This document shows positions 1 to 37,168 of a DNA stretch of 37,168 nucleotides, in pieces (positions within the stretch are counted from its first letter, which is position 1; every line of letters starts with the position of its first letter). The DNA is from a bacterium (lineage in GTDB: Bacteria; UBA10199; JAIBAG01): assembly GCA_019695305.1 (NCBI GenBank), contig JAIBAG010000021.1, positions 1-37,168 on the forward strand. The letters are read 5' to 3'. The notes below the pieces were generated by a model. That model was not told the origin of the DNA. It made no database searches and saw only the letters and a program-made list of their open reading frames with translations. The position numbers were made by a program, and so were the translations under genes.

Positions 1-131
1 AAATGCGTGAAGTAGGTGTAGAACATGCGCTCCATCAATGCCGCGAATTAAAAGCGTACGGTGTCCCTGGGATTCATTTTTATATGCTCAATAAATCTTA
101 TTCGGTAAAAAAGATTTTAAAAAACAAATAA
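1..131 (+). CDS. metF: Methylenetetrahydrofolate reductase, C-terminal fragment
   Basis: Only the last 42 codons are present, read in the frame that begins at base 3 and ends with TAA at 129-131. The residues include EHALHQCRELKAYGVPG followed by IHFYMLNKS, which matches the C-terminal signature of MetF (a Cys-Arg-Glu-Leu helix, then GVPGxHFYxLN). In the family this flavoprotein reduces 5,10-methylene-THF to 5-methyl-THF for methionine synthesis. The gene begins outside the window. No clear terminator follows; the 208 bp up to the next gene are AT-rich. Identification rests on a short but very characteristic stretch. Confidence 0.85.
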   Translation, partial: MREVGVEHALHQCRELKAYGVPGIHFYMLNKSYSVKKILKNK

Positions 132-339
132 ATTATTTTTACCTGCTTATATTCAAACCACTATTTCTTCTCATTTTGAAAAGCACCCCGCCAATAAGTG
201 GGTATAATATTACCCATAAAATAGAGATAATAGAATTAATTAAAGTAATTTCATATACTTATAATATATAAAAAATAACCAAAATGGCATCATTATTGCT
301 TTCCCTCTTGGCATAGGGAAAGATTAAAGGAGCAATGCT

Positions 340-1794
340 ATGAAGATTCGTTTTACGATAGTAACAGCGTTTTTTGTTATCACATCATTTTTTACCACAG
401 TGGCACAAGCTGCAACCTGGTATGCAAGCCCTACGGGTTCGGCACAGGCAAGCGGTACATCGGATGCAGATCCTACCGATTTGGTTACCGCCATCTCTAC
501 TCTTGCCCAAGATGGAGATACCCTTCAATTAGCTTCTGGTACTTATCTTTTATCTGATAGCATTCGCATTAACCGAGCTGTTCATATTATAGGTGCAGGA
601 CGCGGACAAAGCATCTTAAACGGCAGTGGACTTGCCCCTATAGAAACAGGACTTTTGGTAACAGCCACCGGCGGAGAATTTGAAATTGAAGAAATTACCT
701 TTGATGGTTTTTCAACCTCCACAGGAATAAACTGTAACCCCAATACCCAATGTAACATTCACGATATGGAATTTTTAGGAGATCAACATACGGCTATTGC
801 CTCCAATGCCTTAAGCCTTACGGTACAAAACAGCCTATTTGAAAATCTTGCAAATGCTCTTTCTATTACCACCAATACTGCCAATGCCACTATTACTATC
901 AGCAACAATACTTTTAATACTATTTCCAGCTCGGGCGTGCGCATTTTATCGGAAAATGGAATCCATGGTACAGTAACCGCCAACAATTTTACAAACGCCA
1001 GTGAAGCTGTTCATGTATGGAGCCGGTCGCAAGCTCCAGGTGGTGATATTAAAATTACAGAAAACACCATAAATGGCGGCGCTTATGGTTTTAAACTATT
1101 TGGCCATTCATATTACATGAGCGATTTTAATAATGTAAGTTTTGAAAATAATACCATTGAGAATGCAACAAATAGTGTACATCTTCATTACGTAGATGGT
1201 TTTAAGTTGGAAAAAAATATACTCAAAAATGCCCGTTATAAAAATATTGTGATGCAAGATACCAAAAACCTGCTCATTAGCAAAAACCGAATTGAGGGCG
1301 CCGGTGAAAGCGGTATTGATGCGGGCACTAACTGCACCGACATCACTATTATCAACAATGTTATCCTTAAAAACATGTACGGCATCACTATGTGGGGGAG
1401 CTCCTCAGGAAAAATTGGTTACAATACCTTTATCAATTCTAATAACTCCACAATAAGAGTGTATTCCGACCTAAGTGTCATGATAGCCAATAATATTATT
1501 TATGGAACCCAAAGTGGCAATGGTTTGTGGACAACTTCAGCTGCTACCGAAGTTTGCTTTAACGATTTTTACGACAATGCAGGCGGTGATTTATCTGGTC
1601 CTTATACCGATATGGGGCATAATTTGTTTGTAGCCCCACAGTTTAAAAATATGGATAACCCCCAGTTAAAAGTTACCAGTCCTCTTATTAATGCCGGGGG
1701 ATATTATTTTATTGAAACCGATTACTTAGACCAGAGACGTTTTTCCAAAAAGGCACGCCAGGTAACAGATATTGGAGCCTTTGAGTACAAATAG
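340..1794 (+). CDS. Exported right-handed parallel beta-helix repeat protein
   Basis: The 484-residue protein begins with a Sec signal peptide (charged MKIR, hydrophobic core, cleavage after AQA near residue 24). The mature part starts WYASPTGS, as in many DUF1565/pectate-lyase-like proteins. It continues with many imperfect Asn/Ile-rich turns (residues about 90-440, e.g. ITISNNTF, IKITENTI, LLISKNRIEG) typical of a NosD/PbH1 right-handed beta-helix. Such proteins are often extracellular polysaccharide lyases or adhesive surface proteins, but no catalytic residue set can be recognised, so no substrate is assigned. The start is supported by AAAGGAG about 8 bases upstream. A small hairpin (300-306 with 315-321) lies just before that ribosome site, and a TATAAT-like box lies at 260-265. 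Confidence 0.8.
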   Translation: MKIRFTIVTAFFVITSFFTTVAQAATWYASPTGSAQASGTSDADPTDLVTAISTLAQDGDTLQLASGTYLLSDSIRINRAVHIIGAGRGQSILNGSGLAPIETGLLVTATGGEFEIEEITFDGFSTSTGINCNPNTQCNIHDMEFLGDQHTAIASNALSLTVQNSLFENLANALSITTNTANATITISNNTFNTISSSGVRILSENGIHGTVTANNFTNASEAVHVWSRSQAPGGDIKITENTINGGAYGFKLFGHSYYMSDFNNVSFENNTIENATNSVHLHYVDGFKLEKNILKNARYKNIVMQDTKNLLISKNRIEGAGESGIDAGTNCTDITIINNVILKNMYGITMWGSSSGKIGYNTFINSNNSTIRVYSDLSVMIANNIIYGTQSGNGLWTTSAATEVCFNDFYDNAGGDLSGPYTDMGHNLFVAPQFKNMDNPQLKVTSPLINAGGYYFIETDYLDQRRFSKKARQVTDIGAFEYK

Positions 1795-1823
1795 TTTATG
1801 GCCAAAATTATTGAGGCGTTAAA

Positions 1824-2612
1824 TTATCTTTTAAAATAAGGTTCATCTTTATTTAAAAGTAAAAATTGAGGCTCCGATTTTGGGTAGAGATCTAGGTTTT
1901 TATCTTTTAACTCAAATCCTTTTTTGGATTCAAATTGATTCATCGATTTTTCTAACGTCACTTCCAGCTTTTCAATATCAATCTTTGTAAAGGAACTAAG
2001 GTTTAATCCTTGATGACCCAAGGTAAAAAAGAACATGAGATTAAAATAGCCCTCACATTTGTGCTCTTTGTAAAAACATACCGTAATACCAGAGGTCAGC
2101 GCGTTATTTTTGACCGCCTCAATAAACATTTTTTTGTTTAATGCACTCACATGGGTATCTAGGCGTAATTCTGATACTCTGGCGTTATTGTGCTTGGCAT
2201 AGCCAAATACACATTGAAGAAGGGCGGGTTTTTTTTCTGAGTATCGGTTGTGACTGCTTTTCAAATATAAATAAGGGATATCGATTGTGTTTGAAGTGGG
2301 TTTTACTGTGTACTGTTTAAAAATATTTTCTATGCTTAATGCGAAAGCAAAATCGAAGTCGTACAAAGCGTAATCGCTTATCTCTATATAAAGTTGATCG
2401 TTATTTATTTTATATTCTAATGTTAAAGCTTGTGGGTATTTTTCCCATAAAGCTTTTATATCGTTAAAAAGTTTTTTTGGGTTTTTTGCCAATACATGTG
2501 CTGTAAGAGCAGGAGGAATATTGGCATGTCCCAATACGGCAGGTTTAAATTGAAAATACTCAAACTGGTAGTGTGCGGGAGGGAGTTCGTCCCAATAGAG
2601 GCCTAAAAGCAT
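1824..2612 (-). CDS. Hypothetical protein, family not recognised
   Basis: This is a 262-residue soluble protein without a signal peptide or membrane segment. The start ATG at 2612 has an AAGGG ribosome site about 7 bases upstream. The N-terminal part (MLLGLYWDELPPAH) is rich in aromatic residues, and the C-terminal third is strongly charged (KLEVTLEKSMNQFESKK). The composition looks like a compact mixed alpha/beta domain. I cannot link it to a family. It is convergent with the beta-helix gene, 29 bp apart, with no terminator hairpin seen between them. It appears to be a single-gene transcription unit. Confidence 0.7.
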   Translation of the reverse strand: MLLGLYWDELPPAHYQFEYFQFKPAVLGHANIPPALTAHVLAKNPKKLFNDIKALWEKYPQALTLEYKINNDQLYIEISDYALYDFDFAFALSIENIFKQYTVKPTSNTIDIPYLYLKSSHNRYSEKKPALLQCVFGYAKHNNARVSELRLDTHVSALNKKMFIEAVKNNALTSGITVCFYKEHKCEGYFNLMFFFTLGHQGLNLSSFTKIDIEKLEVTLEKSMNQFESKKGFELKDKNLDLYPKSEPQFLLLNKDEPYFKR

Positions 2613-2705
2613 ATCTATACCCTTAACATAAAAAATACGAGGGTGTCTTGTAAGTTGTTAGTAACAATTTGTAATCAAAAATTTATTAAACTGTGTTAAA
2701 AAAAC

Positions 2706-2733
2706 TTGATTGAGCAGGTAAGTTGTTTAAAAT
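2706..2733 (+). promoter_or_regulatory. Candidate promoter with -10 box directly before a start codon
   Basis: TTGATT at 2706-2711 and TAAAAT at 2728-2733 are separated by 16 bases. The start codon of the small lipoprotein is at 2740, where transcription would be expected to start, and no Shine-Dalgarno sequence lies between. This predicts a leaderless or near-leaderless mRNA. The box match is by eye. Confidence 0.45.
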
Positions 2734-2739
2734 GCATGC

Positions 2740-3006
2740 ATGAAAAAAATAATCCTTTCTCTTTTATTGAGTGTATCACTTTTGGTGGCATGTAATGGCG
2801 ATAAAAAGCGTTTTTTAAACCAGGCTAAAGATAATATGTGTAAGGTAAATAGTATGCTTGCTTCTCCCGAAGCTACAGCCGACCCCGCTACCCAAGAAGA
2901 AATCCGCCGCCTTCAGCGTGAAATTGATATGTTTCAAGAATTATCAGGCGCTTCCAAAGAAGATTTTGCGGAAGAGTTGGGTGAGTTAACTAAGGATTGT
3001 TTGTAA
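2740..3006 (+). CDS. Small lipoprotein of unknown function
   Basis: The 88-residue product starts MKKIILSLLLSVSLLVAC, a short basic n-region, hydrophobic core and LVAC lipobox with the lipid-carrying Cys at residue 18. The mature part of about 70 residues is charged, predicted mostly helical, and carries a second and third Cys (in DNMCKV and at the penultimate residue). It would be a membrane-anchored periplasm-facing lipoprotein; no family is recognised. No ribosome site is visible before the ATG, and a -10-like box ends 6 bases upstream. The gene ends before a strong intrinsic terminator. Confidence 0.75.
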   Translation: MKKIILSLLLSVSLLVACNGDKKRFLNQAKDNMCKVNSMLASPEATADPATQEEIRRLQREIDMFQELSGASKEDFAEELGELTKDCL

Positions 3007-3025
3007 AGTATTTCTACATGATAAC

Positions 3026-3057
3026 AAAAAAGGCGTCTCTTGTGGAGACGCCTTTTT
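3026..3057. terminator. Bidirectional intrinsic terminator
   Basis: A perfect 9-bp stem (AGGCGTCTC at 3031-3039 with GAGACGCCT at 3045-3053) encloses a 5-base loop. It is flanked by an A run at 3026-3030 and a T run to 3057. The A run can serve as the T tract on the other strand. It sits between the lipoprotein gene (+) and the fad operon (-), so it can end both transcripts. Confidence 0.9.
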
Positions 3058-3080
3058 ATTTCATCTTTATAAGTAAGCTT

Positions 3081-5513
3081 TTAGTTTCTTAATGGCTTAC
3101 CCGTCATGAGGAGAGCCTGCATGCGGGCTTGGGATTTTTCTTCGCCGCACAATTGCAGGAACGCTTCACGTTCTAAATCTAACAATTGCTGTTCGCTCAC
3201 ATAACCCTGGTTGGGCATGTTGCCGCCGCAGAGTACGTGACCCAATTTGCGGGCAATGAGGGCATCGTGTTCACTGATCATGTTCAGTAAACGGAAACCA
3301 CCGATGGCACTTTCAATAGCCATTTTGCCGCCCATGCCGGGGAGATAAATATCTTCACGGTAGGGGATGGCTGTAAAGTTTTTAGCCATATCCAAAACGT
3401 CTTGTTTGGCATCATGCAAGAGAGCATCACGCGAGAGAGTGATTTTGTCTCCACGGGTTAAATAGTTATAACCAATGGCTTCTTTGCAGCTCATGCTCAC
3501 TTTTGCAAAAGCTACGGTTTGGAAAGTATCCTGAACTTTAGGGAAAGGACCGCCGTCTGATAAACCAGCCCAGCCCTTGGCACCTTTAGCTTTACGGGCG
3601 GCTTCAATGTTTAAGAGCACGCGCATGTTACCAGCACCGCCGGGGATTAAGCCTGCACCAACTTCTACCAAGCCCATATAGAGTTCGCCGTACACGCGGG
3701 CACGGTGACAAGCCATCACTACTTCGGCACCACCACCAAGGGTAAGGCCAAAAGGAGCGGCTACAATGGGTTTAGAAAAATGACGCATGCGTTGGGTGAC
3801 ATCCTGAAAGCCTTTTACCAAGGCTTCAATGTTGGCCCAGTTTTTCTGTTGGCTTTCCAGCCACAAGAGCATGAGGTTAGCGCCGGCCGAGAAGTTCTGG
3901 CCGTCGTTACTCACTACCATGCCTTTATAGTTGTTATCTTTTTCAAGTAAATCCAAACCTTCGGAGAGCATTTGACCAATATCGTTATCGATCGCGTTCA
4001 TTTTGGTGTGGAATTCTACGCACAACACGCCATCACCCAAATCTAACAAGGAAGCGCCGGTATTCGATTTTAATTCACGCTTTTCATCCTTTAATTTTTG
4101 GATGGTGATCTTGTTGGCTTTAGTGGGGATAGCTTTGTAGCTATTGGACACCGCATCAAAATATAAATGTTTTCCGTTTTCGTGCTTATAGAAAACGCCA
4201 TCACCTTTTTCGAGTACGGCTTTAACAATAGCCGGTAAAGTACCGCCTTCTTTAACGATGCGGTCGGCGGTTTCTTTTACGCCCAAAATATCCCAGGTTT
4301 CAAACGGACCTACATCCCAGTTAAAACCCCATTTCATGGCGTTATCAATATTCACCACGTCATCGGCAATTTCGGGAATACGGTTAGCAGCATACACAAG
4401 CGTGTTGCGTGTCATTACCCAGGCAAATTCGCCGGCTACGTCTGTAGCTTTTACCATGGTGCGGATACGTTCGGGCAATTCTTCGATGTTTTTAATAGCA
4501 CCCAAAGAATCGTAACGTACTTTTTCTTGCGCCTTGTATTCTAAAGTTTTGAGATCGAGCGATAATACTTCTTTAGAACCATCGGCTTTACGTTCCGATT
4601 TATAAAACCCTTGCTTGGTTTTATTACCCAACATTTTCTTTTCAACCATTTGGGTTAAAACGGCAGGCAATTTAAATACATCGCGTTGTTCGTCGCTTGT
4701 GCACAAGTCGTACGTATTTTGGCTTACGTGGAGGAGGGTATCTAAACCCACCATATCGGCGGTGCGGTAAGCGGCTGTTTTAGGACGGCCTAAAGGCTGA
4801 CCTACAATTTTATCAACGGCTTCTACACTTAAACCACGTTCTATAGTTTCTTTTAAGCCAGCCATCCAGGCGTATACGCCAATGCGGTTAGCCACAAAGT
4901 TGGGGCTATCTTTGGCGTACACAACGCCTTTGCCGAGTTTATTTTCCAAAAAGTCGGCCATGAATTTTACGGTTTCTGGGTTGGTGTTTTCGTTAGAAAC
5001 AATTTCTACCAACTTCATGTAGCGAACAGGGTTAAAGAAGTGGGTGATGATAAAGTTTTTAACAAATTCCTTCGATCTGCCTTCGCTCATGGCTTTTAAG
5101 GGGATACCCGAGGTATTGGAGGCAATGATGGTGCCAGGCTTCATGTGCTTTTCGATATTGGCAAAAACTTTTTGCTTAATATCCAAACGTTCTACCACAA
5201 CTTCTACCACCCAATCACATTCGGCAATTTTAGAAATATCATCTTCCAAATTTCCGGGGGTAATGAGTTTGGCATCGCTTTTACTATAGATGAGAGCGGG
5301 CTTAGAATTAACCACGGTTTCGGCAATAGATTTGGTGGCTATTTTATTGCGGAAGGCCTTGTCGGTTTCATTTAAACCGGCTTTGGCATCTTCGTCTGTA
5401 AATTTGGGAACAATATCGAGTAAGAGGGAAGGAATACCTGCGTTGGCTAAGTGGGCAGCAATACCGGCACCCATTACGCCAGAACCAATGACGGCTACTT
5501 TTTTGATTTCCAT
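3081..5513 (-). CDS. fadN: FadN-type 3-hydroxyacyl-CoA dehydrogenase / enoyl-CoA hydratase
   Basis: The 810-residue fusion enzyme performs the two middle steps of fatty-acid beta-oxidation. The domain order is dehydrogenase first: NAD-binding GSGVMGAG (residues 10-17), catalytic region HFFNP (158-162), then a second dehydrogenase C-terminal domain. The enoyl-CoA hydratase/crotonase domain follows from about 490, with oxyanion-hole segments FSAGANL and LTLGGGAE and candidate catalytic Glu at about 597 and 617. This order and length match Bacillus FadN (YusL), the reverse of E. coli FadB/FadJ. AAAAGGAG lies 5 bases before the ATG. It is second in a two-gene operon after the thiolase, separated by a palindromic repeat. 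Confidence 0.93.
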   Translation of the reverse strand: MEIKKVAVIGSGVMGAGIAAHLANAGIPSLLLDIVPKFTDEDAKAGLNETDKAFRNKIATKSIAETVVNSKPALIYSKSDAKLITPGNLEDDISKIAECDWVVEVVVERLDIKQKVFANIEKHMKPGTIIASNTSGIPLKAMSEGRSKEFVKNFIITHFFNPVRYMKLVEIVSNENTNPETVKFMADFLENKLGKGVVYAKDSPNFVANRIGVYAWMAGLKETIERGLSVEAVDKIVGQPLGRPKTAAYRTADMVGLDTLLHVSQNTYDLCTSDEQRDVFKLPAVLTQMVEKKMLGNKTKQGFYKSERKADGSKEVLSLDLKTLEYKAQEKVRYDSLGAIKNIEELPERIRTMVKATDVAGEFAWVMTRNTLVYAANRIPEIADDVVNIDNAMKWGFNWDVGPFETWDILGVKETADRIVKEGGTLPAIVKAVLEKGDGVFYKHENGKHLYFDAVSNSYKAIPTKANKITIQKLKDEKRELKSNTGASLLDLGDGVLCVEFHTKMNAIDNDIGQMLSEGLDLLEKDNNYKGMVVSNDGQNFSAGANLMLLWLESQQKNWANIEALVKGFQDVTQRMRHFSKPIVAAPFGLTLGGGAEVVMACHRARVYGELYMGLVEVGAGLIPGGAGNMRVLLNIEAARKAKGAKGWAGLSDGGPFPKVQDTFQTVAFAKVSMSCKEAIGYNYLTRGDKITLSRDALLHDAKQDVLDMAKNFTAIPYREDIYLPGMGGKMAIESAIGGFRLLNMISEHDALIARKLGHVLCGGNMPNQGYVSEQQLLDLEREAFLQLCGEEKSQARMQALLMTGKPLRN

Positions 5514-5545
5514 AAAAACTCCTTTTTTAATTAACCTCCGGGCGG

Positions 5546-5636
5546 GTAACCCCCTCCCGTCCTCCCCCTTAATTTAAGTGGGAGGGGCTAAGAACGTACC
5601 CTCCCTTAAATTAAGGGAGGGACAGGGTGGGTTACT
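5546..5636. repeat. C/G-rich palindromic repeat, copy R1 (inside the fad operon)
   Basis: The sequence runs from GTAACCCCCTCCC to GGTGGGTTAC, so its two ends are imperfect inverted copies. Inside are two stem-loops: CCCCCTTAATTTAAGTGGG and a perfect palindrome CCCTCCCTTAA/TTAAGGGAGGG (5600-5622). The same motifs recur at 6945-6990, 7044-7098 and 7472-7614. It lies between fadA and fadN and touches the fadA stop codon, so it is transcribed as a long hairpin in the operon mRNA. Function unknown; it may affect the fadA:fadN ratio or be a mobile repeat. Confidence 0.85.
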
Positions 5637-6795
5637 AATTCAATCTTTCAATGATGGTAGCAAGACCCTGTCCACCGCCAATACACATCGACTCAAGGCC
5701 GAAGGTTTTGTTGTAACCGATAAGATCGGCTACTAAGGTAGACATGATGCGGGCACCGGTGCATCCTAAAGGATGGCCTAAAGCAATGGCGCCACCTTTG
5801 GGGTTGATGCGAGGATCGTTAAAATCAAGTCCCAGCATTTTAGCAACACTCATGGTTTGCACGGCAAAGGCTTCGTTAAATTCAAAAATGTCGATGTCTT
5901 TTAAAGAGAGGCCAGCACGTTTTAAAGCTTTGGGTACGGCATAAGCAGGGCCTTCGCCCATCACTTCGGGGCCGCAACCGGCAACAGCCATCGATTTAAT
6001 TTTGGCCAAGGGTTTAATGCCCAATTCTTTAGCTTTATCGGCACTCATCAATACAACAGCAGCAGCACCGTCTGTTAAAGGTGACGAGTTACCAGCAGTA
6101 ACCGATCCACCTTCTTTAAAAGCGGGCTTTAATTGACCTAATTTTTCAAGGTCGGGCTGACGTGGGCCTTCATCAATATTGGTGGTGGTTGTGGTGCCAT
6201 CCTGTTTGGTGATGGTTACAGGAACGATTTCGGTAAAGAGACCTTCCTTCATGGCTTTTAAAGCTTTAATGTGCGAGTTAAAAGCGTATTGATCTTGTTC
6301 TTTGCGACCAATTCCATGTTTAGCAGCCAAATTTTCGGCGGTGATACCCATGGAGATGTAAGCCTGGGGAGCGCCGTCTTTCATCAATTTAGGATTTAAA
6401 GAAGGATTGAAACCACCCATAGGAACGTGGGTCATTGATTCGGCACCGGCAGCAACAATCACATCACCGTTTCCAGCCATGATGTTAAGTGCTGCGGTGT
6501 TGATGGCTTCAAGCGAGCTGGCACAGAAACGGTTTACGGTAACGGCGCCAACGGAGAGAGGGAGGTCGGCCAGGAAGCTCACGTTACGAGCCAAGTTCAT
6601 GCCTTGTTCGCCTTCGGGCATGGCGCAACCGAGAACTAAATCTTCAATGAGTTTGGGGTCCAAGTTTTTAACCTGGGCTACGGCCTTTTTTACCACTTCA
6701 CCGGCTAAATCGTCGATGCGGGTCCAAACATACTGACCCTTAATGGCACGGCCCATGGGGGAACGAACAGCTGATACAATAACTACGTCACGCAT
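5635..6795 (-). CDS. fadA: Acetyl-CoA C-acyltransferase (3-ketoacyl-CoA thiolase)
   Basis: At 386 residues this is a full-length thiolase, which cleaves 3-ketoacyl-CoA to acetyl-CoA and a shortened acyl-CoA in the last step of beta-oxidation. Visible catalytic residues are the acyl-accepting Cys91 in [10 protein letters not shown], the His of [10 protein letters not shown] (about 341) and the Cys of CIGGGQG (about 371). The start is supported by AAGGAG 5 bases upstream. It is the first gene of a fadA-fadN operon, as in Bacillus fadNA but with gene order swapped. A promoter overlapped on its downstream side by an inverted-repeat operator precedes it. Biosynthetic acetoacetyl-CoA thiolase is possible, but the partner gene favours degradation. 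Confidence 0.93.
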
Positions 6796-6840
6796 AAAGA
6801 CTCCTTAATAAGGTTAAAACTGGTTGTTGGTTACGCACAT

Positions 6841-6862
6841 AAAATGAATGGTCATTCATTTT
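6841..6862. promoter_or_regulatory. Inverted-repeat operator, probably for a TetR/FadR-type repressor
   Basis: AAAATGAATG (6841-6850) and CATTCATTTT (6853-6862) are perfect 10-base inverted arms with a 2-base centre. The TGAATG...CATTCA core resembles operators of Bacillus FadR and related TetR-family regulators of fatty-acid degradation. It lies just downstream of the -10 box of the fadA promoter, the usual place for a repressor that is released by acyl-CoA. No regulator gene is present in this window. Confidence 0.8.
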
Positions 6863-6868
6863 GAGTAA

Positions 6869-6897
6869 GGCATAGTCCTCCAAAAGGCTTTAGTCAA
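6869..6897 (-). promoter_or_regulatory. Promoter of the fadA-fadN operon
   Basis: On the minus strand TTGACT (6892-6897) and TATGCC (6869-6874) are separated by exactly 17 bases. The inverted-repeat operator begins 7 bases further on, and fadA starts about 70 bases downstream. The arrangement is a standard sigma-70 promoter under repression. Confidence 0.75.
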
Positions 6898-6944
6898 GTG
6901 GGAAGAGTGAGTTTTGACCTTTCTAATCTTAAGGATAGCAGCAG

Positions 6945-6990
6945 GTCCCCCTCCCTTAGATTAAGGGAGGGGAAAGGGGGTGGGTTACTC
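6945..6990. repeat. C/G-rich palindromic repeat, half-copy R2
   Basis: It contains CCCCCTCCCTTA/TTAAGGGAGGGG as a hairpin followed by GGGGGTGGGTTACTCTT. The terminal GTTACTCTT is the inverse of the AAGAGTAAC that opens copy R3 at about 7044, so R2 and R3 face each other across 54 bp of AT-rich DNA. It forms the left edge of the block around the DUF559 gene. Confidence 0.8.
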
Positions 6991-7043
6991 TTTTATTTTG
7001 AGTTGTTTTTTCTTGCGTAGTGAACGGGTTGCCACGTAATTTT

Positions 7044-7098
7044 TAAGAGTAACCCCCTCCCGTCCTCCCCCTTACTCTAAGGGGGAGGGGCGTGGGTT
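7044..7098. repeat. C/G-rich palindromic repeat, half-copy R3
   Basis: It opens with AAGAGTAACCCCCTCCC and contains the hairpin CCTCCCCCTTA/TAAGGGGGAGG. The opening is identical to that of copy R4 (7472), so these two copies lie in the same orientation at either side of the DUF559 gene. It ends 25 bases before that gene's start codon. Confidence 0.8.
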
Positions 7099-7123
7099 TT
7101 AAGCAAGGGGTAACAAGAATTTT

Positions 7124-7549
7124 ATGTTTTTTTATAACAATTTAAAGATGAAACAAAGGCGTCGAGCTTTAAGAAAAAGCATGACCATCCATGAAAGAAT
7201 CTTATGGTCTAAGCTAAAGAATGGTCAAATTGAGCGCTTAAGATTTTTCAGGCAATATAGTGTAGGTGCTTATGTTTTGGATTTTTACTGTCCTAAATTG
7301 CGCTTATGTGTGGAACTGGATGGGTCACAGCATTTGCAAGAAGACAATATTAAGTACGATCAGGCTAGGACTGATTATTTAAATTCACGTTGCATTCGAG
7401 TGATGAGATTTTTTAATAGTGATGTGAATATTAATCTTGATGGAATCCTGGAAGAAATTTATCAGATGATGAAGAGTAACCCCCTCCCGGGAGAGGTAAC
7501 CCACCCCTTTCCCCTCCCTCCTCGAAGTGGCCCCTGTGGGGTAATCTAA
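7124..7549 (+). CDS. DUF559 (Vsr-like, PD-(D/E)XK fold) endonuclease-domain protein
   Basis: The 141-residue protein has the DUF559 layout: basic N-terminus with RRALRKSMTIHE and LWSKLKN (residues 12-33), FRQYSVGAYVLDFYCP (42-57), then VELDGSQH (63-70) and a closing CIRVMRFFNSDV (90-101). D53, E64 and D66 are candidate metal-binding residues of the restriction-endonuclease-like fold. DUF559 is distantly related to Vsr mismatch endonuclease; no substrate is established. The domain ends near residue 116. Residues 117-141 (K117 is codon AAG at 7472) are encoded by repeat copy R4 and form a Pro-rich tail unlike the domain. The gene is enclosed by repeats R2/R3 and R4. A second possible start is Met9 at 7148; neither has a convincing ribosome site. 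Confidence 0.88.
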   Translation: MFFYNNLKMKQRRRALRKSMTIHERILWSKLKNGQIERLRFFRQYSVGAYVLDFYCPKLRLCVELDGSQHLQEDNIKYDQARTDYLNSRCIRVMRFFNSDVNINLDGILEEIYQMMKSNPLPGEVTHPFPLPPRSGPCGVI

Positions 7550-7614
7550 GGGAGGGGGACGTCTCTAGTTCCTCCCACTTAAATTAAGGGGGAGGTCAGG
7601 AGGGGGTTACTCTT
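7472..7614. repeat. C/G-rich palindromic repeat, full copy R4 with perfect terminal inverted repeats
   Basis: The 143-bp copy starts AAGAGTAACCCCCTCC (7472-7487) and ends GGAGGGGGTTACTCTT (7599-7614), perfect 16-base inverted ends. Inside are further C-rich and G-rich segments (7501-7520 and 7549-7559) and a small GGCCCCTGTGGGG hairpin. It supplies the last 25 codons and stop of the DUF559 gene and ends 7 bases before the start codon of the PIF1-like helicase, leaving that gene without a visible Shine-Dalgarno sequence. Confidence 0.88.
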
Positions 7615-7621
7615 AAGTATT

Positions 7622-8869
7622 ATGAATGACACTCCCACACTCACCCCCTGTCAGGAGAAAGCTCTCGAGCTCTTGCGTTCGCCCGACAATATCTTCCTTA
7701 CTGGCTGTGCCGGAAGCGGGAAATCGTATCTTATCCGCGAATATTTAAAAGAAATGCCCTCTAAAGTTTTTCCTACATTGGCATCCACCGGGGCTGCGGC
7801 AGTGCTTGTGGGAGGGCGTACCTTTCATAGCTTTTTTGGGCTAGGTATTATGGAAGGAGGGCTTGAGGCCACCATTAAACGGGCTGTTGAAAATAAACAG
7901 GTAAAAAAGAGATTACGTGAGATTAATGGATTTATTTTAGATGAAGTGTCGATGATTCCATCGGCGGCTTTAGAAGCAGCCGAGCACATTGCGCGCAAGG
8001 TGAGGATGAAGAGTATGGCGTGGGGCGGTATTCGGGTGATTGCTGTTGGCGATTTCTGCCAGCTGGCACCGGTGAATCGCTTTGGTAGTACACCCGACTG
8101 GGCTTTTTTAAGTGAGGTGTGGGAAAGAACCGATTTTAAACCGGCGGTGCTCAATACCATGGTAAGGACAAAAGACAAAAAATTTCTGGAAGTCCTCAAT
8201 TATTTACGTTGTGGCGTGGTGAATGATACTGTGGCTCATTTTTTAGATAATCATATTCCCGATGATTATATAGAAAGCACCAAAACGCATCTTTTTGGAC
8301 GTCGTGATCAAACCGATAATTATAATTTAAAACGCTTAAACGAAGTGGATGGCAAGCTCCATACTTTTGAAACGGTTTATAAAGGCGAGAGTCGTTTTTT
8401 TGATAATTTAAAACAAAATGCTCCTGTTGCCGAAAAATTACTTTTAAAAGTTGGAGCGCTGGTGATGATGCGCATTAATGATCCCGAGCAACGTTTTGTG
8501 AATGGATCGACGGGTGAGGTAATAGAGATTTTTCAGGAGCGACTCATCATCAGGCTTAAGCGCGGCCGCACCATTGAAGTAGAGCCCTTTGCTTTTAGCA
8601 TGCTCAATGCCGAAGGCGAGGAAGTAGCCTCAGCCACTAATTTTCCCGTTAATCTTGCTTACGCAACCACCATTCATAAATCACAGGGGGCCACGCTGGA
8701 TGAAGTGGCGGTGGATCTCAAAAATCTTTGGGAAGCGGGGCAGGCCTATGTGGCGCTCAGTCGTTTACGCGAAAGTCGTGGGCTTACTTTATTGGGGTGG
8801 CATCCTAAATCCATTAAGGCCGATCCTCACGTGCTTGATTTTCATGAAAAGATTGGTTTTGTGAATTAG
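7622..8869 (+). CDS. PIF1/RecD2-like superfamily 1B DNA helicase
   Basis: The 415-residue protein carries SF1 helicase motifs: Walker A GCAGSGKS (residues 28-35), STGAAA (motif Ia, 56-61), Walker B DEVSM (107-111), GDFCQLAPV (motif III), and near the C-terminus NLAYATTIHKSQGATLDEV and VALSRL (motifs V-VI). The family unwinds DNA 5'->3' and resolves G-quadruplexes and stalled forks. It is a minimal PIF1 core without extra domains. The start lies 7 bases after the repeat R4, with no ribosome site; translation may be inefficient or coupled to the preceding gene. The following secreted-protein gene starts within 20 bases of its stop. Confidence 0.9.
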   Translation: MNDTPTLTPCQEKALELLRSPDNIFLTGCAGSGKSYLIREYLKEMPSKVFPTLASTGAAAVLVGGRTFHSFFGLGIMEGGLEATIKRAVENKQVKKRLREINGFILDEVSMIPSAALEAAEHIARKVRMKSMAWGGIRVIAVGDFCQLAPVNRFGSTPDWAFLSEVWERTDFKPAVLNTMVRTKDKKFLEVLNYLRCGVVNDTVAHFLDNHIPDDYIESTKTHLFGRRDQTDNYNLKRLNEVDGKLHTFETVYKGESRFFDNLKQNAPVAEKLLLKVGALVMMRINDPEQRFVNGSTGEVIEIFQERLIIRLKRGRTIEVEPFAFSMLNAEGEEVASATNFPVNLAYATTIHKSQGATLDEVAVDLKNLWEAGQAYVALSRLRESRGLTLLGWHPKSIKADPHVLDFHEKIGFVN

Positions 8870-8888
8870 TTTTGTGTATAACAAAAGA

Positions 8889-9545
8889 ATGAAAAAAATA
8901 TTTTTTACTTTCTTACTCCTTGTTTCAACTTCAAGCTTTGCCTCTCCTGGAAATCCCGATAGCTTTTGTCGTAACGGGACATTTCCGCAGGAAAATAATT
9001 TTCAAATGGCTACTATCAAAGGAGCTGCAGGTACAAAAATAAATTTTATTGGTGATGATGATGGTTGCCCTTCGGTAAACCCCACCTGCGGTAAAAAGGC
9101 CTATCTTATTCCCGGTGATAAGGTGCTCGTGTCGCGTGCTTATCAAGGTTACATGTGCGCTTGGTACACACCGGCCAATCCAAAAGCATCCGAAACTGTA
9201 GGGTGGTTGCCGCAAGCGTCTCTCGAAATTATTCCTGTAAAGCCTGCTACGGCTCAAACTTTTATGGGTACCTGGAAATACGCTTTAAATCATCTGGATG
9301 TTAAAACGGATGCCTCCACCGGTGGGCTTGTGATTGACGGCGAAGGTTTTTGGAAAGGGTTGGGGGATAATATTCATAATGGTTATTTGGCCGGTAAATT
9401 TGTAACTCAAGGTAATGCTTTTACTGTGCCCGAGCTTGAGGAATGCCAAGTAAAAGGTTTTATTGTAGAAAATTATTTAGTAGTGGCCGATAACAACCAG
9501 TGTGGTGGGGCAAATGTAAGTTTTACGGGGGTGTATAGAAAATAA
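8889..9545 (+). CDS. Secreted protein of unknown function
   Basis: ATG at 8889 is preferred over an in-frame GTG at 8874 because it opens a clean signal peptide (MKKIFFTFLLLVSTSSFA, cleavage near residue 18-20). The mature protein of about 200 residues has an SH3-like flavour in its first half (KVLVSRAYQGYMCAWY, then TVGWLPQASLEII) and a second half that begins GTWKYALNHLDV and contains glycine-rich strands. Several Cys (in SFCRNG, DGCPS, PTCGK, YMCAW, EECQV, NQCGG) suggest disulfides in the periplasm. I recognise no family. The stop abuts the mfd stop on the other strand. Confidence 0.78.
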   Translation: MKKIFFTFLLLVSTSSFASPGNPDSFCRNGTFPQENNFQMATIKGAAGTKINFIGDDDGCPSVNPTCGKKAYLIPGDKVLVSRAYQGYMCAWYTPANPKASETVGWLPQASLEIIPVKPATAQTFMGTWKYALNHLDVKTDASTGGLVIDGEGFWKGLGDNIHNGYLAGKFVTQGNAFTVPELEECQVKGFIVENYLVVADNNQCGGANVSFTGVYRK

Positions 9546-12500
9546 TTATTTGCTGTGTTGCTGCATTTCTTCCAAATGCTTTTTAATTTTTTCCATCATG
9601 TTGGCTTCGCTTAATTGTTTGTCAAACACAATAAATTTTCCATCAGGCATAATTTTATAAAGCGACATATTACTTTTCATCTTGTTTAAAAAGTAATCGG
9701 TAGGTACCCGGCAGGTAGCGTCAATACTGAAAACTAAGCGATTAGGCTGAAGGGTGATAGAAAGAATTCTTATTTTTTTACAAATGAGTTTTATGCGAAT
9801 AAGTTCGATTAAATTTTCTGTTTCCTGTGGCAGCTTGCCTAAACGATCCATCCATTCATCGCGTATGCTTAAACATTCCTCATCATTTTTGGCACTTGAG
9901 AGTTGCTTGTAGAGCAGAAGGCGCATCTGTGTATCGGGAACTAAACTTTCAGGAATTAAAGCCGACACAGGGAGTTTAATTTCGGGCTCAATGCTTTCTT
10001 CAAAAGTCTGGCCTTGGAGGTACATGACCGCTTCTTCCAAAAGCTTTACGTACATGTCATAGCCTACGCTTGCAATATGGCCCGATTGTTCGGAACCTAA
10101 AATATTACCTGCGCCGCGTATTTCTAAATCGTGCGTGGCAATTTTAAACCCACTGCCTAAGTCGGTAAATTTTTGAATTACTCTTAAACGCTTTTTGGCG
10201 GCTTCGGTAATCAGCGTGTCGTGTGGGATGATAAGATAACAATAAGCGCGTTGGTGGGAGCGGCCCACGCGGCCTCTCAGTTGATAAAGTTGGGCCAGTC
10301 CCATGTGATCGGCTCTATTAATGATGATGGTGTTGGCATTGGGTATATCTAATCCGGATTCTACAATAGTGGTGCACAGCAGAACCTGAAATTTCCCCGA
10401 CATAAAACCCAGCATCACGTCTTCTAACTGATTTTCTTCCATTTGGCCATGGCCTACGCCAATGCTAATGCCGGGAATGAGTTTTTCGAGGCGTTCTTTC
10501 ATCCCTAAAATAGTTTGCACGCGATTATGAACAAAATACACCTGGCCGCCACGTTTAATTTCGCGCTCGATGGCTTCTTTAATAGTTCCATCATCAAAAT
10601 TAGTGAGATAAGTGTTTACCGATAAACGGTCCGCCGGCGGAGTATTAATGATAGATAAATCGCGAATTCCCACCAGAGCAAAATTGAGCGTGCGGGGGAT
10701 GGGGGTGGCCGTCAGGGTTAAAACATCCACCAAATTTTTTAACTTTTTCATCTTCTCTTTGTGAGCCACTCCAAAGCGATGTTCTTCGTCGATGACGAGG
10801 AGTCCTAAATCACGAAATTCGATATCTTTAGAAAGTAGACGATGCGTAGCGACGACAATATCCACTTCGCCCTTTTTTAAATTCTCGATAATTTTCTTTT
10901 GCTCGGCATCGGTTTGAAAGCGGGAGAGAAGACCCAGTTTAACGGGATATTTTTCGAGTCTCTTTTTTAAGGTTTCATAATGCTGAAAGGCTAAAACAGT
11001 GGTGGGTACTAAAACGGCTACCTGTTTGTGATCGAGTATGCATTTAAAAGCCGCTCTAATTGCTACTTCGGTTTTGCCATAGCCCACATCGCCGCACACC
11101 AGGCGGTCCATGGGTTTGGGTGTTTCCATGTCGCCCAAAACATCTATAATGGCACGTTCCTGATCGGGTGTTTCATCAAAAGGGAAGGTGGCTTCAAATT
11201 CTTCGTACAAATCATTCTTGGGGGTAAACGCATAACCCACTTCGCTTTGACGGCGAGCTTGGATTTCTAATAACTCTTTCGCCAAGCGTCGCGTGGCACT
11301 TTTTACTTTTTCGCGTATCTTTTTCCAGCTGGTGCCGCCCATTTTATCGAGCGTGGGGATAGATCCTTCTTGCGCTGCAAAGCGGCTGATGCGGCCAATT
11401 TGATCGACGGGCACGTAGAGTTTATCGCCGCCCTGATACTCTAAAATTAAAAAATCGTTGCCAACGTTATTAATCGATAAATGCGTGAGTCCGCGATAAA
11501 TGCCTACGCCGTGGAGTTCGTGCACCACAAAATCGCCTTCGGTTAAATCGTAAAACGAATTAAAGGCATCACCTTTGGCTTTAGGAGGGGCTTTGCGCGT
11601 TTTTTTGCCAAAAATTTCCTGATCGGTAATCCACCATTGCTGTTTCTCTGGCCATAAAAAGCCTTCGGTTAAACTTCCTTCCATGAGTACAATCGACGGA
11701 TAGGGTTCTTTTTGCGCCTCCTGAATCACGCGTTTAATTTCGTCCGTGTTTTGGGCAACGGTGAGAGGGAGATTGTAACGGCCCAACAGATCATGCAGGC
11801 GTTCTCGTTGAGAAAGACTGGATGCCACAATGTAAATACCCAAACCACTTTCTTTTTTATCGGCCAGTTCATTAGCCAAGGGCTTAAGCGAGTCTTCTTT
11901 AATCATCATCCCGCCCAAAATATTTTTGAGCGTAGTGTTGTCTTCTGTTTTTAAATCAATTGTATCGTTACGACCAGTAATCCCAAAACGCACATGGCTG
12001 TAATAGTGAAGAGCCTCTTTCCAGGCAGGCTCGTCTAAAAATATTTCTCTGGGTTCGATAATTTTCTCAAGGCTGGCTGATTCCTCGCGTGATTTAAAAA
12101 GTTTCTTTTCTTCTTCGTGAATCAAAACCGTTTCATTTTCGGGATCCAAGCTGATAACAAGAGTATCCGGATGTAAATAATCAAAAAAACTTTCGGTTTT
12201 AGAATAAAAGAGGGGTAAAAAGCTTTCGATGCCGTTAAAATAAATTTTATTATTGAGCGATTCGGCCACCACATCGCGCATGGGTTTGGGGATATCCAGG
12301 GCATCCGCCCGTTCTTTTAATGTTAAGGCCCAGCCTTCTTTTAATTCGCTCAAAAGCGTTTCGCGCGCCGGTAGAATAATCGCCTCATTCAAATGGGAGC
12401 TTGTTTTCTGGCTCACCGGATCAAACAAACGAATCGATTCAATCGTGTCGCCAAAAAATTCAATGCGCAGCGGTAGAGGATGAGCTGGTGAAAAAATATC

Positions 12501-13028
12501 AATGAGTCCACCGCGCACCGAAAAATTGCCTCTGTCCGTCACCAGTGGTGTGCGTTGATAGGCTAAATCTACTAATTGTTCGGCTAACTCATCAAACAGA
12601 TAATCATGTCCTTTTTCCAAGTGAATGGTTTTTTTCTTAAGCTTCTCCAGTGGCATTGTTTTGCGCAGCAGGGCTGGCAGAGGAGCAATGACAATTTGCG
12701 GAGTAGAAGCCGTTGATAGTTCCCACAAAATTTTAATCCGTTCCATCACGGTATCGGGATGAGGCGAGAGCGAATAGTAGGGAAAAACATCGAGCGATGG
12801 AAAGAGCGAAACGGGAATTTTTTGCGTGAGAAAAAACTCGATATTATCTTTGGCAACAAGCGCGTCTTTAAAATGGCTGGTGACAATCAGAATTGGTCTT
12901 TTAGTGAGGCTGGCCCATTGGGCTATCTGATGATGGGGAGAACTGCCAAAGGCCCCTGTGATAGAACTTGTATCGCCTGGTTTTAAGCTTAAAATTCTCT
13001 CCAGATTATCAAGACTTAGGGCGGACAT
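9546..13028 (-). CDS. mfd: Transcription-repair coupling factor
   Basis: Mfd removes RNA polymerase stalled at DNA lesions and recruits UvrA. The N-terminal UvrB-like region starts [12 protein letters not shown]. The RNA-polymerase-interacting domain includes [18 protein letters not shown], and the RecG-like motor has Walker [14 protein letters not shown] ([10 protein letters not shown]), TATPIPRT and the QLRGRVGR motif. A C-terminal TRCF domain ends the protein. The open frame extends to 13229, but it would then overlap the divergent gene. Met at 13028 gives 1160 residues, the usual Mfd length, and leaves a 102-bp divergent promoter space. No strong ribosome site precedes this start, so it is inferred from length and context. 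Confidence 0.95.
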
Positions 13029-13130
13029 GCAGGGGGTTTTAATGGAAGAAAGAGGGCTAAGCAACGGATTTTTTAGGTAGATATCTTTTAATAAGATGGT
13101 AAAATCTTGAAATAGAAAAGGTTTTTTTAA

Positions 13131-14423
13131 ATGTCCCAAACGCCCATCCAGTTTGATCCCAATAACGCAGTGCCGGTTAACGACACGCAAACGCCGGATG
13201 CTACCCAAACCCAAACATCTCAACCCCAAAAGCAGGCTGTTCCTGTAAAAGCCGATGTTTTTGATGCGCTTCGTTTACAGCAAAAAGCTCTCCAAACGGC
13301 ACAAACACCCGATCAGATGGGGCATAAAATGGGGCAGGAACGCTTGCCACAAAATCAGCCTAAGCCTCAGCGTCCTTTAGCTGAGCCCGAACACTACCGC
13401 GCTGTATTAGCCGAAAGAGTTCTTGATCAAAAAAATTTGAGGGATACCCCCACGCGTCGCCATTTGGAGCAAAGAGGCTATGGAGAGGGCAAGCAGGCGT
13501 CTTCCTTAAATCAATCTCAAATAGTGCAATTATTTAAGCAGCGTTCCGGTGTAGAAAATCGCGAGGCGTTTCAGCGTGTGTTACGGCAAGAAATTAAAGA
13601 GCATAGGGAACAAAAAAGCCACGCGCAAAAAGGGGAGGGTAAAAAACTTTTTGAATCGAGCATTAGTGAAAGTTCGCATTTGGTAAAGCGGCTGGTGCAT
13701 GGTGATGGAGAAAGTGAATTTGAAGCTATTCTTAAAAAACTGAATCAGGGCGAAACTCCGGTGGGTGATTTGCCCAACGGAAAAGAAGCGGCTTACGCTA
13801 AAAAAGATGGCAAAAACTGGCTCGCTTTTTACAGCAATTTAAAAAACATGGGGCAAACCGAAGAAGCGGCTACACTTAATTTGGCCGAATTTGAAAAGGC
13901 TACTTTTAGAGGGCTCATGGAAGCTCTTTCTGGCAGCGGTCAGGCTTTGGTGTCCGATTTAGTGTATACCGATAACGGGCGACTGATTACCGAAAAATTT
14001 GTGCGCATCCTTATTGAAAATCCGGAGCTGGCTGTGTTGTTGCAAACGATGGATCCGGGTGACCCGCTCACCAAAGAAATTTTTTTAAAACTGGGAGAAG
14101 AGCTCCAGTTTTTACGTTTAGTACATAATCCCGAAGTAATGACAGATATTGCGCGTGAGAAAGCGCGTGAAGCGGCCATGCAAACTTTAAGAAGCCCTGT
14201 GAGTGCCGAAGCACAAAAAAACTTGGAGCGCAGGTTGTGGGAAAAGCGTCGTGGCGCAGGAGGTTTGTTGGATGGGGCTCTAGATTTGCCCGATTACTAC
14301 CCCCCGTTTAAAAAAGAAGAGGGTCGCAAGGCAGGAGCTTTTAATAAATATGTTCTTTTTTCCTATGTGGTGGCCGGCCTTCTTATTACTCTAATTCTCT
14401 ACGTTATTGTCCGCTATTTTTAA
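13131..14423 (+). CDS. Tail-anchored protein of unknown function
   Basis: The 430-residue product has a Gln/Pro/Thr-rich disordered N-terminus (about residues 1-130), a charged helical middle section (about 140-390), and one C-terminal membrane segment (YVLFSYVVAGLLITLILYVI) followed by only three residues. It has no signal peptide. This is the layout of a tail-anchored inner-membrane protein whose bulk lies in the cytoplasm. I recognise no family. The start has AAAAGG about 9 bases upstream. It is divergent from mfd with 102 bp between them. The middle region around residues 230-340 (FRGLMEALSGS, LLQTMDPGDPLTKEIF) looks globular. Confidence 0.72.
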   Translation: MSQTPIQFDPNNAVPVNDTQTPDATQTQTSQPQKQAVPVKADVFDALRLQQKALQTAQTPDQMGHKMGQERLPQNQPKPQRPLAEPEHYRAVLAERVLDQKNLRDTPTRRHLEQRGYGEGKQASSLNQSQIVQLFKQRSGVENREAFQRVLRQEIKEHREQKSHAQKGEGKKLFESSISESSHLVKRLVHGDGESEFEAILKKLNQGETPVGDLPNGKEAAYAKKDGKNWLAFYSNLKNMGQTEEAATLNLAEFEKATFRGLMEALSGSGQALVSDLVYTDNGRLITEKFVRILIENPELAVLLQTMDPGDPLTKEIFLKLGEELQFLRLVHNPEVMTDIAREKAREAAMQTLRSPVSAEAQKNLERRLWEKRRGAGGLLDGALDLPDYYPPFKKEEGRKAGAFNKYVLFSYVVAGLLITLILYVIVRYF

Positions 14424-14504
14424 TTCTTTTAGTCCTCCTGTGGATAACTTTAAATTATTTTTTAAAAAATAATGCTCGCATAGACCAAAAAGAGTGAATA
14501 AACG

Positions 14505-14532
14505 TTGAAGTGTTCTCCTTGTATAGTATATA
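14505..14532 (+). promoter_or_regulatory. Candidate promoter of the lytic transglycosylase gene
   Basis: TTGAAG (14505-14510) and TATATA (14527-14532) are separated by 16 bases, about 60 bases upstream of the mltD-like start. The spacing and position fit a sigma-70 promoter. Confidence 0.5.
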
Positions 14533-14593
14533 GTGTTGACTAAGAAGTACGTCATCCATCCTTATAGATAAAATTGATTGTTTTGTGGAGGTT

Positions 14594-16711
14594 GTGTTGG
14601 TTTTTTCAAAAAAGTTCATCTTTTTAGTGGCCCTCGTGTTTATTGGGCCTTTTGTCGTCTCGTGTGGGGGGAGTGCTCCCTCGGCCAAATCGTCTCAGTC
14701 TACTAAAAAAACAGGCTCAACAGGTCGTATGGATTATGTTGAGTATAATATTAATAAAGACCTGATGGCTAATGGGCTTGATGCGGAAGCAGATTCTACA
14801 ACAGGAGGAGATCAAGCCGAAGTTTATGCCTATCATGTGGAAGACGGCAAGTGGTCGCCTAATCGACGTAATTCTATCCCTCTTGTTCACAATCCCAATG
14901 TAGATCGTTGGATTAAGGCGTTTAACGGCCCACTTCGTAAAAACTTTTCTCGCTGGCTAACTCGCTTAAGTTATTACGGCCCTATTATGGAAGGTATTTT
15001 TAGGCAGTATAACCTTCCGCCAGATTTGGTGTATTTAGGTATGATTGAATCGGGTTTTAATTTAAATGCCTATTCGCATGCCGCAGCAGCGGGGCCATGG
15101 CAATTTATTAAAAGTACGGGTTCGCTTTATGGTTTGCAATCGGGTTCGTTTGTAGATGAACGTCGTGATCTTATCAAAGCCACTCATGCGGCAGCTCAGC
15201 ATTTGCGAGATTTGTATAAAACTTATGGTGATTGGTATTTATCGTTTGCAGCTTATAATGCCGGCGCGGGTAAGGTAAATAGTGCAATCCGCAAGGGGGG
15301 AACTCGCGATTACTGGAAATTATCTTCTGCTAAATCGCGGCTGCTTCGCCAAGAAACCAAAGATTACGTTCCTAAAATTTTAGCAGCCGCTATTATTAGT
15401 AAAAACTATCGCAAATATGGATATGGTAACGATACCTTTCGCAAGCCGCTGGATATTGAAATGGCCAAGGTACCGGATGCAACCGATGTTTATGTGTTGG
15501 CTAAATGTGCTGGCGTATCGGTTGATGAAATTCGCGATTTAAATCCATCATTAGTGGCCGGAGTAACGCCGCCGGGTAGTAAGTACGATATTGTTCTTCC
15601 CGAAGGAACAGCCGACACCTTTAACGAGAATTATTGTAAAGTACCACGTAATAGCCGCGCTAATTTTGTGTTTCACCGGGTAGCTAAGCACGAAACTCTT
15701 TATACCATTGCTAATAAATACAAGGTGCCTGCTCAAAAAATTGCTCAAATTAATAACATTGCCGCTAAAGCCAAATTAGCTCCCGGCCGCATTGTGATGG
15801 TGCCTAAAGAGGGTAAAGCGCTTGAAAAATTAATGGCCGAAACTCAGCCCGGTGTAGTGAATAAAAACGACGGCTTATTAACAGCTTCTTCCGAAATTGT
15901 TCCTGCTAAAAAAGAGAAAGCTAAAAACAAAAAGCAGCGTGATAATATTGAAACCCTGGTTGCTCAAGAAACAGAAAATACTCAAGAACCTGTGGCACCT
16001 GCTTTCAATGAGACAGGTGTTCCAACTCAAGCTAATGATGTTTTGGCGGCAGCTCCTGCAGCTCCCGAGGCCCCTTCGGATGTTGATCCGGCCATGCTAG
16101 CCCTCACTTACAGAGTACAAGAGGGCGATACCATGATGAGTGTCGCTCAAAAATTTGATATTTCAGCCGACCAATTAGCAAGCTGGAACGCTTTTCCTAA
16201 AAATGCGCCTTTAGCTGCGGGTAGTACCATTTTTATTGCACAGCCTCGCAATAACCAGCCTCTTCAGGCCGAGGTAGCTGCTTTAGCTCCCCCCATGCCT
16301 GTATACTCTAAGTACAAGGTTAAAAAGGGTGATACTTTATCGTCTATTGCCCGGTCTCATGATGTATGGGCTAAAGATATCCAAGAATGGAATAAAATGG
16401 GTAAGAGTCAAGTAGTTAAAGTTGGTCAAATTCTTAAAATTCGCAATGTTACCGATCAAAATTCAATTGTTGCTTCAAGTCAAGCTCCGGCCACACCGGC
16501 TCCTGTTTTACTTAAAAAAGTGGCTTTTAAACCTATTATTCATCGGGTGAAACAGGGGGAAACTCTTTGGGATTTGGCCAAAAGATACCGTGTTTCGGTA
16601 AACGATTTAAAGCACTGGAATGCTTTGCGTTCTAACCAACTTTATCCCAATCAGAAAATTAAAATTATGTCGGGAGCTGCCAAATCCGACAAAGTAGCCA
16701 TGGCCCTTTAG
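14594..16711 (+). CDS. mltD: MltD-like membrane-bound lytic murein transglycosylase with four LysM domains
   Basis: The enzyme cleaves peptidoglycan glycan strands with formation of 1,6-anhydromuramic acid. A lipoprotein signal (FIFLVALVFIGPFVVSC) anchors it in a membrane. The SLT domain contains YLGMIESGF with the catalytic Glu, then AAGPWQFI and LSFAAYNAGAGKVN. Four LysM peptidoglycan-binding modules follow: FHRVAKHETLYTIA, YRVQEGDTMMSVA, YKVKKGDTLSSIA and IHRVKQGETLWDLA; E. coli MltD has fewer. A Lys/Pro/Ala-rich linker separates the first from the others. The start is uncertain: GGAGG at 14587-14591 could serve GTG 14594 or TTG 14597, and the signal peptide is intact with either. Confidence 0.9.
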   Translation: MLVFSKKFIFLVALVFIGPFVVSCGGSAPSAKSSQSTKKTGSTGRMDYVEYNINKDLMANGLDAEADSTTGGDQAEVYAYHVEDGKWSPNRRNSIPLVHNPNVDRWIKAFNGPLRKNFSRWLTRLSYYGPIMEGIFRQYNLPPDLVYLGMIESGFNLNAYSHAAAAGPWQFIKSTGSLYGLQSGSFVDERRDLIKATHAAAQHLRDLYKTYGDWYLSFAAYNAGAGKVNSAIRKGGTRDYWKLSSAKSRLLRQETKDYVPKILAAAIISKNYRKYGYGNDTFRKPLDIEMAKVPDATDVYVLAKCAGVSVDEIRDLNPSLVAGVTPPGSKYDIVLPEGTADTFNENYCKVPRNSRANFVFHRVAKHETLYTIANKYKVPAQKIAQINNIAAKAKLAPGRIVMVPKEGKALEKLMAETQPGVVNKNDGLLTASSEIVPAKKEKAKNKKQRDNIETLVAQETENTQEPVAPAFNETGVPTQANDVLAAAPAAPEAPSDVDPAMLALTYRVQEGDTMMSVAQKFDISADQLASWNAFPKNAPLAAGSTIFIAQPRNNQPLQAEVAALAPPMPVYSKYKVKKGDTLSSIARSHDVWAKDIQEWNKMGKSQVVKVGQILKIRNVTDQNSIVASSQAPATPAPVLLKKVAFKPIIHRVKQGETLWDLAKRYRVSVNDLKHWNALRSNQLYPNQKIKIMSGAAKSDKVAMAL

Positions 16712-16756
16712 CTCATCTTTTTGTTAACCTCTTAAAATAATTAGTAAAAACCCATA

Positions 16757-16784
16757 TTGACTTTTTGTATGCCTCTTCTATATA
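16757..16784 (+). promoter_or_regulatory. Candidate promoter of ispE
   Basis: TTGACT (16757-16762) and TATATA (16779-16784) are separated by 16 bases. They lie about 60 bases before ispE, after the stop of the transglycosylase gene. Confidence 0.6.
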
Positions 16785-16845
16785 GTGCGCCCTCTTTGTG
16801 CTGGCACACCACATCCATCACAACGTTTAAATAAGGGAGACAAGA

Positions 16846-17700
16846 ATGAAAGTTCTCAAGTTTAAATCACCCGGAAAAGTTAACTTACGTCTGGATGTTA
16901 TGAATAAAAGACCGGACGGTTATCATGAATTACGCATGCTTAATAGCGCCGTATCTATTTACGATGATGTGGAGCTTGAAATTGTGGAGCGGGGCATTAC
17001 GGTAGAATGTGAAAATGATCCTACTGTGCCTAACGGCGAAGAAAATATAGTTTATAAAGTGTGCAAAGAAATTATGGCTTATTCCAACAAAAACGTTGGG
17101 ATTAAGGTGAAAATTAAAAAGAACATTCCGGCAGGCTCGGGTATGGGTGGGGGTTCTAGTAATGCAGCTGCAGTTTTAATGGGGCTTAATACGCTTCTTA
17201 AAATTTCTCTCCCTCGCGAAAAGCTCATGAAAATTGGAACCCGTTTTGGTGCCGATATTCCGTTTTTTCTTTTTGGTGCTCCTGCTATTGCCACCGGCAT
17301 TGGTGAAAATTTAACTAAACTTAAAAAGTTACCTAAAATGCCTATGGTGATTGTGGCGCCCAACGTAACGGTATCTACCAAAAGTGTTTACGATAAATAT
17401 GTTCCCAAGCCTAATCTTCCCGAATACAAAGAAGAAATTCCCATGGAGTACACTTCTAAAAAAGCGGTTCTTAAAGTATTGAGAAACGATTTGGAAGACG
17501 TCACTCTTAAAAAGTATCCCATCGTGAGTGAAATTAAAGATCTCCTCATTAAAAATGGTGCTCTGGGTGCCCAGATGACAGGTTCGGGTCCCAGTGTATT
17601 TGGTATTTTTGCCGATAAGGAAACTGCTGATAAAGCTGGCAAAAAACTGGAATCCAAAAGCCAGGGACAGTGGAGAGTATTTGTAACGGAAAATATTTAA
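16846..17700 (+). CDS. ispE: 4-diphosphocytidyl-2-C-methyl-D-erythritol kinase
   Basis: IspE is the GHMP-family kinase of the MEP isoprenoid pathway; it phosphorylates the 2-hydroxyl of CDP-methylerythritol with ATP. Visible motifs are SPGKVNLRLDV with the active-site Lys, RPDGYHEL, the glycine-rich ATP loop IPAGSGMGGGSSNAA (about residues 92-106), FGADIPFF with the catalytic Asp, and the C-terminal MTGSGPSVFG. The length of 284 residues is typical. The ribosome site AAGGGAG lies 6 bases before the ATG. A tRNA-Gln gene follows 49 bp after its stop, then prs, an order common in deltaproteobacteria-like genomes. Confidence 0.96.
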   Translation: MKVLKFKSPGKVNLRLDVMNKRPDGYHELRMLNSAVSIYDDVELEIVERGITVECENDPTVPNGEENIVYKVCKEIMAYSNKNVGIKVKIKKNIPAGSGMGGGSSNAAAVLMGLNTLLKISLPREKLMKIGTRFGADIPFFLFGAPAIATGIGENLTKLKKLPKMPMVIVAPNVTVSTKSVYDKYVPKPNLPEYKEEIPMEYTSKKAVLKVLRNDLEDVTLKKYPIVSEIKDLLIKNGALGAQMTGSGPSVFGIFADKETADKAGKKLESKSQGQWRVFVTENI

Positions 17701-17749
17701 TTTAATGAATGGCAACGTTGCTTGTGGGTTTGCAACACGCTTTTCTTTT

Positions 17750-17821
17750 TGGGGTGTAGACAAGCGGTAAGTCACCGGATTTTGATTCCGGCATTCCCTG
17801 GTTCGAATCCAGGCACCCCAG
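17750..17821 (+). tRNA. tRNA-Gln (anticodon TTG)
   Basis: The acceptor arms TGGGGTG (17750-17756) and CACCCCA (17814-17820) pair fully. The anticodon arm is CCGGA-TTTTGAT-TCCGG, giving anticodon TTG, and the T arm is CCTGG-TTCGAAT-CCAGG. The 3' CCA is not encoded. A U at position 1 of the acceptor is a normal feature of bacterial tRNA-Gln. Confidence 0.96.
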
Positions 17822-17828
17822 CATTCAT

Positions 17829-17911
17829 AGGGGCTCGCGTCGCCCCTCAAACCGGCATAGCCGGATTTGAGCCTCCCTTCAACGCGCCTTTGGTGCTGGT
17901 GGAAAGAGGAA
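17829..17911 (+). repeat. Three-hairpin intergenic repeat, copy A
   Basis: Hairpin 1 is GGGGC-tcgcgtc-GCCCC (17830-17846). Hairpin 2 is CTCAAA.CCGGC-ATA-GCCGG.TTTGAG (17846-17871). Hairpin 3 is GCGCC-TTT-GGTGC (17884-17896). The element ends in GGAAAGAGGA, which is also the ribosome site of prs. Related copies lie at 18866, 24922 and 36020. All four are on the strand of the neighbouring genes. It may be a structured mRNA leader or a miniature repeat. Confidence 0.85.
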
Positions 17912-17920
17912 GATTAAAAT

Positions 17921-18868
17921 ATGGCATCATTTAAAGACATACGTTTGTTTACTGGAAATGCGAATCCTAAATTGGCGGCCGAGATTGCTGAGTTTTTGGG
18001 TTTTCCGTTAGCCAAAGCCACCACCAAGCGTTTTAGCGATGGCGAAGTGTGGGTGGAAGTGCATGAGAATGTGCGCATGATGGATGCTTATATCATCCAG
18101 CCTACTTGTGCTCCGGCTAATGAGCATATCATGGAACTGCTTATCATGATCGATGCTTTAAAACGTGCCTCCGTTTCTACGGTTACCGCTGTGCTTCCTT
18201 ATTATGGTTATGCTCGTCAAGATCGTAAAGTTCAGCCGCGTACTCCCATTAGTTCTAAATTAGTTGCCGATCTCTTAACCTCGGCCGGTGCCGATCGTGT
18301 GGTATCGATTGATTTGCATGCCGCCCAAATTCAAGGTTTTTTTGATATCCCGTTTGATCACTTATACGCTCTTACCGTGTTCATGGATTATTTTAAAACT
18401 AAGCCCATTGAAGACGTGGTTGTTGTATCGCCTGATACTGGTGGTGCAGAGCGCGCCCGTGCCTATGCTAAACGTATGGGTGGGTCGCTCGCGTTAATCG
18501 ATAAGCGTCGTCCGGCGCCTAATCAATCTGAAGTGATGCATGTGATTGGGGATGTAAACGGTAAAAATGCCATCATCGTAGATGATATTGTAGATACTGC
18601 CGGTACCTTGTGTACGGCGGCTCAGGCGTTAATTGATCGTGGCGCTAAAAAAGTTTATGCGTTTATTACGCACCCCGTATTATCGGGTCCGGCAATTGAA
18701 CGGATACAAAAATCGGCTTTGGAAAAATTGGTGATTACCAACACCATTCCGCTTACAGAAGCGGGAGCAAAATGTTCCAAAATCGAACAAATTTCGGTTG
18801 CACCCTTGTTGGGTGAAGCCATACACCGTATTGCCAATGGCGATTCAGTGTCTTCGTTGTTTATATAG
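17921..18868 (+). CDS. prs: Ribose-phosphate pyrophosphokinase (PRPP synthetase)
   Basis: Prs transfers pyrophosphate from ATP to ribose 5-phosphate, supplying PRPP for purine, pyrimidine, histidine and NAD synthesis. The 315-residue protein has class I features: LFTGNANPKLA at the start, FSDGEVWVEV, YYGYARQDRK, the catalytic-site stretch DLHAAQIQGFF, and the PRPP-binding loop IVDDIVDTAGT. The ATG follows AGAGGA by 10 bases; that site belongs to the end of repeat copy A. The stop codon TAG is also the first bases of repeat copy C, so the gene is bracketed by the same repeat family. Confidence 0.97.
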   Translation: MASFKDIRLFTGNANPKLAAEIAEFLGFPLAKATTKRFSDGEVWVEVHENVRMMDAYIIQPTCAPANEHIMELLIMIDALKRASVSTVTAVLPYYGYARQDRKVQPRTPISSKLVADLLTSAGADRVVSIDLHAAQIQGFFDIPFDHLYALTVFMDYFKTKPIEDVVVVSPDTGGAERARAYAKRMGGSLALIDKRRPAPNQSEVMHVIGDVNGKNAIIVDDIVDTAGTLCTAAQALIDRGAKKVYAFITHPVLSGPAIERIQKSALEKLVITNTIPLTEAGAKCSKIEQISVAPLLGEAIHRIANGDSVSSLFI

Positions 18869-18959
18869 GGCTCGCGCACCCTACGGGTACCGTTTCACGG
18901 TCGCCCTATAAGCGCCTCCATGCAATGGCCCCTTTGGGGTTGGCGCTGGTTGAAGAGGA
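18866..18959 (+). repeat. Three-hairpin intergenic repeat, copy C (divergent)
   Basis: It begins inside the prs stop codon with TAGGGCTCGCG and contains ACCC-TAC-GGGT, ACCG-TTTC-ACGGT and CCCC-TTT-GGGG hairpins, with AGCGCC (18911-18916) pairing to GGCGCT (18942-18947). It ends CTGGTTGAAGAGGA, the tail shared with copies A and B. Its middle differs from the other copies, but the hairpin layout is kept. Transcription into rplY would pass through it. Confidence 0.75.
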
Positions 18960-18975
18960 TTTTTTTTAATTAATT

Positions 18976-18991
18976 AGAGTCTTAAGACTCT
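18976..18991. repeat. Perfect 16-bp palindrome in the rplY leader
   Basis: AGAGTCTTAAGACTCT is its own reverse complement. It lies 85 bases upstream of rplY, in about 115 bp of otherwise unassigned leader after repeat copy C. It could be a regulator-binding site or a short RNA hairpin; there is no T run after it, so it does not look like a terminator. Confidence 0.6.
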
Positions 18992-19075
18992 TAACCCGGA
19001 GCCGAGATAAGGCGATAAGGGATTTCCTGTGAGTATGCGTAAACGCAGATGGGCAGGTGTTGTAAGGAGAATTTT

Positions 19076-19777
19076 ATGTCGCAAGTTACTTTAAATGCAA
19101 GCGTTCGCGATAAAACCGGTGGTGGAGCCAGCTACCAATTACGCACCAAGGGTTTTATCCCTGCTACTTACTATGGCAAAGGTGAAAATAATTTGAATAT
19201 TTCAGTAAATCCTAAAGAACTTGAAAAAGCTATTTCGGGTGATTTGGGAACTAATACCCTTATTAATTTAAAAGTAGAAGGTAAGGGCGAATACAATGTG
19301 CTCTTAAAAGATTATCAGGCCCATCCCATTAAACGTCATTTTACGCATGCCGATTTTATTAAAGTGGATCTCACCAAAAAAATCCGTATTGCTATTCCTG
19401 TACATTTAACCGGCCGTGCTGTGGGTGTAAAAGAAGGTGGTATTTTGGAGCACGTCACCCGCGAAATTACGGTATCGTGTTTGCCTACCGCTATTCCTAA
19501 AGAAATTACTGTAGATATTACCGAGCTAAAAATTGGTCATAATTTACACTTGAGCAATCTTAAGTTGCCCGAAGGTGTAGAAGCTGTGGCTCATAGCGAT
19601 TTAACGATCGCCTCGGTTGTTGCTCCTCGTGAAGAAGAAGTGGTTGCTGCTCCTGTTGAAGGTGCTGCAGCAGCTCCTGCCGAACCTGAAGTTACCAAGC
19701 AAAAGGCTCCTGTTGCTGAAGAAGCCGCTGGTAAAGATGGTAAAGCCGCTCCTAAAAAGGACGAGAAGAAGAAATAG
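19076..19777 (+). CDS. rplY: 50S ribosomal protein L25 (Ctc/TL5 long form)
   Basis: L25 binds 5S rRNA. The chosen ATG has AAGGAG 9 bases upstream and opens the standard MSQVTLNASVRDKTG; an upstream in-frame start would add 9 untypical residues. The first 90 residues form the 5S-binding domain (GASYQLRTKGFIPATYYG, DYQAHPIKRHFTHADF). The second domain, to about residue 185, is the Ctc beta domain (TGRAVGVKEGGILEH, ITVDITELKIGH). The last 50 residues are an Ala/Glu/Lys-rich tail ending in KKDEKKK. With 234 residues it is the long form, slightly extended. prs lies upstream and pth downstream. Confidence 0.95.
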   Translation: MSQVTLNASVRDKTGGGASYQLRTKGFIPATYYGKGENNLNISVNPKELEKAISGDLGTNTLINLKVEGKGEYNVLLKDYQAHPIKRHFTHADFIKVDLTKKIRIAIPVHLTGRAVGVKEGGILEHVTREITVSCLPTAIPKEITVDITELKIGHNLHLSNLKLPEGVEAVAHSDLTIASVVAPREEEVVAAPVEGAAAAPAEPEVTKQKAPVAEEAAGKDGKAAPKKDEKKK

Positions 19778-19791
19778 TTTTTCTGCGTTGC

Positions 19792-19950
19792 TTTCAAAAG
19801 CTAGGGTCCTTTTATTTTTTTATGTTTATGGAGTCCGTTCATTAGATTACGGCCTCACAAGTTCACATAAAAGGGCTCCTTTCTGTTAGGGTGAGGCCTT
19901 AGAAGTGGGACCACGCACACAAAAAAATAAAAGGACCCTAGCTTTTGAAA
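19792..19950. repeat. 159-bp element with perfect 30-bp inverted arms
   Basis: Bases 19792-19821 and 19921-19950 are exact reverse complements over 30 positions, beginning TTTCAAAAGCTAGGG and ending CCCTAGCTTTTGAAA. The 99-base interior has its own pairing: GGCCTCAC (19851-19858) with GTGAGGCC, and AAAGG-GCT-CCTTT. As RNA it would form one very long hairpin with a structured head. It lies between rplY and pth and no protein is encoded. It could be a MITE-like element, a strong bidirectional terminator (arms contain A and T runs), or a structured RNA. Confidence 0.9.
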
Positions 19951-19973
19951 TACTTGGTAGGTGTGGTGGGTGA

Positions 19974-20549
19974 ATGAAATTAATTGTAGGCCTAGGAAAT
20001 CCTGGAAGTGAATACGCTAAAACCCGTCATAATTTTGGGTTTATGGTGGTAGATTTACTAGCCGAAACTCTCAAATCTTCTTTTAAAGATTCCAAATACA
20101 AAGCTGAAATAGCCAGTGCCGAAATAAATGGCGAAAAAGTTCTGCTCGTAAAACCGCAAACATTTATGAATGTGTCGGGTGAGGCTGTGCAGCCATTAGC
20201 TCATTTTTATAAAGTAGCCCCTCAAGACATTTTGGTTGTTTTTGATGATCTCGATTTACCTTTTGGCCGCATGCGCTTAGCTGCCAAGGGTGGGGCGGCA
20301 GGGCATAATGGTATTAAATCGCTTATTAGTCACTTGGGCACTCAAGAATTTCCACGCTTAAAAATGGGCATTGGCCGTCCACCGGGTGTGATGGAGGTTA
20401 CTGATTTTGTATTAAGCGCTTTTGTCAAAACTCAAAAAAAGGTTTTAGAAGAGCTGCTTATTGTAGGGGTAAATGCCTGTACAGCCTTTGTAAAAGAGGG
20501 CTTAACCACCGCCATGAATGCCTTTAACGGCACCCAAATTGACGAGTAA
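19974..20549 (+). CDS. pth: Peptidyl-tRNA hydrolase
   Basis: Pth releases tRNA from peptidyl-tRNA that drops off ribosomes. The 191-residue protein starts MKLIVGLGNPGSEYAKTRHN with the catalytic His at residue 19 and the Asn next to it. It continues with KPQTFMNVSGEAV (substrate-binding Asn) and FDDLDLPFGRMRLAAKGG with the conserved Asp, then GHNGIKSLI. GGTGGGTGA lies just before the start codon. It starts 23 bp after the end of the long inverted repeat and follows rplY as in many bacteria. Confidence 0.97.
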   Translation: MKLIVGLGNPGSEYAKTRHNFGFMVVDLLAETLKSSFKDSKYKAEIASAEINGEKVLLVKPQTFMNVSGEAVQPLAHFYKVAPQDILVVFDDLDLPFGRMRLAAKGGAAGHNGIKSLISHLGTQEFPRLKMGIGRPPGVMEVTDFVLSAFVKTQKKVLEELLIVGVNACTAFVKEGLTTAMNAFNGTQIDE

Positions 20550-20606
20550 TTTCTAAGCAACTTTTTTAAAAATTAACCGATAGAAACTTTAGGGAAAGGA
20601 TGTTTT

Positions 20607-20992
20607 ATGGGCGTTTCAGCTGTTTCATCAACAAATAATGTTTATGTTCCGCAAACTCAGCAAGCGGCTGCACCTTGTGCGGCTACGCGAGATTATGGTT
20701 ATTCAAGCTGCTACCAGGCTGTAACGCCAGACCCCATCCTGAAGTGGTTGCTGGCGTTGCTGGGGGAGTAGCTGGTGGAGTCGGTACAGCTGTTGCTCTT
20801 GGGGCTGAGGGAGGCACATTTATTTTGGGCCCTGTTGTTGCCGGAGCTATTGCTGGTGATGCTGTTGCCGGAGCCGCTGGCGTTCTTGTGGGAGGTGCTT
20901 TAGGCTTGGCTGTGCCTGTGGTTCTTGTTGCAGGCGGGGCTGTGGCTGGCGCGGCTGTTGCTTATAGTGTTTATACCTATTTTGCAGGCTAA
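20607..20992 (+). pseudogene. Glycine-zipper hydrophobic protein gene interrupted by a one-base frameshift
   Basis: ATG at 20607, with AAAGGA 6 bases upstream, opens a frame (MGVSAVSSTNNVYVPQTQQ) that runs to TAG at 20769-20771, giving 54 codons. A second frame, shifted by one base, encodes a long Gly/Ala/Val-rich hydrophobic segment (VAGGVAGGVGTAVALG, VVAGAIAGDAVAGAAG) to the stop at 20990-20992. That frame has only a TTG start with no ribosome site. Adding one C to the run at 20732-20735 joins them into a single 128-residue protein with several G-x(3)-G membrane segments. So this is either a real frameshift, an assembly error in a C run, or a slippage site. The protein family is not recognised. 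Confidence 0.65.
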
Positions 20993-21095
20993 ATTAACCC
21001 TTGATCTTTTTAGTGTAATTCTTTAAACATCCCACCCTTATTAATACACCTTACTCCCATGCATTAACGTGGGGGTTTTAACCAAAAGGAGACTT

Positions 21096-21458
21096 ATGAA
21101 CGAATACGAAACCGTCTATATTGTGAAGCCCGATGCGGCTCCCGCCCGTTTTGAAAAAATTGCCGAAAAGTTAGCTGCCGCGCTTGAAAAAAACGAAGGC
21201 AAAGTGCTTAACCAAAAAGATTGGGGCAATCGTCGTTTGGCTTATTTTATCAATAAAACCAGCCAGGGCCATTACATGTACACCAACTACTGTGGTAAAG
21301 GCTCGGTTGTGGCCGAAGTGGAACGTGTTTTAAAATTGGATGAAGATGTTATCCGCTACTTAACTGTTAGTTTATCTAAAGATTTTGACCCCGCCTCTCA
21401 GGGCAAGGGCCAAGTGGTTAATGTTCCCGAAGAAGCCCGTTTAATCCCTGAAGATTAA
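21096..21458 (+). CDS. rpsF: 30S ribosomal protein S6
   Basis: The 120-residue product starts MNEYETVYIVKPDA, the typical S6 opening strand, and includes the conserved NWGNRRLAY-like segment (DWGNRRLAYFI) and HYMYTNY. The correct ATG has AAAGGAG 5 bases upstream; an in-frame start at 21069 lacks support. S6 forms a heterodimer with S18 on the 30S platform, and rpsR follows 26 bp downstream. The C-terminal tail after residue 100 is acidic. This is the first gene of an rpsF-rpsR-DUF2232-rplI-dnaB run. Confidence 0.96.
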   Translation: MNEYETVYIVKPDAAPARFEKIAEKLAAALEKNEGKVLNQKDWGNRRLAYFINKTSQGHYMYTNYCGKGSVVAEVERVLKLDEDVIRYLTVSLSKDFDPASQGKGQVVNVPEEARLIPED

Positions 21459-21484
21459 TTTTAAAGATAAAGAAAGAAGGATAT

Positions 21485-21754
21485 ATGCCTCGTAAAAAGT
21501 TTGAGAAAAAAGATTTTAAGAAAAAAAATATGGTGTTGCGCAAAAGAGCCTGTCGTTTTTGCGTAGATAAAGAAATTCCCATCGATTACAAATTACCTCG
21601 CCAGCTTACCACTTTTTTAACCGAAAGAGGCAAGTTGGTATCGCGCCGCATGACCGGTAACTGCGCGTATCATCAACGTTGCGTAGTAGAAGCCGTAAAG
21701 CGCGCTCGCTTTTTAGCGTTATTGCCGTACTCGGTAACGCATTCTATGGTATAA
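21485..21754 (+). CDS. rpsR: 30S ribosomal protein S18 (four-cysteine form)
   Basis: The 89-residue protein has the S18 core IDYKLPRQLTTFLTERGKLVSRR and AVKRARFLALLPY. In addition it carries CRFC (residues 23-26) and CAYHQRC, a potential zinc-binding set of four Cys (C+ form); many S18 proteins lack these. The N-terminus is very lysine-rich. AGAAGGA lies shortly before the ATG. It partners with S6 encoded just upstream. Confidence 0.96.
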   Translation: MPRKKFEKKDFKKKNMVLRKRACRFCVDKEIPIDYKLPRQLTTFLTERGKLVSRRMTGNCAYHQRCVVEAVKRARFLALLPYSVTHSMV

Positions 21755-21769
21755 GCGCATCTGTATAAG

Positions 21770-22834
21770 ATGGCCAACACACCCACATCCGATGCTGCGG
21801 GTAAACTCTCACTTCTTTTTGGAGTAGGAGCTACCTTGGCTCTTTATTTGAGCGGTTTTTTTGTTGTTTTAACACCGCTTCCTTTGTTTTATGTGGGATT
21901 TCGTTATGGTAGAGGTGCTTTTATAAATGCAACCTTGGCTACGCTGGCGGTGTTGTTACCCATTTACTTTTTTGCGCTAGAACCTCTCAATCATTTTTAT
22001 AAAACAAACCCTCATTTTGCATGGATCTTACCTGTACCTGGTATGGGGCTTATTTCATCTTTGGGGCCAGAGAGCGCCTCTATGTTTGGCATTTTGTTTT
22101 ATTTTATTTTGGTTCTTACCTCATTTGCCTTAGACCGCATTTTTAAAACGTCGGTTCCACTGTTTGAACCTATCTTTACTTATGTTGCACTTATCTTTTT
22201 GCTTACTCTTGCAAGTTACTATGTGATGGTCAACTTGCATGCTAGTGATCCGCTGGCCATGCTCAAATCTCATTATCTGCAATCACTTGATGATTTTATT
22301 AAAATTCAAAAAGAGGCGGGCATGTCGCTGTCGCAGTTGGCCTTTTTAAACGAGTATAAAGAAACCTTGGTCACAAATATGTTACGACTCACACCCGCCT
22401 TTGTGTTTTCATTTTATATGGTGCTGATTGTTGTGAATTATTATGCTGCCAAACGGCTTTTTGCAGGCCAACTTATTTTGATGCAACGGGTGCAGTTTGG
22501 CCAATATGTGGTGCCTTTTAATTTTGTATGGATTGTTATTGCTTTTTTAGCCCTTCTTTTATTTTCGTTATATACCAAGCCTATTCCAGCCTTAGTAGAT
22601 ATAGCGGCTAATGGGCTTGTGGTTTTTGGAATACTCTATTTATTTCAAGGACTTGCCATTATTTCTTATTTTTTATCTAAAAAGAATATTGGTTTTTTGG
22701 GTGTATCGTTGTGTTTTTTAATTATCGTGTTTCTTTTTCAACTCTTAGGGCCAGTTCTTGTATTAGGTGGCTTTTTTGATTCGTGGATCCATTTTAGGAA
22801 GCTGGGCGAAAAACCCGGCCAACCTGATAATTAG
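21770..22834 (+). CDS. DUF2232 (YybS-like) integral membrane protein
   Basis: The 354-residue protein has about eight to nine hydrophobic segments, beginning LSLLFGVGATLALYLSGFFVVL and including SMFGILFYFILVLTSFAL, LTPAFVFSFYMVLIVVNYY and a C-terminal FLIIVFLFQLLGPVLVLGG. The short soluble loop around residues 165-200 (SDPLAMLKSHYL to LAFLNEYKETL) matches the DUF2232 layout. Members regularly sit between rpsR and rplI in delta-like proteobacteria and Firmicutes; the function is not established. It follows rpsR by 15 bp, so it is probably cotranscribed with the ribosomal protein genes. Confidence 0.85.
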   Translation: MANTPTSDAAGKLSLLFGVGATLALYLSGFFVVLTPLPLFYVGFRYGRGAFINATLATLAVLLPIYFFALEPLNHFYKTNPHFAWILPVPGMGLISSLGPESASMFGILFYFILVLTSFALDRIFKTSVPLFEPIFTYVALIFLLTLASYYVMVNLHASDPLAMLKSHYLQSLDDFIKIQKEAGMSLSQLAFLNEYKETLVTNMLRLTPAFVFSFYMVLIVVNYYAAKRLFAGQLILMQRVQFGQYVVPFNFVWIVIAFLALLLFSLYTKPIPALVDIAANGLVVFGILYLFQGLAIISYFLSKKNIGFLGVSLCFLIIVFLFQLLGPVLVLGGFFDSWIHFRKLGEKPGQPDN

Positions 22835-22929
22835 GGCTTGAAAATTATTAGTTTTATCGCTACAAGCAACAACTCTTTGGCCTTCCCGACGTATAAGGCT
22901 TTTTATTAGAACATTCATCCGGAGATTAT

Positions 22930-23475
22930 ATGCAGGTTATTTTACAGGAAACAGTTAAAAATTTAGGTTTGGTAGGGGATGTGGTTAATGTGGCCCCCGG
23001 TTATTTTCGCAATTATTTAGCTCCTCGTAGCTTGGCATTGCTTGCTAATCCCAAAAGCCTAAAAATGGTAGAACATCAAAAGCGTTTAATTGATGCCAAG
23101 AAGGCCAAAGCCAAAGAAAAAAGCCAGCAACAAAAAATGAAGCTTGAAACCAGCGTGTTTTCTATTGAACATGCAGCAGGTGCCGGCGATAAACTTTTTG
23201 GTTCTATTACTTCCCAGGAAATTACTTTAAAAATTAATGAACAAGGCTTTGATATTGATAGAAAATTAATTTTACTGGATCAGCCCCTTAAAACGGTGGG
23301 CGACCATGTTGTTAAAATTAAACTGCATCCTGAAGTGGTAGCCGAAGTAAAAATTGCTGTAAAAGCCAAAGAAACTCCTAAGGAAGACAGAGAAGAAGCA
23401 GCTCCTAAAAAATCGCGCCGTAAAAAAGAAGAGCCTAAAGAAGAAGTTACTGAAGAAGTTAGCGATAACGAATAA
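22930..23475 (+). CDS. rplI: 50S ribosomal protein L9 with charged C-terminal extension
   Basis: L9 stabilises the base of the L1 stalk. The N-terminal domain MQVILQETVKNLGLVGDVV and VAPGYFRNYLAPRSLA is canonical. A Lys-rich connecting helix (RLIDAKKAKAKEKSQQ) leads to the C-terminal domain with GDKLFGSITSQEI and LDQPLKTVGDHVV. The usual length is about 150 residues; here 30 extra residues rich in Lys, Glu and Arg follow (RRKKEEPKEEVTEEVSDNE at the end). CGGAGA precedes the start. dnaB follows within 45 bp. Confidence 0.96.
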   Translation: MQVILQETVKNLGLVGDVVNVAPGYFRNYLAPRSLALLANPKSLKMVEHQKRLIDAKKAKAKEKSQQQKMKLETSVFSIEHAAGAGDKLFGSITSQEITLKINEQGFDIDRKLILLDQPLKTVGDHVVKIKLHPEVVAEVKIAVKAKETPKEDREEAAPKKSRRKKEEPKEEVTEEVSDNE

Positions 23476-23516
23476 GCGGTTGACCTCTGTCTGTTTTGTA
23501 TGCGAGGGTGATGTTT

Positions 23517-24923
23517 ATGTTTCAGGCCTCCGTCAGAAGAGAAACTCGATTATCACCTAAAATTCCACCCCAAAACATAGAAGCCGAAAAGGCGGTGTTG
23601 GGTGCTATTTTAATTGATCACGATTCCATCAACAAAGTTTCCGATCTTATCACTCCCGAAGCTTTTTATCTCGATAGTCATACTAAAATTTTTAGTGCCA
23701 TGCTGACCTTAAATGAAAAGTCGGAGCCTACCGATTTTTTAACGGTGAGTAATTTTTTGCAAAGTCAGGGAACCTTAGAACTTGTAGGGGGAGCTTCCTA
23801 TTTATCAAGCCTTGCCGATTCTATTCCTTCATCGGCCAATGTGGTGTCGTACGCACGTATTATCCATGATCGTTCCATGGTGCGTAGGCTTATTGAAGCT
23901 AGTGCCGACATTGCCACCAAGGGTTATGAAAATCCTGATGATGCCCAAATGCTGATAGATAGCGCCGAACAAATTATTTTTAGTCTTTCCGAAAACCGTG
24001 CTCGATCTGGTTTTGCCAATGTAAAAGATATTGTTATCGACAGTTTTAAAAAGATTGAAGAACTGGTAGAAAACCAAAAAACCATTACGGGTGTGGCTAC
24101 CGGTTTTAACGATTTAGATAATATGACCTGCGGTTTTCAGCCGGGTGATTTGGTTATTATTGCTGCCCGTCCTTCTATGGGTAAAACGGCCTTTGCTTTA
24201 AATATTGCCGAGCATGCTGCTATCCGAGAGGGACAGCCTGTTGCTATTTATTCGTTGGAAATGTCTAAAGAATCGCTGGTTACCCGTATGTTGTGCGCGG
24301 AAGCCAGGCTTGATTCGCAAAAGTTGCGTAAGGGACAACTGGAAGAGCGTGATTGGCCTAATTTAACGCGTGCAGCCGGACATCTTTCTGAAGCAAAAAT
24401 TTTTATCGATGATACAGCTAGTCCAACCGTTATGGAAATGCGTGCTAAAGCACGCCGTTTAAAAAAGGAACATGGAGTAGGGCTTATTATTGTAGATTAT
24501 CTTCAATTAGTGCGTGGTTCGGCCGGTGCCCAAAGCCGTGAACAAGAAATTTCGGAAATTTCACGTTCTCTTAAAGCGCTGGCTAAAGAATTAAAAGTGC
24601 CGGTGATTGCCTTGTCGCAGCTTAACCGTGCTGTAGAAAGCCGTACTAACCGCCGTCCTCAACTTTCCGATTTGCGTGAATCGGGTGCTATTGAACAAGA
24701 CGCCGATGTGATTTCTTTTATTTACCGTGACGAAGTGTATAACGAAACCACACCCGATAAGGGAGTGGCAGAAATTATTATTGGCAAGCAACGTAACGGC
24801 CCCACCGGTACGGTGCGTTTGGCTTTCATTAATCAATCTACCCGTTTTGAAAATTTAGCTTTTGATAATCAAAGCCAATTTGGTGCACCGCCTCCGGCTT
24901 TTGATCCGGCCGATAGCTTTTAG
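23517..24923 (+). CDS. dnaB: Replicative DNA helicase
   Basis: DnaB unwinds DNA at the replication fork as a hexamer. The N-terminal domain begins PQNIEAEKAVLGAIL, and the RecA-like motor has Walker A ARPSMGKTAFALN (around residue 220), YSLEMSKESL, Walker B LIIVDYLQL, and SQLNRAVESR with RPQLSDLRESGAIEQDAD. The length of 468 residues is normal and no intein is present. Two close starts are possible, ATG 23511 and ATG 23517; the GAGGG at 23504-23508 is better spaced for the latter. The stop codon TAG lies at the edge of repeat copy B. Confidence 0.97.
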   Translation: MFQASVRRETRLSPKIPPQNIEAEKAVLGAILIDHDSINKVSDLITPEAFYLDSHTKIFSAMLTLNEKSEPTDFLTVSNFLQSQGTLELVGGASYLSSLADSIPSSANVVSYARIIHDRSMVRRLIEASADIATKGYENPDDAQMLIDSAEQIIFSLSENRARSGFANVKDIVIDSFKKIEELVENQKTITGVATGFNDLDNMTCGFQPGDLVIIAARPSMGKTAFALNIAEHAAIREGQPVAIYSLEMSKESLVTRMLCAEARLDSQKLRKGQLEERDWPNLTRAAGHLSEAKIFIDDTASPTVMEMRAKARRLKKEHGVGLIIVDYLQLVRGSAGAQSREQEISEISRSLKALAKELKVPVIALSQLNRAVESRTNRRPQLSDLRESGAIEQDADVISFIYRDEVYNETTPDKGVAEIIIGKQRNGPTGTVRLAFINQSTRFENLAFDNQSQFGAPPPAFDPADSF

Positions 24924-25005
24924 AGGGGCTCGCGTCGCCCCTCCAACCGGCAAAGTCGGATTGGAGCCTCCCCTCAACGCCGCTTTGCGGCTGGTATAAA
25001 GAGGT
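24922..25005 (+). repeat. Three-hairpin intergenic repeat, copy B
   Basis: It starts at the dnaB stop codon. Hairpin 1 is GGGGC-tcgcgtc-GCCCC. Hairpin 2 is CTCCAA.CCGGC-AAA-GTCGG.TTGGAG. Hairpin 3 is built on GCCGC-TTT-GCGGC. Compared with copy A, the pair CTCAAA/TTTGAG has changed on both sides to CTCCAA/TTGGAG, so pairing is kept. It ends GGTATAAAGAGG, 20 bases before the glycosyltransferase gene. Confidence 0.85.
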
Positions 25006-25025
25006 TGCTCTTGTTATAAAAACTC

Positions 25026-25820
25026 ATGTTTGTTTCCGTCATCATTCCTACTTACAACCGCCTTGTTGTTTTAAAACGAGCCATTGAATCTGTTTTATGT
25101 CAAACCCATCGTGATTTTGAACTTATCATTGTTGATGATGGCTCAACGGATGGGACTGTCGAGTTTTTAAGGACGATAGAAGATGAACGTTTGCGCGTTA
25201 TTTCTATTTCTCATGCAGGTGTGTCTGCCGCTCGTAATAAAGGAATAACAAACTCACGCAGTGAGCTTGTTGCCTTTTTGGATTCGGATGATGAGTGGAT
25301 GGATGATAAGTTAGAAAAGCAGCTTCAATATATTCACAATAATCCCGATGTACGAGTGGTTCAAACCGAAGAAATTTGGGTGAGGGATGGTAAACGTGTG
25401 AATCCCATGAAAAAGCACAAAAAGCATTCGGGGTGGATATTTGAGCCGTGTATACCCTTATGTATTGTATCTCCATCGGCGGTGATGATTCATCAGGAAG
25501 TTTTTAAAAAATGTGGTATGTTTGATGAAAGCTTGCCGGCTTGTGAAGATTATGATTTGTGGCTAAGGATAGCGTTGGAGTATCCCATTATCACGATGGA
25601 TGAAAAACTGATTGTAAAGTACGGTGGCCATGCCGATCAGTTGAGCCGCACAACACCGGTGATGGATTCTTACCGGATTTTAGCCTTGAAGAAAATATTA
25701 AATCATCCCAAAATAACGCCTTCTCAAAAAAAGATGGTGGAAGAGAGTATTGCGGCTCGGGAAAAAATTATTCAACAGGGAGCGTTGAAGAGGCTGGGTA
25801 AGCCACTAACATCCCTATAA
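25026..25820 (+). CDS. Glycosyltransferase family 2
   Basis: The 264-residue protein opens with [21 protein letters not shown] and has the nucleotide-binding [11 protein letters not shown], the [12 protein letters not shown] segment and the metal-binding FLDSDDEW (DxD-type, around residue 90). [12 protein letters not shown] motif near residue 180 is typical of GT-A family 2 enzymes that add sugars to cell-surface polysaccharides or LPS. The acceptor cannot be inferred. No membrane segment is present, so it would be cytoplasmic or membrane-associated. It lies just after repeat copy B and 10 bp before rph, but shares no obvious function with either neighbour. Confidence 0.9.
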
Positions 25821-25830
25821 CAGGAGATTT

Positions 25831-26532
25831 ATGCGTAAAGCTAATCAATTGCGTCCGGTTAAAATAACCAAAAACTTCACTCGTTATGCTGAAGGTAGTG
25901 TTCTTATTGCACAAGGTCACACCAAGGTAATTTGCACGGCATCTATTGAAGAAGAAGTGCCCAGACATAAAAAGAACAGTGGTGAAGGCTGGGTAACGGC
26001 CGAATACCAAATGCTGCCTCGCGCCACGCACACCCGTAGCCCTCGTGAAGCTCAAAAAGGAAAAATTGGTGGCCGCACTATGGAAATTTCGCGTCTCATT
26101 GGACGTGCCTTACGTTCGGTGATTGATTTAAGAAAATTGGGTGAACGCTCCATCACCATCGACTGCGATGTGATTCAAGCCGACGGCGGGACGCGTTGTG
26201 CCAGTATTAACGGAGGTTATGTAGCGCTTGCTTTGGCTTGCCAAAAATTATTAAAATCGGGCAAGGTAACGCAAAACCCTATCACGGGTACTGTAGCAGC
26301 CATCAGCGCCGGTGTGTGCGATGGTACGGTGACGCTTGATTTAGATTACGAGCTGGATAGTGCCGCCGAAGTGGATATGAATTTTGTAATGAACGGTGAG
26401 GGCAATTTTGTGGAGGTACAGGGTACAGCTGAGCATAAGGCGTTTAGCTTTAAAGATCTTGTTGCCATGAAAGATGTGGCCTCCAAGGGGATTGAGCAAG
26501 TGATTGCGTTACAAAAGAAAGCTTTGAAGTAG
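25831..26532 (+). CDS. rph: Ribonuclease PH
   Basis: RNase PH trims tRNA 3' ends by phosphorolysis. The 233-residue protein starts [24 protein letters not shown]. It has [33 protein letters not shown], the phosphate-binding [17 protein letters not shown], and the active-site [23 protein letters not shown] lies 5 bases before the ATG. It is followed after 7 bp by rdgB, a frequent rph-rdgB pairing. Confidence 0.97.
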
Positions 26533-26539
26533 TGGATAG

Positions 26540-27130
26540 ATGAAAAAGAAAATTGTCATTGCTACTAAAAATACCGGTAAAACGCGTGAGCTACGCGAGA
26601 TGCTTACTCCTTTGGGTTTTGATGTTGTGGATTTGAATGAAGCTGGTTTTAAAGGGGAGATTGAAGAAACCGGAACAAGCTTTGAAGAAAATGCTCTTAT
26701 TAAAGCGAGAGCTATTTTTAAACAAAAAGGTGGTTACGTATTGGCCGATGATAGTGGTTTGGAATGTGACGATTTAGATGGTGATCCGGGTGTTTATAGT
26801 GCTCGTTTTGCCGGGCCTAAAGCAACCGACGAGGATAATAATAATATGTTGATTGAGCGGATGTCTCAAATTCACGATCCATCCCGTCGGGCGCGTTATG
26901 TATGTGTGCTAGTTTTAATTGATCCTGCCGGAAAAGAAACAGTTATTCGTGAAACCTGTGAGGGAATTATTACTCTTAATCCATCGGGCAAAGGAGGTTT
27001 TGGGTACGATCCTTATTTTTACCTGGCCGATAAAAAATGCACGATGGCCGAATTGCCGCTGGCTGTTAAAAATCAAATTTCACATCGGGGGAAGGCGTTA
27101 AAGAAGATGTTAGCACTTTTATCTGCTTAA
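26540..27130 (+). CDS. rdgB: XTP/dITP diphosphatase (HAM1/RdgB family)
   Basis: The enzyme hydrolyses dITP, XTP and other non-canonical purine nucleotides, preventing their incorporation. Motifs are IATKNTGKTRELREML at the start, TGTSFEENALIKARA-type (here ETGTSFEENALIKARA), VLADDSGLECDDLDGDPGVYSARFAG, and the C-terminal GKGGFGYDPYFY and NQISHRGKALKKM. The length of 196 residues is standard. It follows rph by 7 bp and its last 4 bases overlap the end of hrpB on the other strand. Confidence 0.97.
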   Translation: MKKKIVIATKNTGKTRELREMLTPLGFDVVDLNEAGFKGEIEETGTSFEENALIKARAIFKQKGGYVLADDSGLECDDLDGDPGVYSARFAGPKATDEDNNNMLIERMSQIHDPSRRARYVCVLVLIDPAGKETVIRETCEGIITLNPSGKGGFGYDPYFYLADKKCTMAELPLAVKNQISHRGKALKKMLALLSA

Positions 27131-29526
27131 CTTGGATTTTCGGGCCACTTGTGGCGGGGGTAACGACGCGATAATTCTTTGCGTACTTCCGGATAGGTAT
27201 TTTTCCAAAAACTTGCTAAATCACTCGTGACTTGCACGGGCCTGTAATTAGGAGCCAACAGATGAAAGAGAAGCGGGACTTGCCCGTTCATGAGTTTTGG
27301 ACCTTCTTTTAATCCAAAAAAATCTTGTAAGCGCGACGATACCCAGGGCGACTGATTGTTTTCATAATGAATTTGCGCGTTGCGGCCAGAAGGAAGTTTG
27401 AGGCTTGTGGGAAAATTCTTTTCTAAAAAAGATTGGAGAGAAGGATCTAAAAGATAAAAAAGATTTTGTGCTAAATCTAAGCCTTCTAATTCTTTTTGGG
27501 AGATGGCTTGATTGAAGAGGGCGGGGAGATCGAGACTCCAGCCTTCTTTAAATTTTTTAGCAGTCACAATGCGGTAAATTTGTTCTTTAAGGGCTTCGTT
27601 ATTTGTTTTGAGCGCGTATTCTTCTGTAAATTTCCAAGGGTCTTCAAAGTTTTTAAGATCCAAGTCGCTCCTTTCACGGAGGAGCACGCGCAAGGCTTCG
27701 GTTTTGTTGTGCGGTTCACCAGAACTCTCATCCAAAATTAATTCCCCATATTTGAGCAGTGATTTTTCCAGCACGCGCTTGCGTGTAGTGTCCCAAGTAT
27801 CAATCGTTTCATCGGTGAGTAACGGACTTTTTAAATCCATCAGCCAATTCACATCAATAGGGCAGTAGCACACGATGTCTGTCGTTAAGCTCTTCCCCTT
27901 ATTCTTTTTTTCGATGGCTTCGAGCACCACGTAAAACTCCGCTGTTTCGGTGATGGCCTTTTCCGGCATTTGCCCCGAGCCTCCCGTGCAAAAAACTAAA
28001 TCAAAACCTTTTTCCCGTTTTTTACGCTGGGCCACGCGATCGGGAAAAGCGGCTAGCAGGCATTGAGCGAGCTTTATTTTTTTCTTGGGTGTAGTAGATT
28101 TAATGAGGTTTAAAATTTGCTCTTCTGTTTTTCTCACCGCTGCCGATTTATTTTTAGAGTGCAGGCAATCTTCAATATTGGGATACGGAAAATCATCCTC
28201 GCTAATCATGGCAGCAAGGAGTGCGCCTTCTTCTCTTAATCCTGCATCCCGCGCTTGTAATACTAATTTAGCAAGACGTGGATGAAGAGGGAGGGCGGCC
28301 ATTTCTTTTCCCAAAGATGTAATCTTGTCATTTTCTATGGCGCCTAACATGGCAAGGAGGAGCATGGCTTGTGTGGCCGCTATTTCGGGCGGCATTTCAA
28401 ACCACGAGAGATCTTTTAATGGATGCAGTCCCATGTTAAAAATATTTAAAAAAGCTCCTGCCAAATCTGTGCGCCGTAATTCGGGTGCTTCAAAAGGAAT
28501 GCGTCCTTCAAAATCGGACTGTGTGTAAAGCCTGCGGCAAGTGCCTGGCCCGGTTCTTCCGGCGCGGCCGGCGCGTTGAATGGCTGAGGCTTTAGAAACA
28601 GATTTGGTTTGTAAGAGGGAAGCACCGTTCCAGGGTGATACACTCATTTGTTTATGTAATCCGCTATCAATCACGGTGGCTACTCCATCAATCGTGAGTG
28701 AACTTTCGGCAATATTGGTGGCTAAAATAATTTTAGTTTTATCCGACTTTTTAAAAATTCTTTCCTGTTCTTCTTTGCTAAAATCACCATGCAATCCCAA
28801 AATGGAAAAATTATTTTTTTCAAAAGGCAAAAGAGCTTCTTCGCAACGTCTAATGTCGGCTAGGCCCGGTAAAAAAACAAGAATATGACCTGTTTCATTT
28901 TTGGCGGTTAAATCGAGTATGGCCTGATACACCAACTTTTCTAATCGTTCTCGTGAAGGAAATGGCAAATATTCAAAACGGACGGGATGCACGGGCACAT
29001 TGACTTCTACAACCGGAGGATTATTCAAATAAGTTTTGAGTCCTTCGGCATCCAATGTTGCCGAAAGAAGAGCCAGTTTTAAATCGGGTCTTTTTGTTTT
29101 TTGAAGATGGACGAGGAGGCTTAAGGCCAAATCGGAATCTAAATGACGTTCGTGGAATTCATCCAAAATTACCAAGCCCACTTGACTTAACGTGGGGTTA
29201 GTCATCAGCTTACGGATAAATAAACCTTCGGTTAAAAAGAGAAGGCGTGTGGCTTTGGAGTTTTGAGCTTCGTGTCTGAATTGATAGCCTATGGTTTGAC
29301 CTACATCCTCCCCGTATTCTTCGGCTACGCGCAGCGCTGCCATTTTAGCGGCCAGACGCTTGGGAACTAATACCCAAATTTCTTTATTGGTAAGATTATT
29401 TTTTAAAAGATAGGGCGGAATGCGCGTAGTTTTACCCGAGCCGGGCGAGGCTTTAACAATAAGCGCGTTATGCTTTTTAAGCGCGTCTAAAATAGAAGGT
29501 AAATGGGCGTCAATAGGTAGTTTCAA
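27127..29526 (-). CDS. hrpB: ATP-dependent helicase HrpB
   Basis: HrpB is a DEAH-box (SF2) helicase found mainly in Gram-negative bacteria. Visible motifs are Walker A ASPGSGKTTRIP (around residues 25-36), DEFH in VILDEFHERHLDSDLAL, SAT in LLSATLDAEGL, ATNIAESSLTIDGV and QRAGRAGRTGPG. The HrpB C-terminal domain closes with the family signature VQVTSDLASFWKNTYPEVR and RRYPRHKWPENP. The length of 799 residues is close to the usual 800-830. It is a single gene, divergent from queG with 45 bp between them. Its cellular role is poorly defined. Confidence 0.96.
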   Translation of the reverse strand: MKLPIDAHLPSILDALKKHNALIVKASPGSGKTTRIPPYLLKNNLTNKEIWVLVPKRLAAKMAALRVAEEYGEDVGQTIGYQFRHEAQNSKATRLLFLTEGLFIRKLMTNPTLSQVGLVILDEFHERHLDSDLALSLLVHLQKTKRPDLKLALLSATLDAEGLKTYLNNPPVVEVNVPVHPVRFEYLPFPSRERLEKLVYQAILDLTAKNETGHILVFLPGLADIRRCEEALLPFEKNNFSILGLHGDFSKEEQERIFKKSDKTKIILATNIAESSLTIDGVATVIDSGLHKQMSVSPWNGASLLQTKSVSKASAIQRAGRAGRTGPGTCRRLYTQSDFEGRIPFEAPELRRTDLAGAFLNIFNMGLHPLKDLSWFEMPPEIAATQAMLLLAMLGAIENDKITSLGKEMAALPLHPRLAKLVLQARDAGLREEGALLAAMISEDDFPYPNIEDCLHSKNKSAAVRKTEEQILNLIKSTTPKKKIKLAQCLLAAFPDRVAQRKKREKGFDLVFCTGGSGQMPEKAITETAEFYVVLEAIEKKNKGKSLTTDIVCYCPIDVNWLMDLKSPLLTDETIDTWDTTRKRVLEKSLLKYGELILDESSGEPHNKTEALRVLLRERSDLDLKNFEDPWKFTEEYALKTNNEALKEQIYRIVTAKKFKEGWSLDLPALFNQAISQKELEGLDLAQNLFYLLDPSLQSFLEKNFPTSLKLPSGRNAQIHYENNQSPWVSSRLQDFFGLKEGPKLMNGQVPLLFHLLAPNYRPVQVTSDLASFWKNTYPEVRKELSRRYPRHKWPENPS

Positions 29527-29571
29527 AGGTAAGCTTGTTATATTCTACAAGATTTGCAATGACAAGGCTTG

Positions 29572-30501
29572 ATGAAAGACGTGATTAAACAAAAAGCCCT
29601 GGAGCTAGGCTTTGACCTGGTAGGGATTGCCCCGGCAGAGCCGCACCCGCACATGGCTTTTTTTGATGAATGGCTGGGCAAAGGCTATGACGCGGGAATG
29701 ACTTATCTTAAAAGAGGCCGTGATCGTCGCGCCAACCCGGACTTAATTTTACCGGGAGTAAAGAGTCTTATTGTGTGCGGCCTCACCTATCATACCAATT
29801 ACCCTTTTTCGATTGAGTCCACAGAAGAAGGCAGAGGCTGGATATCCCGTTATGCCTGGGGCGATGATTATCACGAGGTGATGGGGGAGATGCTTCAGAA
29901 ATTGGAAGCTGAAATTATTAAACTTGCTCCTCACGCTCAAACTAAAAGTTACGTGGATACCGGTGCCATACTAGAACGCAGTTATGCTGAAAGTGCGGGC
30001 CTTGGATGGATTGGCAAAAACACATGCCTCATTAATACCAAAAAGGGATCCTTTTTTTTTATTGGTGAAATACTCACTACTTTAGAACTGGAAAGTGACG
30101 TGCCGGATATCGATCATTGCGGCAAGTGTACGCGTTGTATTGATGCTTGTCCTACCCAGGCATTAAAACCATATGAATTAGATTCTCATAAATGTATTTC
30201 CTATCTCACCATTGAGCATCGTGGCGATATGCCCAGTAATATGGCCTCGCAACTTGGTCATCATTTGGTGGGCTGTGATATTTGCCAAGATGTGTGTCCC
30301 TGGAATGCCAAGGCTCCTGTAACCGATAATCATCATTTTAAGCCGCGCCCCGGGTTACTTGGGCCTTCTATACAGGAACTTAAGGCAATGGATGAAGAGA
30401 GTTTTAAAACCCGTTTTCATAATAGCCCTATCAAAAGGCTTAAATACGCGGGCTTAAAGAGAAATCTGGCTTTGGCCGCATCTAGGCCTAAACAGGATTA
30501 G
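29572..30501 (+). CDS. queG: Epoxyqueuosine reductase
   Basis: QueG performs the last step of queuosine tRNA modification, reducing epoxyqueuosine with a cobalamin and two [4Fe-4S] clusters. The two cluster motifs are CGKCTRCIDACP (around residues 183-194) and CDICQDVCPWN (about 238-248). YVDTGAILERSYAESAGLGWIGKNT carries the conserved catalytic Asp region. The 309-residue length fits the short form without HEAT repeats. ATG 29572 is preferred to the overlapping TTG at 29569 because of AAGG a few bases upstream. Confidence 0.95.
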   Translation: MKDVIKQKALELGFDLVGIAPAEPHPHMAFFDEWLGKGYDAGMTYLKRGRDRRANPDLILPGVKSLIVCGLTYHTNYPFSIESTEEGRGWISRYAWGDDYHEVMGEMLQKLEAEIIKLAPHAQTKSYVDTGAILERSYAESAGLGWIGKNTCLINTKKGSFFFIGEILTTLELESDVPDIDHCGKCTRCIDACPTQALKPYELDSHKCISYLTIEHRGDMPSNMASQLGHHLVGCDICQDVCPWNAKAPVTDNHHFKPRPGLLGPSIQELKAMDEESFKTRFHNSPIKRLKYAGLKRNLALAASRPKQD

Positions 30502-30504
30502 GGG

Positions 30505-30533
30505 TTGACAAGGGCTTGTAAATCGAATACTTA
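30505..30533 (+). promoter_or_regulatory. Candidate promoter of rpsT
   Basis: A consensus TTGACA lies at 30505-30510, directly after the queG stop. A weaker -10-like sequence lies about 15-17 bases on (AATACTTA near 30527-30533). It is 42 bases before the rpsT start, whose ribosome site is TAGGAGA. Confidence 0.5.
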
Positions 30534-30574
30534 CTGCCCCGCTTGTGAAGAAGTATTTTTTATAGGAGATTTTA

Positions 30575-30832
30575 ATGGCAACCCATGCATCAGCTTTAAA
30601 AAGACAACGTCAAAACGAAAAACGCAGAGACCGTAACCGTAAAACACGCGCCAATATCCGTACGCTTGTTAAAAGTTTAATGGCCGCTACCAAAAAAGAA
30701 GAGGCCGAAAAGCTGTTTCGCAAGGTTGAAAGTTTTATCCATAAAGCAGCCCATAAAAAAGTGTTGCACCGCAAAACAGCTGCTCGTCGTATTGCCGGCT
30801 TGTCGCGTTTTGTAAAAAAGCTCGCTGCTTAA
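30575..30832 (+). CDS. rpsT: 30S ribosomal protein S20
   Basis: The 85-residue basic helical protein has the S20 pattern: ATHASALKRQRQNEKRRDRN, KTRANIRTLVKSL, and HKAAHKKVLHRKTAARRIAGLSRFVKKL-like C-terminus. It binds 16S rRNA early in 30S assembly. AGGAGA lies shortly before the ATG. The gene is monocistronic or leads into the ferritin-like gene 35 bp downstream. Confidence 0.96.
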   Translation: MATHASALKRQRQNEKRRDRNRKTRANIRTLVKSLMAATKKEEAEKLFRKVESFIHKAAHKKVLHRKTAARRIAGLSRFVKKLAA

Positions 30833-30867
30833 TTCAATTAAAGGGGTAAGGTAGTAGGAGGTGTTTT

Positions 30868-31449
30868 GTGATAAAAGACGTCCTTAAAACTATTGTTGCC
30901 TCACCCCATCTAGAAGCCCGCTGGCTCAATACTCTTTCATTACTCGAACGCATTGGCGCCCGTAAAATCAGTAAAACTGTCTGTGAAACTCATCCTAAAG
31001 CACATGTATTAAAACATCTTGCCGATGAAAGTCGTCACGCTTTTGCTTTTAAGCAATTGTCCGAAAATGTGATGAAAGGCGAAGAGGGGATGATTTGCGA
31101 AGAAGAAGCAATTAGCTATTTTCAGATGTTGGATGCTTCTTTGGCCGAATGGCTTAGCGACGTTTTGAGGGGTTCTTATAATAGTTATGCCAGTTATTTA
31201 TTAACAACCACCATGATTGAACGTCGCGCCATGAAGATGTATCCGCTTTACCGCAGCATGACATCCAGCGAAGTTGTGAAGGATGAATTGCAAAAAATTA
31301 TTTTGGAAGAAGCCGATCATAAACCGCAGATAGAAGAAGAAACAGAATCTCTGCTTAAAAATTACGGTTATACACTAGACGACCCAGAGAAGATTGAAAA
31401 CAAACTTTACAGGGTTTTTGAACATGCGCTCGAAAAAGCCGTGGCTTAA
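30868..31449 (+). CDS. Ferritin-like (diiron four-helix) protein of unknown role
   Basis: The start is GTG at 30868 with GGAGG 7 bases upstream. The 193 residues are almost entirely helical. Four carboxylate/His groups spaced as in ferritin-like folds are visible: Glu in LSLLERIGARK, ExxH in LADESRHAFAF, Glu in TTMIERRAMKMY, and ExxH in ILEEADHKPQ. This is the E...ExxH...E...ExxH pattern of diiron proteins. The specific substrate is unknown. Its neighbours on the other strand are Grx4 and BolA (iron-sulfur trafficking), which suggests an iron-linked job, but this is inference. Its last 4 bases overlap the end of the glutaredoxin gene. Confidence 0.75.
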   Translation: MIKDVLKTIVASPHLEARWLNTLSLLERIGARKISKTVCETHPKAHVLKHLADESRHAFAFKQLSENVMKGEEGMICEEEAISYFQMLDASLAEWLSDVLRGSYNSYASYLLTTTMIERRAMKMYPLYRSMTSSEVVKDELQKIILEEADHKPQIEEETESLLKNYGYTLDDPEKIENKLYRVFEHALEKAVA

Positions 31450-31754
31450 GCTTCGTCAATCGCCTTTTTTAATTCCCCACGCTGGTACATCTCGGTTACA
31501 ATATCGCAACCACCAATAAATTGTCCTTTAATGAATACCTGAGGAATAGTGGGCCAGTTGGTAAAGTCTTTAATGCCTTGGCGGATAGCGGGGTCGGCCA
31601 GGACGTTAACTCCAACGGGTGTGGCGCCGGCCATTTGTAAGGCTTTAATTGTTTGTGCTGAAAAACCACATTGAGGGGCTTCGGGTGTGCCTTTCATAAA
31701 CACAATCACTTTATTGGTATCAATTAAATTTTTAATTTGTTCTTGTACGCTCAT
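31446..31754 (-). CDS. grxD: Monothiol glutaredoxin, Grx4 family
   Basis: The 102-residue protein contains the monothiol CGFS motif in KGTPEAPQCGFSAQT (Cys near residue 28), a glutathione-binding WPTIPQVFIKGQFIGGCD, and the MYQRGEL C-terminal region. Family members bind a [2Fe-2S] cluster with glutathione, often as a heterodimer with BolA, and deliver clusters to targets. The bolA gene lies immediately upstream with 2 bp between, so the two are cotranscribed. Start is supported by AAGGA a few bases upstream. Confidence 0.96.
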   Translation of the reverse strand: MSVQEQIKNLIDTNKVIVFMKGTPEAPQCGFSAQTIKALQMAGATPVGVNVLADPAIRQGIKDFTNWPTIPQVFIKGQFIGGCDIVTEMYQRGELKKAIDEA

Positions 31755-31756
31755 AT

Positions 31757-32014
31757 TTATCCTTTCTTAAACTTTTCAAATTCTTCGGTGGTGTAGGTTT
31801 TAAGGGTTAAGGCATGTAATTCGCCCTTTAATTTTTCTCTTAGCGGGTTTAGCACCATTTGATGCTGGGCTATTAGCATTTTACCCTTAAACAAATCGCT
31901 TACCACAATGGCTTGCAAATGGTCTCCGTCACCAACTAAATCGTTAATGGTTACTTGCGAGCCTGGTAGCGCTTGTTCAATCATATTTTTTACTACTGTT
32001 AAATCCATTGGCAT
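31757..32014 (-). CDS. bolA: BolA family protein
   Basis: The 85-residue protein begins MPMDLTVVKNMIEQALPG and has the BolA alpha/beta signature: VGDGDHLQAIVVSDLFKGK and QHQMVLNPLREKLKGELHALTLKTYT. The conserved His in HALTLKT region is the usual cluster ligand. It pairs with the Grx4 gene 2 bp downstream; BolA-Grx4 complexes handle [2Fe-2S] clusters. The start could also be Met3 at 32008; no ribosome site decides. Confidence 0.94.
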   Translation of the reverse strand: MPMDLTVVKNMIEQALPGSQVTINDLVGDGDHLQAIVVSDLFKGKMLIAQHQMVLNPLREKLKGELHALTLKTYTTEEFEKFKKG

Positions 32015-32054
32015 GTGTGTGGAGTAGCAATCGCCGTAATAATTGTCAATTGCC

Positions 32055-32083
32055 TTGACACTCCGTACTGCTTCGCACTATAT
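32055..32083 (+). promoter_or_regulatory. Promoter of the initiator tRNA gene
   Basis: TTGACA at 32055-32060 matches the consensus fully. CTATAT (32078-32083) follows with a 17-base spacer, and the tRNA begins 17 bases further. It lies in the space divergent from bolA. Confidence 0.75.
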
Positions 32084-32099
32084 CAACGCTCACTTAAAG

Positions 32100-32173
<74 letters not shown>

Positions 32174-32181
32174 CATTAACG

Positions 32182-32220
32182 GTGCCGGTGTGTTGGTACA
32201 ATAAATCAACACATCGGTAC
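32182..32220 (+). other. Stable hairpin between initiator tRNA and serA
   Basis: GTGCCGGTGTGTTG (32182-32195) pairs with CAACACATCGGTAC (32207-32220): 14 pairs including two G-U wobbles, with an 11-base loop. It lies 8 bases after the tRNA and 30 bases before serA. There is no T run, so it is not a classical terminator. It may assist tRNA 3' processing or regulate serA, which has no visible ribosome site. Confidence 0.65.
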
Positions 32221-32250
32221 TTAAAAAACCAACCTTAAAAATAAACCACT

Positions 32251-33840
32251 ATGAAAGTACTCATTTCAGATGAACTCTCCGAAACAGCAGTAAAAATTTT
32301 AAAAGATGCCGGCGTTGAAGTAGATTTTCAACCCAAGCTGGGTAAAGATGTGGAAGCCTTAAAAAAGGCTGTGGCTACTGCCGACGGTTTAGCTATTCGT
32401 TCGGCCAGCAAAATTACTGCCGAAATTATTGATTGTGCTCCCAAATTAAAAGTAATTGGTCGTGCTGGTATTGGGGTTGATAACGTCGATATCCCATACG
32501 CTTCTAAAAAAGGCATCATTGTCATGAACACGCCTTTTGGTAACACGGTAACCACAGCCGAGCATGCCATCAGCATGATGTGTGCCTTAACGCGCAGCAT
32601 TCCTCAAGCCACCGCCAGTATGAAGGCTGGTAAATGGGAAAAAAACCGTTTCATGGGTAGCGAGCTGTATCAAAAAACTTTAGGTCTCATTGGTTGTGGT
32701 AATATTGGAAAAATTGTGGCCGACCGCGCTTTGGGTTTAAAGATGAAAGTGTCCACCTACGATCCGTTTTTAACCGATGAAGTGGCTGCTCAGTTGGGTG
32801 TTAAAAAAGTGGAATTAGACGAGCTGTTTAAAACCGCCGATTACATCACTATCCATGTTCCTAAAACCGATAAAACTGCTAATTTGTTAAATAAGGATGC
32901 ATTTGCCAAGATGAAAAAGGGCGTGTATCTCATCAATTGCGCCCGCGGTGGTATTGTAAACGAAGCCGACTTAGCCGATGCTATTGAAAAAGGAATTGTT
33001 GCTGGCGCTGCTTTAGACGTGTTTGATAAAGAACCGGTAGATCCTAATCATCCTCTGTTAAAATTAGATCAAGTGATTTGCACCCCTCATTTGGGCGCCT
33101 CCACCGATGAAGCACAAGAAAATGTGGCATTGGATGTGGCTCGTCAAATTGCCAACTTTTTAAAAACCGGTACCATTGAAAACGCATTAAACGTTCCCTC
33201 GGTAAGCGGTGAGGTTTTAAAACAAATTGGACCCTCTTTGGTATTAGCCGAAAAATTGGGTAGCTTGCAGGCACAACTGGCTGGCGAATCACCAACCGAA
33301 GTGGCTGTTGAGTATTCGGGTGAAATTTCCAAACAACCTGTAGCGCCGCTTACAGTAGCTTTCCTAAAAGGATTACTCACGCCCATTTTAGAAGATGCGT
33401 CGGTAAATTCTATTAATGCGCCGCACATTGCCAAAGAACGTGGTATTAAAGTTGTAGAAAGTAAAGTTGCCGAAAACGACAATTATGCTTCTCTCATTAC
33501 CGCTACTCTTAAATTTAAAAATTCTACCCGAGTGGTAGCTGGTGCGCTTTTTGGGAAAAATCATCCACGTATTGTGCGTGTAGATAATTACTTTTTAGAA
33601 GCTGTACCCGAAGGTAAAATTTTGGTTGTGCTTAACAAAGATCAACCGGGTGTGGTAGGTAACATTGGTACCATTTTGGCTAAAAACAATATTAATATTT
33701 CTCGTTTGCAATTGGGGCTTGAACCGTCCACCAAAAATGCTACTTCCTTTTATAATGTAGAAGGAAATATTGATAATAAAGTGGTGGATGAAATTTCTAA
33801 AGTGCCGGGTATGATTAAAGTACAACTGGTTCAATTATAG
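32251..33840 (+). CDS. serA: D-3-phosphoglycerate dehydrogenase (long form with ACT domain)
   Basis: SerA oxidises 3-phosphoglycerate in the first step of serine synthesis. The 529-residue protein has the 2-hydroxyacid dehydrogenase core: GRAGIGVDNVDI, NAD-binding LGLIGCGNIGKIVADRA, the catalytic Arg in INCARGGIVNEADL, the Glu in DVFDKEP and the His in TPHLGASTDEAQ. An intervening domain (about 320-450) and a C-terminal ACT domain (ILVVLNKDQPGVVGNIGTIL) give the type-1 long form, in which serine may inhibit by binding the ACT dimer. No ribosome site is seen before the ATG. Confidence 0.97.
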   Translation: MKVLISDELSETAVKILKDAGVEVDFQPKLGKDVEALKKAVATADGLAIRSASKITAEIIDCAPKLKVIGRAGIGVDNVDIPYASKKGIIVMNTPFGNTVTTAEHAISMMCALTRSIPQATASMKAGKWEKNRFMGSELYQKTLGLIGCGNIGKIVADRALGLKMKVSTYDPFLTDEVAAQLGVKKVELDELFKTADYITIHVPKTDKTANLLNKDAFAKMKKGVYLINCARGGIVNEADLADAIEKGIVAGAALDVFDKEPVDPNHPLLKLDQVICTPHLGASTDEAQENVALDVARQIANFLKTGTIENALNVPSVSGEVLKQIGPSLVLAEKLGSLQAQLAGESPTEVAVEYSGEISKQPVAPLTVAFLKGLLTPILEDASVNSINAPHIAKERGIKVVESKVAENDNYASLITATLKFKNSTRVVAGALFGKNHPRIVRVDNYFLEAVPEGKILVVLNKDQPGVVGNIGTILAKNNINISRLQLGLEPSTKNATSFYNVEGNIDNKVVDEISKVPGMIKVQLVQL

Positions 33841-33844
33841 ATGA

Positions 33845-35217
<1,373 letters not shown>

Positions 35218-35370
35218 TAAGTAAAATCAAATACTTATAAATCATTTTGTAGTCCAGTGAATTGACCTAGAAAACTAAAAAAAAATAGCAACATATTGCG
35301 TTATTTGCCGATAAGTTTAATACAGGGGTGGGGTGTGTGAAAAAGGTTTGGGCATTTTAGGAGTTTTATT

Positions 35371-35766
35371 ATGAATAAAAAAATGAACATTTTTTTTGCT
35401 GTATTGATGATAGCGGCTACTTTTTTGGTAAGTTCTTGTGGTGGCGATGCTGAGCGCGGTATTGTTTTTCCCGAGGGTACCGATGAGAATGGTGATGTAA
35501 TTGTAGTACCTCCCGATACTGATTTAGACGACGATGGTGTTCTTGATACTTTAGATGAGTTTCCGGCCGATCCTAGCGAAAGTACCGATACCGATAACGA
35601 CGGCGTGGGTGATAACTCGGATAATTGTCCTACTGTTAATTCCAACAACTTAAATGATCGTGATGATGATGGTGTTGGTGATATCTGTGATAACTGCCCG
35701 GATAACGATAATGCCGATCAGGTAGATACAGATGAAGATGGTATTGGCGATGCTTGTGAAGTATAA
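35371..35766 (+). CDS. Lipoprotein with thrombospondin type-3 calcium-binding repeats
   Basis: The 131-residue protein has a lipoprotein signal (FFAVLMIAATFLVSSC, lipid Cys near residue 24) and then an Asp-rich region of type-3 repeats: DLDDDGVLDTLDEFP, DTDNDGVGDNSDNCP, DRDDDGVGDICDNCP and DTDEDGIGDACEV. Each carries the DxDxDG calcium-binding loop. Such repeats usually form part of larger surface proteins such as OmpA-type or adhesins. Here they make up nearly the whole protein, so it may be a small calcium-binding spacer or a truncated gene. AGGAG lies 7 bases before the ATG. Confidence 0.85.
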   Translation: MNKKMNIFFAVLMIAATFLVSSCGGDAERGIVFPEGTDENGDVIVVPPDTDLDDDGVLDTLDEFPADPSESTDTDNDGVGDNSDNCPTVNSNNLNDRDDDGVGDICDNCPDNDNADQVDTDEDGIGDACEV

Positions 35767-35831
35767 AAAGAGCCTTGCGTAACTCCTTAAAAATATTCAG
35801 ATTTATTTTGAATTTATTTTATAAAATAATC

Positions 35832-35860
35832 TTGACATTCTAGCTCAATCCCCATAAATT
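35832..35860 (+). promoter_or_regulatory. Strong candidate promoter upstream of the tRNA-tuf cluster
   Basis: TTGACA (35832-35837) and TAAATT (35855-35860) are separated by exactly 17 bases. Transcription would start near 35867, about 300 bases before the first tRNA. Confidence 0.65.
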
Positions 35861-35866
35861 GCGCAA

Positions 35867-35992
35867 ACTTTTGAGAGAAGCCCAAAAGTAAATTCTTACG
35901 GCCGGAGATACATCAAATATCTAAAAAGAATCAATCATTTCAATAACATAAAACTGTTTTGAAACCACCGATTCCTATCTCCTTTTTTATCT
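35867..35992 (+). ncRNA. Possible structured leader or small RNA ahead of the tRNA cluster
   Basis: This stretch has no protein-coding frame. A hairpin CTTTTG...CAAAAG begins within 5 bases of the predicted start of transcription. GGAGATA (about 35911) can pair with TATCTCC (about 35977), which is followed directly by a T-rich run (TTTTTTATC). A transcript ending there would be about 125 nt. It resembles no RNA family that I can name, and it may simply be an untranslated leader of the tRNA operon. Confidence 0.3.
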
Positions 35993-36019
35993 TTTTTAGG
36001 GCTTTTCATCATTTATTTT

Positions 36020-36097
36020 AGGGGCTCGCGTCGCCCCCTCCACCGGCAAGCCGGATGGAGCCTCCCCCTCAGCGCCCTACGGGCTTTTAGGGGAGAC
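36020..36097 (+). repeat. Three-hairpin intergenic repeat, copy D
   Basis: Hairpin 1 is GGGGC-tcgcgtc-GCCCC. Hairpin 2 is CTCCA.CCGGC-AA-GCCGG.TGGAG. Hairpin 3 is GCCC-TAC-GGGC. The loop and lower-stem bases differ from copies A and B, but the pairing is kept. The end lacks the AAAGAGG tail of the other copies. It lies about 70 bp upstream of tRNA-Thr(TGT). Confidence 0.85.
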
Positions 36098-36165
36098 CGA
36101 TTAATTTTTTGGTCTTTGAAAAACCGACTTGTAGGGGAGGCTTGTGCTTCAAAGCCTTGATTTAG

Positions 36166-36238
36166 GCCGACATAGCTCAGCTGGTAGAGCAACTGATTTG
36201 TAATCAGTAGGTCGCCAGTTCGATCCTGGCTGTCGGCT
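36166..36238 (+). tRNA. tRNA-Thr (anticodon TGT)
   Basis: Acceptor GCCGACA pairs with TGTCGGC; the anticodon arm is ACTGA-TTTGTAA-TCAGT and the T arm GCCAG-TTCGATC-CTGGC. It is the first of four tRNAs before tuf, corresponding to thrU of the E. coli tufB operon. Two small hairpins (ATTCGC/GCGAAT at 36240-36256 and CTTCG/CGAAG at 36261-36275) follow it and may guide processing. Confidence 0.97.
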
Positions 36239-36278
36239 CATTCGCTTTTGGCGAATCGTGCTTCGTTTAGCGAAGTTA

Positions 36279-36361
<83 letters not shown>

Positions 36362-36439
36362 CAGTAGTGTGAAGGATGTAAAAAATTTTTTTTGAAAAAT
36401 GCGAGAAGAGGTAGTGGATAGAGGTCGCAGAAAAGAAAG

Positions 36440-36457
36440 TTTGTAATTAGGCGGGAG
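36440..36457 (+). repeat. Partial duplicate of the 5' flank and first bases of tRNA-Gly
   Basis: TTTGTAATTAGGCGGGAG at 36440-36457 repeats, with one A missing, the sequence at 36491-36509 that leads into and begins the tRNA-Gly gene. The copies are 51 bp apart. Between them lies a small hairpin CCCGA-AAA-TCGGG. It looks like a remnant of a duplicated tRNA 5' end. Confidence 0.75.
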
Positions 36458-36502
36458 CCCCGAAAATCGGGACAACCTGTTTTTTAGATTTTTGTAATTA
36501 AG

Positions 36503-36576
36503 GCGGGAGTAGCTCAGTTGGCTAGAGCATCAGCCTTCCAAGCTGAGGGTCGCGGGTTCGAGTCCCGTCTCCCGCT
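36503..36576 (+). tRNA. tRNA-Gly (anticodon TCC)
   Basis: Acceptor GCGGGAG pairs with CTCCCGC. The anticodon arm is TCAGC-CTTCCAA-GCTGA and the T arm GCGGG-TTCGAGT-CCCGT. It corresponds to glyT of the tufB operon. Partial copies of its 5' flank and 3' end lie on either side. Confidence 0.97.
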
Positions 36577-36578
36577 CA

Positions 36579-36689
36579 TAGAAGTGAAGATTGAGTTGAG
36601 TGTGAGCAAGTTGAATCGCGGGTCCGTGGAGCGAAGCGAAACGGTCCCCGTAGCGAAGCGGAGTGGGATCGAGTTCCGTCTCCCGCTCA
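36579..36689 (+). repeat. tRNA-linked element after tRNA-Gly, ending in a copy of its 3' end
   Basis: The 21 bases at 36669-36689 repeat the end of tRNA-Gly (36558-36578) with one change (20 of 21). The segment between contains the core GGTCCGTGGAGCGAAGCG...ACGGTCCC (36621-36648), which recurs after tRNA-Thr(GGT). Bases 36619-36686 begin GCGGG and end CCCGC, so a tRNA-like acceptor pairing is possible, but there is no anticodon arm. Confidence 0.75.
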
Positions 36690-36746
36690 CTTGATGTGAG
36701 CGAGGTGGTAAAAAGATTTTATAGTAGCTCATGCTGAGTGGTTAAT

Positions 36747-36819
36747 GCTGATGTAGCTCAGTTGGTAGAGCATTTCCATGGTAAGGAAAAGGTCACCGGT
36801 TCGATTCCGGTCATCAGCT
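36747..36819 (+). tRNA. tRNA-Thr (anticodon GGT)
   Basis: Acceptor GCTGATG pairs with CATCAGC. The anticodon arm is TTTCC-ATGGTAA-GGAAA and the T arm ACCGG-TTCGATT-CCGGT. It corresponds to thrT, the last tRNA before tufB in E. coli. Confidence 0.97.
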
Positions 36820-36905
36820 CAGAAATTAAAATAGAGCGGTTCCGGTCCGTGTAGCTAAGCGGAACGGTCCCTGAAGCCTGAAAGGCGTAAGGGGCATCAG
36901 CTCAG
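36820..36905 (+). repeat. tRNA-linked element after tRNA-Thr(GGT), ending in a copy of its 3' end
   Basis: CATCAGCTCAG at 36895-36905 repeats exactly the 3' end of tRNA-Thr(GGT) plus flank (36812-36822), 83 bp away. The core GGTCCGTGTAGCTAAGCG...ACGGTCCC (36844-36871) matches the core of the element after tRNA-Gly with four changes over 28 bases. It also holds the stem GTTCCG...CGGAAC. Confidence 0.75.
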
Positions 36906-36929
36906 TCCTTCTTGATTGATGGCGGCTTT

Positions 36930-37037
36930 TCTACTGCTACAGTAGACCATTAATTGCGAAGTGGGTTATTAAGTTGGTTTTTAAATATTGTTTTTGAAGT
37001 TTGTTTTGTGAAACGGGTTCACAGAACGGACTTCTGT
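36930..37037 (+). promoter_or_regulatory. tuf leader with overlapping alternative hairpins
   Basis: TCTACTG-CTA-CAGTAGA (36930-36946) is a perfect hairpin. Nearer the gene, TGTGAA-acggg-TTCACA (37007-37023) and ACAGAA-cggac-TTCTGT (37021-37037) share three bases, so both cannot form fully at once. They lie just before the tuf ribosome site (GGGAG, 37045-37049). This could tune tuf expression or mark processing between tRNA and mRNA. Confidence 0.5.
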
Positions 37038-37055
37038 ACTCTTTGGGAGAAACAT

Positions 37056-37168
37056 ATGACGAAGGAAAAATTTGAAAGAAAGAAACCGCACGTAAACATT
37101 GGAACGATTGGCCACGTGGATCATGGCAAGACATCGTTAACAGCCGCAATTACTAAAGTGTTGGCTGA
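37056..37168 (+). CDS. tuf: Elongation factor Tu, N-terminal fragment
   Basis: The first 37 codons are present and the gene continues past the window. The product opens [19 protein letters not shown] and [17 protein letters not shown], with the G1 P-loop [10 protein letters not shown]-Tu brings aminoacyl-tRNA to the ribosome. GGGAG lies 6 bases before the ATG. Four tRNA genes upstream in the order Thr-Tyr-Gly-Thr make this the equivalent of the tufB locus, where tRNAs and tuf are cotranscribed. Confidence 0.97.

Follow-up and report, generated by a model that had tools for sequence, protein, structure and literature searches.

The DUF559 gene in the window, as we call the whole 37,168-nt stretch of DNA analysed here, together with the repeats on either side of it, is best read as a DUF559 cassette: a selfish element made of one nuclease gene of the PD-(D/E)XK (Vsr / EDxHD-homing-type) kind, whose product acts on the cognate repeats that bracket it. 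We put the probability of this reading at roughly 0.68, with cleavage and mobilisation of the repeats being inferred. Other parts were observed: the bracket is general across phyla, the repeat type goes with the nuclease clade, gene-less pairs of the repeat are dispersed in the presence of a matching nuclease, and whole cassettes ending at their hairpins occupy several loci of one genome. The earlier note had proposed that a DUF559 nuclease could play a part comparable to that of RAYT transposases at REP palindromes. The proposal is supported as an association, by flanks, enrichment, and abundance, and remains an inference as to cleavage or mobilisation of the palindrome.

The window gene is intact. 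Its open reading frame matches PF04480 at full length (residues 8-116; 111.1 bits against a curated cut-off of 20.6), and, as first noticed from the letters alone, it is a single DUF559 gene flanked by R2/R3 and R4, with a further copy, R1, nearby (Table 1). R1 is probably a non-autonomous form. Codon 117 begins at the first base of R4 and the Pfam domain stops at residue 116, the edge of the repeat, which agrees with the claim that the gene ends inside R4 from its first base. The claims that R3 and R4 open alike and that R4 has perfect terminal inverted repeats held as well, the first 18 bases of R3 (from 7045) and R4 (from 7472) being identical and the 16-bp termini of R4 reading AAGAGTAACCCCCTCC / GGAGGGGGTTACTCTT. 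The description of the repeat as a C/G-rich palindrome needs amending: such a palindrome is present, but the C-rich run is not the whole motif, which combines a hairpin with a mirror-symmetric third block (scores of 0.8 for R3 and 7571-7614, and 0.7 for R2).

Table 1. Features of the window locus and the second DUF559 gene of the host genome.
Feature	Position	Strand	Remarks
DUF559 (PF04480) nuclease gene, 141 aa, clade 'YSVGxYILDFYCP'	7124..7549	+	Profile match E 3e-32
Final 25 codons of the gene plus its stop, within R4	7472..7549	+	
R1, two back-to-back units without a gene	5542..5639	.	Tail-hairpin 5546-5592, hairpin-tail 5599-5636
R2, hairpin CCCCTCCCTTAGATTAAGGGAGGGG and G-rich tail ending GTTACTCTT, tail toward gene	6945..6992	.	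Left inverted partner of 7496-7560
R3, AAGAGTAACCCCCTCCC tail and hairpin CCTCCCCCTTACTCTAAGGGGGAGG, tail away from gene	7045..7092	.	Inverted partner of 7571-7614
R4, made up of two back-to-back units	7472..7614	.	16-bp terminal inverted repeats, perfect
R4 first unit (tail-hairpin), inverted partner of R2	7496..7560	.	22 bp interruption at 7520-7541
R4 second unit (hairpin-tail), inverted partner of R3	7571..7614	.	Mirror third block 0.8
Only other DUF559 gene of the host genome (G000)	C17:32102-32413		Flanked on both sides by inverted copies of another, related palindrome

The units pair across the gene, R2 being complementary to 7542-7560 at 19 of 19 nt, and R3 pairing in inverted orientation with 7571-7614 at 87% over 52 nt. 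R2 and R3 are oriented toward each other. Elsewhere, the order is usually hairpin-tail-gene-tail-hairpin, which R2 and 7496-7560 obey, whereas R3 faces the opposite way; the window locus is thus nested or rearranged. Single-stranded R1 and R4 folded far better than shuffled sequences (z = -5.0 and -4.1, respectively), and no Rfam family matched the stretch. Elsewhere in the window, positions 19792-19950 hold a MITE-like element with a 34-nt inverted repeat, 97% complementary, around 91 nt, of which one weaker copy was seen (G000:C1:25981-26105).

Within the host genome (2.78 Mb in 58 contigs, 95.6% complete), the R4 stretch gave 49 BLAST matches, and the clade-specific hairpin pattern, of the TTAnnnTAA type, occurred at 27 sites and its reversed control at none; the window repeats are thus not due to chance. 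The flank of the second DUF559 gene consists of CCTCCCCTTTGTAAGGGGAGG and a tail that ends in GTAGTTCTT; the mirror image, AAGAACTACC...CTTACAAAG, lies on the opposite side. The window gene belongs to clade A, with the TTAnnnTAA repeats, and the second gene to clade B, with TTTGTAAG repeats (24 sites). Since each gene has a different palindrome with its own genome-wide sites, two nucleases of two clades and two repeat families coexist in one genome.

Both the profile and an AlphaFold model of the window protein (pLDDT 86.8) matched NGO0050 of Neisseria gonorrhoeae first (3hrl; itself a DUF559 protein, E 1e-35 to the profile), then the homing endonuclease I-Bth0305I, and then PvuRts1I and Vsr. 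The I-Bth0305I match (3r3p; E 6e-5, TM 0.66) satisfies the criterion of a catalytic fold homologous to that of EDxHD homing endonucleases. Among 28 relatives, residues E17, D46, E57, D59, and H63 do not vary (alignment numbering, which starts at residue 8 of the reading frame and equals its numbering minus 7). No Y1_Tnp match was obtained for the window protein, whose fold is PD-(D/E)XK Vsr-like, and its PADLOC and PHROGs matches were weak and pointed only to nuclease relatives. EDxHD homing endonucleases and Vsr, the closest solved folds after NGO0050, share with DUF559 the acidic and histidine active-site pattern, and are likewise encoded by mobile nuclease genes. Vsr works with Dcm methylation; homing enzymes are not, to our knowledge, bracketed by a family of palindromic repeats, nor do they multiply one. 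The earlier statement that DUF559 lacks an established activity was nearly right, the exceptions being the solved structure of NGO0050 and Caulobacter VsrA (CCNA_02930), a DUF559 protein that triggers the SOS response when cells are without the methylase ScmA (PMC12907096).

Three loci from Nitrospira and Binatia (L057, L058, and L090) encode a type I restriction DNA-specificity domain (Methylase_S) behind DUF559, an arrangement that fits sequence-specific targeting; these fusions are bracketed by a distinct longer repeat of ~60 bp, CTCCCCCCTTGAGGGGGAGTCGGCAAG...GGTGGGGGG. In a member of the Gastranaerophilales (L114), a single frame lying between palindromes encodes a GHMP kinase N-terminal domain in addition to two DUF559 domains.

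The generality of the bracket was evaluated at loci picked by protein alone, in 46 genomes belonging to the phylum and at 80 named loci in GTDB (Pseudomonadota, Chloroflexota, Nitrospirota, Omnitrophota, Elusimicrobia, Verrucomicrobia, Binatia, and others), both DUF559 genes of the host genome being included in the figures. The named loci came from a narrow profile, which biases them toward IGPYIVDF-type proteins. When inverted matches between left and right flanks were scored at a threshold of at least 14, 72% of 105 DUF559 loci had one, compared with 1.3% of 154 other ORFs at the same loci; flanks taken from different DUF559 loci and paired gave 19%. GC-rich hairpins lay on both sides of the gene at 68% of 116 DUF559 loci, versus 2.3% of 173 other ORFs. 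The negative control, HNH nuclease genes, showed no inverted matches between flanks (0/28), and the positive control, Y1_Tnp (RAYT-like) transposases, showed them at 15 of 18 genes. DUF559 genes therefore lie next to such repeats above chance, and the outcome that would have counted against the earlier proposal, DUF559 genes elsewhere without repeat flanks, did not materialise, though a clear double bracket is missing at ~30% of the loci. A typical flank consists of a hairpin, CCCTCTCCCCTTGAGGGAGAGGG, followed by TTAGGGTGAGGGTGA, with the tail inward on both sides of the gene. Among units with a recognisable tail, 108 pointed inward and 24 outward. The downstream unit reached the stop codon at 66 of 87 DUF559 loci, so the odd, repeat-encoded C-terminus of the window protein is the rule and not an accident.

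When loci were ordered by the DUF559 tree, hairpin loops fell in blocks. Genome-wide counts of four clade-specific patterns had medians of 9, 42, 12, and 26 in genomes with the cognate clade, 0, 0, 0, and 3.5 in genomes with another DUF559 clade, and 0 in genomes without DUF559; control patterns stayed near zero. Permutation of clade labels within genomes reached the observed fit in none of 20,000 trials. The patterns were derived from flanks in the same genomes, flanking copies were counted, and one pattern misses shorter stems. In one genome of the phylum (G032), the flanking loop, AGC/GCT, is also that of nearly all genomic copies among the matches listed. The number of repeats per genome, as counted from searches, followed the number of DUF559 genes (rho 0.66, p 5e-7), with a median of 28 matches in phylum genomes that have the gene and 2 in the 23 that do not. 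Repeat abundance is thus tied to the gene. Abundant repeats in genomes without DUF559, named beforehand as a refutation, were mostly not encountered; the exceptions are G036 and G042, in which 41-51 matches occur without a detectable DUF559 gene. These orphan repeats may reflect gene loss, incompleteness, or relics.

G032 contains six cassettes at different loci, which align exactly from the left hairpin to the right hairpin, with flanking DNA that mostly differs; three of the six carry internal deletions. Gene-less units recur as inverted pairs with a fixed spacing (~95-107 bp in G012, and ~48-67 bp in G005 and G009), as expected of internally deleted derivatives, and gene-less repeats are far more numerous than cassettes. 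An intergenic slot in Pseudomonas, which precedes a penicillin-binding-protein-like gene (L186-L192), is occupied in three species by a DUF559 cassette. A relative whose flanks are 88-91% identical has a 77-bp stretch with a GTAG REP instead, another species has a frameshifted RAYT remnant with its own REPs, and a further relative has an IS66-type insertion inside the DUF559 gene. The RAYT and IS66 identities rest on reading translations, and the remnant matches Y1_Tnp only below the curated cut-off. As the slot is filled by a cassette or a RAYT depending on the species, both types of unit can share a niche. The slot is merely consistent with homing, in which a gene-less allele would be cut and then receive a copy of the gene. 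Neither the G032 nor the Pseudomonas alignments revealed a clear target-site duplication, though the ends are visible in them. A recurring motif, TACCCACTCGnnnnCGCGAAGA, was considered as a target site and dropped, as it occurs at only 3 of 245 loci and not in the window. In two genera, some DUF559 cassettes (L034, L130, and L139 of G032; L012/L047 of G035) are nested in another inverted repeat, AAATTTTAAAAGTGGACT...AGTCCACTTTTAAATTT.

Palindromes of the box C type were already known from E. coli in the 1990s, and Hoyne and Maher reportedly described the G/C-rich intrastrand triplex motif, or box C / PIT elements, in 2000. A mirror copy of the 3' arm (score of at least 0.8) followed the hairpin in 58% of 191 flanking hairpins, versus 2% after shuffling, and the flanking units meet the box C/PIT criterion of a hairpin, a short spacer, a mirror-symmetric 3' arm as third block, and many copies. 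Most DUF559-flanking units are thus this triplex motif, inverted pairs included. The motif has been reported in >260 genomes, with 23 copies in K-12 and ~100 in N. gonorrhoeae, and Holder et al. described inverted pairs of its type A and type B (PMC4666352). The same work found no mobility gene beside box C repeats and makes no mention of a nuclease partner; most E. coli motifs were seen to stay at fixed loci, with deletions rather than gains (PMC4666352).

In K-12, the box C copy beside fabI is separated by ~170 bp from ycjD; this DUF559 gene itself extends at its 3' end into a half unit. Directly before ycjD, an inverted repeat unrelated to box C, CACCTCATTCTGACAA/TTGTCAGAATGAGGTG, was also observed (L040). 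E. coli was searched by record BLAST. ycjD was present in 3,366 of 5,426 genomes, and sampled strains with it had a median of 22 box C places (n=37) versus 6.5 in strains without it (n=22), a comparison confounded by phylogroup; strains lacking ycjD keep 2-23 box C places. The sapF-fabI interval was rejected as a clean empty site, since ycjD-less strains (L043, L044) hold an RND efflux operon and a TetR regulator there, next to fabI.

The arrangement resembles REP/RAYT systems (REPtrons, REPINs) in several respects: the gene of a DNA-cutting enzyme lies between inverted palindromes, enzymes and repeats form cognate pairs, gene-less copies are many and often paired, abundance follows the enzyme, and the repeat overlaps gene ends. 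Accordingly, DUF559 loci meet the RAYT/REP criteria of inverted flanking palindromes and of abundance correlated with the cognate gene. The window locus fails the criterion of a Y1/HUH tyrosine transposase: RAYT is a Y1 HUH transposase, whereas DUF559 is a PD-(D/E)XK hydrolase-type nuclease, for which we know of no strand-transfer activity. The DUF559 repeat also differs in having a third mirror block and no GTAG tag; a GTAG or CGTC at the foot of the palindrome is another RAYT/REP criterion, and neither was found in the flank readings of DUF559 loci. The RAYT/REP layout is likewise two inverted palindromes around a gene (PMC2817692). With the same layout and an unrelated enzyme, the DUF559 cassette works like that system without being a member of it.

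A cycle resembling homing can be envisaged for the cassette. The nuclease would recognise its own repeat, probably when this is extruded as a hairpin or triplex during replication, and would cut or nick it. Repair from a repeat-bearing template might then put a copy of the entire cassette, or of the repeat pair alone, at a new site, and gene-less pairs would be by-products of such copying. The repeats in turn provide the gene with a purine-rich stretch immediately ahead of the start codon, as well as with its C-terminus and stop codon.

The main rival, which we regard as unlikely, holds that something else spread the repeats and that DUF559 genes home into them or are captured by them; the nuclease would treat the cognate repeat as its landing site without amplifying gene-less copies. 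Kinship with homing endonucleases, the excess of gene-less copies over cassettes, the orphan repeats, and the G032 cassettes lying inside another inverted repeat all speak for it. However, abundance is specific to the clade and falls almost to zero where the cognate gene is missing, entire cassettes lie together with their repeats in G032 flanks that have no repeat, and relatives of the cassette-bearing Pseudomonas species have no such repeat in the slot. Recognition of the cognate repeat is required by both readings. Considerably less probable is that DUF559 is a repair or guardian nuclease that cuts hairpin or triplex DNA, the palindromes being hazards and selection keeping the gene nearby. 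The Vsr-like fold, the DNA damage context in which Caulobacter VsrA acts (PMC12907096), and the link of the triplex motif with instability (PMC4666352) agree with such a role, which does not, however, call for an inverted bracket of the substrate, a predominantly inward orientation, shared stop codons, or multiplication of cassettes. Less probable still is a RAYT/IS200-type or other transposase that moves the palindromes with DUF559 as a passenger, in spite of the RAYT/REP-like layout (PMC2817692) and the Pseudomonas slot occupied by either type of unit: the palindromes lack the GTAG tag, and a Y1 transposase as mobiliser was rejected, since Y1_Tnp counts do not follow the repeats (rho 0.10, p 0.52) and are nil in G005 and G043, which have 94 and 82 repeat matches. 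Coincidence, or ordinary terminators around a mobile gene, is refuted by the flank matching, the both-sided hairpin counts, and the HNH control, and also sits badly with dozens of copies per genome and with the absence of detected promoter or terminator activity in box C (PMC4666352), even though 24% of control ORFs have a downstream hairpin.

Returning to the cassette reading, we consider the odds to be slightly in favour of its wider form, in which DUF559 cassettes constitute a new class of mobile element, convergent with RAYT/REP: a solo homing-type PD-(D/E)XK nuclease, without a transposase, would read a hairpin or triplex repeat and spread both itself and gene-less repeats, and would be the unrecognised origin of box C and related repeats across hundreds of genomes. 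We found no earlier report of a link between DUF559 and palindromes in the literature on DUF559, PF04480, or COG2852 (subscription journals were outside the scope of the search). The results point to DUF559 as the enzyme that has long been missing as a partner for the widespread box C repeats. Such a link gives both orphans a partner, accounts for the odd repeat-encoded C-termini of DUF559 proteins, and makes the origin of box C repeats testable in E. coli K-12, with its ycjD and about 20 box C copies. If it is true, REP-like mobile palindromes also arose with an enzyme unrelated to RAYT.
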